64,000 nt of DNA from Moorella sp. E308F (GTDB taxonomy: Bacteria > Bacillota > DSM-521 > Neomoorellales > Neomoorellaceae). How positions within the stretch are numbered: position 1 is the stretch's first letter; every line of letters begins with the position of its first letter. Shown piece by piece: positions 1 to 64,000 of the stretch. Made by a program: the position numbers and the translations under genes. The DNA is taken from positions 365,698-429,697 of the forward strand of contig NZ_BJKN01000001.1 of assembly GCF_006538365.1 (NCBI RefSeq), in the 5' to 3' direction. The notes below the pieces were generated by a model. The model saw nothing but the letters and a program-made list of their open reading frames with translations, did not search any database and was not told the DNA's origin.

Positions 1-38
1 GCGGCCAGCATGTTTTGCCTTTCCACCACCTGTTCCAT
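1..38 (-). CDS. ltrA: Group II intron reverse transcriptase/maturase, N-terminal fragment at window edge
   Basis: An ATG at 38 (minus strand) opens a frame reading MEQVVERQNMLAA before the left edge is reached. This matches the usual start of intron-encoded proteins (a MEQVLERENLLRAL type of sequence). The full protein would be a reverse transcriptase with maturase domain that aids splicing and retrohoming. Only about 13 residues are visible, so function and intactness are inferred from family and position inside the intron RNA. The frame is open upstream of this ATG, so an earlier start is possible. Confidence 0.75.
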   Translation of the reverse strand, partial: MEQVVERQNMLA

Positions 39-598
39 CAGGCCGCTACCTTGGCCTCCGCGAGGTGACGTCCCGCTTTGTGCCGGAGAAGAACTCGGCC
101 CTCCCGCGGTCCCCTGTGGCTTCACCACTTCCTCCCGCGGGCAGGCCCCTTCCGGGGGTTTCTGCTGTCTTCGCCCTTCTCGCGAACGCATCGGTCTCAC
201 CTCTGACTTGATGTTCGGGCCTTCCCCTGGAGTTCATGACCCCCAGGGTACTATGCCTTCTGCTGACTCCTGCCGGTTCAGCCGTGCCTTTCGACACGGG
301 TTGCCAGCTTTTCCTGGCTTATCCGGCAGGCCTCCCCGGGTAAGAGCGTTAACCTTCGCCCCGCGCCCGCCCCATATACTCTACCATCCCTTGGCAGCCT
401 GGGATTTCGCTGTGTTTCGCCAGCTCATCCGGATGGTCTAGCCTCCTATGGGGTTCTTGTTCATCGGGCCGTGACTTTGCCTCCGGCTTCCTCCGGATCC
501 CACCTCGCGATGGGCACCCTTGCCTTTGGCTAGCAGACTCGTGCTGCCTCGCCTGCAGTGGACTTTCACCACCAAGTTAACGCCCATGCCGGGCGCAC
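1..598 (-). mobile_element. Group II intron, bacterial class C, 5' portion (runs off left edge)
   Basis: Read on the minus strand, position 598 starts with the canonical group II intron 5' end GTGCG, followed by CCCGGCATGGGCGTT. Further in are stretches I recognise from class IIC introns such as that of Oceanobacillus iheyensis: GCAAGGGTGCCCATCGCGAG, AGGAGGCTAGACC, CTTACCCGGGGAGGCCTG and AGTCAGCAGAAGGCATAGTA. The maturase reading frame begins near position 38. The insertion point lies one or two bases past the U-tract of the acr3 terminator (599-626), which is the known target preference of class C introns. The 3' domains and the rest of the maturase lie outside the window, so completeness cannot be judged. 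The open frames covering this interval on both strands are structural RNA, not genes. Confidence 0.9.
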
Positions 599-626
599 GA
601 AAAAGGAGGCTTGCGGCCTCCTTTTA
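599..626 (-). terminator. Rho-independent terminator of acr3, target of intron insertion
   Basis: A perfect 10-bp stem (602-611 pairs with 617-626) has a five-base loop and, on the minus strand, a run of T residues ending at 599-605. It lies about 20 bases past the acr3 stop codon. The group II intron begins immediately after its U-tract. Confidence 0.9.
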
Positions 627-648
627 CCCGTTTTAACGCTTTTTCTGT

Positions 649-1722
649 TTATTTCCTGCCCGCTGCCGCCCCGAAATACCGCCGCTGAAAGCTTAAGGCC
701 ACGTTCACCAAGCCAATCATCACCGGCACTTCAATGAGGGGACCGATGACCGCGGCGAAGGCCTGGCCGGAATTGATGCCGAAGACGGCCACGGCAACGG
801 CGATGGCCAGCTCAAAGTTGTTGCTGGCGGCCGTAAAGGAAAGGGTCGTGGTCTGCTCATAATTGACCCCCAGGCGCATACTGAGGAAAAAGGAGATTAA
901 GAACATGAGGACAAAATAACAGATTAGGGGAATGGCTACTCTGACCACATCCATGGGTAGAGAGACGATATACTGCCCTTTCAGGGAAAACATAACGACA
1001 ATGGTAAATAACAGGGCGATTAGAGCCAGGGGACTGATTTTCGGGACAAAGTTTTTCTCGTACCATTCCTTGCCCTTCGCCGGCACCAGGATGAAGCGGG
1101 TCAAAAAGCCGGCCACAAAGGGAATGCCCAGGTAGATGGCCACGCTGGTGGCCACCTCGCCGATGGAAACGTGGACTTTCATCCCTTGAAAGCCCAGCCA
1201 CGCCGGCAGCAGGGTGATGAAAATATAGGCGTAAACTGAATAAAAGATAACCTGGAAGATGGAGTTTAACGCCACCAGGGCGGCGGCATACTCGGCATCA
1301 CCCCGGGCCAGGCTGTTCCAGACGATAACCATGGCGATGCAGCGCGCCAGGCCGATTAAGATGAGGCCGGCCATGTATTCGGGGTAATTGTGTAAAAAGA
1401 TGATGGCCAGGATAAACATCAGGATGGGACCGATAATCCAGTTCTGAACTAAGGACAGGGCCATAACTTTTCCATTACGGAACACCTTGCCCAGTTCCTC
1501 ATACTTCACCTTGGCCAGGGGCGGGTACATCATGACGATCAAGCCGATGGCGATGGGGATGGAAGTTGTTCCCACCGACATTTTATTCAGGGCCTGCGCC
1601 ATTTCGGGCACCACATAACCCAGGGCCACGCCAAAAGCCATGGCCAGGAAGATCCACAGGGTCAAAAAACGGTCCAGCAGGGATAACCTGCCCACGGGCT
1701 GATAGTTATTTGCTGGTGCCAT
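649..1722 (-). CDS. acr3: Arsenite efflux permease, ACR3 family
   Basis: A 357-residue, roughly ten-helix membrane protein that exports arsenite, driven by the membrane potential or proton gradient. Family hallmarks are visible. The conserved cysteine lies in GLARCIAMV (Cys128), a residue essential in characterised Acr3 proteins. The conserved glutamate lies in the late helix motif SNNFELAIA. Length is normal for the bacterial group. The start is an ATG behind a good GAGGAGG site. The arsR gene lies just upstream on the same strand (72-base gap), so the two probably form an ars operon controlled by ArsR. A terminator follows at 599-626. No arsC or arsM is visible here. Identification is secure; the exact substrate (arsenite alone or also antimonite) cannot be told. 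Confidence 0.95.
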
Positions 1723-1747
1723 GATTTAAATCCTCCTCATGTTATTA

Positions 1748-1777
1748 GAGGTGAGAGGTAGAAAGTGCGAAGTGGGA
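1748..1777 (+). repeat. Purine-rich dispersed repeat, copy 1
   Basis: This GAGGTGAGAGGTAGAAAGTG-type stretch between acr3 and arsR follows the same pattern as two copies around leuD (39741-39776 and, inverted, 39830-39865). The common theme is GA-GTGAGA-GT followed by AAAGT and GTGGGA. Its origin is unknown. Confidence 0.5.
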
Positions 1778-1794
1778 TCATCTGATCTCTTTCC

Positions 1795-2193
1795 CTAACG
1801 GTCACCGTCTTTACTACCCCTCTTCCGGGGCGGGCGGCAGGCAACCTTGGGGTTCTCCAGTAGCTGCAGCAGCTTATGGTAGTCGGCAGTAAACTCTTTC
1901 TTTTCCGCTAGGGGCACATCCAAATAGGCCAGCCAGCCCTGGAGGACAGCGGCCAGTTTTTCTTTATTAAGGTGGTAAAATACCCACTGGCTCACTTTTT
2001 CCTCCCAGACCAGGTCCGCTTCCTTCAGGACCCGCAGGTGCTGGGAGATGGCCGGCTGGGTAATGCCCAGGATCTCTTCCAGCTCGCAGACGCACAGCTC
2101 CTGTTCGGCCAGCAGGGCGATAATCCTTAGCCGCAGGTGCTGGCCCAGGGCCTTAAAGGCCTTTTCCCACTCCTTTAAAGTCACCCCCTTCAC
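1795..2193 (-). CDS. arsR: ArsR-family arsenic-responsive repressor
   Basis: A 132-residue winged-helix repressor. The metal box ELCVCELE supplies Cys34 and Cys36, the type of pair that binds arsenite or antimonite in ArsR proteins, and the recognition helix is ITQPAISQHLRVL. A basic, arginine-rich tail with one more cysteine (near VACRPP) could complete a three-cysteine site; that is inference. It is expected to repress its own promoter (2218-2246) and the downstream acr3, letting go when arsenite binds. The start is a GTG at 2193; a second in-frame GTG four codons later is an alternative. Confidence 0.92.
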   Translation of the reverse strand: MKGVTLKEWEKAFKALGQHLRLRIIALLAEQELCVCELEEILGITQPAISQHLRVLKEADLVWEEKVSQWVFYHLNKEKLAAVLQGWLAYLDVPLAEKKEFTADYHKLLQLLENPKVACRPPRKRGSKDGDR

Positions 2194-2207
2194 CCCCTTG
2201 GATAAGT

Positions 2208-2246
2208 GATTAATTATATAATATTTGGCTTTAGCAACTTTGTCAA
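2208..2246 (-). promoter_or_regulatory. Promoter and probable ArsR operator of arsR-acr3
   Basis: On the minus strand, TTGACA (2246-2241) and TATTAT (2223-2218) are separated by exactly 17 bases. The -10 lies inside an AT-rich near-palindrome, ATTATATAATTAAT, which is a plausible ArsR binding site. Start of transcription would be near 2211, giving a very short leader before the GTG at 2193. Confidence 0.75.
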
Positions 2247-2429
2247 GGTGAATTTATTAAAGCTTTACTTCATCTCTTAACCTTTACATTAGAAGTTTTT
2301 CGCTCCCATTAATTTCAGGCGAATTTTTGCTTGACAAATTACCGCCGGCCCTGGTGGTGAGGGTAAATGTGGCCATCCCGGCCAGATTAGAGCCGGCTGG
2401 TAATAATCGATAATAAGCGGGCTTCCCCC
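2247..2429. other. Intergenic stretch with no recognised feature
   Basis: Between the ars promoter and the promoter of the small Cys/His protein I see no coding frame with a ribosome binding site. It contains another TTGACA near 2332 without an obvious -10, and two GCCGG-containing stretches that could pair (around 2345 and 2390). Nothing further can be supported. Confidence 0.5.
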
Positions 2430-2458
2430 TTGACAGGGGCTCGTGTTAGCTGTATTCT
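2430..2458 (+). promoter_or_regulatory. Sigma-A-type promoter for the 62-residue Cys/His protein
   Basis: TTGACA at 2430-2435 and TATTCT at 2453-2458 have a 17-base spacer. The predicted start of transcription falls at the left edge of the large palindrome that follows, so a protein bound there would block initiation. Confidence 0.75.
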
Positions 2459-2465
2459 AAAAGTG

Positions 2466-2494
2466 GCTTATATATGTTGTCAACATATATAAGC
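2466..2494. promoter_or_regulatory. Perfect 14-bp inverted repeat, probable PadR operator
   Basis: Two perfect 14-base arms (2466-2479 and 2481-2494) flank a single T; the core is ATATGTTG-T-CAACATAT. PadR-type repressors bind ATGT/ACAT dyads, and a padR gene lies close by at 2706-3116. Position just past the -10 fits repression. The assignment to this PadR is inference. Confidence 0.75.
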
Positions 2495-2520
2495 TAATAA
2501 AAAAGAGGGGGGGATAAACA

Positions 2521-2709
2521 ATGTGTAATGGCCAGAGTTGCAGTCCGCGGGGTGGATGTTGCTGCCATGGCCATCACCCTGGGGGCTTCCACCGTCACTA
2601 TCTAACTGCAGTGGAGAAAAAAGACCGGCTGGAAGCATACCTTAAGGAACTACAGGCCGAAGTAAAAGCCGTGGAGGAAAGGCTGAAGGAACTGGGCGAA
2701 GGGGCTTAA
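2521..2709 (+). CDS. Small protein with Cys/His-rich head and coiled-coil tail
   Basis: A 62-residue protein with two parts. Residues 1-27 are loaded with Cys and His (SCSPRGGCCCHGHHPGGFHR), which suggests metal binding. Residues 30-60 are a charged heptad-like helix (LEAYLKELQAEVKAVEERL). The second half resembles the tail of small DUF5320-like proteins, but I cannot name the family with certainty. It has its own promoter and operator (2430-2494) and a G-rich ribosome binding site. It converges on padR, with the two stop codons overlapping. The context of metal resistance genes and the metal-rich head of the PadR itself suggest a metal-linked role; this is inference. Confidence 0.75.
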   Translation: MCNGQSCSPRGGCCCHGHHPGGFHRHYLTAVEKKDRLEAYLKELQAEVKAVEERLKELGEGA

Positions 2710-3116
2710 TACCCCTTCGCCGCATCCGTGTCGTGCCCGCTAAAAAGTTTTTCATATCGCGTCAGGAAAGTTTCCAGGGCGGCTTTATTGCGCCGGATGG
2801 TCACCGCCCAGTCATGGAGGTAATCTACCCCCTCCGGAGTTATTTCATACCGCCGCCGGGCCGGTCCCGGGCCGCTGGTCGACCAGTGAGACCGCACCAG
2901 GCCTTCCTCCTCCAGACGCCTTAAGTTGCGGTAAACGGCCCCGGCATCGGGAACGCCCTCCCATAACCCCAGGCGGTTCATGCTTTCCATCAGCTCGTAA
3001 CCGTGGGTGGATTTTTCACAGAGCAGTAGCAACAGGCAGGGCTGCAAAAAACTTTCCCTGCGGACGCCGCGACAATCGCAGCGATTGTGGTGCCCGCCTG
3101 GTTCATAACCGCACAT
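2706..3116 (-). CDS. PadR-family transcriptional regulator with Cys/His-rich N-terminus
   Basis: A 136-residue winged-helix protein. The PadR core runs from about residue 25 (LLLLLCEKSTHGYELMESM) through the wing (RRYEITPEGVDYLHDW) to a C-terminal dimerisation helix. Unusually, the first 17 residues, MCGYEPGGHHNRCDCRG, carry three Cys and two His, which might sense a metal or redox signal. It is divergent from the permease pair at 3228-4249 and convergent with the small Cys/His protein. A dyad at 3146-3161 lies between padR and the permeases, and a perfect palindrome at 2466-2494 precedes the small gene, so it may control both. The ligand is unknown. Confidence 0.88.
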   Translation of the reverse strand: MCGYEPGGHHNRCDCRGVRRESFLQPCLLLLLCEKSTHGYELMESMNRLGLWEGVPDAGAVYRNLRRLEEEGLVRSHWSTSGPGPARRRYEITPEGVDYLHDWAVTIRRNKAALETFLTRYEKLFSGHDTDAAKGY

Positions 3117-3145
3117 AGATTCACTCCCTATCTGCTATTTACATA

Positions 3146-3161
3146 TGTATGTTAATATACA
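3146..3161. promoter_or_regulatory. Imperfectly related dyad between padR and permease genes
   Basis: The 16-base dyad TGTAT-GTTAAT-ATACA lies in the padR/permease divergent region. It shares the ATGT/ACAT logic of the large palindrome at 2466-2494 but is shorter, so it is a candidate second PadR site. Confidence 0.45.
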
Positions 3162-3227
3162 ATAATAGGATAAACCAATAATTCCATCCCGTCAACAAGG
3201 CGCTATAACACATAAAGGAGAGATGCC

Positions 3228-3710
3228 ATGTTTACCCTGCTTCTTTACCTGCTGGCCCTGGGCGGGCTGTTGATTTCTTTCTGGAAAGACCGCCATAAAA
3301 CCCAGCTGGCTTTAATGAAAGGCTGGAAGGCCTTTACCAACATCTTACCTGACTTTGCTGTCGTCCTGGCCCTGATAGGGATCATGCTGACTTACCTGTC
3401 ACCTCATACCATTGCCGCCCTGCTGGGCAAAAACAGCGGCTTCCCGGGCATACTGGCCAGCTCCATAGCCGGGTCCATCACCCTAATTCCCGGTTTTGTC
3501 GCCTTTCCCCTGGCCAAATCTTTGCTCGACCGGGGCGCCGGTATCATGCAGATTGCCGTCTTTGTTTCCACCTTGATGATGGTGGGCGTCGTCACCGCCC
3601 CCCTGGAAAGCAGGTATTTCGGTAGAAGAGAAACTATCCTCCGTAATTCTTTAAGCTATATCTTTTCCTTTATCGTGGCTATGATCATCGGGATGGTGGT
3701 GGGAGCGTGA
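3228..3710 (+). CDS. Permease half-protein, DUF318/ArsP_1-like (first of split pair)
   Basis: A 160-residue, four- to five-helix membrane protein. The core, NSGFPGILASSIAGSITLIPG followed by FPLAKSLLDRGAG, resembles half of an ArsP_1 (DUF318) permease, which is normally a single chain of about 300-390 residues with two related halves. The ATG follows an AAAGGAGAG site. The stop codon overlaps the GTG start of the next gene (GTGA), so the two are translationally coupled and probably form a heterodimeric transporter. No Cys-x-Cys pair typical of organoarsenical ArsP permeases is present, so the substrate is open. Regulation by the divergent PadR is likely. Confidence 0.8.
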   Translation: MFTLLLYLLALGGLLISFWKDRHKTQLALMKGWKAFTNILPDFAVVLALIGIMLTYLSPHTIAALLGKNSGFPGILASSIAGSITLIPGFVAFPLAKSLLDRGAGIMQIAVFVSTLMMVGVVTAPLESRYFGRRETILRNSLSYIFSFIVAMIIGMVVGA

Positions 3711-4249
3711 ACTTTCTTAACTTAATTAAGACTTACCGCTACTTTTTATTAATCATCCTCTTTGATGTGGTAATAACCGTCTTCCATCCCGGCACCGGCT
3801 TGACAATTTTTAAATACACCGCCGGTAACTTTGCCGAGATGCTCGCCATTATCCCGCCTATATTCCTCCTTCTGGGCCTCTTGGATGTCTGGGTACCGCG
3901 GGAAACGATTATCCGCTACCTGGGCGAAGGCTCCGGCCTAAAAGGCATTGTCCTGAGCATAGTACTGGGAGCGGCCGCCGCCGGACCCCTTTACGGTGCC
4001 TTCCCAGTGGCCGGCGTCATGGCGAAGAAAGGCACCAAATACAGCAACATTATTATTTTCCTCTGTTCCTGGTCGACTTTAAAAATCCCCATGTTCCTGT
4101 TTGAAATGTCAGCCCTGGGCATAAAGTTCGCCCTAACCCGCTGGCTGGTCAATGTCCCCGGGATACTGGCGATTGCTTATATTATCGACCGCCTCATAGG
4201 AGCGGAAAACAAAGCGGAATTCTACCGGCGCCAGATGGCAAATCCATAG
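3707..4249 (+). CDS. Permease half-protein, DUF318/ArsP_1-like (second of split pair)
   Basis: A 180-residue membrane protein starting at a GTG that overlaps the previous stop codon. The core GSGLKGIVLSIVLGAAAAGP and the following AGVMAKKGTKYSN parallel the GILASSIAGS...PLAKSLLDRGAG core of the first half, so the two look like homologous halves. It has about five membrane helices and a short basic tail (EFYRRQ). Function as partner of the upstream half is inferred from overlap and similarity. No terminator with a clear T-run was seen before the convergent relic at 4222-4548. Confidence 0.8.
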   Translation: MNFLNLIKTYRYFLLIILFDVVITVFHPGTGLTIFKYTAGNFAEMLAIIPPIFLLLGLLDVWVPRETIIRYLGEGSGLKGIVLSIVLGAAAAGPLYGAFPVAGVMAKKGTKYSNIIIFLCSWSTLKIPMFLFEMSALGIKFALTRWLVNVPGILAIAYIIDRLIGAENKAEFYRRQMANP

Positions 4250-4548
4250 CGGCTTACCCCAGCAACCCCTGGTAGGGCGTTGAACCGTTCACTATTTTCC
4301 TCCTCCGCCAGGGGCGGGCAATCCACCCAAAACGTTTTCACCGCTCAGCAACCTGCGGCAAAAGCCAGGCAGGCCAACTGGCCGCACCGGCGGCAATTGT
4401 TCCCGGGCAGCCATTTGTATATTTGCAGCGCTGTAGGTCTTTCCTTTTCCAGGGTTTTCAAACAGGGCCAGGCAAGCTAGCCTACGTTAGAACCTCCTGC
4501 GCAGGGAAAGAGCATAATTTCCGCCGGTTTGCAGGTACATTTCGCCAT
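4222..4548 (-). pseudogene. Decayed gene: DGC zinc-binding head and [4Fe-4S] motif tail
   Basis: On the minus strand an ATG at 4548 opens MAKCTCKPAEIMLFPCAGGS, then hits TAG at 4477-4479. The start resembles DGC-domain putative zinc-binding proteins (normally about 120 residues). The same frame continues after the stop into IYKWLPGNNCRRCGQLACLA, a four-cysteine Fe-S binding motif of the PF04060 type. It then meets TGA at 4345-4347. Shifting frame restores GLLSGEN, and shifting back gives VDCPPLAEEENSERF, as expected for that Fe-S family. So at least one nonsense and two frameshift changes have accumulated. It lies immediately downstream of the thioredoxin-like gene and probably once belonged to that operon. 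The 3' end overlaps the convergent permease gene. Confidence 0.7.
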
Positions 4549-4566
4549 CACCAGCTCATCTACCTT

Positions 4567-4812
4567 TTACTGGCCTATTTCCTCCTGGATCCATTTCTTG
4601 ATCTCTTCTTTATCGGGTACCCGGCCGAACACTTTAACCTTTTCGTTAACTACCAGTCCCGGCGTCATCATGACGCCGTAATCGGTGATCTTGTTTAAAT
4701 CCGTCACCTTTTCCACGTCGGCGGCCACGCCCATTTCCGCCAGGGCGTTCATCACGTTTTGCTCCAGTGCCTTGCACCGGGCGCATCCTGTACCTAAGAC
4801 TTTGATTACCAT
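4567..4812 (-). CDS. Thioredoxin-like small redox protein (MTH895/TM0996 type)
   Basis: An 81-residue glutaredoxin/thioredoxin-fold protein with the active-site pair in GTGCARCKALEQNV (Cys10 and Cys13) and the cis-proline region MMTPGLVVNEKV. Such proteins are often encoded beside DUF318/ArsP permeases, as here: the permease at 4843-6012 is 30 bases upstream on the same strand. It probably reduces or delivers the permease's thiol-binding substrate, or supports arsenic or mercury resistance; that is inference. A good AGGAGATGG site precedes the ATG. Downstream lies only the decayed gene. Confidence 0.9.
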   Translation of the reverse strand: MVIKVLGTGCARCKALEQNVMNALAEMGVAADVEKVTDLNKITDYGVMMTPGLVVNEKVKVFGRVPDKEEIKKWIQEEIGQ

Positions 4813-4842
4813 TTATCCCCATCTCCTTCTTTAATTTAAATT

Positions 4843-6012
4843 TTACCCTACTATGATACCAAACACCATCCCTGTCAGGGTTGCCATAATGACAACCAGG
4901 GATACGTAAGCAAAGGTTTTCTTGAACCCCAACACGCTGTTAATCACCAGCATGTTGGGCAGGCTCAGGGCCGGTCCCGCCAGGAGAAGGGCCAGGGCCG
5001 GCCCCTGCCCCATCCCGGAACCGATAAGTCCCTGGATTATCGGCACTTCCGTCAAAGTGGCAAAATACATAAAGGCGCCGACGATGGAGGCGGTAAAGTT
5101 GGCCAGCAGGCTATTGCCACCAACCACCATGGCCACATATTTGGCCGGGATGATGCCGGTGTCGACCCCGGGCCTACCCATGAGGAAGCCGGCCACCAAC
5201 ACGCCGCCGAACAGGAGAGGCAAAATTTTAATGCTGAAATCCCAGGTCGAGTCCACCCAGGCCGCCAGTTCTTCCCGCTTGAACCAGGCCTTTAAAATCA
5301 CGGCCAGGGCTAACAAAAGGGCGATAACCAGGTACCATTTGACGCTGTAAACCGCGTACCAGAAGCCGGCCTGTTCCGCCGGCTTGCCCCAGGCGGCAAA
5401 GACAAGGATCAGGACCAGGACCAGGAAATATACGGCCGTCTGTCCCAGGGTGCGGGGAGGCTTTTCTCCTTCCGGCATAAGCAACCCTTTGGCCCGCTCC
5501 TTTTCTTCGCCCCGGAAGAGCAGGGCCATGATAAGGCCGATAATTACCGAAAACAGGACGGCACTCAGGGCCCTGCCCAGGCCGATCTGCCAGCCCAGCA
5601 CCCGGGCCGAAAGGATAATGGCCAGGACGTTAATGGCCGGCCCGGAATACAGGAAAGCTATAGCCGGTCCCAGGCCGGCGCCGCGTTTATATATCCCCAT
5701 GAACAGGGGTAAGACGGTGCAGGAACAGACGGCAAGTATCGCCCCCGATACGGCACCCACGCCATAGGCCGTAACTTTTTTGCTTTCCGGTCCCAGGTAC
5801 TTCATAACCGCCTGGGAGGAAAGGAAATTGCTCATGGCCCCGGCGATGAAAAGGGCTGGCACCAGGCAGAAAAGCACGTGTTCCCTGGCGTATTCCTGCA
5901 GCATGTAAAAGGCTTCCAGAATGGCGCCCTGCATCCTGGGATGCTGGAAGGGCAGGAAATAGGCGGCTAAAAACACGGCGACAATCAACAGCAATTTGCC
6001 CTGCTTGCTCAC
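4843..6012 (-). CDS. ArsP/DUF318-family permease with Cys-Ser-Cys motif
   Basis: A 389-residue protein with about ten membrane helices. The first half contains GAVSGAILAVCSCTVLPLF; the CSC pair in this family is linked to binding trivalent organoarsenicals in characterised ArsP proteins. The second half repeats the fold (GGNSLLANFTASIVGAFMYF). It starts at a GTG behind AAAGGAGAGG. It is probably co-transcribed with the thioredoxin-like gene, and a stretch of about 265 bases upstream holds its promoter region and the terminator shared with cadA. Methylarsenite export is the best guess from family and neighbourhood, but YraQ-type permeases of unknown substrate look much the same. Confidence 0.85.
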   Translation of the reverse strand: MSKQGKLLLIVAVFLAAYFLPFQHPRMQGAILEAFYMLQEYAREHVLFCLVPALFIAGAMSNFLSSQAVMKYLGPESKKVTAYGVGAVSGAILAVCSCTVLPLFMGIYKRGAGLGPAIAFLYSGPAINVLAIILSARVLGWQIGLGRALSAVLFSVIIGLIMALLFRGEEKERAKGLLMPEGEKPPRTLGQTAVYFLVLVLILVFAAWGKPAEQAGFWYAVYSVKWYLVIALLLALAVILKAWFKREELAAWVDSTWDFSIKILPLLFGGVLVAGFLMGRPGVDTGIIPAKYVAMVVGGNSLLANFTASIVGAFMYFATLTEVPIIQGLIGSGMGQGPALALLLAGPALSLPNMLVINSVLGFKKTFAYVSLVVIMATLTGMVFGIIVG

Positions 6013-6225
6013 AGAAAAGCCTCTCCTTTTTTACCATGCTGGCATTAACAGCGAAAGTATCAACCAGGCTCACCATTACCCTGGCCAGCGCCGGGCATGC
6101 AGCAGGGGGTGACAGAGGTTTTATTAGTACATTATAATTTTGCTATATTAAGCTTAGCTTTTATATTTGGCTTTGTCAATAGGTATTTGGCATAAACTGG
6201 ACGTTTTATGTATGCGAAATAAAAT

Positions 6226-6257
6226 GGAGAAGGGGTAACCGCCCTTCTCCGTTTTTT
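6226..6257 (+). terminator. Hairpin terminator downstream of cadA (both strands)
   Basis: A nine-base stem, 6226-6234 with 6242-6250, has a seven-base loop. It is followed by TTTTTT on the plus strand and by a T-rich tract on the minus strand. Its use by cadA, which ends at 6278 on the minus strand, is the likely role; nothing on the plus strand reads into it. Confidence 0.7.
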
Positions 6258-6277
6258 AATCTCCATTGTAGCAAATG

Positions 6278-8374
6278 TTAAACCGGGCCTGGCGGGGCGC
6301 TACCTTTACTGCGATACCCCAGTATCCTGGTAGCGTTGAAGATGGCCACCAGGGCCACGCCTACATCGGCAAAAACAGCTTCCCCCATGGTAGCCACACC
6401 GAAGGTCCCCAGGACCAGGAAGAAGGCCTTTACGCCTAAGGCCAGGGCCACATTTTGTTTCACGATCCGGGCCGTATGTCGGCTAATTTCCACAGCCGTG
6501 GCCAGTTTGAAAGGGGCGTCCTCCATGAGAACCACATCGGCGGCCTCGATGGCGGCATCGCTCCCCAGGCCGCCCATGGCCACCCCCACGTCGGCCCTGG
6601 TGATGACCGGGGCGTCGTTGATGCCGTCACCCACGAAGGCGAGTTTCCGGCGCCGGTCAGGCAGAGCGGCCTGCAATTCCTCCACCTTCGCCACCTTGCC
6701 TTCCGGCAGGAGCTCGGCAAAGTAAGCGTCGACGCCCACTTCTTCAGCCACCCGGCGGGCCACCGCCTCCTCATCGCCGGTAAGCATCACTATTTTCTTT
6801 ATACCCAGCTCCTTAAGCCTATTAATTGCCTCCCTGGCATCAGACTTCACCTCGTCGGAAATGACGATGTAGCCGGCAAAGGTACCGTCAATGGCCACGT
6901 GGACGCCGGTGCCTGCCACATTGCAAACCTCATGGGCGATTCCTTCCCGGTGCATTAAACGATCGTTACCGGCCAGGACCCTTTTCCCATCGACCACGGC
7001 GCTGATACCGTGGCCGGGAATTTCCCGGTATTCATCGATCCTCTCGGGGGCAATCTCCTGGCCGTAGGCCGTCCGGATGGACTGGGCGATGGGATGGCTG
7101 GAGTAGACCTCGGCGGCGGCGGCAGCTGCCAGGAGTTCGTCTTCCTGAAAACCGTTGTATGGAACCACCTGCGTCACCCGGAAAACTCCTTTCGTCAGGG
7201 TACCGGTTTTATCAAAAACCACGGTATGCAGCCCGGTCAGGGCGTCCAGGAAGTTGGCGCCCTTGACCAGGATGCCCTGGCGCGAAGCCGCGCCGATGCC
7301 ACCGAAGTATCCCAGGGGGATAGAAACTACCAGGGCGCAGGGGCAGGAGATGACGAGTAAAACCAGAGCCCGGTACACCCATGTAGAGAAGGTAGCCCCG
7401 GGCAGGACCAAGGGCGGGATGATAGCCAGGACCAGGGCTCCCAAGACCACTGCCGGGGTGTAGTAACGGGAAAAGGCAGTGATAAACTGCTCCGTCGGGG
7501 CTTTACGGGCCGCGGCATTTTCTACCAGCTCCAGGATACGAGCCACAGAGGATTCGCGGAAGGGCCTCGTCACTTTGACGGTCAGGAGGCCTTGGCCGTT
7601 AATCATCCCGGCCAGGATTTTTTCACCCTTTTCCACTTTGCGGGGCACGGCTTCCCCCGTCAGGGCCGAGGTGTCGACAAAGGAAACGCCCTCCACTACC
7701 TCGCCGTCCAGGGGTACTCTCTCGCCCGGCTTGACAACAATAGTTTGACCCACCTCTACCTCCTCCGGCCGTACCTGTTTTGTTTCCCCGTTTAGCTTCA
7801 AGTTGGCGTACTCCGGCCGGATATCCAGCAGGGCAGCAATGGAACGGCGGGAGCGATTGACAGCCCGCTCCTGGAAATACTCGCCTACAGCATAAAAGAG
7901 CATCACCGCTGCCGCCTCGGGTAGCTGGTGAATGACAATGGCGCCAATAGTGGCAATGGTCATCAGGAAGTTTTCGTCAAAAAACTGGCCCCGGGTCAGA
8001 TTGCGCACGGCTGTCGTGAGCACCCGCCAGCCTACCAGGAAGTAGGAAGACAAAAGAATCGTATACTCGGCCAACGCGTAAGGAGTGCGATGAAGCTGCT
8101 GGTTAAAAATAAACCCTATTGCCAGGAGAAGGCCTGCAACTAAGATGATATATAATTGAGACTCCGGCCTCTGGCTGGTAGTATCTACAATATTCACGCC
8201 GGGTTCGACCCGGGCGATGACCTCCTGGGCCGCCGGTAGCAGTTCCGGGGGCAGGTCTAAGCTCTGGTTGGCGAAGTTAACGGTAACCTGTTCTAAACCT
8301 TTTACTTTACGCAGTTCCCGCTCAATCCTGGCAGCGCAACTGGCGCAGTCCAGTCCCTCCAGGGTGTAACGCAT
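6278..8374 (-). CDS. cadA: Cadmium/zinc/lead P1B-type ATPase
   Basis: A 698-residue metal-exporting ATPase. Order of features: N-terminal metal-binding domain with GLDCASC (Cys10, Cys13); transmembrane helices; actuator domain (TGEA near residue 240); CPC metal channel motif at about 344-346 in VISCPCALV; phosphorylation motif DKTGTLT at about 388; SSHP motif; and GDGINDAPV hinge. CPC with the downstream context of CadC-type regulation points to Cd(II), Zn(II) and Pb(II), not copper. It lies 11 bases downstream of cadC on the same strand and is controlled by the cad promoter/operator at 8752-8801. Confidence 0.95.
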   Translation of the reverse strand: MRYTLEGLDCASCAARIERELRKVKGLEQVTVNFANQSLDLPPELLPAAQEVIARVEPGVNIVDTTSQRPESQLYIILVAGLLLAIGFIFNQQLHRTPYALAEYTILLSSYFLVGWRVLTTAVRNLTRGQFFDENFLMTIATIGAIVIHQLPEAAAVMLFYAVGEYFQERAVNRSRRSIAALLDIRPEYANLKLNGETKQVRPEEVEVGQTIVVKPGERVPLDGEVVEGVSFVDTSALTGEAVPRKVEKGEKILAGMINGQGLLTVKVTRPFRESSVARILELVENAAARKAPTEQFITAFSRYYTPAVVLGALVLAIIPPLVLPGATFSTWVYRALVLLVISCPCALVVSIPLGYFGGIGAASRQGILVKGANFLDALTGLHTVVFDKTGTLTKGVFRVTQVVPYNGFQEDELLAAAAAAEVYSSHPIAQSIRTAYGQEIAPERIDEYREIPGHGISAVVDGKRVLAGNDRLMHREGIAHEVCNVAGTGVHVAIDGTFAGYIVISDEVKSDAREAINRLKELGIKKIVMLTGDEEAVARRVAEEVGVDAYFAELLPEGKVAKVEELQAALPDRRRKLAFVGDGINDAPVITRADVGVAMGGLGSDAAIEAADVVLMEDAPFKLATAVEISRHTARIVKQNVALALGVKAFFLVLGTFGVATMGEAVFADVGVALVAIFNATRILGYRSKGSAPPGPV

Positions 8375-8385
8375 ACCTTGGCCTC

Positions 8386-8733
8386 CTATCTCCCCTCAGC
8401 AAAGTGGGCCTGAGCCTCACGGATCAGGTTTAAGATGTGCTCATCATCCAGCGAATAATAGACCATCTTGCCGTCCCGGCGATACTTAACCAAGCGTAAA
8501 GCTTTCAGCAGGCGCAAGTGGTGGGAGACGGCAGGTAAACTCGTGTCCAGGAGCGCGGCCAGATCACACACGCAAAGTTCCTGATGGGCCAGCAGATAGA
8601 GGATTTTGGTCCGGGTTTCGTCCCCGAGGACCTTAAAAATTTCCGATAAACCGGCTACATCCAGCACCTTGTCCTTCAGGTGCTCAAGGTGGCCGGAAGG
8701 ACAGAAGCTATCACAGAGGTCATTATTAGGCAA
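8386..8733 (-). CDS. cadC: CadC-type Cd/Pb/Zn-sensing repressor
   Basis: An ArsR/SmtB-family repressor of 115 residues if started at the TTG at 8733, behind GGAG. This start is preferred because it places DLCDSFC so that the cysteines are residues 7 and 11, exactly as in Staphylococcus CadC, with the ELCVCD pair at 54 and 56 completing the soft-metal site. A longer frame opening at 8760 would run through the operator. The C-terminal helix DEHILNLIREAQAHF carries the acid/histidine pattern of the second, zinc-binding site. It represses itself and cadA and is released by Cd, Pb or Zn. Confidence 0.93.
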   Translation of the reverse strand: MPNNDLCDSFCPSGHLEHLKDKVLDVAGLSEIFKVLGDETRTKILYLLAHQELCVCDLAALLDTSLPAVSHHLRLLKALRLVKYRRDGKMVYYSLDDEHILNLIREAQAHFAEGR

Positions 8734-8751
8734 GGATAACCACTCCAAACG

Positions 8752-8801
8752 ATTAATCAATTGTTTAATTATAGTATATTTATCTACTCCTTCAATGTCA
8801 A
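8752..8801 (-). promoter_or_regulatory. cadC-cadA promoter and CadC operator
   Basis: On the minus strand TTGACA (8801-8796) and TATACT (8778-8773) have a 17-base spacer. Directly downstream, 8752-8769 is an 18-base near-perfect palindrome (ATTAATCAATTGTTTAAT) placed at the start of transcription and before the TTG start at 8733, fitting repression by CadC. Confidence 0.85.
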
Positions 8802-8844
8802 GCTCAGGAAGTTCAATTATCGCACTACGTTTTATAATTCTTGG

Positions 8845-8874
8845 AGAAAATAGAAAAGGAAGCTTATAGCTTCC
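8845..8874 (-). terminator. Terminator of the third ArsR-family gene
   Basis: Stem 8858-8863 with 8869-8874 and loop of five, followed on the minus strand by TTTTCTATTTT. It lies about 55 bases past the stop of the gene at 8927-9271 and upstream of the cad promoter. Confidence 0.7.
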
Positions 8875-8926
8875 CCCGAGACATATCTTTTGCGGTAGTT
8901 ACCCGCGCCAGGGGTTGCAACCCGGT

Positions 8927-9271
8927 CTAACTTCCCTTACTTTCATCTTTACCATGTCGCCCCTGCAGTTCCGCCATGGTGGTAGCTATTTCGCGGGTCA
9001 AAATACTGCCCACCAGGTCCAGAACTTCAAAGATTTCTGGATGTTTGACCCGGTAAAGAACCTTTAACCCTTCTTTGCGGGAGACGACGATATCCTCCTT
9101 GCGCAGCACGGCCAGGTGCTGGGAGATATTCGGCTGCTCCAGTTCCAGGTTTTCTATAAACTCGCAGACACACTTCTCCCCCTGGCGCAGTTGTTCCAGG
9201 ATCCTCACCCGGGTCGGGTGGGCCAGGGCTTTGAAAAATTCCGCCTTCAGGCTGTAGAGTCTCTCAGCCAA
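8927..9271 (-). CDS. ArsR/SmtB-family metal-sensing repressor
   Basis: A 114-residue winged-helix repressor with metal box EKCVCEF (Cys34, Cys36) and recognition helix LEQPNISQHLAVLRKED. The start is a TTG behind a perfect AAGGAGG site. It stands alone between two terminators, with its own promoter and a clear dyad (9285-9337), so it is self-regulated and may act on a target elsewhere. A cysteine-poor remainder and a histidine-bearing C-terminus leave the inducing metal open (arsenite, Cd/Pb or another). Confidence 0.88.
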   Translation of the reverse strand: MAERLYSLKAEFFKALAHPTRVRILEQLRQGEKCVCEFIENLELEQPNISQHLAVLRKEDIVVSRKEGLKVLYRVKHPEIFEVLDLVGSILTREIATTMAELQGRHGKDESKGS

Positions 9272-9284
9272 AGAATGTCCTCCT

Positions 9285-9337
9285 TATATGCGAATTTCTG
9301 CATATATTAGTTTATGCTTTAAAATCTGGATTGTCAA
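9285..9337 (-). promoter_or_regulatory. Promoter and dyad operator of the third ArsR-family gene
   Basis: On the minus strand TTGACA (9337-9332) and TAAACT (9314-9309) have a 17-base spacer. A dyad TATATGC-8-GCATATA (9285-9306) covers the start of transcription, the usual position and style for an ArsR/SmtB operator. Confidence 0.8.
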
Positions 9338-9382
9338 GGACCAGGCTCCAGCCGGGCGGTAAACGGGCTTCCGGCAATTTCC

Positions 9383-9405
9383 CGAAAATAAAGGCCTTAT
9401 GGCCT
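9383..9405 (-). terminator. Probable terminator of the YkoF-like gene
   Basis: A short stem, AGGCC-ATAA-GGCCT on the minus strand (9392-9405), is followed by TTATTTTC. It lies about 30 bases past the stop codon at 9433. Confidence 0.55.
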
Positions 9406-9432
9406 GACCTTATAAAACGGTATTATGTCTCC

Positions 9433-9690
9433 CTAACCCGTCGCCACCTTACAGCCGCAGCGGTTAGACACAGTCATAATTAGGACAGCCTCGCCCCGGT
9501 CCGCCGCCACCCGGAAAAGCTGCCGGGCTGCCCGCCAGATGGCCTCCTCCTCACCGCGGATAATGGTGCTCATGGCATTGACCTCTACTTCCACCCCGCT
9601 CTGCTCCAGAGCCGCTACCGCTTCCTTGATTACCGGCGTATAGGCGGCCGTCCCCAAGGGGTAGAGGGACAACTGGCAGGCAAGCATCAT
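9433..9690 (-). CDS. Thiamine-binding/YkoF-like MTH1187-family protein
   Basis: An 85-residue ferredoxin-like-fold protein starting MMLACQLSLYPLGTAAYTPV. It has the typical alternation of this family, a central VEVNAMSTIIRGEEEAIWRA and a C-terminal strand LIMTVSNRCGC. YkoF relatives bind thiamine or its precursors, while the shorter MTH1187 branch has no firmly established ligand. An AGGGAGG site precedes two adjacent ATG codons. It lies downstream of the DUF401 transporter gene with a 90-base gap, and a small hairpin terminator follows. Function beyond ligand binding is not known. Confidence 0.8.
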   Translation of the reverse strand: MMLACQLSLYPLGTAAYTPVIKEAVAALEQSGVEVEVNAMSTIIRGEEEAIWRAARQLFRVAADRGEAVLIMTVSNRCGCKVATG

Positions 9691-9782
9691 TATGCATGAA
9701 CCTCCCTTTTTAAATTTGGTACCAAATAAATAAAGTTAGCTATTCACATCTAAAATACCCACTGGCCTGTCCCGGCGGAAGT

Positions 9783-10994
9783 TCAGAAAGCCAAATATGC
9801 CGCCACAGCTACCGCCAGGAGGGCCGCTTCCGGGCCAACCATCATCCTGAGCACCTTGCGCAGGTCGGCCTTGAAGAAGTCCACAGTGAGGGCCAGGCAG
9901 AGGTGCATGGGAGTTAACATGTTCCCGGTAAAGCCGGCTACAAAAATGAATACCGCCAGGGGCAGGCTTATCTGCCCGCCCACGGCAGTCATGACAATGG
10001 GAAAGGCGATCCCGACATAAGCTACCGTCAGGCCGGTAAGCATTCCCACCAGGAAACTTATAAGGCCGAAAATCAAAAATTCGGGTACAGGCAGCATGGC
10101 CAGTAAAGAAGGCAGGCCATCGACCGCCCGGGTATCTACAAGTACCTCCTTGAAGAGCATTACCCCCCACACTAGCAGGAGGGTCTTTACGGCTATGGCC
10201 TCTCGGCACAGGTGCCAGAATTTTAACGGTGTATAACGGTGCCGCACCAGCAGGAAAAGGAGTACTACTCCCACCGCCAGGCCGACCTCCACGTGAAAAA
10301 CCAGCACCAGGGCCACCACTACCAGTACCGGCAGGATGCTGAGGAAGAGTTCCCTGGCCAGGGTGCGGCGACCGGCCGGCAAGCCTTCCCTTCCTTCTCC
10401 CTCCGGCTCGATTTTTACTCGTCGCAGGGCTGGTATACCCAGTAAGATGACCAGCAAACCATAGGGAGCCAGGGCAGCAATCAGGTGGGGTAAAGGGATC
10501 CCGCTGAGGCGGGAGGCCAGCAGGACCCCGGGGTAAAGGGGAAGGAAGTACTCCCAGATATGACGGTAGTAGTAGTTAATAAAGCTCTTTTCTTCGGCGG
10601 CTATAGCAGTACGCGCCGCCGCCTGCCCCACCAGGGGAGCGGAAAACAGCGCGCCCCCTGCCGAAGGCATAAGGCCGATAAAGGCCGGCAACAGAGCCAT
10701 CACTAGCCGCCGGTTGCGTATGAGGCCGCGCAGCCCTTGCAGCATCCTCTCCAGGTAACCCTGTTCTCCCAGGAGGTGTTCAAAAAGCATGATGAGAGCC
10801 AGGATAACCTCCAGCTCCAGGGTAGCGGGGCTTCTGGTGGCCTGCCAGGCCATGCCCAGGAAAGCAACGGGACCGATGTGGTAAAGGGCGGCCAGGAGGA
10901 GCGAGCTGCCAAGCATCACCGGTCCCAGGGGCGCCCGCCGCCCCAGGAGCACCATCATTATCCCGAACACCAGCAACAGCTTGAGTCCTTCCAA
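9783..10994 (-). CDS. DUF401-family membrane transporter
   Basis: About 403 residues with 10-12 membrane helices. Recognisable stretches are ALLPAFIGLMPSAGGALFS near residue 115 and, in the second half, VGMLTGLTVAYVGIAFPIV and FTGNMLTPMHLCLALTVDFF. These match DUF401 proteins, which belong to the ion-transporter/CitMHS-like grouping and have no assigned substrate. I place the start at the TTG at 10994, behind GAAGGGA, because the longer frame (to 11060) adds 22 residues rich in Cys and Asn with no ribosome binding site. The following gene on the strand is the YkoF-like protein. Confidence 0.85.
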   Translation of the reverse strand: MEGLKLLLVFGIMMVLLGRRAPLGPVMLGSSLLLAALYHIGPVAFLGMAWQATRSPATLELEVILALIMLFEHLLGEQGYLERMLQGLRGLIRNRRLVMALLPAFIGLMPSAGGALFSAPLVGQAAARTAIAAEEKSFINYYYRHIWEYFLPLYPGVLLASRLSGIPLPHLIAALAPYGLLVILLGIPALRRVKIEPEGEGREGLPAGRRTLARELFLSILPVLVVVALVLVFHVEVGLAVGVVLLFLLVRHRYTPLKFWHLCREAIAVKTLLLVWGVMLFKEVLVDTRAVDGLPSLLAMLPVPEFLIFGLISFLVGMLTGLTVAYVGIAFPIVMTAVGGQISLPLAVFIFVAGFTGNMLTPMHLCLALTVDFFKADLRKVLRMMVGPEAALLAVAVAAYLAF

Positions 10995-11182
10995 CGACGT
11001 TCCCTTCTCTGTACTGTTACAGTTACCACTTATAATAATCACGCCGCAACAATAAATCAAGGGGTATTACTTCTAGAGAGCAGGAAATTCCGGGCACCTG
11101 TCAAGGGAAGAAACCCTCATGGATGGCGTCACCCCTGCCTGGCAGCCGGGATGGCGGAGTTTATCAGGGTGCCGGAAATTTT

Positions 11183-11214
11183 AAGAAAAAAGACGGGGCT
11201 GAGGCCCCATCTTT
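11183..11214 (-). terminator. Terminator of the DUF6485 gene
   Basis: On the minus strand a GATGGGGC-CTCA-GCCCCGTC stem is followed by TTTTTTCTT. It lies about 45 bases past the stop codon at 11256. Confidence 0.85.
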
Positions 11215-11255
11215 TCCTTCTACCTTCTCGCCAGGTTTGCCTTTCGTTTGTGAGA

Positions 11256-11456
11256 CTAGGCACGACTATTACAGGCTATAAAGCGTGCAATGCTGCGATC
11301 ATAAGTTCTTTCTATTTCCGGTGGAAAGAGACAGCCAGGCAGCTCTCCATATTTCCGGTGATAGGTTATACATTCGCAGCATTTACCTTTGCGGCTGCAG
11401 GGTTCATAGGTACAGGTGCACCTTTCCTTATTGGCTTGCAGATTGCACTGTGCCAT
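11256..11456 (-). CDS. DUF6485-family small cysteine-rich protein
   Basis: A 66-residue protein with nine cysteines, seven of them in the first half: [20 protein letters not shown] and then [11 protein letters not shown]. The pattern matches the DUF6485 family of anaerobes, probably binding metal or an Fe-S cluster; no function is established. It lies 11 bases downstream of the flavin reductase gene on the same strand, so the two are co-transcribed and may work together in electron transfer or redox stress; that link is inference. A strong terminator follows. Confidence 0.85.
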
Positions 11457-11467
11457 TTTCTCACCCC

Positions 11468-11953
11468 TTACTGGCCCCAGCGTATGAAATTATGTTCAAA
11501 GTAAAGAAGGGGTTTTTTGTTGCTCTTCACATTGGCCGCCACCACCTGGCCGACAACAATGACATGATCGCCGCTCTGGTAGCGGCCGGAAACCTTACAC
11601 TCCAGGTTGGCCAGGGCATCTTTGACCACGGGGGTGGCAACCACCGCCGCCGGTTCGGTAGCAACACCAAGTTCCTTGATTTTATCGACATTTCGTCCCG
11701 AATGGCTGCCGCAGAAGGCGGCAATATTCTCCTGGTCGTGGGCCAGGATGGAAAGGACAAACTCCCCGGCGGCATCCATCAGTTCCAGCACGTAACGATG
11801 GGGATGCAGGGCCACCATCACCTGGGGCGGGTTGGAAGATTCCTGGGTAAACCAGGCCACGGTGGTCAGGTCATGCTTCTCCCCGTGTTTTACACCCACC
11901 AGGCCGCAAGGGCAGGCAATTTTGCTCAAGGCGCGGGTAATATCGCTGCTCAC
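11468..11953 (-). CDS. Flavin reductase-like FMN-binding protein
   Basis: A 161-residue split-barrel flavoprotein. The N-terminal half has the FMN-binding pattern of flavin reductase domains ([19 protein letters not shown] and [13 protein letters not shown]), and [15 protein letters not shown]-like residues at the C-terminal end match HXXXGXVX. It probably reduces flavin with NAD(P)H or serves as an electron carrier. The start is a GTG behind AGGAAGGAG. DUF6485 follows directly in the same operon. The early Cys pair region (KIACPCG) is worth noting, since such cysteines appear in anaerobe flavoredoxins. Confidence 0.88.
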
Positions 11954-12095
11954 AACGTTTCAACTCCTTCCTGCAAAGGAAAAGTTTCCTGACGTTTATA
12001 TTTTAGTTGAAAACATACTGTAAAGCAACGTTGCTGTACCCACTGCCACATTGACCCCCGCATCGGCGACACTTTTCCCGGGTCGAAAGAACACA

Positions 12096-12857
12096 TTACC
12101 ATGGCCGGTGCCCACCGCTCTCCGGCGGGTTAATTCCCTGCAGCGCGGCGATCTCTCCTGCCGTCAATTCCCGGTATTCCCCGGGTTTTAACTGTTCGTC
12201 CAGCACCAGCGGTCCCATGGCAATTCGCTTGAGATAGGTCACTTTCTTGCCTACCGCAGCAAACATTCGCTTTACCTGGTGATATTTTCCTTCATAAATG
12301 GTAAGTTCAACTTCCGACTCCAATTCCTGGCGAAGAATCTTTAACTCAGCCGGCATGGTACAGTAACCGTCATCTAAGATTACCCCCCGGCGAAACGCTT
12401 CTACATCTGTTCCTGTAACCATCCCGTGTACCACAACATAATACGTTTTAGGTACATGTTTCCTGGGTGACAGAAGCCGGTGGGCCAGCCGGCCGTCATT
12501 GGTAAGTAATAGCAGTCCTTCGGTATCTTTATCCAACCGCCCGACAGGAAATGGATGAAAGGCACGGTACCGGGGAGGGAGCAGGTCAACTACTACTTTC
12601 GCGAATCTATCTCCCGTCGCGGACAGGACACCCTGCGGTTTATTCAGCATTAAATAAATGTACCGCCTGTACTCAAGGGGTTTACCGTTGACTAGGATAT
12701 GATCCCGGCCGGGGATAACATGTAAACCCGGATCACCGGCCGGTTTGCCGTTGACCTGCACACTTTTTTCTTTTATCAGCTTCTTTATCTCTTTACGCGT
12801 GCCCAACCCCATGTTGGCCAGCAGTTTATCCAGGCGCTGCCGCTCTTTTACCGCCAT
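12096..12857 (-). CDS. rRNA pseudouridine synthase, RsuA/RluB family
   Basis: A 253-residue enzyme that turns specific uridines in ribosomal RNA into pseudouridine. It has an N-terminal S4 RNA-binding domain (LDKLLANMGLGTRKEIKKLI), then the catalytic domain with the GRLDKDTEGLLLLTNDG motif holding the essential Asp, and the family segment YEGKYHQVKRMFAAVG. RsuA modifies 16S U516 and RluB modifies 23S U2605; sequence alone leaves the choice open, with the short length and spacing leaning to RsuA. It lies 45 bases downstream of truD on the same strand. Confidence 0.92.
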   Translation of the reverse strand: MAVKERQRLDKLLANMGLGTRKEIKKLIKEKSVQVNGKPAGDPGLHVIPGRDHILVNGKPLEYRRYIYLMLNKPQGVLSATGDRFAKVVVDLLPPRYRAFHPFPVGRLDKDTEGLLLLTNDGRLAHRLLSPRKHVPKTYYVVVHGMVTGTDVEAFRRGVILDDGYCTMPAELKILRQELESEVELTIYEGKYHQVKRMFAAVGKKVTYLKRIAMGPLVLDEQLKPGEYRELTAGEIAALQGINPPESGGHRPW

Positions 12858-12902
12858 TTTTCTTGCCTCACCACTGTTTCCTTACGCCAGCTATGCCAGT
12901 CG

Positions 12903-14063
12903 TCATGGCATGGTCAGCCTCTTGATAAGCATTGTCCCGTAGCTCCCCCGCGGCAGCTTGAAAAAGAGGCGCATTTTCTGCCTGCCGGGGTAAAGGTCAT
13001 CGGGCTCCGCGGGCTGCAAACTAAAATCGCCGGGAAAAACTACGGCGTTCCTGGGCGTAGACTTAAAAAAGGCCTGCCGGACTTTACGCAGGTTGAAACT
13101 GCTGCCCTTGATGCCCCTTTCCTCCATAATAGCCGCAAAAAGCCGTTCCGTACGGGCATCGGGAAACTCCATGCGGCCGGCAGCCAGGGGTAAAGAAAGG
13201 GAACGCAAATAGGCCAATTCTTTCCTTTCCAGGCGCCGGTAAAAAAGATAAGCCCCGGCGGTGCCAGGTACGGCCGTAAGCTCAAGGCCCATATCCTGCA
13301 AAATCCTTCTCACCAATTCGTTAAAGAGAAAACTCTGGTAGGCCGAAAAATAAAGGGAGAGCTCTTCGCGGGGTATCATCTGCAAGGCCTCTATGTAAGC
13401 CTTGGGTTTCCCGGCGAGCAGGGCGAATATTTTATTTTCCATAGTGGTTTTGGCACGTGCGAGGCAGGTCGCCCAGTCACCCCAGTGTTCGCGGAAAAAG
13501 AGCTTGCGCTCCCGGGCTTCTTTTTTTTCCTCCGGGTAAATACCGGTAAGGTAAATCTGCAGGCTGCCGTTGTAGTGCCGCTTCAGCAGCCTTTCGGCCA
13601 TGAAGCCCATCTGGCGGTCCATGCTGCCAAAACGCTGGTCGTCATAGTAATTAGGGTAGCCGAAACCCCGCACCTCATCAACCCGACGGGTAATGCGGGA
13701 TACCTCTGCCGTATCCAGGGAGCGGAGGGTGATGGCAAATTCGTTTCCCTCCAGGAGGTCGGGCCCCATGGGCCGGTCCATATAGCCAATGCTCCGCAGG
13801 GAAAAGTTTTCTTCTTCAGTGGTTAAATCAGCAGCATGCTTTACCGTGACGTACTGAAAGGTATGGGCGTGCCTGTCCTTCAATCCCCCGTAAGCAAAAA
13901 GGCGGTAGGGAAGGTTATGGGCCTTTGCCAGCCGCATTAAAAGATCAATGGTATTCCATCCCTTCTTTTCCAAAAGATACAGCCGGTAAGGACCCTTTGG
14001 CCGGACAGGCAGGCGGGCCAGCTCCCGGACCACGAAATCCTCGGGGATCACCTTTAATTTCAT
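12903..14063 (-). CDS. truD: tRNA pseudouridine(13) synthase TruD
   Basis: A 386-residue enzyme that makes pseudouridine at position 13 of tRNA(Glu) and some other tRNAs. The family motifs are clear: FAYGGLKDRHAHTFQYVTV near residue 57 with the catalytic Asp, GYPNYYDDQRFGS near 135, and the inserted TRUD domain in the middle before SAYQSFLFNELVRRIL. The start is an ATG behind AAGGAG. truD is patchily distributed in Firmicutes, so its presence is mildly notable. It leads a two-gene rRNA/tRNA modification operon. Confidence 0.95.
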   Translation of the reverse strand: MKLKVIPEDFVVRELARLPVRPKGPYRLYLLEKKGWNTIDLLMRLAKAHNLPYRLFAYGGLKDRHAHTFQYVTVKHAADLTTEEENFSLRSIGYMDRPMGPDLLEGNEFAITLRSLDTAEVSRITRRVDEVRGFGYPNYYDDQRFGSMDRQMGFMAERLLKRHYNGSLQIYLTGIYPEEKKEARERKLFFREHWGDWATCLARAKTTMENKIFALLAGKPKAYIEALQMIPREELSLYFSAYQSFLFNELVRRILQDMGLELTAVPGTAGAYLFYRRLERKELAYLRSLSLPLAAGRMEFPDARTERLFAAIMEERGIKGSSFNLRKVRQAFFKSTPRNAVVFPGDFSLQPAEPDDLYPGRQKMRLFFKLPRGSYGTMLIKRLTMP

Positions 14064-14141
14064 TGCCTTGCTCCTTATGCCTGTTTATCGCCTCCCTAAA
14101 TATGTACCACAATCCCTGCCGCTTTGCAAATGTGCCGGCCC

Positions 14142-14175
14142 GAAAACAAAAGCCGGGGCACCATCATGCCCGGCC
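14142..14175 (-). terminator. Terminator at the end of the defence operon
   Basis: On the minus strand a GCCGGGCA stem with one bulge pairs with TGCCCCGGC and is followed by TTTTGTTTTC. It lies about 45 bases past the stop of the PLD-SNF2 gene and before truD. Confidence 0.8.
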
Positions 14176-14217
14176 CGGTATCTGGAAGCACCAGGTGAAA
14201 ATCATTTATAAAGCTGG

Positions 14218-17200
14218 TTAATGTATTTGCCGCCGCCTGGCTTCGGCTTCGCGCCGCAGGCGCGCTAGCACGGCAGCGAGTCGGAGCTCGCTCTTGCGCT
14301 CCTTCATGCCGTCCGCCAGGCGGCTGGCGGCGTCTATAGCCGCCCGGATTAGGATGCGCGGCGCCAGAAAGCTAACCGTGCCGCTCACGACGGGCACCCG
14401 GCAGTCGAAAAGCAGATATTCGGCAATGGGCTTTAAAGTTTCCGCCGACAAACCGGCAATAAGCAACTTTTCGCGCGTCTCGCTCTGAACTTCGACTTCG
14501 CGCAGGACGGTAAAAAAAGATGCATCCGCTCCGCACGGACGGGCCTTAACTTCAAGGAGGTCCCGGATAACCAGATAGTCGAGGATCTCCTGGGCCCGGG
14601 CGGCGCAGAGGTTTTCCTGTTCAATCCGCTCAGCCGCCAGATAGTGCTCAAATTCTTTCCGGGCCAACTGAGCGAGCTTTTCCCGCAGCGGTTCCACCTC
14701 CTCGGCACCCAGGGTCTCTCCTTCCGCGAGCTGCAGGTTTTCTAAATCCTTCCAGGATAGTATAAGGCGGACCACGCGGCTGTCTCCTGCTTCCCGGCAG
14801 GCCGCAGCATAGCCCACCACTTCAACGCCATCCATCCCGGGAACGGGCACGGCCAGCCGCCGGACACACCGGGGAAGCCCGAAACTGTTCATGTGTTCTA
14901 AAACGCGCTCAAAAAACGGATCGCCATACGAGGCAAAATGAACGCGCCTGCCGTCCCCGGCCAGTCCCTGCTCGTAAAGCTCCCTGGAAACGGTTAAGAC
15001 TGCTCCTTCCGGCACCCCCTCGATGCCAGCCAGGGTCAGCACAGGCTTACCGTCCTCATCCCCGAAGGCACACCCCAGGCGGCGCAGGTACGGCGAACCC
15101 TGCAGGGCCTCCCAGATGGCCGCCAGGTTTACCGGCGACGGCCGCCGTTCAGCTAACCGGTCCAGCCGCATGTAAATCTCATAAAGTTCCTGCGGGTTTA
15201 TCTCCATGCTCTCCGTACGCCGGCGCTGTTCCTTAAGCTTCTCGAATGCGCGCGCCTCCAGCTCCTTTTCGGTCAGCGTGCCCTCGGCCAGCTGGCGAAA
15301 ATCCTCCGGTTCCACCGGCAGCAGGGAAACCTGCTGGGTGCCGACGATAAGGTTGGCCTGCGCCAGGCGCGAGAGCAGCCGCCCGTATACAATCTCCTCG
15401 GCGCTGCCGGTATAACAGAGATTAAGGACATAAACATCCCGGTGCTTCTGACCGATGCGGTCAATCCGCCCGATCCGCTGCTCGATTTTCATAGGGTTCC
15501 AGCCCAGGTCAAAGTTAACGAGGAAGTCGGCGGTCTGCAGGTTCAGACCTTCCGCCGCGGCGTCCGTGCATACCAGGACGTCGATCTCGCCCTGCAGGAA
15601 CAGCTCCTTTACCCTTTCGCGGTCTACGGCCACCATGCTGCCCGTAGCCGGATCGTAATACTCGCCCCCGCGGCCGGAATAGGTACCGATGCGCATGCCG
15701 AGGTCAGCCTGACGCAGGCGGGTAACGATGTCCACGAGGGTATCGTAAAAACGGGTAAAGATTACCGTCTGGCGAATACGACCGGTGCGGCGGTCGCGGC
15801 GCCGATCGAGCCTATTCATAAGTTCCTGCATCTTTGAAGGAAGTTCGGTCAAATCTACCAAAAGGTTGAGCATTACCTGCAGCCGCTCCCGCTCCCATTC
15901 CAGATCGGCTCGCTCGCGACCTTTGAGGAGCGTTTCCGACGCCTCGAGGTCGTCTTCGTCTTCACTTTCATAGACCGCCTCTTCCAGGGCAGCGGGGGCA
16001 AGCTCCCCTGCTTTCGTTTTCGTTTCACCCTGGTGCCGCAGGGTAGCTTCAACCCTGGCCAGGCGGCGCTCCAGCGTCCGGCGCAGGGCGTAGAGGCTGG
16101 AAGCGAAGCGCAGCCGCAAAAAGCTCAACAGAAAGCTCAACATCTGCTGCGCCTGGCGGTCGCCGTGGGCCTTGATCTGCTCGTTCAATCCATTGCAGTA
16201 TTTTTCCAGCTCATCATAAATACGCTGTTCCAGTGGTGTAAATTCGATCCGGGGCAAGGAGAGGATATGGCGCCGGGGAAGGTTTTGCCGCAGCCGGCCG
16301 CGGTCACGGTAGATCTCCAAAAGCTGCCGGGTATGGCGGAGCATCACCCGGGAAAGGGGAGAGACGCTGAATAACAGGCGCCGCATCAACCGGCGGTCCC
16401 TGCCCCGGGGAACACGGCCGTACTCCAGCCAACGGTGCAAAGCTGCCCGAATGCGTCCGTCAATGACGCTCTCCTCGATAAAACGCCAGAGCATGGGGTC
16501 CTGCCCGCGTACCGCCTTTACAGCCCGCCGCAGGAAGTCCCATTCCAGTTCCCCTGGTTCCTGGCCGTCCAGCAGACGGCCCATAATATCATAATACTGC
16601 AGTGTCAGGGACGGGTCGTACTGAAAGGCGCCCACCCGATTGGTCAGGGCCAGGAGGTCGCATACTTCCACCGGATGGATCTGCATCGGGGTGGCCGTGG
16701 CCAGCCACAGGGCGCGTGCCCTGGGGCGCAGGTAATCCCTGGCAACTTTATAGAGATTACCATAGTCCGGGTGCACCCCGCAGCCAGCTGCAGGATTATG
16801 CCGCCGCAGGGCATGAGCTTCATCCACCAGGGCAATATCGAAGGGTGCCGCCAGGGCAAGGGCCTCTGCCCGCTCACGACGATAAAAGAGCCCCGTGGAT
16901 ATGATCACCAGGTCCGGTTCGTAAAGGGATCTTGCCGGCCGCGTTTCTTCCACCGGGAAGATATATTCATGGGCAGTTTCCGGCGTGGTGCGCGCCAGGC
17001 CGAAGGAAAGGAGCATCTTCGTTGCCATCTGGCGGTGCCACTGGCTGATGAGGCTTGCCGGCGCGGCAATGAGGATGCGTTTTACCAGGCCCGCCAGGTA
17101 CAGGGAACGAAAGGCCAGCCCCGCCTCGATGGTCTTCCCCAGGCCCACCTCGTCGCCCAAAATGTAGGAATAGGGCCAGGTTTCAATCAGCCGGCGCACC

Positions 17201-18132
17201 ACGATGGCCTGGTGGGGCCACGGCTCTACAGGTGCGGTCTCCATGCCCACGTAACGGCCGCCCGGCATCCTGGGCGCGTCGCGCAAGATGGCGAAGCGCA
17301 GCCGCTCCATGGCCGCAGGCAGTGGCACCGCTCCCACCGCAGCCCTGGTACCATCCACTTCTGCCGGGAAGTCAATCCCTTCCGCGAAGCGGATCAAGCG
17401 GCGCCGCACTGCTTCCGGCAGGGTCAGCACCGGCAGGTGGGGAACTTTTCCATGCCACAGGTTCTCAAAGGCCGCTACAGCTTCGTCGACCCGCCGGCGG
17501 TCCGTATCGCCCCACCAATCGCAGTGGACGTCAATATTTTCAGCGTTCAGGATCAGGGCCGTCTTTGATTCATTCAGCGTCCCGGACCCGTACATCCGGT
17601 TGCCAAACTCGTCATAGAAGACAAACCACTTTTCGTGGACATAGCCGTCGTCCACAGCATCCAGGGCTAGGGGCTCACCGGTTTCTTTATGCACGCGGAA
17701 GGCCACCCGCACCTCAAGATAGCCGTGGGCCACCATCCAGGCAAGGAGCGTTACGCCATTGCGCACCCCTTCCGGCCAGGAAGCCTCCCCCTCAAGCTCG
17801 CCGTTTAACCTTGCCGCCAGCCGCTCCCTGTCCCCGGCCAGGATGGCCCGCACATCTTCGGGGTCCAGGTCGGCGCCGACGATGAGGCGCATTTTTCCCT
17901 GGCGGCCGACAAAAGCCGAAAACCCCATCGAGGCGGCGGCCAGGGACGACGAGCGAAAGTAGCCGGCTACCCGGTCGTAGCGCACCGCCAGGCTCAGGGC
18001 GGGCACATAGAAATCGTGCAGCATGTCGAGGGGGCGGCCGTCGATCAGGGTAGAAGACGTCCGGTAGGACAGGAGCCAGGATCGGGACCGCAGGCCCTTA
18101 CCTTGCGAAGGGTTTTCCATGAGCTCGGGCAT
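14218..18132 (-). CDS. PLD-domain / SNF2-family helicase fusion of a defence operon
   Basis: A 1304-residue protein. Residues about 30-260 form a phospholipase-D-like domain with one HxK motif (YVHEKWFVF, His165 and Lys167) followed by GSGTLNESK, as in PLD nucleases. Residues about 300-900 are an SNF2 helicase: DEVGLGKTIEAGLA (Walker A, near 327), VDEAHALRR (near 436), a TATPMQ motif III, and IGRIDRIGQKHRDVYVLNL motif VI. The remainder is helical and unassigned. SNF2-type motors occur in DISARM (drmD) and BREX type 3, where PLD (drmC) is normally separate. It is last of four genes in the operon, 36 bases after the methylase, with a GAGGAG site. I infer it is the DNA-tracking and possibly cutting effector. 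Confidence 0.88.
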   Translation of the reverse strand: MPELMENPSQGKGLRSRSWLLSYRTSSTLIDGRPLDMLHDFYVPALSLAVRYDRVAGYFRSSSLAAASMGFSAFVGRQGKMRLIVGADLDPEDVRAILAGDRERLAARLNGELEGEASWPEGVRNGVTLLAWMVAHGYLEVRVAFRVHKETGEPLALDAVDDGYVHEKWFVFYDEFGNRMYGSGTLNESKTALILNAENIDVHCDWWGDTDRRRVDEAVAAFENLWHGKVPHLPVLTLPEAVRRRLIRFAEGIDFPAEVDGTRAAVGAVPLPAAMERLRFAILRDAPRMPGGRYVGMETAPVEPWPHQAIVVRRLIETWPYSYILGDEVGLGKTIEAGLAFRSLYLAGLVKRILIAAPASLISQWHRQMATKMLLSFGLARTTPETAHEYIFPVEETRPARSLYEPDLVIISTGLFYRRERAEALALAAPFDIALVDEAHALRRHNPAAGCGVHPDYGNLYKVARDYLRPRARALWLATATPMQIHPVEVCDLLALTNRVGAFQYDPSLTLQYYDIMGRLLDGQEPGELEWDFLRRAVKAVRGQDPMLWRFIEESVIDGRIRAALHRWLEYGRVPRGRDRRLMRRLLFSVSPLSRVMLRHTRQLLEIYRDRGRLRQNLPRRHILSLPRIEFTPLEQRIYDELEKYCNGLNEQIKAHGDRQAQQMLSFLLSFLRLRFASSLYALRRTLERRLARVEATLRHQGETKTKAGELAPAALEEAVYESEDEDDLEASETLLKGRERADLEWERERLQVMLNLLVDLTELPSKMQELMNRLDRRRDRRTGRIRQTVIFTRFYDTLVDIVTRLRQADLGMRIGTYSGRGGEYYDPATGSMVAVDRERVKELFLQGEIDVLVCTDAAAEGLNLQTADFLVNFDLGWNPMKIEQRIGRIDRIGQKHRDVYVLNLCYTGSAEEIVYGRLLSRLAQANLIVGTQQVSLLPVEPEDFRQLAEGTLTEKELEARAFEKLKEQRRRTESMEINPQELYEIYMRLDRLAERRPSPVNLAAIWEALQGSPYLRRLGCAFGDEDGKPVLTLAGIEGVPEGAVLTVSRELYEQGLAGDGRRVHFASYGDPFFERVLEHMNSFGLPRCVRRLAVPVPGMDGVEVVGYAAACREAGDSRVVRLILSWKDLENLQLAEGETLGAEEVEPLREKLAQLARKEFEHYLAAERIEQENLCAARAQEILDYLVIRDLLEVKARPCGADASFFTVLREVEVQSETREKLLIAGLSAETLKPIAEYLLFDCRVPVVSGTVSFLAPRILIRAAIDAASRLADGMKERKSELRLAAVLARLRREAEARRRQIH

Positions 18133-18168
18133 CAGCTATCTCCTCACACTTACTGGTATCCGGAAGTT

Positions 18169-21100
18169 CTACTGCAAGCCGAAGAGAATGGCCTCCGCTT
18201 CTTGGCGCAGCTTTTCGTCGGCCGCCTGCGCCGCCCAGACGAAAAGGAGATCGCGGAGCACATGCTCCCGTCCCCCGGCATACTGGGCCAGATAGGCGCG
18301 GGCGAGGGGCACATCGCCTTCCCGGTAAGCGAGGATTAAACCGTGGAGAAGGTCCCACTCGGTCTGCGGGTTATCTAACCGCTTTTTGCTGCGCTCCTCC
18401 GGCCGGGCCAGGCGCAGCTTCGAACCCCGGCGGACGAGGGGCGCGTGGTAGCCGCCGTCCCCGGCAGCGGCACGCCCGGTACGTCCGCCGCGGCTTTCGT
18501 CGTTGATGCCGATCATGCGGCCGCTGACGCTATAACCGGCAGCCCTGCCCTCCAGGCCGATATTGAGGGAACGGGAGAGGTTCAGGGCCTCATCATAGGG
18601 AAACTCAGCCAGGCCAAAGATGCCGTAGAGGGTGAGGGCCATGGCGGCTTCCGGGTTTAGGTCTTCCACCCGCAGGCGTCCCCCCGTCAGACGGGTGATC
18701 TGGTACTGGGCAACAACGGCGCTGGCCTCGTTCATGGCGCGGGTGGGGCTGACCAATTCATCGCCGTCCAGCACCGGCCAGTGCTGGGAAAGCACATGGA
18801 GAGCGCGGCCGTAACTGGCCACCATCTCGTCCACCGGATTGAGGTGCAAGGGGGCGAACTCTTCCAGGGCCCGGCGCACGGCCTCGCGCACCAGCCGGGC
18901 CACGCCGGTGCCGCCGAAGCCGCTCCAGGTGGCGGGTTCGCCGTCCTTTACCTCCCGCTTGCGGCAGGTCAGGAAGATAGAACTGGCGGCGGCAGCCATG
19001 CCTTTCTGATGGATGGACTCTGCTGCCTCGGACTCCACCGGCAGCGAAGAAGTGATCGTCCAGCCGCTCTCAATAAGGGAGCGCGTCAAAGCCTCCCAGG
19101 CCTCCTGGGTCTTATGGGTAAACATGATCGTCATGATGCCGTCGTCTTTGAGAACCCGGCGGCACTCGAAAAAGATCTCGCCCATCAGGCGCTCGTACTC
19201 CCTGGCCGCACCGGCGGCCGACCCATCCCGGGCAGGATTGGCCACGGCCTCGTCCCTCTTGTTGGTAAGCCGCCGCCGGAACAGGTCCGGGTACAAGTCG
19301 TGGAGGGTGCGCCGCTGCCAGACGTAGAAGTAGTCGGACAGCTCCGCGTACTGGACGTTGTTGTAATAGGGCGGGTCGATGCAGATGAGCTCGACGGAAG
19401 CATCGGGCAGGTCCAGGCTGGCCGCCGTGCCGCAGCGGATGGTCACCGGCGGGGCGGCGCCGTTAATGCGCTCATGCAGGGGCGCCACCAGCTCGGCGAT
19501 GCCGGCGTAGGCGTCCAGAACCTGGGCCAGGGCCCAGGCCGCGCCGGAATGGGGGCCGGTAAAGATCATTTCGCCGAATGTCCATTTTAAGGAAAAATCA
19601 TGACGCCCAAAGGTACCTTTAACGATACCACGTGTATATTCCCAACGTGTTTGTTTGCTGTTATAATCAAGCCCTTTATCAATCATGAACTGTAGATACG
19701 TGACTACGGCGCGGCCGCGTTCTTCGCCTAGTTCCTTAATGATTTCGTGCTTGAGGCGGTTAAGCTCCTCGACCAGTATTAGGTGCCCCAGGAGCTGGCG
19801 CGGGGTAAACATGTCGCACCACCGCGTCATGCCGTATATAACAGGACGCATGTCGTTGCCTGGAGGAAAACTTTCCGTCGGAATAAGCCCCTGCCGCTCC
19901 CACTCAGGCCACCGCTCGGCGAGGCGCTTTTCGGCCTCGGCCAGGGCTGCCAGGTCCCGGTCGTTGGGCGGCCGGAAGAAGCGCACCTTCTCGGTCTTAA
20001 TTTCCCCGGCCCTCTCGCCGCTGGCATAGCGCTGCAGTCTGCCGTGTTTATCCAGCTTGGGCTGGTAACGCACGGCTGCGACGCAATACAGCCGGTCCTG
20101 CCACCTGCCGTGGGGCGATTCCCCCCGTGCCTGGGCTTTGATCTCTTCGGCGGGAATGGCCTGGCGGCAGTGGACGCAGAAACCGACGCCGTCCTTAACC
20201 GTGGCAAAGTTTGGATCCTCGCCGTTTGGCCCCCGGTTGCCCCTGACGCGGTAGGTTTCAAAGCGGACCTTCCCGCCCCTTTTGCGGCCGTCGGTGACGA
20301 TCCGCACGCCCCACTTATCGCCTTCCTTCGCCAGCCAGCAGGTGTTCAACAGCGGCGCCTCGCCGCCGCAGTGGGGACAGGTGACCTGGCGGGCATACAA
20401 GTAGGTGGTCGTATCTTCCCGATCATACTCAGAAATTAACTCCGGGCATTTACTCAGGTGCATCTCTAAGACACGCCGCTCATCCCGGGGCAATGGAAAA
20501 ACACGGGGAAATATGGATTCTAACTTCTTGTCAAGGATATTAATTAACTTTTGTCCCCATTTCTCGATATCGGCTTTTAACCCCGGGCCATAACGGGCTG
20601 GATAATCGAGGGTAGTGTACAGGATAACGGCCGCAACCGGATTGAGCTCATTGGCAATCACCCGGTGCCCCAGTCGCAATGCCTCAAACGGGATGGAACC
20701 CCCGCCAGCCGTAGGATCAAGCACCGTAATGTTATGGTATTGCCATTCCGGTTGACGTATGTAGGCGCGTGAATACCCGTAAAGGTTTGGAATACGAACG
20801 CCTCTATTCGCCGCGATCTCCATCAAATCTTTAAACCAGGCCGGATCGGCAGCTACACGTTTAATATATAAAACCTCGCCCTCTTGGGGTAGCGGTTCAG
20901 GCAGCGGTTCACTCAACTCTTTCCATTTTTTGATGACTGGATGGTCGCTAAGAGAAGGGTTCTCGCCGACGATCTCTTTAATCAATCCTCTCTGTTCTTT
21001 CCTGTTATCCTGCTCCCGTTGAAGCGCCCTCGCCACCACGGAATCAACTTTTAATATCTCCCGTCCCGAATCATCCTGGCCGATGCGATCAATTAGTCTT

Positions 21101-21390
21101 TCATCCAGCGTCCACGGTTCCCCGTTGACCAAAGCCTGCACTTTCTCGATGCCGAGCTGGCGCAAAAACCATTCGGGATCCGTCCCGGCGGGCAGAAGGG
21201 AGGCGAGGATGGCGGCGCGGCTCGGTACCAGGGGCCGCCGCGCCCACCAGACGTGGAGAAAATAAAGAGGTGGAAGGGCGGAACTGGCGCCGCGTTCCCG
21301 CTGGGTTTCGGCGCCGATCTGGTGGCAGGGAAAGCCTGCTTCGATGAGGCGGACGTCAGTCCTGGCTTTACCGTTCTGCATTACCATCAT
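18169..21390 (-). CDS. DUF1156 (COG1743) adenine-specific DNA methyltransferase with zinc ribbon
   Basis: A 1073-residue N6-adenine methylase. The DUF1156 head is plain (LIEAGFPCHQIGAETQRERG and LHVWWARRPLVPSRA). The SAM-binding motif LDPTAGGGSIPFEALRLG is near residue 224 and the catalytic DPPYYNNVQYAELSDYF near 672. Between them lies a long insertion with paired CxxC motifs (CPHCGGE near 338, CVHCRQA near 405), the zinc ribbon of COG1743. In BREX type 3 the same family is called PglXI. Here it presumably marks host DNA so that the operon's other parts spare it. It starts two bases after the 203-residue gene ends, so coupled translation is likely. All catalytic residues appear intact. Confidence 0.93.
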   Translation of the reverse strand: MMVMQNGKARTDVRLIEAGFPCHQIGAETQRERGASSALPPLYFLHVWWARRPLVPSRAAILASLLPAGTDPEWFLRQLGIEKVQALVNGEPWTLDERLIDRIGQDDSGREILKVDSVVARALQREQDNRKEQRGLIKEIVGENPSLSDHPVIKKWKELSEPLPEPLPQEGEVLYIKRVAADPAWFKDLMEIAANRGVRIPNLYGYSRAYIRQPEWQYHNITVLDPTAGGGSIPFEALRLGHRVIANELNPVAAVILYTTLDYPARYGPGLKADIEKWGQKLINILDKKLESIFPRVFPLPRDERRVLEMHLSKCPELISEYDREDTTTYLYARQVTCPHCGGEAPLLNTCWLAKEGDKWGVRIVTDGRKRGGKVRFETYRVRGNRGPNGEDPNFATVKDGVGFCVHCRQAIPAEEIKAQARGESPHGRWQDRLYCVAAVRYQPKLDKHGRLQRYASGERAGEIKTEKVRFFRPPNDRDLAALAEAEKRLAERWPEWERQGLIPTESFPPGNDMRPVIYGMTRWCDMFTPRQLLGHLILVEELNRLKHEIIKELGEERGRAVVTYLQFMIDKGLDYNSKQTRWEYTRGIVKGTFGRHDFSLKWTFGEMIFTGPHSGAAWALAQVLDAYAGIAELVAPLHERINGAAPPVTIRCGTAASLDLPDASVELICIDPPYYNNVQYAELSDYFYVWQRRTLHDLYPDLFRRRLTNKRDEAVANPARDGSAAGAAREYERLMGEIFFECRRVLKDDGIMTIMFTHKTQEAWEALTRSLIESGWTITSSLPVESEAAESIHQKGMAAAASSIFLTCRKREVKDGEPATWSGFGGTGVARLVREAVRRALEEFAPLHLNPVDEMVASYGRALHVLSQHWPVLDGDELVSPTRAMNEASAVVAQYQITRLTGGRLRVEDLNPEAAMALTLYGIFGLAEFPYDEALNLSRSLNIGLEGRAAGYSVSGRMIGINDESRGGRTGRAAAGDGGYHAPLVRRGSKLRLARPEERSKKRLDNPQTEWDLLHGLILAYREGDVPLARAYLAQYAGGREHVLRDLLFVWAAQAADEKLRQEAEAILFGLQ

Positions 21391-21392
21391 CC

Positions 21393-22004
21393 CTATCTGC
21401 GCAGCTTCTCAAGGAGTTGCAGGATCGCCTTATCGCCGGGCTGGCCGCCCAGCATGATACGCATGCCGGCCAGCGCCCAGCGGTTGGCCGCCTCGCCGTA
21501 CTGGGTCCCCCGCGTCAGCCAGTAGGCGGCTTCCTCGCGGGTGAAACGCGCCACGCGCCAGGCCATGAGCTCGACGCGGTCCATCTCCTTCACCCTTTCC
21601 TGGAGTTTGAAAATAAGGGCCAGCTTTACGCCTGCTTCCTCATCCAAAGGGAGGTTACCCCGGAAGGAAATGCGGCCATTGCCAAGGAACCGCTGCAGCT
21701 CCAGGGGGATCCCGGCCGCGTCGCAGACGCCGCCGATAATGGTGCGGATTACAGGCAAACAGCGGCGCAGGGGCTGGCCGTACAGGTACCCCCGCTCTTT
21801 GAGGGCTGTTTTGCTCGCGGCCCCGCCGTTTTTCTGCCGGTCCGCCCCGGGGTTCAAGCGCTCCTTGACCACCAGTACGGGAATGGGTTTATCTTTAAAT
21901 TCGGTTACCCGCAGAACCCAGGGGGCCTGCGGCAAAAGAGGCCGGATGCGCTGCTGGAAATCCCGTTCCAGCTCTAAGGCATCGGTCGGCTTCTGTTTTG
22001 TCAT
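21393..22004 (-). CDS. Unrecognised 203-residue protein of the defence operon
   Basis: I do not recognise this family. It is a soluble, basic protein: ELERDFQQRIRPLLPQAPWV at the start, a central VIRTIIGGVCDAAGIPLEL, and a C-terminal helical part (LMAWRVARFTREEAAYWLT). There are no signal peptide, membrane helix or clear catalytic motifs. Two-base gaps to both neighbours fix it as an integral part of the operon between ATPase and methylase, so it is probably an adaptor or subunit of that complex. Its position is like that of the small DUF proteins in other COG1743/COG1483 gene clusters. The ATG has a weak ribosome site, consistent with translational coupling to the gene upstream. Confidence 0.8.
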   Translation of the reverse strand: MTKQKPTDALELERDFQQRIRPLLPQAPWVLRVTEFKDKPIPVLVVKERLNPGADRQKNGGAASKTALKERGYLYGQPLRRCLPVIRTIIGGVCDAAGIPLELQRFLGNGRISFRGNLPLDEEAGVKLALIFKLQERVKEMDRVELMAWRVARFTREEAAYWLTRGTQYGEAANRWALAGMRIMLGGQPGDKAILQLLEKLRR

Positions 22005-22006
22005 AT

Positions 22007-25000
22007 TTATCCCCCGCTACCTTTGTCGGCTGATTTACTTTTCTTTAGCTCTTTGATAAAGGGGCAGTCTTCGTCAGGATTTTCGATTTCCAGGAAGGCC
22101 TCTGTACGTTCCCCTTTGGCGACAGCACCCGCCAGCACCTCAAAGAGCTCCCCGAGGGCCTTCATCGATCCTGGGGTAACATCGGTGAGCTCTATGCGCA
22201 TGAGCCCCCCTTCTGGAAGCTCCAGGTCCGTCAGCTCCAGCATTTTAATAGTTGTCCTGGCGCCCCGGTTGTAAATGCTGCCCAGCCGCCCCAGCAGGGG
22301 TAAAATTTTTTCCGTACCTTCCCGGCCCTCCAGGGTAAGGGTTTGGCCGCTAGCTTTAAGCCACCCCCGTTCCGCCGCTTTTGCCGGTGTGATCAGCACG
22401 TCCCCTTTCTGGGGGGTATAAAGGACGGCAGCGGGCCCCTGGATGAGTTCAGGCTTTTCTTGCTGGTCCGGCGTGCCGCGGAAGGCCAGTAGGCGGCCTT
22501 TCTTAACCAGGTTCACCACAGCCTCCTGGAAGTCTGGTCCCGGGATTTCCCCGTATTTTTCGGTCAGGTTTTCGGCAACTTCCTCTATCTTGACCGCCCC
22601 GCTGCCGCTTACCGTGGAGAAAACGTCATCACCCATCTTGTCAGAATCAGGCCGGTGGGCGGCTATCCAGCCGCGCTGTTTTGCCCCCTGGACGGTAATG
22701 AGGCCATAGCCTTCGGCAGCCAGGTTGACCCCCATGGGTATGCCGTTCTCCTGGTGGTAAAATTCAGCCGGCTTCAGGCTGTCTGCCGTGCCCATGCGGT
22801 AAAGGCACCATACGCCCTTCTGCACCCCGGCGCGGATAATCTGCTCGAAGACGGCCGCATTCTCCAGTACCGGCCAGCTGCGCACGCAGGCGAAATTATC
22901 CCGCAGTTTGGCCAGGGTTATGGTATCGCCGTGGTCAAAGAAGAGCTTGCTTAAATTTATAAGGTCCGCATGGGTGGTATTGCTGGCGGTGAGAAGCTCG
23001 CCATCTTTAATTAAGATTTCGCGGATTTGCTCTATGAAAGGTATGCCACCCTCGCCGCCGGCCGTCTTGAGGTCGCGGCGGATAATATGCCCTCCTGCCC
23101 CCGGATAGTAGAAGCGGGTATAGATACTGGCGACGGTGGTGACCAGGCCCTGCTCCCGCTCACTGAAACGTTTTTGGAAATCTTCTTCCGCCAGCCGACG
23201 GGGGTTGAGCCCATAACTCTGGGGCCTGTCGCTCAAGAGGCGCATGGCTTGGACCTGGCGGGCGATAGTTTCGATACGCTGGCGTGCTTCTTGTATCTGG
23301 ACACCTCGATTTGCAAATAACTCTCCCTCATCATACATTCCTTGGACAGTGACGGTTTCAGGAACCAGGAGAAAGATGAGGTTCTGCTGTTGCCGGGGTG
23401 TATTAACCCCCCTGGTAGTCACCATAGCCTCAACATCAATGGTTTCGGCACCAAGGGCGACGACCCCCAGCACAGGCCTCCCTTTGCCGTCAGGCAAATG
23501 TTCCGGCAGCGCGACGTCGTGTTCTATATGGAACAAGCCTGAACCGCCGGTGATGATCTTGCGCGCCGTAGCTTCAAGGAGATCCTGTACCTGTCGCGCG
23601 GTGATGGTATTGCGGATCCTGGCAAGAATGTTGTTAATCGTCGGCTCGGGGCTGGCAAAATATTTCCCCTGCTCGTAGCGAAGGTAAAAGGCGCTTTCGT
23701 TTATCTCCTCTAAGGCCATGCGCACCTGGGTCGGCGTCAGGCCGGGAAAGGATACGGCGAACAGGGCCTCGGCCTCGGTGAGGCCGAAGATTTTGGAGTC
23801 CAGGCCCTCTTCACGCCCCACCAGGCTGTGGAGAAAAACCGTCTTCCAGGTGTACTCGTAAAGGGGGCGCCCCTCCGGGTGGGGGTTGCGCTGGTCGGCA
23901 ATCTCGGCATTGCTGCGACCGCCCTCGAGAGTGTCGGTATCGACACCGCCCACATCGGCATTAAGGACGAAAAGCAGGTCGGAGCTGCCGGTGCGGCCAA
24001 GGATCTCATTGACCACCCGATCCGAGCGCAGGTCCAGGTGACAGGCGTGGATCATGGGCACGGCCTGCTGCTTTTGCCACAGGCTGCGGACGGCCAGGGC
24101 CAGCACCCGCAGGACGCCGCGCGTGCCCTGGAAGTTCTCGGCACTGGCCAGCTTGTTATTCAGGAAATCTATCAAGGTGGGGTGGAAGGGATAGCTGGCA
24201 AGCAATCGGCCCTGGAAATCATCGCTGGTGGCTTCCTGGGGAAGCATGGTAGCGTTGCGGCGGTACATGGCGATATATTCCGCCGCCGTCTCCCTGGCAG
24301 CTTCGCGGTCTATGGATAAAAAAAGGCGTTTGGCCAGGACGGAAGCGATCTCGGCGGCATGCACCGGGGTAACCTGGACGGCGTCGCGGGCCACCACGCT
24401 GGCTACGCCCTTGACGGCTTTTTCGCCAATCCCCAGGGCGTCATCTTCACTGACCTCTTCACCGCGCACCTGGCTGACGAGCCTGGCCAAATGCTCCGTC
24501 TGGCGGGCAAAGGCATCGGTGGCGCTGGCCAGGGTAAGGATGACGGCAATGCCGGGATGGTTGCGGGCATAACCGTCCAGACCCATTAGAAAGGCAGCAA
24601 GCTGGTTGGCCCCATCGGGCCGGGCCGCTTCCAGGCGGGCCGCGTACTGGGCCAGCTCATCCAGCATGATAATGGCCCTCCGCCCTCCCAGCACCCTCTC
24701 AAAATACGTCTTGCCGGGTGCGGCATAGGAGCCGGCCTCCTCTTCCACCTGGCGGTAGAGCTCCTCGCCGCCGATTTGATAGGCAATCTCTCCCCAGAGG
24801 GTATAGGGGACCAGGGCATTGCCTTGCGGTTTATGTACTGGGATCTCGTCCCCTGCCACGCCAACGACAGCGACTGAACCGGGCGCCGGGAGAAGCTGCG
24901 GGTCGAGAAAATCTTCGATCAAGCCCCTTAGTTCTGTACCCCGGTGGGCAATGTGGGTGCAGGCGATCAGGGTATGGGTCTTACCGCCACCAAAAGCCGT

Positions 25001-25261
25001 TTCCAGGCGGTGGATAGCCGGCACCGTCATATCACCAGCGAGGCGGCCAAAAACTTCCCCCAGGGTCAGGCGCAGGCCATGTGTCGGGTAGGTGGCCTCG
25101 CGGAAAAAAAGTTCCGCGTCGGTGTAAATATTATCTATGACGCCCCGGCCGCTGCGGTAATACTCGATGATGGGACTCAAGGATGCTGTAAAAACCTCGG
25201 GGTTAAATGTGCCGGCCAGGATCTCGGGACGCGGCCGGCATGTATCTAGTACCGATAGCAA
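22007..25261 (-). CDS. DUF499 (COG1483) large P-loop ATPase of the defence operon
   Basis: About 1084 residues. Walker A is in ETAFGGGKTHTLIAC (near residue 90) and Walker B in AIIMLDELAQYAARLE (near 200), followed by sensor-like VILTLASATDAFARQ. The DUF499 start pattern CRPRPEILAGTFNPEVFTAS appears near the N-terminus. I choose the TTG at 25261, behind GGGGGT, because homologous proteins start close to this motif; the frame is open back to 25369. ATPases of this kind stand in for, or resemble, BrxC/PglY in BREX-type systems. As first gene it would head the operon. It probably couples phage-DNA recognition to the methylase and helicase; that is inference. Confidence 0.88.
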   Translation of the reverse strand: MLSVLDTCRPRPEILAGTFNPEVFTASLSPIIEYYRSGRGVIDNIYTDAELFFREATYPTHGLRLTLGEVFGRLAGDMTVPAIHRLETAFGGGKTHTLIACTHIAHRGTELRGLIEDFLDPQLLPAPGSVAVVGVAGDEIPVHKPQGNALVPYTLWGEIAYQIGGEELYRQVEEEAGSYAAPGKTYFERVLGGRRAIIMLDELAQYAARLEAARPDGANQLAAFLMGLDGYARNHPGIAVILTLASATDAFARQTEHLARLVSQVRGEEVSEDDALGIGEKAVKGVASVVARDAVQVTPVHAAEIASVLAKRLFLSIDREAARETAAEYIAMYRRNATMLPQEATSDDFQGRLLASYPFHPTLIDFLNNKLASAENFQGTRGVLRVLALAVRSLWQKQQAVPMIHACHLDLRSDRVVNEILGRTGSSDLLFVLNADVGGVDTDTLEGGRSNAEIADQRNPHPEGRPLYEYTWKTVFLHSLVGREEGLDSKIFGLTEAEALFAVSFPGLTPTQVRMALEEINESAFYLRYEQGKYFASPEPTINNILARIRNTITARQVQDLLEATARKIITGGSGLFHIEHDVALPEHLPDGKGRPVLGVVALGAETIDVEAMVTTRGVNTPRQQQNLIFLLVPETVTVQGMYDEGELFANRGVQIQEARQRIETIARQVQAMRLLSDRPQSYGLNPRRLAEEDFQKRFSEREQGLVTTVASIYTRFYYPGAGGHIIRRDLKTAGGEGGIPFIEQIREILIKDGELLTASNTTHADLINLSKLFFDHGDTITLAKLRDNFACVRSWPVLENAAVFEQIIRAGVQKGVWCLYRMGTADSLKPAEFYHQENGIPMGVNLAAEGYGLITVQGAKQRGWIAAHRPDSDKMGDDVFSTVSGSGAVKIEEVAENLTEKYGEIPGPDFQEAVVNLVKKGRLLAFRGTPDQQEKPELIQGPAAVLYTPQKGDVLITPAKAAERGWLKASGQTLTLEGREGTEKILPLLGRLGSIYNRGARTTIKMLELTDLELPEGGLMRIELTDVTPGSMKALGELFEVLAGAVAKGERTEAFLEIENPDEDCPFIKELKKSKSADKGSGG

Positions 25262-25647
25262 AGTTAATACCCCCTGTCCACATCTTCTAGAATTGACCAA
25301 TTCGGCATAAAAACGCCAAATTCCTGCCGTGAAGACGTCAAGGTTAATTCGCGTCTGCAAAAAATTCACTCACAGGGCTAGTTACGCGCCTCATTCATTT
25401 AAAACCCGGCATTCAGTTGCAATTGTAAGGGCCCTTAATCTCTGGTATAAGGAGTTTTTTATTGCAAGGCTAGGTTATTTCAGGAATTTAGCTGATTTTA
25501 GGGCACGATGGCCCTTGACAAGCTGATATTTTTCTTTATGCAACTCTAGTGATATATTTTTGTAGATGATTTTAAGGATAACAAGGATAGCACAATTTAA
25601 GCATAAAAAATTAAAACTATGGTATCCTACCTGCTGGAGGTGTTCTC
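25262..25647. promoter_or_regulatory. Divergent upstream region of defence operon and small plus-strand gene
   Basis: The interval holds the control signals for the minus-strand operon and for the small gene at 25648. On the plus strand TTGACA at 25515-25520 is followed after 16 bases by TATGCA, a modest promoter. On the minus strand no convincing -35/-10 pair was found. The left part is AT-rich compared with the operon and could code for an N-terminal extension of the ATPase (frame open to 25369), which I consider less likely. Confidence 0.4.
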
Positions 25648-25788
25648 ATGCCTGATCGCAAAAAAGCTAACCGTGAAAATGAACTTAAACGTGCCCCTGA
25701 AGCCGGGCAAGCCGTTGAGCCCGAGGAAGCCCTTTCCATCGAGTTTATGGACGCCCTTTTAGATAGATGCTGCCCAGAGGAAGAATAG
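25648..25788 (+). CDS. 46-residue charged protein, uncharacterised
   Basis: A short gene with strong signals: GGAGG seven bases before the ATG, and a perfect terminator (25795-25815) right after the stop. The product starts MPDRKKANRENELKRAPEAG with a basic head and continues into an acidic helix (VEPEEALSIEFMDALLDRC) ending in CCPEEE. I do not recognise a family. It is divergent from the defence operon, about 390 bases from the ATPase start, so it could be a small regulator or inhibitor of that system, or an unrelated housekeeping peptide. Codon use resembles neighbouring genes. Confidence 0.65.
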   Translation: MPDRKKANRENELKRAPEAGQAVEPEEALSIEFMDALLDRCCPEEE

Positions 25789-25794
25789 CCTCCC

Positions 25795-25815
25795 AGCCCC
25801 GCCGGGGCTCTTTTT
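25795..25815 (+). terminator. Terminator of the 46-residue gene
   Basis: Stem AGCCCC-GCC-GGGGCT (25795-25809), then C and five T residues. Confidence 0.85.
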
Positions 25816-25899
25816 AACTCCCGCCGGCCTGGAAAATAGCTGCACAAATTGTTTATAGCAAAAAGGTGTCAAACGGCTATCCTACTATTCACGGAGATA

Positions 25900-26454
25900 C
25901 TACCCCTTGAGAATTGTGCGGACTAATCGGACTTCGGGCTGGTCCTTTGTGTTATAAACGAGAGAGTAGGTTACCTCTACTTTTATTGGATTGCCAAAAA
26001 GATCCTTGTAGCTGGCCTCCACTGTAACCGAGACAGGTGCTTGCCCCTCTTTGTTCATGCCGGGTTGCCCGGGCGCCTTTGCTCCATGATGGGGTTGAGA
26101 GGGCCTGGGTATTCTCTTTGACAGGTTCTTTCCCTCTGCCAGAAAGCCAGTATGCCACGAATCCATCACTGCTCCGCTTACTTTGAGGTCTACATCCAGG
26201 GCAGGGCCTTCACCAATGTTCTCAACGACCAGGTTGAGAACTCCCTTCATATCGGAAGCCTCCTCCCCTTCAATGACTCCACCTCCTGTTTCCAACCTGG
26301 GGTGTAAAAGGGGTTTGAACTGGGCCAACCGTACTTCTCTCATCTCCTTGGCCATCTGCCGGGATGCCCTTACCGAGAAATAGTTAAGAAGGGCTAAAAT
26401 GGTTATTGCCGCCGTCGATATGATCTCAAATATCGGAATACTGCCCTGACTCAT
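25900..26454 (-). CDS. Single-pass membrane protein of unknown function
   Basis: A 184-residue protein with one N-terminal membrane helix (FEIISTAAITILALLNYFSV, residues about 9-28). A short coiled-coil stretch (QMAKEMREVRLAQFKP) follows, then a beta-rich domain (GVLNLVVENIGEGPALDVDL and VTVEASYKDLFGNPIKVEV). This layout is common in small hypothetical proteins near toxin or phage-related loci. No enzymatic motif is visible. The ATG has only a weak ribosome site (GAGGAGGCAGCAGG upstream). It sits alone between the 46-residue gene and an IS relic. Function unknown. Confidence 0.7.
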   Translation of the reverse strand: MSQGSIPIFEIISTAAITILALLNYFSVRASRQMAKEMREVRLAQFKPLLHPRLETGGGVIEGEEASDMKGVLNLVVENIGEGPALDVDLKVSGAVMDSWHTGFLAEGKNLSKRIPRPSQPHHGAKAPGQPGMNKEGQAPVSVTVEASYKDLFGNPIKVEVTYSLVYNTKDQPEVRLVRTILKG

Positions 26455-26549
26455 CCTGCTGCCTCCTCACTCCACCAGACATTATTGGATTACATTTGGG
26501 GCTCTTCTTTAACCTTAACCACTACAGGAAAATTCATGCACCACGCGGA

Positions 26550-26800
26550 TTAACCCCCGCAGATTGGACATATGCACCCGACATTAAACTCTCTCGCAAT
26601 TTTTCTTCAAGTTTTAAAGGGGCAAAGGCTTTCGAATACGCACCAATTTACGTCACACCCTCACGGGATGTCTGGGCTGCAATCATGTCTGATTCAATAC
26701 GAACAACAAATCCAGGACCTTTATGCCGAGGTTTGCCGTTTGACTACCGGGCTGACCTGGCTTAAAAAAAGAGTGGCCTCTGAGCTTAATCGCTATGAAC
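26550..26800 (+). pseudogene. IS3-family transposase orfA relic
   Basis: Fragments of the helix-turn-helix protein OrfA of IS3-type elements are spread over two frames. WTYAPDIKLS (frame starting at 26496) recalls the YxPEFK start. LQVLKGQRLSN, then HPHGMSGLQ and LYAEVCRLTTGLTWLKKRV (frame starting at 26572), recall LEALKGQ, HPNQISQWK and LYxxIGRLTVELDWLKKK. The frame change and degenerate middle show it is dead. No orfB and no terminal repeats were found. It lies at the left edge of the toxin-antitoxin cluster. Confidence 0.6.
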
Positions 26801-26929
26801 GCGTCTCCGTGACATTTTCTCAGTCTGCTTACAGGGTGACAATATCACAGCCGATGACAGGTAATCTGTCAATATATTGAAAAGGTGGTCTCTTTGGCGT
26901 TATAATATAACTACATGGAGGTGGAAATA

Positions 26930-27199
26930 ATGGAACAGGTCGGTATCAGAAAGATGAAAGCCTCCTTAAGTCACTATATAAAACGAGTTAAGCAGGGGGA
27001 ATCTCTTATTATTACCGATCGCGGCCGTCCGGTGGCCAGGCTGGTACCGTTTGAAAACAAAATTCCAGCTGCTATTACTGCTATGTTAGATAAAGGCTTG
27101 GCGTCATGGTCCGGCGGCAAACCTCTTGGAGTGAATAAATATTTACCGGTTAAAAACGGCCGCTCCATTGCCAGCATCGTGGAGGAAGATCGCGGGTGA
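26930..27199 (+). CDS. Phd/YefM-family antitoxin
   Basis: An 89-residue antitoxin with the classic MEQVGIRKMKASLSHYIKRV N-terminal DNA-binding fold and TDRGRPVARLVPF strand. The flexible tail should bind and block the toxin. I start at the ATG at 26930, because the GGAGG at 26917-26921 is eight bases before it; an ATG at 26915 lies upstream of that site. Its stop overlaps the GTG start of the toxin. The pair probably represses its own promoter, as type II modules do. Confidence 0.92.
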   Translation: MEQVGIRKMKASLSHYIKRVKQGESLIITDRGRPVARLVPFENKIPAAITAMLDKGLASWSGGKPLGVNKYLPVKNGRSIASIVEEDRG

Positions 27200-27648
27200 T
27201 ATGTTACCTCGATACCAGTGCTCTGATAAAGCTGTATATTTATGAGGAAGGCTCTCCGGAAGTAAAAGAACTTGTCACCAATTCTCTCCTTGTAGCTACC
27301 AGTAAAATTGCCTATGCCGAAGCAAGGGCCGCTCTGGCTAGGGGTCACCGGGAAAAAGCTCTCGAAGATGAAATATACGCCCAGGCCGTCGAAGCTCTCA
27401 AAGATGATTGGCGTAATTACTTCGCCATAGAAGTATCAGACACCTTGATAAAGCTGGCCGGAGAATTAGCAGAACTGCATCAATTGCGTGGCTTTGATGC
27501 TGTTCATCTGGCAGCAGCATTAATACTCAAACAACAGGTCAAAGAAAATATCACTGTAGCCTGCTGGGATAAAAGGTTATGGCAAGCATTGAACGCCAAT
27601 AATTTTGCTTTGCTGCCGGAGAAACTTCCTGGCGGCGGTATGAACTGA
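27196..27648 (+). CDS. PIN-domain (VapC-type) toxin
   Basis: A 150-residue PIN-domain ribonuclease. Acidic active-site residues are in YLDTSALIKLY (Asp6), the central KIAYAEARAA glutamate, and FDAVHLAAALI (Asp near 102), with a last Asp in CWDKRLWQA. Such toxins cut tRNA or mRNA when the antitoxin is degraded. It starts at a GTG overlapping the antitoxin stop (GTGA), so the two are coupled. All four acidic positions are present, so it looks active. Confidence 0.92.
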   Translation: MICYLDTSALIKLYIYEEGSPEVKELVTNSLLVATSKIAYAEARAALARGHREKALEDEIYAQAVEALKDDWRNYFAIEVSDTLIKLAGELAELHQLRGFDAVHLAAALILKQQVKENITVACWDKRLWQALNANNFALLPEKLPGGGMN

Positions 27649-27677
27649 AGGAGTTAAAGAAAGGGGGCACGAAACAG

Positions 27678-28325
27678 GTGGATGCCGTGGTGCGGGAGGC
27701 AGCTTTAACTTGCGATAATGGTAAGCCCTTACCGCCAGGTAAAATGACTTTCGAGGAGTTCCTGGCCTGGTGCGACGAGGACACCTGGGCAGAGTGGGTG
27801 GACGGGGAGGTCGTTGTTTTGACGCCAGCAGCGAGAAAGCACCAGGACGTTAAGGGTTTCTTATATAGTGTTATCCGTGAGTTCTTATATTACAAAAAAA
27901 CTGGACGAATTCTGGATGCCCCCTTCCTGGTGCGACTGCCGGAAACCTTACGCCGGGGGCGCGAGCCCGACCTCCTTTACGTCAGTAACGAAAGGATCCA
28001 CCTTTTAAAAGCAACCTACATGGACGGCGCTCCCGATTTGATCGTTGAGATTACTTCTCCCGAAAGCCTAGCCCGGGACAGGGGCGAAAAGTATGTGGAA
28101 TACGAAGCTGCCGGTGTCAGGGAGTACTGGCTCATTGACCCCGACCGGCAGCAGGCAGAATTTTACCGTCTGGGAGATAATGGTCGTTACCACACCGTAG
28201 CACCTGACGCCAGCGGAATTTACCGGTCAGAGGTAATCCCCGGCTTCTGGCTTAAAGTTGAATGGTTATTCCGGGACCCTCCCCCGGCGGCTATAGCCTG
28301 CCTCAAGGAAATGAGTTTAATATAA
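27678..28325 (+). CDS. Uma2-family (DUF820) restriction-endonuclease-fold protein
   Basis: A 215-residue PD-(D/E)xK-fold protein of the Uma2 family. The characteristic pieces are TFEEFLAWCDEDTWAEWVDG at the start, REPDLLYVSNER with the metal-binding Asp, APDLIVEITSPES (a D...ExT pattern) and YEAAGVREYWLIDPD at the core. The cellular role of this widespread family is unsettled; some members are carried by mobile DNA. The start is a GTG behind AAAGGGGG. It is 29 bases downstream of the VapC gene and may share its transcript. Confidence 0.9.
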   Translation: MDAVVREAALTCDNGKPLPPGKMTFEEFLAWCDEDTWAEWVDGEVVVLTPAARKHQDVKGFLYSVIREFLYYKKTGRILDAPFLVRLPETLRRGREPDLLYVSNERIHLLKATYMDGAPDLIVEITSPESLARDRGEKYVEYEAAGVREYWLIDPDRQQAEFYRLGDNGRYHTVAPDASGIYRSEVIPGFWLKVEWLFRDPPPAAIACLKEMSLI

Positions 28326-28376
28326 GTGGCGTTGCCTTGAGTTGACGGTAACCCACTTAAGGAAAAATGGGGTGAT

Positions 28377-28829
28377 ATGATGGTCAGATTGAGCCGTAAA
28401 TTAGAAAAAATAACCCTTTCTCCCAAGCAATTAAAAAGCATGGCGGGTTTCGCAGGCCAGCAGGGGGATGTCCTGGCCTTGTTTTTATATGGCTCCTACG
28501 GTACGGAGTGGCAAACGGCACTATCGGATGTTGATCTGGCTGTACTGCCGATGCCGGAAACCTCGTGGGACTATAAGCGCGAATTGGAGCTGCTGGATGA
28601 GTTTTGCCATATTGGACGGAGCGACGATATCAACCTGGTGAACCTGCATCGCGTTCCGGTGACCCTGCAAATGCGGGTATTAGAAACAGGGCGCCTCCTA
28701 TATGTTAAAGATGAAATACTCCTAGCCGATTTCAAGGAAAGGGTCATTCGCCGTTATTGTGATTTTGAACCCGACTTGAAGAACCTGTACCGGGATTTTG
28801 ATGCCAGCCTGCGGGAGGAATTTCTGTGA
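28377..28829 (+). CDS. mntA: MNT-type nucleotidyltransferase antitoxin
   Basis: A 150-residue minimal nucleotidyltransferase. The active-site signature GS-x10-D-x-D is exact: Gly39-Ser40, then Asp51 and Asp53 (YGSYGTEWQTALSDVDLAV). In characterised HepT/MntA pairs this enzyme adds AMP to a tyrosine of the HEPN toxin and so silences it. It overlaps the hepT gene by four bases (GTGA), which fits the family arrangement with antitoxin first. Confidence 0.92.
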   Translation: MMVRLSRKLEKITLSPKQLKSMAGFAGQQGDVLALFLYGSYGTEWQTALSDVDLAVLPMPETSWDYKRELELLDEFCHIGRSDDINLVNLHRVPVTLQMRVLETGRLLYVKDEILLADFKERVIRRYCDFEPDLKNLYRDFDASLREEFL

Positions 28830-29248
28830 CGGTTGATATGGAAAAAATCCGCCAGAAGTTGCAGTTTATGCGGCAAGAATTGAGGGAGCTAAAAAAGTTC
28901 CAAGGTATGGATTTAAGCCAGTTCCACTCAAATAGCCTGTACGAAGCCGCCGCCACAAGAATGCTGCAGGTAGCCATCGAAGCTATGCTGGACATTTGTG
29001 CTCATATTATCTCCAGAGAAGGGTGGGGATTACCTAAGTCCTACGTCGAAACAGTTGAGCTGGCGGCCCGCAACGGCTTGATACCGCAGCAGCTGGAAGA
29101 TACCTATAAAGCCATGGCCCGCTTCCGTAACCGGGTAGTCCATCTTTATGACGAAATTGATGCTGCTGAAATCTGGAATGTCATTCAGAACCATCTCGAT
29201 GATTTTAGACCATTTATAGCTGCAGTAATACGGAGATACTTGAGTTAG
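28826..29248 (+). CDS. hepT: HEPN-domain ribonuclease toxin (DUF86, HepT)
   Basis: A 140-residue all-helical HEPN ribonuclease. The Rx4HxY motif is exact: Arg101, His106, Tyr108 in RFRNRVVHLYDEID. The tyrosine is the residue AMPylated by the partner MntA in studied systems. It starts at a GTG that overlaps the mntA stop. Together they form a type VII-like toxin-antitoxin pair. A terminator-like hairpin follows at 29347-29386. Confidence 0.92.
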   Translation: MTVDMEKIRQKLQFMRQELRELKKFQGMDLSQFHSNSLYEAAATRMLQVAIEAMLDICAHIISREGWGLPKSYVETVELAARNGLIPQQLEDTYKAMARFRNRVVHLYDEIDAAEIWNVIQNHLDDFRPFIAAVIRRYLS

Positions 29249-29346
29249 CCTGTTATTTTGGATGCAGGTTAACCCGCTGGCGGCCGTATAACACCAGCAG
29301 CTGGGCACGACCGCTTTTATAAACATCCTCCAGCCAGTTCATTAAG

Positions 29347-29386
29347 GAAAAGGCCCTCTTCCCAATCTGGAAAGAGAGCCTTTTTC
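29347..29386 (+). terminator. Terminator after the toxin-antitoxin cluster
   Basis: A 13-base stem with one mismatch (29348-29360 with 29372-29384) and a run of T from 29381 onward on the plus strand, about 100 bases past hepT. The minus strand also has a T-rich tail, so it may serve glmS as well. Confidence 0.7.
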
Positions 29387-29440
29387 TTGGCATAAAGAAC
29401 CAAGGTCAACACATCAGGATAACAGAATTATTCTATCTTG

Positions 29441-31261
<1,821 letters not shown>

Positions 31262-31271
31262 ATAGAGCTCA

Positions 31272-31303
31272 CTCTCCCTTTATTTTTTTTTAACAAGGGA
31301 GAG
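31272..31303 (-). promoter_or_regulatory. Hairpin that buries the glmS ribosome binding site
   Basis: On the minus strand CTCTCCCTT (31303-31295) pairs perfectly with AAGGGAGAG (31280-31272), the Shine-Dalgarno of glmS, around an A-rich loop. No T-run follows, so it is not a terminator. It lies between the ribozyme's 3' end and the start codon. Confidence 0.65.
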
Positions 31304-31501
31304 ATAAAGGGTTACCCGACGCCCTTTGTCCCCGGGATTACTCCCGGGTTTTGTAGCGCCTTTGACGGTCGTAACCAGACCGGGGGGCACCCGCCGATAC
31401 CTCGATTAACCCCCGCCTCGTCAACCCTCCGGCACCCGCCTGCCTGGATGGCCCTCCTGGCTCACCCGGGTATAAACGGCGGGCCGGCTGGTCCCGGCGC
31501 T
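31300..31501 (-). ncRNA. glmS ribozyme/riboswitch (glucosamine-6-phosphate)
   Basis: The core of the glmS self-cleaving riboswitch is readable on the minus strand. GCGCCGGGACC (from 31500) is preceded by A, giving the cleavage site between 31501 and 31500. GACGAGGC comes next, then the hallmark ATCGAGGTATCGGCGGG (31406-31390), GGTGCCCCCCGG, and GGCGCTACAAAACCCGGGAG toward the 3' end. When glucosamine-6-phosphate accumulates, the RNA cuts itself and the glmS mRNA is destroyed. The P1 arm is unusually long: the arms around 31430-31445 and 31476-31492 add a GC-rich extension. Confidence 0.92.
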
Positions 31502-31741
31502 TGCCTTTGTCCTGATCCTTTATCTCTCCCCTTGAACCTGCTGGATAACCCGGACCTCCTGCGGCCCGGGTAAGAATCACCCCCCTTTTCCCAGAACGGA
31601 TTTCCTTATGCCCCGGCGCCACCAGGTAGTAACGGCGGTGATAAGCCGGCTTAAAACAGCCTGGCCCTTTCGTGCCCTGGGGCTGCCGGGTAATAGCGGC
31701 GCGGCAAGCCGGCAGTTCCCTGGCTCCTGTGCCGGCAGGGC
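31502..31741 (-). other. glmM-glmS intergenic leader upstream of the ribozyme
   Basis: About 240 bases between the glmM stop and the ribozyme. It has GC-rich short inverted repeats but no clear promoter. A 135-codon frame spans it and the ribozyme; I regard that as chance. Confidence 0.4.
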
Positions 31742-33076
31742 TCACAACCCGGCGGCAGCTCGCTGCAGGCCAGCCATAATGGCCTCCAGCTCTTCCCTGT
31801 CCGGGCCTTCTACCATGAGACGGATAATGGGTTCTGTTCCCGAAGGCCTGACCAGGACCCGGCCCCGGCCCGCCAGCTGCTCCCGGGCCGCCGCTACGGC
31901 TGCCAGGAGGGCAGGGCTGGCCATGGCGGCCTCTTTATCAGCCACCGTTACATTGACCAGTAGCTGGGGCAGGTGGGGCATGGCAGCCGCCAGTTCCGAC
32001 AGGGGCCGGCCGGTGGCGGCCATGACCTGTAACAGCTGCACCCCGGTAAGCAGGCCATCACCGGTAGTATTATGTTCCAGGAGGATAATGTGGCCTGACT
32101 GCTCGCCGCCCAGAACGGCACCCGTCCGTAGCATCTCCTCCAGGACATAGCGGTCGCCGACCCGGGTCTGGTGCACACGCAGGCCCGCTGCCGTGAGGGC
32201 CTGGTGGAGGCCGAAGTTGCTCATCACCGTCACCACTACCTGGCCGCCGGGCAGGCCTCCCTGCTCCTGGCGGTACAGGGCCAGGATGGTCATGATGGCA
32301 TCGCCATCGACCACCTGCCCCTTTTCATCCACGGCAATCACCCGGTCGGCGTCGCCGTCAAAGGCCAGGCCCACATCGGCCCCCCGGGCGACAACCTCAG
32401 CCTGGAGAACCTCCGGGTGGGTGGAACCGCACCCGACGTTTATATTAGTCCCATCGGGGGTATTATGCAAGGGGTAAATTTCCGCCCCCAGGCGCTGGAA
32501 AACCGCCGGCGCGACCCGGCAGGCGGCACCATAGGCGCAGTCCAGCACCACCCGCAGGCCGGCCAGGCCCCGCCCGGCGGTACTGCAGATATGGGCAATG
32601 TAGCGCTCGGCAGCCTCCTCCAGCTCCCGCACCCGCCCCAGCTCCATGCCAACCGGCCGGGGCAGGTTATCTTCCGGTTCCAGCACCAGCCGTTCAATCT
32701 CTTCTTCCACCGGGTCGGGCAGTTTGTGCCCGCTGGCGCTGAAGAATTTAATGCCGTTGTCCGCCACGGGATTGTGGGACGCCGAGATCACTACGCCGGC
32801 ATCGGCTTCCAGGGCCCGGGTCAACCAGGCTACCGCCGGGGTAGGCACCACCCCTACCTTCAGGACGTCCCCCCCGACAGAACAAATGCCGGCCACCAGG
32901 GCGGCTTCCAGCATATCGCCGGAAATACGCGTGTCCCGGCCCACCACCACCCTGGCCCGGCCTTCCGGCCCCGCCAGCACGGCGGCGCCGGCGCGTCCCA
33001 GGCGAAAGGCTAACTCCGGGGTAAGGCCGGCGTTGGCCACCCCGCGGACTCCGTCAGTACCGAATAACTTTGCCAT
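31742..33076 (-). CDS. glmM: Phosphoglucosamine mutase
   Basis: A 444-residue enzyme converting glucosamine-6-phosphate to glucosamine-1-phosphate. Recognisable parts: N-terminal FGTDGVRG, the phosphoserine loop [17 protein letters not shown] (Ser near residue 101), the metal-binding loop FDGDADRVI, sugar-binding GGEQSGHII, and the C-terminal phosphate-binding [12 protein letters not shown]. All are intact. It lies between cdaR and glmS, a conserved arrangement in Firmicutes in which c-di-AMP synthesis and cell-wall precursor supply are linked; CdaA activity is modulated by GlmM in Bacillus and Listeria. Confidence 0.98.
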
Positions 33077-33126
33077 GCTCTCACCTGTTTACTGCATTAT
33101 ATGTTCTTGCTGGAAAATCGCTACTG

Positions 33127-34092
33127 TCACGGCGTGCTGCTAGGATTGGCAGCCCCTCCGCCAGGGTCGCTAGCCTTGCCTATCTCCACTACCACCCTTA
33201 CCCGCGGGAAGCTGCTGACCTGCACGCCGGCGGGTATTTCCAGGTTCGTCTCCGCCGTAACATTCTTCGTAGCCCCGGCAATATTAATTGGGGCCGTATT
33301 GATATAATCCAGGGCCGCTAAATGGTTATAGGGAGCAAAGACCTCCACCACTTCCGGCTGGAGAATTATCCGGTCAATGGCATAGCCACTGGCCGGCTCC
33401 CCTGCCAGCTGGGGACGCACCGCCAGGATTTTGCTGGGCATGTCCTGAACTACGGGTATAAAGGTTTCTACCACTTCCGGGGTGACGGTTAACCATTCCT
33501 GCAAGGGGTGGCCCTCCCGGTCGGCCAGCTTTACCGGCAGCTGGGCCAGGAAATTGCCGCTGGCCTGGTCGATTTTGGCCTCCACATAGACCCGGCCAAT
33601 GCTTTTTAGGGTTGCAGCAGAACCGGAAACAATCACCTGGGAAGGTTTGATGACCGGTTCTAGCGCCCGGTAGCCGCTGGCCGGCGTCCCCAGGAGGTTC
33701 ACCTGCACCGGCAGCTGCATCTGCTCAATCTTATCTAATTTTATCGTCACCTGGGCAGGGTTGACATGAATTACATTTATCCCTTCCGGCACCTCGACCC
33801 GGACGGGTAACAGATTATCACCGACTTTAGCCTCCCGCAGGTTAACATAGGCATGGACATCCCTGGGCAGCAAGGTACTTACTGCGGCCTTGCGCCCCTC
33901 CACACGCACCTGGACTTCCGCCGGGCGGTCGGCAACCACCAGGCCCTCCCGCAAGTTTTCTGTCTCCAGGGGGACCCGGACCACCTTTTCCCCGGTAGGG
34001 TTCTGCTCACCGGTTACATATATCCAGAGAATAATGGCCATTGCGACTGCCAGCAGGCGATAAATCCAATCCTGGCGAAAATGCTCCCGCAT
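33127..34092 (-). CDS. cdaR: YbbR-domain regulator of diadenylate cyclase
   Basis: A 321-residue protein with one N-terminal membrane helix (WIYRLLAVAMAIILWIYVTG) and then four YbbR-like beta domains outside the membrane. The repeats can be followed by their VPLETENLREGLVV, VQVNLLGTPASGYR, VKLADREGHPL and INTAPINIAGATKN segments. It interacts with CdaA in characterised species. It overlaps nothing but starts two bases after cdaA stops, so the two are coupled. The tail is proline- and glycine-rich. Confidence 0.93.
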   Translation of the reverse strand: MREHFRQDWIYRLLAVAMAIILWIYVTGEQNPTGEKVVRVPLETENLREGLVVADRPAEVQVRVEGRKAAVSTLLPRDVHAYVNLREAKVGDNLLPVRVEVPEGINVIHVNPAQVTIKLDKIEQMQLPVQVNLLGTPASGYRALEPVIKPSQVIVSGSAATLKSIGRVYVEAKIDQASGNFLAQLPVKLADREGHPLQEWLTVTPEVVETFIPVVQDMPSKILAVRPQLAGEPASGYAIDRIILQPEVVEVFAPYNHLAALDYINTAPINIAGATKNVTAETNLEIPAGVQVSSFPRVRVVVEIGKASDPGGGAANPSSTP

Positions 34093-34094
34093 TT

Positions 34095-34928
34095 TTACGA
34101 CCTCCAGGGCCAGAAGGATGTATTATGGTTAACCTGCGGTAATAATAGACTCTGTAAGAGTTCCTTCAGGTTTTTTTCGTCCAGGAAGCGGGTCAGCTTA
34201 CCCCCTTCGGCAACGGAAATGGTGCCCGTTTCCTCCGACACAACCAGTACCACGGCATCAGATATTTCGCTGATACCCAAAGCCGCCCGGTGCCTGGTCC
34301 CCAGCTGCTTGCTTAAATAGGGGCTTTCGGAAAGGGGCAGGAAACAGCCGGCGGCTACCACCCGGTCCCCCCGGATAATGGCTGCCCCGTCGTGGAAGGG
34401 CGTCAGGGGTACGAAGATATTGATTAACAGCTCGGCGGAAACGACGCCGTCTACCCTGATGCCCGTTTCAATATAATCGTTGAGACCTGTTTCCCGCTCG
34501 ATAACAACCAAGGCACCGGTACGGTTTTTAGAGAGTACCTGGGCGGCCCTGACCAGTTCATTAATGAGCTTTTCCATATCTTCGGCACCCAGGGCCGTCA
34601 AGGGACGGGCAAAAAACTTGCCCCGGCCCAGCTGCTCCAGGGCCCGCCGTAGTTCCGGCTGGAAGACTACCGGCAGGGCCACGACAATCACCAGGCGCAA
34701 CTGGCTTAAAAGCCAGTTAATGGTGGTCAGATGCAGGCGCTCGGCAATGACCGAGGCTACCACCAGCACCACCAGGCCCTTGATAAGCTGAACGGCCCGT
34801 GTACCCCTGATGAGCATGATAAATTTATAAATGACAAAGGCGACGATACTGATATCAAGGGTTATCCGCAAAAGCTCGATTATGTTTAACGATAACAAGT
34901 AGCGCCACAGGGCCGCCAAATCATTCAC
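34095..34928 (-). CDS. cdaA: Diadenylate cyclase CdaA
   Basis: A 277-residue membrane enzyme making c-di-AMP from two ATP. It has three N-terminal helices (ISIVAFVIYKFIMLI, then VQLIKGLVVLVVASVIAERL, then a third) and the DAC domain with its two catalytic motifs: DGA in PFHDGAAIIRGDR and RHR in GTRHRAALGISE. Length and topology are standard. It heads the cdaA-cdaR-glmM-glmS group and is divergent from the DUF881 pair. c-di-AMP controls potassium and osmolyte transport and wall homeostasis. Confidence 0.97.
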   Translation of the reverse strand: MNDLAALWRYLLSLNIIELLRITLDISIVAFVIYKFIMLIRGTRAVQLIKGLVVLVVASVIAERLHLTTINWLLSQLRLVIVVALPVVFQPELRRALEQLGRGKFFARPLTALGAEDMEKLINELVRAAQVLSKNRTGALVVIERETGLNDYIETGIRVDGVVSAELLINIFVPLTPFHDGAAIIRGDRVVAAGCFLPLSESPYLSKQLGTRHRAALGISEISDAVVLVVSEETGTISVAEGGKLTRFLDEKNLKELLQSLLLPQVNHNTSFWPWRS

Positions 34929-35084
34929 CCCAAATTTTCCCGCCGGCTTTAGTTAGTATATGGAGGTCCGGTCACTTCATTCGACAACCAAGAGGTGAAT
35001 CCCTTCTTTTTTCAAGTTACCCGTTTTTACTAGTTGCCACTGGACGGTACTTCATATAAAATAGCGCTAAAGGAGGAGTCCGTG

Positions 35085-35819
35085 GTGCGCAAAATTTATC
35101 TCTCCTTGCTCCTCATCAGCCTTTTATCCGGGCTCCTGGTAGCCTGGCAGTGGCGTTCCCATCTGGCCACCGCAGCTCTGGAACAGCAAGACCCCGCACT
35201 TATTGATATTATTCATTCCCTGGAAAAAGAAGACGCCTCCCTGGAAAATACCATCGCTACCCTGCGCAGCCAGATTGAAGCCATCCAGAAGGAACGCTCC
35301 CAAGGAAAGGGGCGCCTGGCCCAGCTGCAGCAGGAAATTGAAGCCCTAAAACTGGCTGCCGGCCTAACTCCCGTAACTGGGCCGGGGATCATCGTTACCC
35401 TGGATGATAATATTGCCGGCGCCCAGGCGGCCAAAAACAGCTCACCGACAACTTACAAGCCGGAAGACTATATAATTCATGATAAAAATGTCCTCTACCT
35501 GGTCAATGAAATAAAAGCAGCCGGCGCCGAGGCTATTGCCGTCAACGGCCAGCGGGTTGTCACCAGCACGGACATCCGTTGCGTCGGCACCGTCATCCTG
35601 GTGAATTCCACCCGCCTGGCCCCGCCTTACGAGGTTCAGGCCATTGGCAATCCCGATGTCCTGGAGGCGGCCGTCCAAAGGTCGGTGGACTTCTCCTTCT
35701 TGAAGAGCCGCGACTTCCCGGTCAAGGTGACCAAATCCCTGCACCTGACCCTGCCCGCGTATAAAGGCGGTTTCTCCCAGGACTACGTCCGGCTGGTTAA
35801 AGCTGGGGGGCAGCAGTAA
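35085..35819 (+). CDS. DUF881-family protein, first copy
   Basis: About 245 residues. It has one membrane helix (IYLSLLLISLLSGLLVAWQW), a long coiled coil (LEKEDASLENTIATLRSQIE onward), and the DUF881 domain from about residue 100 (GLTPVTGPGIIVTLDDN, then LVNEIKAAGAEAIAVNGQRV). DUF881 proteins are found across Firmicutes and Actinobacteria, often near division or sigma-factor genes; their function is not settled. The start is a GTG at 35085 (another GTG at 35082), because AGGAGG at 35071-35076 lies right before it; a longer frame to 35034 lacks a site. The stop overlaps the next start. Confidence 0.9.
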   Translation: MRKIYLSLLLISLLSGLLVAWQWRSHLATAALEQQDPALIDIIHSLEKEDASLENTIATLRSQIEAIQKERSQGKGRLAQLQQEIEALKLAAGLTPVTGPGIIVTLDDNIAGAQAAKNSSPTTYKPEDYIIHDKNVLYLVNEIKAAGAEAIAVNGQRVVTSTDIRCVGTVILVNSTRLAPPYEVQAIGNPDVLEAAVQRSVDFSFLKSRDFPVKVTKSLHLTLPAYKGGFSQDYVRLVKAGGQQ

Positions 35820-36547
35820 TGATGACACGAAAACGCTGGCCTGTTTCCCTGACCGTTGTCTTCTTAATCCTGGGTTTACTTTTATCGCTCCAGTTTCGTA
35901 CCCAGCGGCTCCTGGCCAGCTCCCTGGAAGCCCAGAAAACCGAAGATTTGGTGGCCATGTGGAAAAATTTGAGCAGCAAGCGCAGCCAGCTCCAGGACGA
36001 GATCGCCCAGCTCCAGCAGCAACTCTTTACCCTTAAAGCCGGTTCCGGCCAGGATAGTGACGCCGAAACGGCCCTGGAAAAGGAGCTGACCCGCCTGCAG
36101 GTAATTACCGGCATCATTCCTGTCAAAGGCCCGGGGATTACGGTTACCATTACCGGCGACGCCCCTCTCCTCTACGAGGATTTGGTGGACATCGTTAACG
36201 AACTCTGGGCCTCCGGAGCCGAAGCCATCGCCATCAACGACCACCGCATCAGCGCCTTTACTGCCATTGCCGATAAAGAAGAGGGGTCGCGGGTTTACAT
36301 CACCGTCGACGGTGAGAAGCTCCTCTACCCCATTGTCATCAAAGCCATCGGCGACCCCCATACCCTGGAAAAGGGTTTAACCTTCACCGGCGGGTTAATC
36401 GAGACCCTCAACAACATGTTCAATATTTACCCTGACATTAAAAAAGAGCAGGACCTGCAGCTGCCGGGAACTTCCCTGCCCCGCTGGCAGTATGCTAAGC
36501 CCGTGCCCCCTGATAAACAAGCGCCAAAGGAAAGCCAGGCAAAATAA
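35819..36547 (+). CDS. DUF881-family protein, second copy
   Basis: A 242-residue paralogue of the previous gene with the same layout: membrane helix (VSLTVVFLILGLLLSLQF), coiled coil (KRSQLQDEIAQLQQQLFTL) and DUF881 domain (GIIPVKGPGITVTITGD, then DIVNELWASGAEAIAINDHR). It starts at an ATG overlapping the previous stop (TAATG), so the two form an operon and possibly a heterodimer through the coiled coils. A terminator begins within its last codons. Confidence 0.9.
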   Translation: MMTRKRWPVSLTVVFLILGLLLSLQFRTQRLLASSLEAQKTEDLVAMWKNLSSKRSQLQDEIAQLQQQLFTLKAGSGQDSDAETALEKELTRLQVITGIIPVKGPGITVTITGDAPLLYEDLVDIVNELWASGAEAIAINDHRISAFTAIADKEEGSRVYITVDGEKLLYPIVIKAIGDPHTLEKGLTFTGGLIETLNNMFNIYPDIKKEQDLQLPGTSLPRWQYAKPVPPDKQAPKESQAK

Positions 36548-36562
36548 AGGCCTGGCTTTTTT
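36533..36562 (+). terminator. Terminator of the DUF881 pair, shared with cimA
   Basis: Stem AGCCAGGC (36533-36540) with GCCTGGCT (36550-36557), then five to six T. It overlaps the last codons of the second DUF881 gene and abuts the cimA stop on the other strand. Confidence 0.8.
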
Positions 36563-38150
36563 ACGTGGCTGCCGCTTTTTTGTTTAACTCCCGGGACTGC
36601 TTTAAGAGGGCGTATTCCATGCTGTCCAGCAGGGCTTCCCAGCTGGCCTCGATGATGTTGGTAGAGACGCCGACGGTATTCCAGGAGCTGTTGCCATCCC
36701 GGGACTCGATAAGGACCCTCACCCTGGCGCTGGTGGCATCCTTCTCATCCAGGACGCGCACCTTGTAGTCCGTCAGGCGCATGCGGCCGATGGCCGGGAA
36801 AACTTCCTCCAGGGCCTTGCGCAGGGCGTTGTCCATGGCATTGACGGGGCCGTTGCCTTCGGCCGCCGTATGGACTACCTGGTCACCCACCTTGAGTTTT
36901 ACGATGGCTTCGGCGATGGCTTCCTGGCCGGGCCGCTTTTCCACCAGGGTCTTGACATACTCTACTTCAAAGGGCTGTCGGTATTCCCCCGTTGTTTTCC
37001 GTAAAAATAATTCCAGGGAAGCGTCGGCCCCTTCAAACTGGTAGCCCTGGCGTTCCATTTCCTTGATGCCGTTTATTAGGGCTTGCTCCTTTTCCGGAGA
37101 AAGTTCCAGTCCCATCTCTTCTGCCTTGCAGCGCAGGTTGCTGGCCCCGGCCTGGTCCGACATTAGTATGCGCCGCTCGTTGCCCACCAGCTGGGGACGG
37201 ATGTGCTCGTAGGTTTGGGAAGCCTTTAAGACAGCGCTCACATGGATACCGCCCTTGTGGGCAAAGGCGCTGTAGCCGACAAAGGGCTGGTTGCCGGCCG
37301 GCACCACATTGGCAATCTCGCTGACATAGCGGGAGACTTCCGTGAGAAAGCTCAATTGCCCGGGGGGCAGGCACTGGTAGCCCATTTTCAGCTCCAGGTT
37401 GGGCAGTACCGAACATAAATTGGCATTGCCGCAGCGCTCGCCGAAACCGTTGATGGTCCCCTGCACCTGGCGGCAGCCGGCGGTTACGGCGGCCAGGGTA
37501 TTGGCCACGGCCAGGTCGCCATCGTTATGGGTATGGATGCCCAGGGGGACCTGGAGCTCCTGGCGTACCCGGGCTACAGCGGCGGCGACATCACCAGGCA
37601 GGCAGCCGCCGTTGGTATCGCACAGGACCACCCAGCTCGCCCCAGCAGCCGCCGCGGCCTTTAAGGTAGCCAGGGCATAATCGGGGTTGGCCTTGAAGCC
37701 GTCAAAAAAATGCTCGGCATCAAAGATTACTTCCAGACCCGCCGCCACCAGGAAGGCGATACTGTCGGCAATCATGGCCAAGTTTTCCTCCAGGGTCGTC
37801 TCCAGGGCCGCCGTTACATGAAGGTCCCAGGCCTTGCCGAAGATGGTGGCCGCCTTCACCCCGGCCCGCTTGATGGCCAGCAGGTTGGCATCTTCCTCAG
37901 CTTTCCCGCCGGGCTTCCGGGTGCGGCCAAAGGCTGCGAGTTTTGCCCGCTGCCATCCAATCTCCCTGGCCCGTAAGAAAAACTCCATATCTTTCGGGTT
38001 AGCCCAGGGCCAGCCGCCTTCGATATAATCCACACCCAGCCGGTCCAGGCGGGCGGCAATCTTTAACTTGTCTTCTACCGACAGGCTGATGCCCTCACCC
38101 TGGCTGCCGTCCCGGAGGGTGGTGTCGTAGACGTAGATCTTCTCCGCCAT
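36561..38150 (-). CDS. cimA: Citramalate synthase
   Basis: A 529-residue enzyme that condenses pyruvate and acetyl-CoA to (R)-citramalate, starting a threonine-independent route to 2-oxobutyrate and isoleucine. It has the DRE-TIM catalytic start YDTTLRDGSQGEGISLSVED, with the second family signature GTINGFGERCGNANL, the metal-binding HTHNDG, and a C-terminal regulatory LeuA-dimer domain (VRVLIESRDGNSSWNTVGVS). The GGWPWANPKD segment and the HN DGDLAVAN context separate citramalate synthases of this long type from isopropylmalate synthase. It is last in the ilv-leu operon, three bases after leuB, whose product, with leuCD, processes citramalate further. Confidence 0.95.
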   Translation of the reverse strand: MAEKIYVYDTTLRDGSQGEGISLSVEDKLKIAARLDRLGVDYIEGGWPWANPKDMEFFLRAREIGWQRAKLAAFGRTRKPGGKAEEDANLLAIKRAGVKAATIFGKAWDLHVTAALETTLEENLAMIADSIAFLVAAGLEVIFDAEHFFDGFKANPDYALATLKAAAAAGASWVVLCDTNGGCLPGDVAAAVARVRQELQVPLGIHTHNDGDLAVANTLAAVTAGCRQVQGTINGFGERCGNANLCSVLPNLELKMGYQCLPPGQLSFLTEVSRYVSEIANVVPAGNQPFVGYSAFAHKGGIHVSAVLKASQTYEHIRPQLVGNERRILMSDQAGASNLRCKAEEMGLELSPEKEQALINGIKEMERQGYQFEGADASLELFLRKTTGEYRQPFEVEYVKTLVEKRPGQEAIAEAIVKLKVGDQVVHTAAEGNGPVNAMDNALRKALEEVFPAIGRMRLTDYKVRVLDEKDATSARVRVLIESRDGNSSWNTVGVSTNIIEASWEALLDSMEYALLKQSRELNKKAAAT

Positions 38151-38153
38151 GGG

Positions 38154-39227
38154 CTATCCCTCTTGCAGTTCCCGCCGCACCAGGGCACCCATTTCCGCCG
38201 TGCCCACCAGGGTGGTCCCCGGCACGTAGATATCCGCGGTACGGTAACCCTGGGCCAGCACCCGGCCGACGGCGGCCTCCACGGCTGCCGCCGCCCCGTC
38301 CATCTTGAAGGAGTACTTGAGCATCATGGCCGCCGAGAGGATGGTCGCCAGGGGATTGGCCTTTTGTTGCCCGGCAATATCCGGGGCCGAGCCGTGGACC
38401 GGTTCATAAAGGGCGGTCGTCCCGCCGATGCTGGCCGAGGGCAGCATGCCGATGGAACCTGTCAGGACGGAAGCCTGGTCGCTTAAAATATCGCCGAAGG
38501 TGTTTTCGGTCACAATCACATCAAATTGGGTAGGCCGGCGGACCAGCTGCATGGCGCAGTTGTCCACATACATGTGCTCCAGGGTGACCTCGGGGAACTC
38601 GCCCTTAAGCCTCTCTACCGTGTCCCGCCACAGCCGCGAGCTGGTGAGAACGTTGGCCTTGTCAACGCTGGTTAAGTGGCAGCGACGGCTACGGGCTATC
38701 GCAAAAGCCAGGCGGGCAATGCGCTCTATTTCCGCCGTGGAATAGAGCATAGTGTCGTAGGCTACCTCGCCTGTATCCGTTTTTTCCCGCTTTTTCGGTC
38801 CGAAATAAAGGCCGCCCGTAAGCTCCCGGACAATAATCAGGTCGGTACCGGTGACTATTTCCCGTTTTAAAGGCGAAGCCTCCGCCAGGGGTTCAAAGAG
38901 GTAGGCCGGCCTTAAGTTGGCATAAAGGCCAAGCTCCTTGCGCAATGGCAGGAGGGCGGCCGTTTCCGGGCGCTCTTCCGGCGGCAGGGCATCCCATTTA
39001 GGACCGCCCACCGCCCCCAGGAGCACGGCATCGCTCTGGCGGCAGAGGTCCAGGGTTTCCGGCGGTAAAGCCTGGCCGCGGGCATCAATGGCCGCTCCCC
39101 CTACCAGGGCCTCGGTAAATTGAAACTCTATCCCTGCGCGGCGGCCGACAACCTCCAGGACCTTTACCGCCTCCGGGACAATCTCGGGACCAATACCGTC
39201 ACCGGGCAAAACGGCGATTTTATACAT
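38154..39227 (-). CDS. leuB: 3-isopropylmalate dehydrogenase
   Basis: A 357-residue NAD-dependent dehydrogenase of leucine synthesis, also expected to work on methylmalate in the citramalate route. Markers: [10 protein letters not shown] at the start, [15 protein letters not shown] in the middle, [19 protein letters not shown], and the nucleotide-binding end [20 protein letters not shown]. It overlaps leuD by eight bases. Confidence 0.98.
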
Positions 39228-39720
39228 GCACCTTCACCTTCCTGGCCACGTAGGGCATCAGCCCCCCCGCGGCTATGAGTTCCTGCATAAAGGGTGGGAA
39301 TGAGGCCACCGGATAGGTCTCCCCCCTGGTGAGGTTGACTATTTCTCCCTTTCCGGCATCAATCTTTACCTCGTCACCGGCCTTGATCCCCGCCGCTGCC
39401 TCCGGGGACTCAAAGATGGGCAGGCCGATGTTGATGGCGTTGCGGTAGAAGATGCGGGCAAAGGAGGCGGCGATGACCGCCGCCACCCCGGCGGCTTTGA
39501 TGGCCACCGGCGCGTGCTCCCGGGAACTGCCGCAGCCGAAGTTTTTCCCGGCCACGATAATCTCCCCTTTTTGCACCCGCCCGGCAAAGGTGGGGTCGGC
39601 GTCCTCCATGCAGTGGCGGGCGAGTTCTTCGGGGTCCGAGGTATTCAGGTAACGGGCCGGAATGATGGCGTCGGTGTCGATGTCGTTGCCGAAGGTGTGG
39701 CACTTGCCTGCTATGAGCAT
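39220..39720 (-). CDS. leuD: 3-isopropylmalate dehydratase small subunit
   Basis: A 166-residue swivelling-domain subunit that pairs with LeuC. Key stretches are [18 protein letters not shown] at the start and the substrate loop [18 protein letters not shown] choose the ATG at 39720: it has GGAGG nine bases upstream, while an ATG at 39729 sits right on that site. The short length and IIPARYL pattern are those of the archaeal-type/homoaconitase-like class often used in both leucine and citramalate pathways. It overlaps leuB; a repeat-bearing gap separates it from leuC. Confidence 0.95.
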
Positions 39721-39740
39721 CTGGATCATCCTCCGTAAAT

Positions 39741-39865
39741 GAGATGTGAGATGTGGAAAGTTAGAGGTGGGATGTGCTTCTTCACAAAATAGGCAGACAA
39801 TAGGGGGCCGGCATCAGCTGTACACTTGCTCTTCCCACTTCCCACCTCACACTTCTCACTTCTCA
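39741..39865. repeat. Inverted pair of purine-rich repeats between leuC and leuD
   Basis: Copy 2 (39741-39776, plus) starts GAGATGTGAGATGTGGAAAG; copy 3 (39830-39865) is the same type on the minus strand (GAGAAGTGAGAAGTGTGAGG). They face each other across about 50 bases, so the operon transcript could fold a long imperfect hairpin here. The same repeat occurs at 1748-1777. Confidence 0.6.
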
Positions 39866-41125
39866 AATAGCCTCCTCGGGAGCGGCGATTCTCCCTTTAA
39901 CGGCGCTGGCGGCGGCTACTGCCGGGCCGGCAAGATAGACTTCGCTCTCCGGATGGCCCATGCGGCCCACGAAGTTGCGGTTGGTGGTGGCCAGGGCCCG
40001 CTCGCCTTTGGCCAGGATCCCCATGTGCCCGCCCAGGCAGGGGCCGCAGGTGGGCGTGGATACGGCGGCGCCGGCTTCGATAAAGATGTTGATGAGCCCT
40101 TCGGCCAGGGCTTCCGCGTAGATCTTTTGGGTGCCGGGTATGACGATGAGCCTTACTTCCGGGTGGACCTTTTGCCCTTTTAAAATCTGCGCCGCCACCC
40201 GCAGGTCCTCCAGGCGGCCGTTGGTGCAGCTGCCGATGACTACCTGGTCGATTTTGATCTCTCCTATTTCCCTTACGCTCCGGGCGTTCTCGGGCAGGTG
40301 GGGCAGGGCTACCTGGGGCTCGATTCTGCATACGTCGATGTCTATTTCCCGGGCATACCCGGCGTCGGGGTCGCTCTGGTAGATGCGGTATTCCCTTTGC
40401 AGCCGGCCCTGGATGTATGCTATGGTCTTTTCGTCCACCGGGAAGATGCCGTTCTTGGCCCCGGCTTCGATGGCCATGTTGGCCATGGTGAAGCGGCCAT
40501 CCATGGAAAGTTCGGCTATGGCTTCGCCGGTGAATTCCATGGCCATGTAGCGGGCGCCGTCGACGCCGATTTGTCCTATGGTGTAGAGGATGAGGTCTTT
40601 GCCGCCGACCCAGGGCTTAAGCTTGCCGTGGTAGCGGAAGAGAATGGTCTCGGGTACTTTAAACCACAGCTCGCCGGTGGCCATGGCGGCGGCGAGGTCC
40701 GTGGAGCCGACGCCGGTGGCGAAGGCCCCCAGGGCCCCGTAGGTGCAGGTGTGAGAGTCGGCCCCTATGACCAGGTCCCCGGGGCCGACCAGCCCCGCCT
40801 CGGGCAGCAGGCAGTGCTCGATGCCCATGCGGCCGATTTCGAAGTAGTGGGCAAGCCCCTGCTCCCGGGCGAAATCGCGCAGGATTTTCGCCTGCTCGGC
40901 GGACTTGATGTCCTTGGCCGGGGTGAAGTGGTCCGGCACCAGGACCACCCGCTCCGGGTCGAAGACTCGCTTCAGGCCGAGTTTCTTGAACTCCTGGATG
41001 GCTAGCGGTGCGGTGATGTCGTTCCCCAGGGCCAGGTCTATCCTGGCGTTGATGAGCTGGCCCGGCTCCACCTTCTCTAAGCCGGCGTGGGCGGCCAGGA
41101 TCTTTTCGGTGATGGTCATGCCCAT
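39863..41125 (-). CDS. leuC: 3-isopropylmalate dehydratase large subunit
   Basis: A 420-residue aconitase-family protein with a [4Fe-4S] cluster. Cluster ligands are seen in [12 protein letters not shown] and [11 protein letters not shown], with the substrate-binding [21 protein letters not shown] start at the ATG at 41125, behind GGAGGAAGAAGGG; the frame upstream to 41164 would add 13 residues of unrelated character. The length matches the LeuC2/homoaconitase-type class. It is separated from leuA by about 390 bases holding an inverted repeat. Confidence 0.96.
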
Positions 41126-41514
41126 GGCGTTCCCTTCTTCCTCCGAAAATAGGGTTCTACTCAAAAAAGGTTATTGCTGGCGCACACTTTGCTACTGGCT
41201 GGCGGGTACAGGCGGCAGGCTCCGGTGGTTCTCGGCTAGCAAACTATGCGCTCAGCCTTGCTCGGCGGCGGGGGTGGCCCGGCTTTATCGATTTGAGCAA
41301 TAATAACGGAGCACGATACTTCTCGTTCCTAAAGTCACGTTGCGCTCCCCATCCCGTTCACCGCCGCCTCCCTGCGGCTTCGCTGAGTTTGCTAACGCCT
41401 CGAACCAAGTCGCCTTCCGCCTGTACCCATCAGCCCAATACTCAGCTGCAAACAAGAGCCGTCCTGAACTATCATGGTTCGCTCCTTCCTGTGCTCCGAT
41501 TCAAACTTCCTGTT
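41126..41514. repeat. leuA-leuC gap with a long imperfect inverted repeat
   Basis: No gene is supported here. The left arm (about 41190-41275, plus) and right arm (about 41450-41365, minus) share GGGTACAGGCGG, then AGGC, AGCAAACT and GGCGGCGG in the same order over roughly 80 bases, with substitutions and small indels. In the operon transcript this would form a large hairpin around a 90-base loop. It may be a decayed MITE-like insertion. Confidence 0.6.
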
Positions 41515-43062
41515 TCATGCTTCCAAAACCTGCAGGTTCTCTTCCCCAATCTCGTAGACGACCTTATTAATGGCGTTCACGTAGGCGCGGGCGCTGGCTT
41601 CCAGGACGTCGGTGCTGATGCCCCGACCGATGAACACCCGGCCGGCATACTCAACCTTGACGGTTACCTCGCCCACAGCGTCTTTGCCGCCGGTAACGGC
41701 ATTTAGGGCGTAGGATTTAAGGCAAACAGGAATGCGCGTTATCTTGTCGATGGCCTTGAAGGCGGCGTCCACCGGTCCTTCGCCGCAGGCCGCCTCTTCC
41801 TTTAATTCCTGATCCATCCGGAGCCCGATGGTGGCCGTGGGTACCACCCGGTTACCCGTAGAAATGTGGATATGCTCCAGGACGAATTTTTCGGGTATCT
41901 GTTTGATTTCGTGCTCGACAATGGCTTCCAGGTCGCGGTCGGTAATCTCCTTCTTGCGATCGGCCAGTTCCTTGAAGCGGGCAAAGGCTTTGTCGAGTTC
42001 CGCTTCATTGAGTTTAAAGCCCAGTTCTTCCAGGCGGCTGCGCAGGGCATGGCGGCCGGAGTGCTTGCCCAGAACAATATTGTTCTGCACCAGGCCGATC
42101 ATGGTCGGGTTCATAATCTCATAGGTGGTGCGCTCCTTCAGGACCCCGTCCTGGTGGATGCCGGCTTCATGGGCGAAGGCGTTCTTGCCCACGATAGCCT
42201 TGTTATACTGGACGGGCATGCCCGTCAGGCTGCTCACCAACCTGCTGGTGCGGTAGATCTCCTCGGTAACAATGCCGGTGTGGCAGCCGTAATAGTCGCG
42301 GCGGGTATAGAGGGCCATGACCAGCTCTTCCAGGGCCGTATTGCCGGCCCGCTCGCCGATGCCGTTGATGGCCCCTTCTACCTGGAGGGCACCGTTCTCA
42401 ATGGCCGCCAGGGAATTGGCCACCGCCAGCCCCAGGTCGTTATGGCAGTGGACGCTGATTTGCACCCGGTCAATCCCCGGTACCCGCCGGCGAATCTCGG
42501 CGATAAGGCGGCCGAACTCGGCCGGGGTGGCATAGCCGACGGTGTCCGGAATATTGAGGACGGTGGCCCCGGACTCGATGGCTGCCGCCAGCACCTGGCA
42601 CAGGAAGTCGATATCGCTTCTCGAAGCGTCTTCCGGGGAAAACTCCACGTCCTGGCAGTAGCTTTTGGCCCGGGCCACCCCTTTACGGACGGCGGCCAGG
42701 ACCTCTTCCCGCGTCATGCGCAGCTTGTATTGCAAATGAATGTCGGAAGTAGCAATAAAGACATGAATCCGCGCCCGCCTGGCTTCCTGCAACGCCTCCC
42801 AGGCGCGGTCGATGTCCCGGTCATTGATCCGCGCCAGGCCGGCGATCACCGGACCTTCTACTTCCCGGGCTATGGCCCGTACGGCTTCAAAGTCGCCGGG
42901 GGAGGCAATAGGGAAGCCGGCTTCAATGACGTCAACCCCCAGGCGGGCCAGCTGGTGGGCGATTTTCAGCTTTTCCTCGACGTTGAGGCTTACCCCGGGC
43001 GACTGCTCGCCATCGCGCAGGGTGGTATCAAAGATATAAATCCTTTTGCTGGTATCCGTCAA
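41515..43062 (-). CDS. leuA: 2-isopropylmalate synthase
   Basis: A 515-residue enzyme making 2-isopropylmalate from 2-oxoisovalerate and acetyl-CoA. It has the [20 protein letters not shown] signature, [20 protein letters not shown] with metal ligands, [17 protein letters not shown], and a C-terminal regulatory domain ([20 protein letters not shown] onward) through which leucine usually inhibits. It stands 25 bases after the second acetolactate synthase gene in the operon. All signatures intact. Confidence 0.98.
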
Positions 43063-43087
43063 GTCACATCAACCTTCCTTGGCCAGT

Positions 43088-44770
43088 TTATTCCGGCAGG
43101 AGCATTTCGTTCAGGGCGGCTCCATTCAGGACCATGGGGTAAACCATTTCCTCTTCGCTGATCAGGCATTCGATAAGGGTGAGACCACCATCCTGCATTG
43201 CCCGCGCCAGCACCGGTACCACTTCTTCCTGTTTAGTAATACGCAGGCCGGTTGCCCCATAGCACTCTGCCAGGCGGACGAAATCGGGGTTGGCCGTAAA
43301 TTTCACCGCCGTATACCGGCGCTCGTAGTAAAAATGCTGGAGCTGGCGCACCATGGCCAGGCTCTGGTTGTTGAAAAGCAAAATCTTTAAGGGTAATCCC
43401 TGCTCCACGGCCGTACCCAGCTCGGCCATTCCCATCTGGAAACTGCCGTCGCCGGTAATGACCCACACCTGCCTGTCGGGCCGGGCCAGGGCGGCGCCAA
43501 TGGCTGCCGGCAGGCCGTAACCCATAGTGCCCAGGCCACAGGAGGAAATAAAGGTCCGGGGCTCGGTATAGCCGTAAAAGAGGGCCGCCCACATCTGATG
43601 CTGGCCGACGTCGGTAGTAATAATGGCACGGCCGCGGGTCATTTCTCCCAGGCGCTCGATGACCCACTGGGGCCGCACCTCACCGCCCCGGCCGTAGGTG
43701 AGGGGATAATTATTGCGTAAGCTCTTGATGCGCTCCAGCCACTCCGGGTGCCTGGCGGTCTCTACCAGGGGGAGGAGTTCCTTCAGGACACAGCTGATAT
43801 CCCCCACCAGGGGCAGATCTACCCGCACGTTTTTACCGATTTCTGCCGGGTCAATATCCACATGGGCTATTTTAGCCTGGGGTGCAAATTTTTCTATGGC
43901 CCCTGTCACCCGGTCGTCAAAGCGAACCCCCAGGCCCACCAGCAGGTCGCATTCCATAACGGCGTGGTTGGCATAGGGTTTGCCGTGCAGGCCGACCATC
44001 CCCAGGGAAAGGGGGTTATCTTCAGGAAAGGCCCCCAGGCCGGTAAGGGAGGTAGCCACCGGTGCCTGGATTTTTTCCGCCAGTTCCTGCAGGTATCGTT
44101 CCGCCCCGGAAGCCACCACCCCGCCACCGGCAAACAGGAGCGGCCGCTCGGCTTCCTGGAGGAGCTTTGCCAGGGAACGGAGCTGGCCCGGATGACCCTG
44201 GTAGGTAGGTTTATAGCCCCGCAGCTCAACCTTCTCCGGAACCGGTGCCTGGCAGGGAGCCAGGGCTACGTCTTTAGGGATATCTACCAGCACCGGCCCG
44301 GGGCGGCCTGTACCGGCGATATAAAAGGCCTCTTTAACAATGCGGGGTAATTCCTCCACATCCTTGACCAAGTAATTATGCTTGGTAATGGGAATAGTGA
44401 TCCCGGTAATATCGGTTTCCTGGAAGGCATCGCTGCCGACCATACTTGTGGGCACCTGGCCGGTAAAGATTACTACCGGGACGGAATCCATATAGGCCGT
44501 AGCAATTCCCGTTACCAGGTTGGTGGCCCCGGGACCGGAGGTGGCAAAGCAGACGCCCGTCCTGCCGCTGGTGCGGGCGTAACCGCTGGCGGCGTGGACG
44601 GCATTCTGCTCCTGGCGCACCAGGACATGACGAATGGGAGTCTGCGCCAGCTCATGGTACAGGGGCAGGACGGCACCGCCAGGATAGCCAAAGACCAGTT
44701 CCACGCCTTCAGCCTGGAGGACCTCCATTAAGGCCCGAGCTCCGGTGCGTTCCCTAATCTCCTGTCCCAT
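43088..44770 (-). CDS. ilvB: Acetolactate synthase large subunit, copy with Leu at the specificity position
   Basis: A 560-residue TPP enzyme. Visible: the catalytic glutamate in VRQEQNAVHAASGYARTSG, FAD-type domain GLGVRFDDRVTG, and TPP-binding GDGSFQMGMAELGT...NNQS. In the conserved MVRQWQ motif, which carries the Trp that favours 2-oxobutyrate and is a herbicide-resistance site (Trp464 in E. coli AHAS II), this copy has MVRQLQHFYYERR with Leu477 (codon CTC, 43342-43340). It overlaps ilvN by 17 bases. It is the second of two large subunits around one small subunit. I infer a preference for pyruvate self-condensation, hence valine and leucine. Confidence 0.96.
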   Translation of the reverse strand: MGQEIRERTGARALMEVLQAEGVELVFGYPGGAVLPLYHELAQTPIRHVLVRQEQNAVHAASGYARTSGRTGVCFATSGPGATNLVTGIATAYMDSVPVVIFTGQVPTSMVGSDAFQETDITGITIPITKHNYLVKDVEELPRIVKEAFYIAGTGRPGPVLVDIPKDVALAPCQAPVPEKVELRGYKPTYQGHPGQLRSLAKLLQEAERPLLFAGGGVVASGAERYLQELAEKIQAPVATSLTGLGAFPEDNPLSLGMVGLHGKPYANHAVMECDLLVGLGVRFDDRVTGAIEKFAPQAKIAHVDIDPAEIGKNVRVDLPLVGDISCVLKELLPLVETARHPEWLERIKSLRNNYPLTYGRGGEVRPQWVIERLGEMTRGRAIITTDVGQHQMWAALFYGYTEPRTFISSCGLGTMGYGLPAAIGAALARPDRQVWVITGDGSFQMGMAELGTAVEQGLPLKILLFNNQSLAMVRQLQHFYYERRYTAVKFTANPDFVRLAECYGATGLRITKQEEVVPVLARAMQDGGLTLIECLISEEEMVYPMVLNGAALNEMLLPE

Positions 44771-45272
44771 TACCGCTAGCCTCCATTCCTTTGGTTTTCG
44801 CCCCCCGCAGCATGGCGATTTTACCCGTACGTACTACTTCCCGGATACCAAAGGGGCGCAAGGAGTTTTCCAGGGCATCAATCTTATCGGCATCGCCGGT
44901 AGCTTCGATAATCAGGCTGTTGCGAGCAATATCGACGATCCGCGCCCGGAAAATGTCAACTATCTGCATAATCTCGCCCCGGACCGCCGGCTCGGCATTA
45001 ACCTTAATGAGCATCAATTCCCGGCCCACATGGGGATCATCGGTTATATCGCTGAGCTTGATGACATCGATGAGCTTATTGAGCTGCTTGCAGACCTGCT
45101 CGATAATCTGCTCATCGCCATCCACCACAATGGTCATGCGGGAAACGGATGGGTTCTCCGTACGGCCTACAGCCAGGCTGTCGATATTATAACCCCGGCG
45201 GCTGAAGAGACCGGCCACCCGGGTTAAAACCCCGGGGCGATTTTCCACCAGAACCGAAAGGGTACGTTTCAC
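44754..45272 (-). CDS. ilvN: Acetolactate synthase small (regulatory) subunit
   Basis: A 172-residue subunit with an N-terminal ACT domain (RTLSVLVENRPGVLTRVAGL) that binds valine, and the C-terminal small-subunit domain (KVNAEPAVRGEIMQIVDIFR). It raises activity and gives end-product inhibition. It starts at a GTG overlapping the upstream ilvB stop (TAGTG) and overlaps the downstream ilvB, so one small subunit is made in step with both large subunits. It may serve both. Confidence 0.97.
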   Translation of the reverse strand: MKRTLSVLVENRPGVLTRVAGLFSRRGYNIDSLAVGRTENPSVSRMTIVVDGDEQIIEQVCKQLNKLIDVIKLSDITDDPHVGRELMLIKVNAEPAVRGEIMQIVDIFRARIVDIARNSLIIEATGDADKIDALENSLRPFGIREVVRTGKIAMLRGAKTKGMEASGNGTGD

Positions 45273-46954
45273 TACTGCCTACCTCCCGTCACCATCTTGT
45301 TCAGGGTACCACCCGGGGGCACCATGGGGAAGACGTTTTCTTCCGGGTCGATTAAGATATCCACCAGGAAGGGCCCATCTGTCTCCAGGGCCTCCTGCAG
45401 GGCCGGGACGACCTCCTCCCGGGCAGCCACCCGCCGGGCCGGCAGCCGGTAAGCTTCAGCTACCTTGACAAAATCCGGGTTACCGGCCAGCTCGGAATAA
45501 GCATAGCGCCGTTCAAAGAAGAACTCCTGCCACTGGCGTACCATTCCCAGATAACCGTTATTGAGAAGGATAATCTTTACCGGGATACGATAATGGTTTA
45601 AGGTGGCCAGTTCCTGGATATTCATCTGGAAGCTGCCATCACCGGTGATGGCCACGACGGTTTCATCAGGCCTGGCTACAGCCGCCCCCATGGCTGCCGG
45701 GACACCAAAGCCCATGGTCCCCAGGCCGCAGGAGGAGAGGAAGGCCCGCGGCCGGTCCACGGGATAATACTGCACCGCCCACATTTGGTGCTGGCCTACG
45801 TCGGTGCTGATGATGGCCCGGCCCCGGGTTAGGCGATAGATTTCTTCAATCACATACTGGGGTTTCAGGCCGCACTTATCATAGCGTAAGGGATGCTCTT
45901 CCTGCCAGCGCCGAATTCTTTGGCGCCAGGCCGGGTGCTCCCTTTTTTCAGTGAGCCTTCCCAGCAAGGCCTGCAGGGCCTGCCTGGCATCGGCGACGAT
46001 GGGGATATGGGCCGGGACAACTTTGCCGATCTCGGCGGCATCAATATCGATATGAATGATTTTCGCTTGCGGGGCAAAGGCCTCGATTTTCCCCGTTACT
46101 CTATCGTCAAAACGGACACCGACACCGATAATCAGGTCCGTCTCACAGACGGCGTAGTTGGCAGCGACCGTACCATGCATCCCGACCATGCCGGCAAAGA
46201 GGGGATGGGTTTCCGGGAAGGCCCCCTTGCCCATCATGCTCATGATTACGGGAATATCCTGTTCTTCAGCCAGCTGCCGTACTTCTTCATGGGCCCCGGA
46301 TGTAATCACCCCGCCTCCGATAAAGAGCAGGGGTTTTTCGGCAGCAAGAATGGCAGCAGCAGCCTGGGCCACCTGCAGGGCATGGGGTTCCACCCGGCTA
46401 CGGTAGCCGGGCAGGCGTAACCTGGGGGGGTAGTGAAAGGCCGCCCGCTGGGTGGTGACATCTTTGGGAATATCGATGAGGACCGGGCCGGGCCGGCCGG
46501 TAGTTGCCACGTAGAAGGCCTCATGGATGGTTGCCGCCAGATCCCTGACGTTTTTGACCAGGTAGTTGGCTTTGGTAATGGGCAGGGTAATGCCGGTAAT
46601 ATCGGCTTCCTGGAAGGAATCCCGGCCGATCATGGCTACACCGACCTGGCCGGTGATGGCAATAATGGGAATAGAATCCATATAAGCGTTAGCTATCCCC
46701 GTTACCAGGTTGGTAGCCCCCGGTCCGGAAGTGGCTATACAAACACCGGGTTTCCCGGTGGCACGGGCATAACCTTCGGCGGCATGGGCGGCTGCCTGCT
46801 CATGGCGGGTTAAAATATGGCGGATGCTGGATACTGCCAGTTCATGATATAGGGGTAAAACCGCTCCTCCCGGAATACCAAATACAGTATCCACACCTTC
46901 CGCCTGCAGGGCTTTAATGATGATTTCGGAACCGGTTAATTTTTTTGTTTCCAC
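45272..46954 (-). CDS. ilvB: Acetolactate synthase large subunit, canonical copy
   Basis: A 560-residue TPP-dependent enzyme joining two pyruvates, or pyruvate and 2-oxobutyrate, in valine and isoleucine synthesis. The catalytic glutamate is in LTRHEQAAAHAAEGYARATG; TPP-binding GDGSFQMNIQELATL...NNG is intact; and the specificity motif is the usual GMVRQWQEFFFERRY with Trp475. The start is a GTG; the ribosome site is weak (GGGATC), and a 130-base gap without signals separates it from ilvD. It is about 55% alike to the second copy by eye. Confidence 0.97.
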   Translation of the reverse strand: METKKLTGSEIIIKALQAEGVDTVFGIPGGAVLPLYHELAVSSIRHILTRHEQAAAHAAEGYARATGKPGVCIATSGPGATNLVTGIANAYMDSIPIIAITGQVGVAMIGRDSFQEADITGITLPITKANYLVKNVRDLAATIHEAFYVATTGRPGPVLIDIPKDVTTQRAAFHYPPRLRLPGYRSRVEPHALQVAQAAAAILAAEKPLLFIGGGVITSGAHEEVRQLAEEQDIPVIMSMMGKGAFPETHPLFAGMVGMHGTVAANYAVCETDLIIGVGVRFDDRVTGKIEAFAPQAKIIHIDIDAAEIGKVVPAHIPIVADARQALQALLGRLTEKREHPAWRQRIRRWQEEHPLRYDKCGLKPQYVIEEIYRLTRGRAIISTDVGQHQMWAVQYYPVDRPRAFLSSCGLGTMGFGVPAAMGAAVARPDETVVAITGDGSFQMNIQELATLNHYRIPVKIILLNNGYLGMVRQWQEFFFERRYAYSELAGNPDFVKVAEAYRLPARRVAAREEVVPALQEALETDGPFLVDILIDPEENVFPMVPPGGTLNKMVTGGRQ

Positions 46955-47083
46955 GCGATCCCCAATGGTTGAAGCACTCCTTTGCGCTTTAAGATAGATT
47001 CTTTCACTTTTTCCTGATTTGGAAGGGTTTGTTTTACGCTCGTTTCCAAATAAAACCTTCCAGGTTCGCGGTCAACCAGAACT

Positions 47084-48742
47084 TTACTCCAATACCGCGC
47101 CCCTGGCCCCGGAGCCCACCATCCGGGCATAGCGGGCCAGGTAGCCGCTGGTGATCTTCGGCGGCGGCGCCTGCCACCTGGCCCGGCGGCGGGCAATTTC
47201 TTCTTCCGGCACTTTCAATTCTAACTTGCCGGCCTCAATATCAATGGCAATGATATCGCCTTCTTCCACCAGGGCAATGAGGCCTCCTGCCGCCGCCTCG
47301 GGCGAGACATGGCCGATGGAGGCGCCCCGGCTGGCACCGGAGAAGCGACCGTCGGTAATCAAAGCCACGGAGCTATCCAGGCCCATACCGGCCAGGGCGG
47401 CTGTGGGGCTGAGCATTTCCTGCATGCCCGGCCCGCCCCTGGGCCCTTCATAGCGAATAACGACAACATCGCCGGGCTTAATCCTTTGCCCCATAATAGC
47501 CGCAAAGGCGTCTTCCTCGCTGTTAAAGACCCGGGCCGGCCCTTCATGCTGCATCATTTCCGGCAGGACGGCACCTTTTTTAACCACCGCTCCTTCCGGG
47601 GCGAGATTCCCGTACAGGACGGCCAGTCCTCCTTCAGGGCTGTAGGGGTCCTCGACGGGCCGGATGACTTCCCGCCGCCTTACCTCCCGGCCGCTAACGT
47701 TTTCCGCCACCGTTTTAGCGGTTACCGTCAGGGCGCTGCCATCAATCAGGCCATGGCGGTAAAGCTCGTGCATAACCGCCGGGATGCCGCCGGCCTCATC
47801 CAGGTCCTGGATATGCTGGCTGCCGGCCGGGCTCAGTTTACAGATCTGAGGCGTCCGCCTGCTGATGGCGTCGAAGGTGCTCAAATCAAGTTCCACACCT
47901 GCTTCCCTGGCAATGGCCGGCAGGTGGAGGCAGGTGTTGGTGGAGCCACCCAGGGCCATATCTACAGCTACGGCATTGAGAAAAGCAGTTGTTGTCATGA
48001 TATCCCTGGGTCGAATATTTTCCTCCAGCAATTCCATAATGCGCATTCCGGCCTGCTTCGCCAGCCGTACGCGGGCCGCGCTGACGGCCGGGATGGTACC
48101 GTTGCCCGGCAGGGCCATCCCTAAGGCTTCCGTCATGCAGTTCATGGTATTGGCTGTAAACATCCCCGCACACGAACCGCAACCCGGGCAGGCGCACTCC
48201 TCCAGCTCGGCCAGTTCGGTTTCCGTCATTCTACCCGCCTGAGCGGCGCCTACAGCCTCAAACATGGTGCTTAGAGAGACATCCCTGCCGCGGTAGCGAC
48301 CGGCCAGCATGGGGCCGCCGCTGACGAAAATAGATGGGATATTTAAACGGGCCGCGGCCATGAGCATCCCCGGGACGATTTTATCGCAGTTAGGGATAAA
48401 TACCAGGGCGTCAAAGGGGTGGGCAATGGCCATTACTTCAATCATGTCGGCAATGAGTTCCCGGCTGGCCAGGGAATACTTCATGCCCACATGGTTCATG
48501 GCTAAGCCGTCGCAGACGCCAATAGTGGGAAATTCCAGGGGCGTCCCGCCGGCCAGGCGAACCCCGGCTTTAACTGCTTCGGCTAAGGTATTTAAGTGAA
48601 TATGACCGGGAATAAGTTCGTTATGGGCGTTAACAATACCTATAAGCGGGCGTTCAATTTCAGCGTCGGTGAGGCCCATGGCCTTCAAAAGCGACCGGTG
48701 AGGGGCCCTGGCCAGTCCTGTTTTCATAGCATCACTGCGCAT
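47084..48742 (-). CDS. ilvD: Dihydroxy-acid dehydratase
   Basis: A 552-residue Fe-S enzyme of valine and isoleucine synthesis. Cluster cysteines are in [33 protein letters not shown], and the early [30 protein letters not shown] ends the family pattern. I start at the ATG at 48742, behind GGGGAGATACT; the frame is open to 48916 but that overlaps ilvE and has no homology. It follows ilvE by 20 bases. Confidence 0.97.
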
Positions 48743-48762
48743 AGTATCTCCCCTAACCTTAA

Positions 48763-49641
48763 CTAAACAAAGATTTCCGGGCCATCTGTTTTTGTCAGTT
48801 CCCTGAACCTTGCAATGAGATCCCTGGTGATGGGGCCCGGCTGGCCATCTCCAATGGCGCGACCGTCTACCTTGACAACCGGAATGACCTCTGCCGCCGT
48901 GCCTGTGAGGAAGCATTCGTCGGCAGTATAAACATCATGACGGGTAAAGACCTTTTCATAAACAGGTATCCCGGCCCCGGCGGCCAGCTCCATAACGGCA
49001 TTACGGGTAATGCCTTCCAGCAAGCCCACAAAGGGCGGCGGGGTAATCAGCTGGCCGTTTTTGACAATAAAAATATTATCGCCTGTAGCTTCGGCTACAT
49101 AGCCTTCTTTATTGAGAAACAGTCCTTCCGGGGCTCCCGCCCGCGTAGCTTCCATTTTGGCGATGATGTTATTCAGGTAGTTCAGGGATTTAATCCGCGG
49201 GTCCAGGGCGTCGGGAGCATTGCGGCGGGTACCCAGGGTAACCATCTCGAGACCTTTTTCATATAATTCCGCCGGGTAAAGTTCTATGGCCGCAGCGATA
49301 CAAAATACTGAGGGCCGGGGACACTTGCGGGGATCCAGTCCCAGATCCCCTTTGCCCCGGGTAACTACCAGGCGGATATAGGCATCCCTTAAATTATTGC
49401 GCCGGCAGGTCTCCAGGACTACTTGCGTCATTTCCTCCCTGGTCAGACCCGGATCGAGGTTAATGGACCGTGCGGACTCATAAAGGCGGTCGATGTGCGC
49501 CTTCAGGCGGAAGACCCGCCCGTGGTAGGCGCGTATCCCTTCAAAAACCCCATCGCCATAGAGCAAACCATGATCAAAAACAGACAACTTTGCCTCTTCT
49601 TCATCCACATACTGGCCGTCAAGATAGATAATGAGCCCCAC
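48763..49641 (-). CDS. ilvE: Branched-chain amino acid aminotransferase
   Basis: A 292-residue fold-type IV PLP enzyme performing the last step to valine, leucine and isoleucine. The PLP lysine is in [17 protein letters not shown], and [10 protein letters not shown] and [12 protein letters not shown] are typical. The start is a GTG behind GAGGAGGAAG. D-alanine aminotransferases and aminodeoxychorismate lyases share the fold, but operon context and length favour IlvE. It leads the ten-gene operon. Confidence 0.95.
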
Positions 49642-49719
49642 GCTTCTTCCTCCTCATTTCTACCGGTCAGTGGCATTTTTAGGCCGGGCGACAAAAGCCG
49701 CAAAATATGTTTATGTTTC

Positions 49720-49748
49720 AGTATAAATAACCGTAAATTAAGTGTCAA
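49720..49748 (-). promoter_or_regulatory. Promoter of the ilv-leu-cimA operon
   Basis: On the minus strand TTGACA (49748-49743), a 17-base spacer, and TATACT (49725-49720): both hexamers are within one base of consensus. The leader is only about 70 bases, so no T-box riboswitch or leader-peptide attenuator fits; no such structure was seen. Regulation, if any, should be by protein. Confidence 0.85.
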
Positions 49749-49804
49749 GGATTTTTCAAAATTACCTATACCGCATGGCGCGAAAGTGGCCCTAACACAA
49801 GTCC

Positions 49805-49854
49805 GCCTGGGATTTCGCTGTGTTGTGCCAGCTCAACGCCCATACCGGGCACAC
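49805..49854 (-). mobile_element. Relic of a class C group II intron 5' end
   Basis: On the minus strand, position 49854 begins GTGTGCCCGGTATGGGCGTT, a group II intron 5' end matching the one at 598. It then jumps to GAGCTGGCACAACACAGCGA and AATCCCAGGC (49835-49805), which matches 427-397 of the intron at the left edge. So about 151 internal bases are missing and the rest has been lost. Like the other copy it starts right behind a terminator. Confidence 0.8.
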
Positions 49855-49880
49855 ATAAAAGAGGGGCGGTTTTCGCCCCC
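49855..49880 (-). terminator. Terminator of lactate permease
   Basis: On the minus strand a GGGGCG-AAAAC-CGCCCC stem (49863-49879) is followed by TCTTTTAT. It lies about 30 bases past the lctP stop; the intron relic follows immediately. Confidence 0.85.
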
Positions 49881-49909
49881 CTAACTTTTTTATTAACGTT
49901 TAACGATGG

Positions 49910-51583
49910 TTACTGGAGTCCCAGTACATATATAGCTAACATACCATATACGCCGACTGCTACCAAGTAGTAGATTGTTGGCAAGAACGTACGACGGAGG
50001 ATGAGACCTTCCTTACCGATCATGCCCACGACAGCGGCGGCGGCAACAGCGTTGTGAACGCAAATCATGTTACCGGCGGCACCACCAACCGCCTGAATAG
50101 CGACCACCAGGCGCTGGGAAACCCCGATAAAATCGGCAACCGACCACTGGAACAAAGAGAACGTCATGTTACTGATGGTGTTGGAACCGGCGATCATGGC
50201 GCCAATAGCTCCGATAACGGCAGCAAAGGCCGGCCAGGCGCCTCCGGCTAAATCAGCTACGGCGCGGGCCATGACGATAGGCATGCTGTCATATCCTGCC
50301 GCGTTGAGGTTAGACATAATGAAGACACGAACCATAGGAACGGTAAAAACGAGGGCAGCAGAAGCACCAAGTAGCTGCGAGGCGGATTCCTTTACCGCTC
50401 CTTTTATTTCATCGCCCTTCATCTGGAATATAATCCAGGTAATAACAGCAACCAAGCCAATTATTGCTCCCGGAGAATAAACCCACTGCCAGCTGTGGCT
50501 GATAGATGTTCCCAGGATATTTTTATGATCAATGGTAATCTTAGTTAATATACCTTTAATGGCAGGGTTCATCCGGGTAAGGAGCAGGAAGATACCGACC
50601 AATACATAAGGAACCCACGCTTTAAGTAAAGGCATATTGGCCCTTAATTCTCCGGGGTCGCCGCTAACAGTTCCCATCCAGCCGGGTTCCCATTCTTTTT
50701 CCGGCGGGAAATCCCAAATCTTCTTCGGCTGGAGAAAACCCCTGCTGGCAGCAAAACTTGTAATGGCAACAGCCAGCAGACCGCTAATCATGGAAGGGAA
50801 TTCAGGGCCAACAAAATTGGCCAGGAGGACATAGGGAATAACAAAGACAAGGCCGGCAAAAAGGGCAAAGGGCCAAACCTCAAGACCTTCTTTCCAGGAC
50901 TTGTTCTTGCCGAAGAACCTCGTCAGCATCATACAGATTATAAGAGGCATAACAAAACCGATTATAGCATGGAGGGTGCCGGCTCGTGCCCCGATGCTGG
51001 CAATATACTGGGGCCAGGTCAACCCCAAAGATTTAGCGTGAGCCTCAACCACCGCGGCACCGGTCAAACCTGCATTAACACCAAGGAGCACCGGCGTACC
51101 CACGGCGCCGAAGGTAACCGGCACACTCTGAGTAATCATACCCACCATCACGGCTGCAAAGGCCGGGAAGCCAAAGGCCAGGAGAAGAGGGCCGACGATA
51201 GCTGCCGGGGTACCGAACCCAGAAGAACCTTCAATAAAGCTGCCAAATAAGAAACCAACAATAATGGCCTGGATACGACGGTCCGGGCTGATTTTCATGA
51301 AGCCAGACCGTATGGTGGCGATAGCGCCACTGTGTTTCAGGGTGGCAAGCAGCAGGAGAGCGCCAAAAATAATCCATAGCAGGGTCGCTGCAATCCATAA
51401 CCCCTGGATTGTTGCGGCCAAAACGTCAATTAATTTCATTTTCCAAACAGTTATGGCAATGATAAAGACAGTAACATAACCAAAAGGCATGGCCTGGCGA
51501 GCGCCCCATCCAAGTCCTACCAATAGGAACATTGCGACTAATATGGGTAAAAAGGCTAAAAAAGCTAGAACATATGTGCTCAT
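49910..51583 (-). CDS. lctP: L-lactate permease
   Basis: A 557-residue transporter with 13-14 membrane helices importing lactate (and often glycolate) with protons. Family segments: SFIEGSSGFGTPAAIVGPLL near residue 115, SVPVTFGAVGTPVLLG, and the conserved end IGVSQRLVVAIQAVGGAAGN with MICVHNAVAAAAVVG. I start at the ATG at 51583, behind AAGGGGG; ten more upstream codons are open but lack a site. It stands alone: no lactate dehydrogenase genes are next to it. Its terminator and an intron relic follow. Confidence 0.95.
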   Translation of the reverse strand: MSTYVLAFLAFLPILVAMFLLVGLGWGARQAMPFGYVTVFIIAITVWKMKLIDVLAATIQGLWIAATLLWIIFGALLLLATLKHSGAIATIRSGFMKISPDRRIQAIIVGFLFGSFIEGSSGFGTPAAIVGPLLLAFGFPAFAAVMVGMITQSVPVTFGAVGTPVLLGVNAGLTGAAVVEAHAKSLGLTWPQYIASIGARAGTLHAIIGFVMPLIICMMLTRFFGKNKSWKEGLEVWPFALFAGLVFVIPYVLLANFVGPEFPSMISGLLAVAITSFAASRGFLQPKKIWDFPPEKEWEPGWMGTVSGDPGELRANMPLLKAWVPYVLVGIFLLLTRMNPAIKGILTKITIDHKNILGTSISHSWQWVYSPGAIIGLVAVITWIIFQMKGDEIKGAVKESASQLLGASAALVFTVPMVRVFIMSNLNAAGYDSMPIVMARAVADLAGGAWPAFAAVIGAIGAMIAGSNTISNMTFSLFQWSVADFIGVSQRLVVAIQAVGGAAGNMICVHNAVAAAAVVGMIGKEGLILRRTFLPTIYYLVAVGVYGMLAIYVLGLQ

Positions 51584-52080
51584 CCGCAATCCCCCTTGTA
51601 ATGAGTAATGCAAGTATTTTTTAGTGTTTTACCTGCAATATTATTTCGCCTCTTGCCTCTCTCCTTTCTTTAAAAAATTTCATGCAACTAGCGCTTCGTA
51701 ACAGAATTGCCTCTTAGCCTATGGCTACATTTTAAGCCTCTCTTAGTCGCTATTTCACCCCCATTGACTTGTTTCTGTTTAATGATCGACAGGTCTGACA
51801 ATTAAACCATCCAGTAATAATATATTCAACATTAAATCATAAAATCCTCTTTGATTAAAAATTTTCTTGCTATTGTTTATGTACTAACATTCACTATCCC
51901 TCCACATACAAACAACCCTTCTATGAACCGCAGTCTGCAAATCTAATCCAGAAAAGGTAGCTCTTCCTAAGGCAATCTTAAAGAAAAAGTAACCCCGTAA
52001 ATTTTGGGGGTAAGTGTTAAACCAAGGATAATAACCCGGGAAAAACCCGGGTGTGGTGGTCGCCCCTAACCGGGGCTTTT
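51584..52080. other. AT-rich upstream region of lctP
   Basis: Nearly 500 bases without a supportable gene, more AT-rich than its surroundings. On the minus strand TTAATTGTCAGACCTGTCGATCATTAA (split: TTAATTGTCAGACC and TGTCGATCATTAA, around 51780-51806) is an imperfect dyad recalling GntR/FadR-type operators (TTGT-x-ACAA), a possible site for a lactate regulator. Near 52027-52078 are two hairpins (CCCGGG-based and GCCCC/GGGGC-based) that probably end the FmdB gene transcript. Confidence 0.45.
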
Positions 52081-52299
52081 TTAATGACAACCGCTACAGC
52101 TACTGCAGCTGCCGCCGCTGCAACTGCTGCCGGAAATAGCCGCGCCCGGTTCACCTTTGCGGACATATAAAAAACCGGTAAACCGCTGGCTTACCTGGCC
52201 GCCGCACTCCGGACAGCGAACCTTATCTTTATCCTTAATGGCTACAAACTGACTGAACAGGTGCCCGCATTCTTTGCATTTAAAATCATATGTCGGCAT
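52081..52299 (-). CDS. FmdB-family zinc ribbon protein
   Basis: A 72-residue protein starting MPTYDFKCKECGHLFSQ, the standard FmdB N-terminus, with CxxC pairs CKEC and CPEC forming a zinc ribbon. The tail is a Ser/Gly/Cys-rich stretch with six cysteines (SSCSGGSCSSCSGCH). Proposed as regulatory or zinc-carrying in methylotroph and anaerobe operons; the role is unknown. It follows the HD-GYP gene by 23 bases on the same strand and may be co-transcribed. Confidence 0.93.
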   Translation of the reverse strand: MPTYDFKCKECGHLFSQFVAIKDKDKVRCPECGGQVSQRFTGFLYVRKGEPGAAISGSSCSGGSCSSCSGCH

Positions 52300-52322
52300 G
52301 TTTTCATCTCCTTCCCCAATAA

Positions 52323-53519
52323 TTATAACACCCGGTAACCCTCCCTGTCACCCTCAGCAACCTGAGGCTTACAGGTTATGGGTGGTAAATCTTCCGCCGG
52401 CAGGATCTGGCTTACGTAATAGTGCATTTCTACCGCCAGGTCAAGGGTCAGTTGTTCGCCGTAAGGTTCCCCGGAAGGCCGATAAAGAAGACGTACCCGG
52501 GGCCGATGCGAATGTCCCCGGGCCGTGCCCGTAACTACACCGACATCACCGCTGTTGAGTTGCACCAGGGTGCCCACCGGGTAAGCAGCCACATTGGCCA
52601 AAAAGGCTTTTACTATCTCGAAATCATGGGTAAAATTACCCGACCCGGCCAGCATTTCGTAGGCCTCATGAGGCGGATAGGCGCGGCGGTAGACCCGGTC
52701 GGCTGTCAGGGCATCATAAACATCCACCACGCCGGTAATCCTGGCAAATTCATGGATTTCCTCACCCTTCAACCCCTGGGGATAGCCGCTGCCGTTATAG
52801 CGCTCATGGTGCTCAAGGGCCACCCGGGCCGAAACCAGGCTGACACTTTTTTGCATCCGGAGAATATCAAAACCGCACCGGGCATGGCGACAGACCAGTT
52901 CATATTCCTCCATGGTCAGTTTTCCGGGTTTATTCAATATATGCAGGGGCACGCAGGTCTTACCGATATCATGGAGCAGGGCTCCTACGCCCAGGTGCAG
53001 CAGGTCCTCACGGCTGTAACGCAGGGTTAAACCAGTAACCAGGGCTAAAATACAGACATTAACCGAATGGGCAAAGGTATAATCATCCAGGGCGCGGATA
53101 TCGGTAAGATTAACCATAAGCTCTTTGCGGTCTAAAAGGTCCTCAAGCAAGCTGATGACTATCCGCTGGATGCGGGCCGAATCTACCAGCAGGGGCACAT
53201 GGCCCATTCCCCGGCTCTGGTAATTGCCGAAGAGTTCCTTCACAGCCCTAACGGCCGCCAGGCGGGTCTGCTCGCTGACTATATCTTCTACTTCCAGGTC
53301 CCCCAGGAGTTCATCACGAATATATACCGCCGGCACACCCAGTTCTTTTAAGCGAATTATGTAGCTGGGCTTTAAAACTACACCTTTATTGAGTAATACC
53401 TGCCCGTCGGCACTGTAAATAGCCCGGGCTACCACCATCCCCGGTTTTAAACTATCTACCGATAGCTTGCGCAATACCGGCACTCCCCTTTTCCCACCGC
53501 ACCGATATTTCGACACCAA
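52323..53519 (-). CDS. HD-GYP domain protein (probable cyclic-di-GMP phosphodiesterase)
   Basis: About 385-398 residues. An N-terminal part (LSVDSLKPGMVVARAIYSAD) resembles the DUF3391-like leader of many HD-GYP proteins. The HD-GYP domain has HSVNVCILALV, the metal pair LLHDIGKTCVPLHILNKPG, and HHERYNGSGYPQGLKG. The signature has Asn where Asp is common (HHExxDGxGYP), a known variant. The start is uncertain: a TTG at 53519 (annotated) or a TTG at 53474 behind GGGGAG. No GGDEF partner is next to it. Confidence 0.9.
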   Translation of the reverse strand: MVSKYRCGGKRGVPVLRKLSVDSLKPGMVVARAIYSADGQVLLNKGVVLKPSYIIRLKELGVPAVYIRDELLGDLEVEDIVSEQTRLAAVRAVKELFGNYQSRGMGHVPLLVDSARIQRIVISLLEDLLDRKELMVNLTDIRALDDYTFAHSVNVCILALVTGLTLRYSREDLLHLGVGALLHDIGKTCVPLHILNKPGKLTMEEYELVCRHARCGFDILRMQKSVSLVSARVALEHHERYNGSGYPQGLKGEEIHEFARITGVVDVYDALTADRVYRRAYPPHEAYEMLAGSGNFTHDFEIVKAFLANVAAYPVGTLVQLNSGDVGVVTGTARGHSHRPRVRLLYRPSGEPYGEQLTLDLAVEMHYYVSQILPAEDLPPITCKPQVAEGDREGYRVL

Positions 53520-53654
53520 TAAAGTAAAATCCTTCCTGTCAGGGCGGCTATACTTTGCCTGCCTAAAAAACCGGTAATATGTAATATCGACCGGAGACGT
53601 CCTGGCTTAAGCAGGAAAACAACACCTGGCAGCGGCCGGCAGCTTACCCCGGTA

Positions 53655-53690
53655 AAAATTAACCACCCTTTACCAGGGTGGTTGCTTTTT
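53655..53690 (-). terminator. Bidirectional hairpin after the 38-residue gene
   Basis: AACCACCCT-TTACC-AGGGTGGTT, with TTTTT on the plus side and TAATTTTTAC on the minus side. It directly follows the stop of the small gene at 53689-53805. Confidence 0.8.
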
Positions 53691-53805
53691 ATCGAGCTTG
53701 CTGATTATGGGGGAAAATGCTATAACCCGGGTCTTTATGCTGGCGGTAGAGGTAATAGCCCAGAGCCAGTACCGCTCCGCCGAGGATTATTATCCCGTAA
53801 ATCAC
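53689..53805 (-). CDS. 38-residue single-pass membrane peptide
   Basis: A short gene with full signals: a GGGGGTG site seven bases before a GTG start, and a terminator right behind the stop. The product has one membrane helix (IYGIIILGGAVLALGYYLY) and a short polar tail (RQHKDPGYSIFPHNQQAR). I do not recognise a family. It lies 115 bases downstream of the decarboxylase on the same strand, so may share its transcript. The helix is near the N-terminus with the basic tail likely cytoplasmic. Confidence 0.65.
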   Translation of the reverse strand: MIYGIIILGGAVLALGYYLYRQHKDPGYSIFPHNQQAR

Positions 53806-53920
53806 TGCCGATCACCCCCGCTTTTGTTTCAGCTACCTGTCACCGGCGCTACAAGGATGATATCCTCCCGCATCCTACCACCGGTTTTAGTATAAAAAAC
53901 CTGCCGGTTGGTGTCAACGC

Positions 53921-55420
53921 TCAAGCCAGCCCGACGCGGCTGGCCTTCTCGTGTTCCATAAGGCTCACCGTATCTTTCAGGATGCGGATGTATTTCATTT
54001 CCGGGTCTTCCGGGCCCTGGAGGTCGGCATGTTCTTTTTTTAGCAGATTGACATAATCTATAATTTCCCGGGTAATAACCTCCCCCGGACAGACCAGGGG
54101 AATACCCGGCGGGTAAGCTGTAATGGCTTCGGCGCTGATTTCCCCTTCGGCGTACTCCAGCTCTATGCTGCGCGTCTGGCTGTAGAAGGCCGCCCGGGGC
54201 AACACGGCCATCCGCGGGATGGCAGGCAGGGGCGGGCAAAAACGAACCACGTTTTTTAGAGAGCGTTTCCTGGCAATATCCTGGAAGGCAGCAACCAAGC
54301 GGCCGGCTGTTTCCCAGTCATCACCAATGGAAACGAGCAACAGGACATTGTAGAGATCGGAAAGCTCGACCTGGATCTTGTATTCCCGGCGCAGGATGGC
54401 TTCCATCTCATATCCGGTAAGGCCCAGCCCCTGGACATTGACGGTGATTTTGGTCGGGTCCAGGGCGGTACAGCCGGGCAGGGAGGTTACTTCCTCGCCC
54501 ATGATGTTCAGGCCTTCGATTTGGGAAAGTTCCCGGCGTATCCACCAGCTTATTTCTAAGGTGCGCTCCAAAAACTCCCGTCCCCGGAGGGCCATTTGTT
54601 TCCGGGCTACATCCAAGGAGGCCAGTAAAATATACGAAGGACTGGTGGTCTGGCAAAGATTGAGTACGGCCTTAATATGCTTGGCGTCCAATCTTTCGCC
54701 CTGGAGAAGGAGAAAAGAACTCTGAGTCATAGAACCAGCTAATTTATGGGCACTCACTGCCGCCAGATCCGCCCCCGCCGCCATGGCCGACAGAGGCAAC
54801 GCCGGGTGGAACGGCAAATGGGCGCCGTGGGCTTCATCTACGAGAACAGGTACGTTATATCTATGCGCTACTTCTACTATTTCCTTCAAAGGCGGTACTG
54901 TCCCGTAGTAATTGGGGTTGATGACAAAAACCGCCCTGGCGTCGGGATGTTCCTTTAACGCCCTTTCCACCTTCTCCGGCGTAACCCCCATGGAAATACC
55001 GTAATCCTCGTTAATCTCCGGTTCGATATAAACAGGGTGAGCCCCGCTCAAAATAAGGCCGCCCAGGGCTGAGCGGTGGGCATTGCGGGGGATAATAATT
55101 TTCTCTCCCGGCTGGCAAACGGACATGATCATGGCCTGGATACCGGAGGTTGTACCGTTTACCAGGAAAAAAGCATAATCCGCCCCGTAGGCATCCGCCG
55201 TCAACGCCTCGGCATCCCGGATAACATCGCGGGGATTGCAGATATTATCCAACCCGGGTACACAGGTAAGGTCCATGGCCAGGATCCGCTCGCCGACATA
55301 CTCTTTTAATTCCGCCAGGGCCCGGCCCTGCTTGTGGCCGGGAACGTGAAAGGGAATAACCCCTTCTTCAATATACTGCTTGATAGCCGTAAAAACCGGT
55401 GTCCTGGTCTGGTCCAGCAT
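53921..55420 (-). CDS. Orn/Lys/Arg decarboxylase family PLP enzyme
   Basis: A 499-residue fold-type I PLP enzyme of the Gram-positive arginine/lysine decarboxylase class (SpeA/Cad-like). The PLP lysine is in AAVSAHKLAGSMTQSSFLLL; the substrate region includes GHKQGRALAELKEYVGERIL; LVDEAHGAHLPFH holds the cofactor-binding Asp and His. The C-terminal OKR domain (ITAYPPGIPLVCPGEVITRE) is complete. It makes agmatine or cadaverine as a polyamine precursor. The substrate cannot be fixed from sequence; arginine is the usual one in Firmicutes. Confidence 0.93.
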   Translation of the reverse strand: MLDQTRTPVFTAIKQYIEEGVIPFHVPGHKQGRALAELKEYVGERILAMDLTCVPGLDNICNPRDVIRDAEALTADAYGADYAFFLVNGTTSGIQAMIMSVCQPGEKIIIPRNAHRSALGGLILSGAHPVYIEPEINEDYGISMGVTPEKVERALKEHPDARAVFVINPNYYGTVPPLKEIVEVAHRYNVPVLVDEAHGAHLPFHPALPLSAMAAGADLAAVSAHKLAGSMTQSSFLLLQGERLDAKHIKAVLNLCQTTSPSYILLASLDVARKQMALRGREFLERTLEISWWIRRELSQIEGLNIMGEEVTSLPGCTALDPTKITVNVQGLGLTGYEMEAILRREYKIQVELSDLYNVLLLVSIGDDWETAGRLVAAFQDIARKRSLKNVVRFCPPLPAIPRMAVLPRAAFYSQTRSIELEYAEGEISAEAITAYPPGIPLVCPGEVITREIIDYVNLLKKEHADLQGPEDPEMKYIRILKDTVSLMEHEKASRVGLA

Positions 55421-55536
55421 GGCAAACGCCCCCTATCACGCGCTGCAACAGAATTTATTACACCACAAAAGGTGCTGGAATGCAAGCATAATCTTTCTTT
55501 ATATTTCTATGGGCTTTAGCCATGCCGGGTTACCCC

Positions 55537-55566
55537 TAAAAATAAAGGGAGCCACCAGGTGACTCC
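55537..55566 (-). terminator. Terminator of the fructose bisphosphatase gene
   Basis: On the minus strand GGGAGTCACC-TGGT-GGCTCCC is followed by TTTATTTTTAG. It lies about 110 bases past the stop at 55678. Confidence 0.8.
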
Positions 55567-55677
55567 CGCTTTTGCAGGTTTTGTTTTGGCATCGCTACGC
55601 GGCTCTGTCCCCCCTGCTCTTCTGCTTCGCCACGGCCTCCCCAGCATCCGGAACAGCGGGTTGCCCCTACCCCTTTT

Positions 55678-56817
55678 CTACTTCGCACCCAGTTCAGCAG
55701 CAATCCTTTTCCTGTCCGCGTCCCTGTCCACTTTAACAAAGCGGCTCTTAAGTTTTGCCATAACTTCGGGCATGGTGGTGTATTCCATATCCTCCAGGGG
55801 CAGGCGGTGAGGCTCGAAGGGCCCCAGGGAGCGCAGGTAATTGGCAATTTCGTTGGCCGTCTGGCGTGCCTTATCAAAGGCTACATCGGCGAAGAGATCC
55901 TGGGGACCCACCAGGCGTCCGCCGGCCAGCTGGAAGCCCATGGCTACCACCCGCGGCGGACCGTCAAAGCGTGTCGGCGCTGCCTGATTAAGGCCCACAG
56001 GCATCAGAGGCCCGATATGGGAACCGCGCATCCAGCCGGCTACCAGGTGAGGATTAGCAAAAGGTTCCAGGGCCTCTCCCACGGCCGGCAGGCCGCTCTG
56101 GCAGCGGACAATGCACACCGGGTCGTCTTTGCCCACATAACGCCCGGCCATGAGGTTCAGGCGCTGGGTACTGGACACGGCGGCGATTTCGCCTGTGGTT
56201 TTAGAATAAACGGCCTTGATGCAATAGCGCCCCGGCGCGCCAATGAAGACCAGGAGATCGTAGAGTTCTTCGGGTAAAGAAAACTCCACCCGTTCATTTT
56301 TAATCAGGTCGTAAACCTCAAAACGGAAGCCCTGGTGCATCTTGGGGTCGATAACCAGGCCGATGGTATTGAAGGGATCGGCAAACATCTTGTAGAGGGG
56401 GAAGTTCCAGGCGCCGGGTTCTGTCTTGTCGGCAGCAAAGACAATCACCGGCTCACTCTTACGTTCCTCAAATTCCATTTCGGCAACCCCGGGGCCCATA
56501 CCCTTGACGTTGCCGGAGAAAGCGTCGGAAAGGAGGTCCTGCCCGGCACCGTAAAGTTTCAGCTCCCGGGCCACCTCGGTACATTGCAGAAAAACATTCC
56601 AGGCCAGGTGGTGAATTTCCGGGCAGTCAACGCCATATTTATGAGTCATAATGAGGTTAATATCATCCCCTACATGGGTTACCCGGTAATCTATCAACAG
56701 CTTGCTGGCGGCAAGGTAACGTTCCGCTGTCTCCAAAAGGCGCGGGTGGACGCTGGAATGGCCTACATAGCCGCCAATATCAGCTTTAATGACACTTAAA
56801 GTAATCTTCTCGCCCAA
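55678..56817 (-). CDS. fbp: Fructose-1,6-bisphosphate aldolase/phosphatase (class V)
   Basis: About 379 residues. This bifunctional gluconeogenic enzyme makes fructose-6-phosphate from triose phosphates via the bisphosphate, and is typical of thermophiles and archaea. Markers: KADIGGYVGHSSVHPRLLET, the metal-binding VTHVGDDINLIMTHKYG, FAADKTEPGAWNFPLYKMFA (Schiff-base/active-site loop), and RFDGPPRVVAMGFQLAGG. I start at the TTG at 56817, behind AGGGGG; the longer frame to 56850 adds MLYNIKRGTCA-type residues that overlap that site. Autotrophic anaerobes use it to build sugars from acetyl-CoA. Confidence 0.95.
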   Translation of the reverse strand: MGEKITLSVIKADIGGYVGHSSVHPRLLETAERYLAASKLLIDYRVTHVGDDINLIMTHKYGVDCPEIHHLAWNVFLQCTEVARELKLYGAGQDLLSDAFSGNVKGMGPGVAEMEFEERKSEPVIVFAADKTEPGAWNFPLYKMFADPFNTIGLVIDPKMHQGFRFEVYDLIKNERVEFSLPEELYDLLVFIGAPGRYCIKAVYSKTTGEIAAVSSTQRLNLMAGRYVGKDDPVCIVRCQSGLPAVGEALEPFANPHLVAGWMRGSHIGPLMPVGLNQAAPTRFDGPPRVVAMGFQLAGGRLVGPQDLFADVAFDKARQTANEIANYLRSLGPFEPHRLPLEDMEYTTMPEVMAKLKSRFVKVDRDADRKRIAAELGAK

Positions 56818-56927
56818 AGCACACGTCCCCCTTTTTATGTTATAAAGCATTTATGTTATACTATATGTAGTTTTACTAGAAATAGAATAGCATAATTATC
56901 TTTTGAAGTAAACATTTTTGGCAAAAA

Positions 56928-56955
56928 AATATGCCCCTTATACGGGGCAAAAATG
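56928..56955 (-). terminator. Terminator of tctA
   Basis: On the minus strand GCCCC-GTATAA-GGGGC is followed by ATATTTTTTTGCC, about 30 bases past the tctA stop. Confidence 0.85.
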
Positions 56956-56987
56956 TTATCTATTTACTATGGTTATTACTGCAAACT

Positions 56988-58478
56988 TCAAGCCGCTCGC
57001 CTGGCAGCAATTTTATCTTTAACAATAGGACCAAATAGCATTACCAGGGTTAAGAAAATAAATACAGCACTAATTGGGTGGGTAAAGAAAGCAGTATAAG
57101 TCCCTTCTGCAATTATTGCCCGCCGCATTTCTGTCTCTAGAGTTGGCCCCAGGACGATGGCCAGGATAACCGGCGTCGTAGGAAAGTCATAGCGCTCTAA
57201 AAAGTAACCTATTACCCCGAACACCGCCATTACATAGACATCAAAAAGGTTATTACGCACCGCAAAGGAGCCAACTATGGTTAATACCATTATAACTGGC
57301 AGCAAAATTGTTTTGGGGATCTGCAAGATCTTTACAAAAAGGCGAATGCCAAACCATTGAACAATTAAGGTTAGGATATTGGCAATGAACAAGGCGGCAA
57401 ATATACCATAAACAATATCAGCATTTTTCTGGAAAAGCAGGGGTCCTGGTTGTAACCCGTGAATAAGCAGGGCTCCTAGCAAAATTGCTGTGCCCGGGTC
57501 GCCGGGAATACCCAGGGTCAACATGGGGATGAGGGCGCCTCCGGTAACGCCGTTATTGGCCGCCTCCGGGGCTGCCACCCCTTCCAGGATACCCGTTCCC
57601 CACTTTTCCGGATTCTTAGACATGCGTTTATTTGTTTCATAAGAGAGAAAGGCTGCGATAGGACCACCTGTCCCCGGAATGGAACCTATTCCCGTTCCCA
57701 TAAGGGCACCACGCACTATAATACCAACACAGCTTTTTATCTCCTGCCAGCTGGGCAACTGGCTAGTTACGCCTTTGTCTTCAATTTTAATACCCGTTTC
57801 CGCATGACCCCTTGGTAAATCTTTAATAATCTGGGGTATAGCAAACAAGCCGATCATGGCTGCTAGCAAATCTATCCCGGCTTGCAAAGGTTCATAACCG
57901 ATGGTAAAACGTTGGACCCCCATTATCGGATCCAGGCCGATTTCCATGGCCATTAACCCGATAATCCCGGCAATTAAACCTTTAATGATGGAACCTGATG
58001 AAACGCTGATAATCGTCGATAAACCAAACAAAACCAGGGCGAATATTTCCACCGAGCCAAATTGCAGCGCTACTTTGGCAATCAAAGGTGCCACCAGGAT
58101 TAATAAAAGTAGACTAACTAACCCGGCAAAAATAGACGCAATTACCGCCATCCCCAGGGCCTTACCGGCCATTCCCTTTTGTTTTAGAGTATAACCATCG
58201 ATTACCGTCGCTGCTGCCGAGGGCGTACCCGGGATGCCCAGGAGGATAGCCGATACTGAACCCCCGGTCATGCCGCCGATGAAAACGCCTACCAGCAAAG
58301 AAATTCCTGTAATTGGATCAAATGCAAAGGTTACCGGCAAAAGCAGGATCAGGCCGGTGGAGAAAGTAAGTCCGGGCATGGAGCCGAAAGTTATGCCGAC
58401 AATGACGCCTACCAGGTTAGCCACCAGGGCCGTCAGTTGAGTGGCTTCCCCGATGCCGGTCACGATGTTTGACAGCAA
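56988..58478 (-). CDS. tctA: Tripartite tricarboxylate transporter, large membrane subunit
   Basis: A 496-residue protein with about twelve helices, the channel-forming TctA. Signature stretches: VGVIVGITFGSMPGLTFSTG at the start, ILLGIPGTPSAAATVIDGY, and GIGSIPGTGGPIAAFLSYE and LGIPGDPGTAILLGALLIHG in the repeat. Together with TctB and the binding protein TctC it imports a carboxylate using the ion gradient. It lies 13 bases after tctB. The neighbouring catabolic genes suggest a sugar acid or similar substrate and not citrate. Confidence 0.96.
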   Translation of the reverse strand: MLSNIVTGIGEATQLTALVANLVGVIVGITFGSMPGLTFSTGLILLLPVTFAFDPITGISLLVGVFIGGMTGGSVSAILLGIPGTPSAAATVIDGYTLKQKGMAGKALGMAVIASIFAGLVSLLLLILVAPLIAKVALQFGSVEIFALVLFGLSTIISVSSGSIIKGLIAGIIGLMAMEIGLDPIMGVQRFTIGYEPLQAGIDLLAAMIGLFAIPQIIKDLPRGHAETGIKIEDKGVTSQLPSWQEIKSCVGIIVRGALMGTGIGSIPGTGGPIAAFLSYETNKRMSKNPEKWGTGILEGVAAPEAANNGVTGGALIPMLTLGIPGDPGTAILLGALLIHGLQPGPLLFQKNADIVYGIFAALFIANILTLIVQWFGIRLFVKILQIPKTILLPVIMVLTIVGSFAVRNNLFDVYVMAVFGVIGYFLERYDFPTTPVILAIVLGPTLETEMRRAIIAEGTYTAFFTHPISAVFIFLTLVMLFGPIVKDKIAARRAA

Positions 58479-58491
58479 AAAAATTCACCCC

Positions 58492-58968
58492 TTAAAATAT
58501 GCTACCTGTGGGAAGGGCCATTTTAAGCAAAACCCGGAAGATAAAATCTACTCCAAATGCCAGGACAACTGTAATCAGGGCGATTTCCAGAATGTTGCGC
58601 AGGCGGAAACTTACAAACAGGAAAAAGGGCATCATTACCAGGGTACCCCAGCGTAGCCCGATCAGATCTACCATCCAGATATAAACAAAGAACATGGCCA
58701 GGGTACCTAAGCCTATCCAATCGATACCCCTTTTAGCTTCACTGGCCTCGGCCGCAACTGTCTTTTCTCCAGCAGGCTGCCGCCAGTTTCCTACCAGCAT
58801 AACCAAGCTTAATATGACCAGCCCCGTTACCAGGAGCCATGGAAAAAACCTTGGCCCCGGGGTACCAGGTATCGTTGCGGACGGTATTTGTAAGGTAAGG
58901 TAGCCCCATATAGCTGCCAGCAGCAAAAAACAGATGGCTACAAGGCGCTCATCTCTTGGTTTTGACAT
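58492..58968 (-). CDS. tctB: Tripartite tricarboxylate transporter, small membrane subunit
   Basis: A 158-residue four-helix protein: RLVAICFLLLAAIWGYLTLQ, the GPRFFPWLLVTGLVILSL motif typical of TctB, then two late helices (LGTLAMFFVYIWMVDLIGL and LITVVLAFGVDFIFRVLL). It completes the TctABC transporter. It follows tctC after a 108-base gap with a strong hairpin. Confidence 0.93.
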   Translation of the reverse strand: MSKPRDERLVAICFLLLAAIWGYLTLQIPSATIPGTPGPRFFPWLLVTGLVILSLVMLVGNWRQPAGEKTVAAEASEAKRGIDWIGLGTLAMFFVYIWMVDLIGLRWGTLVMMPFFLFVSFRLRNILEIALITVVLAFGVDFIFRVLLKMALPTGSIF

Positions 58969-59029
58969 TTTTTCACCCCTGGATGTGAAAACATCCTTCT
59001 CTAATTGCAGCTGCTATAATTATAATTTC

Positions 59030-59061
59030 GGTAACGGGGCGGTTTCCGCCGCCCCGTTACC
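59030..59061 (-). promoter_or_regulatory. Strong stem-loop between tctC and tctB
   Basis: A perfect 13-base stem, GGTAACGGGGCGG with CCGCCCCGTTACC, and a six-base loop lie 15 bases past tctC. The minus side has GAAATTATAATT, not a T-run, so it looks like a partial terminator or 3'-end protector that lets tctC be made in excess over tctBA. Confidence 0.7.
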
Positions 59062-59076
59062 GCTTTACCGCTTTAC

Positions 59077-60111
59077 TTATTGTTTCTTCATCCCGATTTG
59101 TTCCATCAAGGCCGCCAGTTCTTCGTCCTGCTGGGCAATGAACTTGTCAAATTCGGCAGCCCCGCGGAACTCTATATTGGCGCCCATTTGCTTGGCAAAG
59201 TCCTTGAATTCCTGGCTTTCGGCCACCTTTTTAAAGGCCGCTTCTAATTTTTCAATTACCGGTTGTGGCGTGCCGGCCGGTACGGCAATACCCCGCCACA
59301 GGGAAAGGGTCAGATCGATGCCTTTTTCTTTAAAAGTGGGCACATCCGGCAGAGAGGCCAGGCGTTGTTCACCGGTAACAGCCAGGATACGCACCTGCCC
59401 GGCTTTTACCTGAGACATAATCTCCGCCGGTAACTGGGAGCTTGCCTCAATTTTGCCCCCCAGCAGGCTGGACACGGCCAGGCCTTTCCCAAAGGGTACA
59501 TGGGTGAATTTAGCGCCGGTCTTATTTTCCAGGGCTACGGCAGTCAGGTGGGTAAAGCTGCCCAGGCCGGAGTTACCAATTCTTACTTTACCCGGATTCT
59601 TTTTAGCATACTCAATGAACTCGTTAATATCCTTCCAGGGGGCATCGGCCTTGACGGCAATGCTCACCGGCTCGGTAGTCAGCTCGGCTACACCGGCAAA
59701 GGCCGTGTAATCAAACTTCATATTGCCCTGGTGGTAAGCTGTGTTAATGGAATTGGAATTCCATACAATATTGTAGCCATCGGGTTTCTGGTCTTTAACG
59801 TAGGAATAACCTACCGCTCCTGCAGCCCCGGTGCGGTTGACAACGGCAATGGGCTGGCCTAATTCTTTACCGGCCAGGTCAGCTACCTTACGTGCCAGGA
59901 GATCGGCACCGCTACCGGCGCCAAAAAGAACGGTCATTTCTATGGGTTTGGTCGGAAACTCTACTGCCGCCGTATCACCTTGTTTTCCACCTTCATTTTT
60001 CGAGCTGTCATTTGCCTGCTTGTCCCCGCCGCAACCAGCCAGGGACAGGGCAAGTACCAGGAGCAGGGACACCAGGACTAGAGCTACACCCTTTAACCTC
60101 CAGTTTTTCAT
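59077..60111 (-). CDS. tctC: Bug/TctC-family solute-binding lipoprotein
   Basis: A 344-residue secreted lipoprotein. The signal peptide ends in the lipobox LSLAGC (Cys27), followed by a short Asn/Lys/Gly linker. The Bug fold follows, with PIEMTVLFGAGSGADLLARK and VVNRTGAAGAVGYSYVKDQKP making the anion pocket, and LPDVPTFKEKGIDLTLSLWR near the end. It hands the substrate to TctAB. Family members bind many carboxylates, so the ligand is unknown. ATG behind GGAGGG. Confidence 0.95.
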   Translation of the reverse strand: MKNWRLKGVALVLVSLLLVLALSLAGCGGDKQANDSSKNEGGKQGDTAAVEFPTKPIEMTVLFGAGSGADLLARKVADLAGKELGQPIAVVNRTGAAGAVGYSYVKDQKPDGYNIVWNSNSINTAYHQGNMKFDYTAFAGVAELTTEPVSIAVKADAPWKDINEFIEYAKKNPGKVRIGNSGLGSFTHLTAVALENKTGAKFTHVPFGKGLAVSSLLGGKIEASSQLPAEIMSQVKAGQVRILAVTGEQRLASLPDVPTFKEKGIDLTLSLWRGIAVPAGTPQPVIEKLEAAFKKVAESQEFKDFAKQMGANIEFRGAAEFDKFIAQQDEELAALMEQIGMKKQ

Positions 60112-60204
60112 GTTAACCCTCCTTAAAATAATTTTTATTAATGCAGCGGTTTCCCGCCGGCATTAACCCCCTGGTAAATACTTGCTATAATTCAAACTAA
60201 GGTA

Positions 60205-61281
60205 TTATGGGTTAATAACTACCTTCATGGCCCCGTCTTTGCGGTTGACGAAGTAGTCCAGGCCCTTGTGGAACTCCTCTAACGGGAAGGCATGGGTCAT
60301 GATGGGTTTGGCATCAATTTTACCCTGGGCCATCAGGGACAGGGCGCGCTTGCAGTTCTGGTTGCCTTCACCGCGTACCGTCAAAAGGCTGATCTGGTTT
60401 ATGACTACATAATCCAGGTTGGCAGTAACCGGTTCTTTGTAGAAGGAAACCAGGACCATGACACCGCCTTTTTTAGTCGACTTGATGCCGTATTCAAAGG
60501 CCTGAGAATTGCCACCGCACTCAAAAACCCTTTCGGCACCTTTACCATCGGTGATGGCCATGACTTCGGCAACGGGATCGGCAACCTCGCGGATATTGAT
60601 GGTATGGGTTGCCCCCAGCTGGCGGCCCTTGGCCAGGCGATCTTCCCGGGTGCCCATGAGGATGATTTTTTCAGCACCTAGAGCACGGGCTCCCTGGACA
60701 ACGGATAAACCTATGGGACCCGGGCCGATAACCAGGACTGTATCACCGGCAATATAGCCACCGCTCTTATCAATGGCGTAAAGGGCGCAGCCGGCGGTAG
60801 TCACATAGGTTGCCTCGTTAAAAGAAATATTATCAGGAATTTTATAAACAGAGTTTACGTGCTGGACGGCATACTCGGCAAAACCGCCGTCTACCGTCAT
60901 TCCGGCGGCCCGGTGGCCTTTATCTAGGCGGCCGTAGTTTAAACAGGCGGTATACTTGCCGTCAATGCAGTTCTCGCAGCGGCCGCAACCCTTATGGGCC
61001 TCAATGGCCACCCGGTCGCCTACCTTGAACTCGTCCACCGTTTCCCCCACGGCCACTACCGTACCGGCCCACTCATGGCCGAAGGTAAATTCCCCGTAGG
61101 GCGGCATCTTGGGCATTCCTTTGGTTATGATTTTTACATCGGTACCGCAAATGCCGCAGGCTGCTACACGCACCAGTACTTCCCCCGGCCCGGGCTTGGG
61201 TACCGGCTTTTCCACCAGGCGCACGTCATTGGGACCAAAAAGGACCAGGGCTTTCATTTTCTCGGGGATTTGATATTCCAT
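60205..61281 (-). CDS. Zinc-dependent medium-chain alcohol/polyol dehydrogenase
   Basis: About 358 residues. Catalytic zinc site: CGICGTDVK and GHEWAGTVVAVGE; structural zinc: four cysteines in CGRCENCIDGKYTAC. The NAD fold is VLVIGPGPIGLSVVQGARAL with a following MGTRED. It resembles threonine, sorbitol and L-threonate-type dehydrogenases. I start at the ATG at 61281 behind GGAGG; 26 upstream codons are open but of odd composition. With the neighbours it presumably oxidises a polyol or sugar acid imported by TctABC. Confidence 0.92.
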   Translation of the reverse strand: MEYQIPEKMKALVLFGPNDVRLVEKPVPKPGPGEVLVRVAACGICGTDVKIITKGMPKMPPYGEFTFGHEWAGTVVAVGETVDEFKVGDRVAIEAHKGCGRCENCIDGKYTACLNYGRLDKGHRAAGMTVDGGFAEYAVQHVNSVYKIPDNISFNEATYVTTAGCALYAIDKSGGYIAGDTVLVIGPGPIGLSVVQGARALGAEKIILMGTREDRLAKGRQLGATHTINIREVADPVAEVMAITDGKGAERVFECGGNSQAFEYGIKSTKKGGVMVLVSFYKEPVTANLDYVVINQISLLTVRGEGNQNCKRALSLMAQGKIDAKPIMTHAFPLEEFHKGLDYFVNRKDGAMKVVINP

Positions 61282-61407
61282 TTTACTGAATGACCTCCTT
61301 TGAACGATTATGCCGGAAATTGTATCTGCTGGTGGGGATATCTCCCTCCGACGCTCCACGCCTCATAGGCTCCGGGACATATCCCCACCCTAACGCCTAC
61401 GCATTTT

Positions 61408-62670
61408 TTAGGGTTCGCTGGCGGCAGAACACTGCTTGCCGGCTAGCCATACTTCCATCAGCTGGTGCATAACGGCAGCCGCGCTGGCGGCAAAGACCGG
61501 GTCGTTAATATTGGCGTCCAATTTCATTAACTTTACCCGGGGCTCCAGGTTGGCCTCCAGGGCCGCCACCAGGGCGGCATCGGCTTCCGGGTCGTGGAGG
61601 GGGCCGCCGGCGCGGCCGTTTTCCGACCAGCCTTTAAGCGGGACCATGACGGCCACCGGCCCGCGAGCGGCATTTAACCTGGCGGCCAGCACTTCACCCA
61701 CCCTGGTTAATTCTTCTTTAGTAGCCCGGACGTTGGTGTTATAAGGGTTATGGTAGTGAGTCGGGCGGCCCCGGTAGGCCGGCGGTATGCTCTCCGCCGG
61801 GCCAAAGCAGAAATAATCCAGCCCTCCCAGGGAAATCACCATGGGTATGCCCTTTTGGCCCGCCGCCTGCAGGCGCGGCCGCATAGGAGTATAGATATCT
61901 CCGGCCTCACCAAAGACCTCGGCGAGCAGTTCATGGGTGGTAAGATCAAGGACTCCTTGAATCACCCCGGCCTCGATTAATTCTTCCATGGCTGAACCGC
62001 AGGCCCCGGACGCATGGAAGGCTATTACCTCATAACCTAACTCTACCAGTCTCTCCCGGGCGGCTGTGACTACCGCATTGGTATTGCCAAAGGCGGTAGT
62101 AGCAATTACCGGCCGATCACTGGCCTTCAGGGGCTCGCCGTGAGCTGCCATGCCCATGACCGCCCCGGCAGCATTGCTGAGTATGGTACGGCTAACGGTA
62201 TTGGGCCCTCCCAGAAGATCGGCTACCGAGAACATCATGATGATGTCCTTGTACTCAATGTAGGGGCGGATGTTACCGGAAGCCACCGTGGAGACAATCA
62301 CCTTGGGCAGCCCGATGGGCAAGGCCCGCATGGCGATGGCTGCTATGGCCGTGCCCTGGTTGCCGCCGATACCCAGAACGCCGGCCAGTTCGCCCCGACC
62401 ATAGAGGTCGGTTAACACCCGGGCTGCTCCCAGCCCCATGGTCTGCATCATGGCATCGCGGCGTAAAGATGGCAGGTCCTTAAATTCTACCCCGCCCAGG
62501 CGGCAGATTTCTTCCCGCGGGTAAGTGGCCTTAAACCCGTGGGGGAGGTAGGTGCTCACATCCAGAACCGGAGCCTGCCAGCCCCGGGAAGTGATGAACT
62601 CCTGCAAAAAACGAGTTTCAGCTTCTTTGGTATCGACAGTGGCAACAATGGCTATAGCCTTGCGAGGCAC
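61408..62670 (-). CDS. Tm-1-like ATP-binding protein (UPF0261)
   Basis: A 420-residue two-domain protein. N-terminal part: AIVATVDTKEAETRFLQEFI and VLGIGGNQGTAIAAIAMRAL; C-terminal part: GIPMVISLGGLDYFCFGPAE, HYHNPYNTNVRATKEEL and VMVPLKGWSENGRAGG. The plant relative Tm-1 blocks a viral replicase; bacterial copies are found in sugar or acid catabolic clusters with uncertain chemistry. It lies 22 bases after the epimerase gene, so same operon. Confidence 0.92.
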   Translation of the reverse strand: MPRKAIAIVATVDTKEAETRFLQEFITSRGWQAPVLDVSTYLPHGFKATYPREEICRLGGVEFKDLPSLRRDAMMQTMGLGAARVLTDLYGRGELAGVLGIGGNQGTAIAAIAMRALPIGLPKVIVSTVASGNIRPYIEYKDIIMMFSVADLLGGPNTVSRTILSNAAGAVMGMAAHGEPLKASDRPVIATTAFGNTNAVVTAARERLVELGYEVIAFHASGACGSAMEELIEAGVIQGVLDLTTHELLAEVFGEAGDIYTPMRPRLQAAGQKGIPMVISLGGLDYFCFGPAESIPPAYRGRPTHYHNPYNTNVRATKEELTRVGEVLAARLNAARGPVAVMVPLKGWSENGRAGGPLHDPEADAALVAALEANLEPRVKLMKLDANINDPVFAASAAAVMHQLMEVWLAGKQCSAASEP

Positions 62671-62691
62671 ACTTTTCTCCTCCTGGTTGCT

Positions 62692-63609
62692 TTAAGCCAG
62701 GGCCCAGGCTTCTTTAATGACCCTCTTGGCATTGGCCAAAATTAATTCCGATGTCTCGCCGGGAAGCAGGGGGCGCACTTCGGCACTCAAGACGGGCCTC
62801 TTTTCCGGTCCGATAAGGCCCATGTCGACCAGCAGGCGGAAATAAGCGCTGACATCTTTGGTATCGATCTCCCCGTCTTCCACACCAAAACGAGGCTGCA
62901 GGTCACCGTACAGGGGATGACGCCGGTCCTTCATAACGCAGTTGCCGATATGAAAAGCCATTAAATAATCTTTTACCAGGGGCAGGGCTTCCTCGGGCTT
63001 TTCCCTAAGCAAGGGGAAGTGGGAGAGGTCCGCCAGGAGCCCGAATTTAGGATAGCTGGGACGTAGTTCCCTAGCAATATCAAGAGCATCCTTGAAATGG
63101 CCAATCAAGGATTCTTTGTCAATGTCCCGATCAAAGATCTTTAAGGTAATGGCCGGGTCGCCCATCTCCCTGGCATATTCACAAATCTGGGCCAGGGAGT
63201 CAACAAGGAGCTTTTTAGCCTCTTCCCGCCGTTCCGGGCCGGGGTCTTTACCGGCCGGGATACGCACAGCAACAGCCCCCAAGTCGGAGGCTTCTTTAAG
63301 GCAATTGAAAACCTGCTTTACGGCCCGCTTCCTTTCCCCGGGATCGAAGGAGTTAAGATTTAATTTTTGGGAAAAGATGGCCGGCTGGCAGGCATAACAA
63401 ACCTCCATGTGGGCGATCTTTAATAAATGCGCTGCCTCGGTGCGCTGTTTAATGTCCTTGATCCAGCCTACTTCCACCGCAGTAAAGAAGTCGTCTTCAG
63501 CAATGCGGCGCAGGGTTTCTACCACCGGTCCGGTACCGTGTACTACCTCGGGAAAGGCTTTAAAGTGGACGATACCCACCTTCATGAATTCATAAATGGA
63601 AGCCCTCAT
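62692..63609 (-). CDS. Sugar phosphate isomerase/epimerase-like TIM barrel
   Basis: A 305-residue xylose isomerase-like TIM barrel (AP endonuclease family 2 fold). Metal-binding residues are suggested by AVEVGWIKD (Glu), FGLLADLSHFPLL (Asp and His) and FHIGNCVMKDRRHP (His), with VLSAEVRPL (Glu) at the end. Candidate functions are hydroxypyruvate/oxo-acid isomerase or sugar epimerase. The start is an ATG behind AGGGGAGG; an internal ATG at residue 9 is possible. It is upstream of the Tm-1-like gene. Confidence 0.88.
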   Translation of the reverse strand: MRASIYEFMKVGIVHFKAFPEVVHGTGPVVETLRRIAEDDFFTAVEVGWIKDIKQRTEAAHLLKIAHMEVCYACQPAIFSQKLNLNSFDPGERKRAVKQVFNCLKEASDLGAVAVRIPAGKDPGPERREEAKKLLVDSLAQICEYAREMGDPAITLKIFDRDIDKESLIGHFKDALDIARELRPSYPKFGLLADLSHFPLLREKPEEALPLVKDYLMAFHIGNCVMKDRRHPLYGDLQPRFGVEDGEIDTKDVSAYFRLLVDMGLIGPEKRPVLSAEVRPLLPGETSELILANAKRVIKEAWALA

Positions 63610-63690
63610 ACTTAACCTCCCCTTAATTTACGCCATTTTCCCCACTCGCCGGAAGTGTAGATTAATTCTGGCTAACTCCTGAAAAAAAAT

Positions 63691-64000
63691 TTATCCTAAC
63701 TGGGATAACAAAAAGGCAACTTTAGCATTATCTTCTAAAACATCTGCCAGGTAAAAAGCATGATGAATATCTTTACCCACTGTAACAAAACCATGGCGCT
63801 TGAGGACGGCAGCTTTGAGGGTTGGATCCTCAAAGGCTTTAATAACCATTTCCGCAAGTTCCACTGACCCCGGCGCGGCATATTCGACAGTGCCTACTTT
63901 GTTAAGACCCGCTTCCGCGGCGGCTGTAACCACCGGTAGCTCGCCCCTGGCCGTCGCATAAGCCGTAGCAAAAGCCGAATGGCCGTGAACGACGGCCTGT
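63691..64000 (-). CDS. Class II aldolase/adducin-family protein, C-terminal part
   Basis: About 102 residues visible; the N-terminus lies beyond the right edge. The zinc-binding histidines are in AVVHGHSAFATAYATA, and the C-terminal VLKRHGFVTVGKDIHHAFYL holds the third zinc histidine and a catalytic-type region. Family members cleave fuculose-, rhamnulose- or ribulose-phosphates, or decarboxylate four-carbon acid phosphates (OtnC-like). Neighbouring epimerase and dehydrogenase fit such a path. The downstream gap to the epimerase is about 80 bases. Confidence 0.88.
   Translation of the reverse strand, partial: QAVVHGHSAFATAYATARGELPVVTAAAEAGLNKVGTVEYAAPGSVELAEMVIKAFEDPTLKAAVLKRHGFVTVGKDIHHAFYLADVLEDNAKVAFLLSQLG

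Follow-up and report, generated by a model that had tools for sequence, protein, structure and literature searches.

The glmS leader in the window (the whole 64-kb stretch of the Moorella sp. E308F contig analysed here) probably carries a ribozyme responsive to glucosamine-6-phosphate (GlcN6P) that is coupled to a three-strand translational switch, a reading to which we assign a probability of about 0.6. In the uncut transcript a strand upstream of the ribozyme (A) would pair with a strand 3' of it (B), closing the ribozyme into a loop, and the strand bearing the Shine-Dalgarno (SD) region (C) would escape B, leaving the SD accessible and glmS translated. With GlcN6P plentiful, the ribozyme would cut between A and itself and A would be untethered; B would then fold onto C, the SD would be hidden and translation would stop. 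The cut mRNA would also be a substrate for RNase J, with translational shut-off acting in the same direction as decay. The features concerned are as follows.

31589-31576 (minus strand): SD-like element, AAAAGGGGGGTGAT, not followed by a start codon within 12 nt and lying within a 135-codon open frame (31745-31338).
31531-31517 (minus strand): strand A, GGGGAGAGATAAAGG, which pairs with B and would be lost from the mRNA on cleavage.
31512-31307 (minus strand): glmS ribozyme, full-length match (model positions 1-167) to Rfam RF00234 at 92.1 bits (gathering cut-off 37).
31501/31500 (minus strand): predicted self-cleavage site, between A and G at the GCGCC motif, from the Rfam alignment.
31310-31295 (minus strand): strand B, CCTTTATCTCTCCCTT, which can pair with A or, through 31303-31295, with C.
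31280-31272 (minus strand): strand C, AAGGGAGAG, the glmS SD region, masked if paired with B.
31261-29441 (minus strand): glmS coding sequence, 606 amino acids, beginning MCGIVGY (from the list of open reading frames).

The glmS ATG at 31261 is 45 nt 3' of the ribozyme match, and the ribozyme thus lies in the glmS leader. Its core motif, A followed by GCGCC, is present, we take the cut to fall between the two, and cutting would be expected to depend on GlcN6P. The long P1 extension described in the original prediction was found as an insertion at approximately 31440-31490 (minus strand) of 46 nt, compared to 4 in the Rfam consensus. The insertion is common to G001, G002, G003 and G008, and P1 is different in G004, G005, G009 and G010; because P1 varies in this way among species which all keep the three strands, its length appears unrelated to the switch. 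A promoter scan upstream of strand A found none, so that the conserved pairing and the nearby glmM are the grounds for supposing that A is transcribed. The gene order across 34928-29441 (minus strand) resembles cdaA, ybbR, glmM, glmS, judging the translations by eye. An intrinsic terminator was considered as the expression platform and rejected, as there is no U run and strand C leads through TGAGCTCTAT to the ATG; no terminator-like site was found on the minus strand in 31240-31900, the two sites returned by the scan being on the plus strand. A leader peptide running through A was likewise rejected, as indels within the genus shift the frame (by eye).

The perfect 9-bp hairpin over the glmS SD that had been proposed was borne out, with CTCTCCCTT (31303-31295) and strand C (31280-31272) pairing across a 14-nt loop without mismatch on the minus strand. 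Taken alone, such a hairpin exceeds chance expectation by little: the 64 kb contain 12 that are perfect over at least 9 bp with a loop of 3-20 nt, while 10 shuffles gave 5.0 on average (range 2-10). By a scripted score the glmS SD was the second most closed among 37 open reading frames of the window (0.11 unpaired; median 0.40). Lack of conservation in relatives had been named as grounds for dismissing the hairpin; it is kept in all nine genus loci having the ribozyme and in several other genera, with 92.2% of cells paired across 10 sequences and six of the nine pairs invariant.

The stretch originally singled out, 31272-31501, excludes strand A, which is what gives the hairpin its meaning. 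Reading of the sequence identified 15 contiguous pairs between A and B (14 Watson-Crick and one G-U), the B part being CCTTTATCTCTCCCT (31310-31296), and one further A-U pair lengthens the helix. A ends 16 nt upstream of the cut and the A:B helix spans the whole ribozyme. A:B and B:C draw on the same nine nucleotides of B, making the two helices mutually exclusive, and A and C are on opposite sides of the predicted cleavage site, with A on the side that would be discarded. The suggestion of a second, translational layer of control tied to the cleaved or uncleaved state is thus supported by sequence and prediction, although its form differs from that suggested, in that A competes for the masking strand.

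Of eleven genomes of the genus examined, nine have the ribozyme, and all three strands are present at each of these nine loci; completeness is 84 and 58% for the two genomes without a match. The two strands are GAGAGGTAAAG (A) and CTTTACCTCTC (B) in G004, G005 and G009, with both sides of one A-U pair changed to give G-C. This pair (31523:31304) is A-U in six and G-C in four of 10 sequences (the genus and G011) and is the sole two-sided change in A:B; as C does not use this position, the change is evidence for A:B only. Covariation of A:B within the genus was not above that of column shuffles (41/500 shuffles for two-sided cells, 478/500 for pairs).

The fold of the leader was compared before and after the predicted cut using RNAfold, which leaves out the ribozyme pseudoknots. 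In the window the SD was predicted to be unpaired at 0.65 in the uncut RNA (50 nt upstream included) compared to 0.10 in the cut RNA, and when the upstream 50 nt were shuffled (12 times) the mean was 0.10 and the maximum 0.23. The predicted minimum free energy structure of the uncut leader contains A:B, with the GGAG of the SD in a weak 4-bp hairpin with the CUCU preceding the ATG, while that of the cut RNA contains B:C. Across the class, 13 of 18 loci (the nine of the genus, G012, G015, G019 and G021) showed a computed openness that was higher in uncut than in cut RNA, the margin being 0.1 or more at 37 °C and also at 60 °C. The test failed in five of the 10 class genera, namely G011 (0.37 in both states at 37 °C), G016, G017 (opposite sign), G018 and G020, and at 37 °C the real upstream segments of G009, G010, G015 and G021 were each equalled in opening the SD by one or more of 12 shuffles. 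In the window we would expect A to be released by the cut and translation of glmS to be affected, in the direction of shut-off.

The predicted energies at 37 °C are -25.8 kcal/mol for A:B and -14.7 kcal/mol for B:C. With the 5' fragment at 100 nM, A:B is predicted to stay mostly annealed at 37 °C (B:C in 0.13 of the cut mRNA), while at 60 °C B:C is predicted in 0.95; at 55-60 °C B:C is predicted to win after the cut at up to about 100 nM fragment. On paper, the switch would work near the growth temperature of a thermophile. In the available part of a review, the B. subtilis glmS ribozyme is described as able to cleave co-transcriptionally; given such cleavage, A could leave before C is made.

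Predicted openness of the SD between 25 and 75 °C ranged from 0.08 to 0.22 in the cut RNA and from 0.64 to 0.74 in the uncut RNA. An RNA thermometer, in which the SD hairpin would melt on heating, has in its favour that the hairpin covers the SD and that the formate-tetrahydrofolate ligase of the genome is near PDB 4ioj (1179 bits, 558 residues), which we take to be the enzyme of the thermophile Moorella thermoacetica. The cut RNA, however, is predicted to stay closed over the whole of this range, and we regard a thermometer as highly improbable; the temperature control raised in the original prediction is accordingly dropped.

The search of the class covered 22 genomes, 19 of which had a ribozyme match, 18 above the cut-off and the last one clipped by a contig end. 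Cleavage sites were placed by hand in G020 and by a wider motif search in G015 and G016. Layouts of A, B and C could be read in, among others, G011, G012, G015, G016, G017, G019 and G021, several of them in unrelated sequence: the strands are UCCCAAGAGGG, CCCUCUUGGGA and CCUGGGAGGGU in G019 and GCGAAGGG, CCCUUCGCCCC and GGGGAGGG in G012, and G021 has a layout like that of the window, again in unrelated sequence. The SD is 128-187 nt from the ribozyme in G015, G016 and G017, and directly after it in G018, which is without the three-strand layout.

A first duplex test of A:B was weak. Helices were then scored at 85 of 170 loci, the exclusions being 60 with no SD hairpin, 18 with no recognised glmS start, six too long and one (G018) too short; helix energies were calculated from approximate stacking values with no loop terms. 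The number of shuffles (out of 300) matching the real A:B helix was 0 in G004, G005 and G017, 2 in the window, 20 in G003 and 38 in G008, and a modest 89 to 99 in G015, G020 and G021. In G019 it was 279 under a rule forbidding overlap with C, which hid the real helix, and 1 without the rule. As the dinucleotide shuffles were mixed from locus to locus, swapped-partner and position controls were used. With one locus per genus (10 loci), cognate A and B strands gave a mean of -24.0 kcal/mol compared to -15.4 kcal/mol for swapped partners, a result reached in 1 of 100,000 permutations, with the cognate as best partner in only six of 10 columns and five of 10 rows. The best helix averaged -26.0 in the 50 nt beside the cut compared to -16.1 and -14.2 in two segments farther upstream, and the nearest segment gave the best helix in 17 of 18 class loci.

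These controls bear on the explanation that the purine tract of A and the pyrimidine tract of B are chance SD-like complements, glmS being regulated, as it is in Bacillus subtilis, through nothing more than ribozyme cutting and degradation by RNase J. In favour of it, purine-rich stretches are frequent in leaders, a number of the shuffle tests were modest, and 20 of the 22 class genomes encode RNase J with a score exceeding the curated cut-off. The swapped-partner and position controls nevertheless reject chance complementarity for the class, and the layout is kept in unrelated sequences; we consider this explanation improbable.

Outside the class the signal was smaller. Among 152 loci the cognate mean was -12.9 compared to -11.4 for swapped partners (0 of 100,000 permutations; 2 of 100,000 with one locus per family and 100 of 100,000 without families f30 and f36), a small effect, and the position control was flat, the nearest segment being best in 52 of 152 loci, about a third. 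The switch is therefore not claimed as general. Clear three-strand cases were seen by eye in G054 and G130, of one family (0/300 shuffles each), and G062, whose glmS start is unrecognised, resembles the layout; in all three the sequence is unrelated to that of the window. Further loci with low shuffle counts are in G046, G058, G070, G208, G263, G291, G314, G365, G369 and G401. Among 43 named ribozyme loci, five had an upstream helix matched by at most 4 of 300 shuffles, two of which look like G019 and G015 again. On this distribution of sequences we attribute the putative switch to this class and to a scattering of other lineages, and do not regard it as universal.

The chief alternative gives A:B a different, structural role: it would be a constitutive outer helix serving ribozyme folding or leader protection, with the SD hairpin as a separate weak brake and no switch. 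In its favour, an outer helix is retained in family f30 (z < -2 in 9 of 13 loci), where no SD-masking partner was seen, and G016, G017 and G020 have A:B without a predicted opening of the SD at both temperatures. A constitutive brake, however, would need no rival strand, and the strand paired by A overlaps the SD-masking strand throughout the genus and in G012, G019, G021, G054 and G130, the nine shared nucleotides of B being the instance in the window. A constitutive helix is judged unlikely, and the three-strand switch is preferred.

At f30 loci L090, L211, L240, L286, L223, L291, L065, L284 and L265 the sequence of the outer helix varies, and the helix adjoins the SD and does not mask it. 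Upstream strands able to pair with sequence lying between the ribozyme and the SD are also present in some leaders from Selenomonas-like bacteria (L103, L108, L117, L066 and L275); by eye, only L275 (G369) and L117 share a strand with the SD hairpin, and in L108 A:B and the SD hairpin are on adjacent, unshared strands.

A second element is present upstream of the cut. The nine-letter pattern GGRGGTGRT, which we take to be an extended complement of the 16S 3' end, was sought 10-200 nt upstream of the cut and was found in 76 of 170 glmS leaders, from 21 of 76 families (6 of 43 in the named set). Forty-seven of these copies are outside long open frames, compared to 1.5 expected from shuffles and one on the other strand, and the copies of G001, G002, G003, G008 and G010 are not within a long open frame. 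Among G000-G079, the element is present in 24 of 56 glmS leaders and lies outside long open frames in 15. Nine of the 47 copies have a start codon in the 12 nt after them, below the chance expectation of about 38%, and the distance from the upstream stop codon is not fixed. No copy was found upstream of 30 SAM or 30 TPP riboswitches of the same phylum, control leaders which are not known to be operon-internal.

In the accessible text on the cry3A mRNA, an element of this kind (STAB-SD) binds 30S subunits and blocks RNase J1. The glmS element resembles it as SD-like sequence in a 5' leader, mostly without a start codon after it, and may likewise not serve to start translation; it differs in being upstream of a self-cleavage site, so that it would be removable on signal. 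By analogy, it is plausible that cleavage removes a stabiliser. It may be, further, that the cut serves mainly to separate the message from this putative 30S-bound roadblock to RNase J, the SD hairpin being secondary, an account compatible with the switch. The excess over shuffles, the scarcity of start codons after the element, the SAM and TPP leaders and the cry3A precedent point this way; against it, 29 of the 76 copies are inside long open frames, the window's own among them, the families with the element are a minority, and the SAM and TPP comparison carries the limit given above. As the main account we find it rather unlikely.

A tentative combination of the three-strand switch with this element, which we hold to be possible though not probable, is that one cut disarms the message twice: a putative ribosome-binding stabiliser (in many lineages) and the SD-opening strand (in this class) would both be discarded, leaving the mRNA unprotected from RNase J and closed to ribosomes. 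Were this so, the glmS ribozyme would count as a genuine riboswitch whose expression platform is set by the loss of a strand, a natural ribozyme switching translation by discarding an anti-anti-SD strand. The SD-like element upstream of the cut could also help to explain the instability of the mRNA after leader cleavage.

Translational riboswitches with anti-SD and anti-anti-SD strands exist as a class, and the proposed switch is like them in that mutually exclusive strands would decide whether the SD is free. It would differ in that a strand is lost irreversibly by RNA cleavage, whereas in the known class a ligand stabilises refolding. The B. subtilis glmS ribozyme matches that of the window in model (RF00234), gene, encoded RNase J, expected signal (GlcN6P) and sign (off at high product). 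Its known route, as far as the available sources describe it, is cleavage followed by RNase J1 decay, whereas the window adds a candidate translational platform whose control strand is upstream of the cut. In Clostridioides difficile, according to the part of the literature available, a c-di-GMP-II riboswitch acts with a group I ribozyme and, similarly, translatability of the message depends on the reaction of a ribozyme; there the control is allosteric and splicing turns expression on, whereas self-cleavage in the glmS leader would switch it off, with the ligand as the cofactor.

Among riboswitches the glmS ribozyme is customarily treated as an exception, said to act by cutting its mRNA for decay, and in the available portions of a 2007 survey and a 2024 review it is distinguished from those having expression platforms. 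In the accessible part of a 2026 study (PMC13273304), expression platforms of glmS were sought through terminator prediction and the sequence 3' of the aptamer, and were judged not common; searches of the 3' sequence such as this one would overlook a control strand located in the part of the leader that is discarded. Among the titles and openings of abstracts covered, a set with the main glmS surveys and most subscription papers beyond its reach, no glmS ribozyme with an SD-masking switch or an upstream SD-like element was described. On the models presented here, a glmS ribozyme with a candidate translational expression platform is what would be new.

Two minor observations were made. Group II intron domains (Rfam group-II-D1D4-1 and -3) are present at the edge of the window (218-514, minus strand). 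In addition, the GlmS of a metagenome-assembled genome, L042, which is the same locus as L097 (JAAYGJ010000065.1), starts MSGIVGY, with serine at what we presume to be the position of the catalytic cysteine, a change that may be real or an assembly error.
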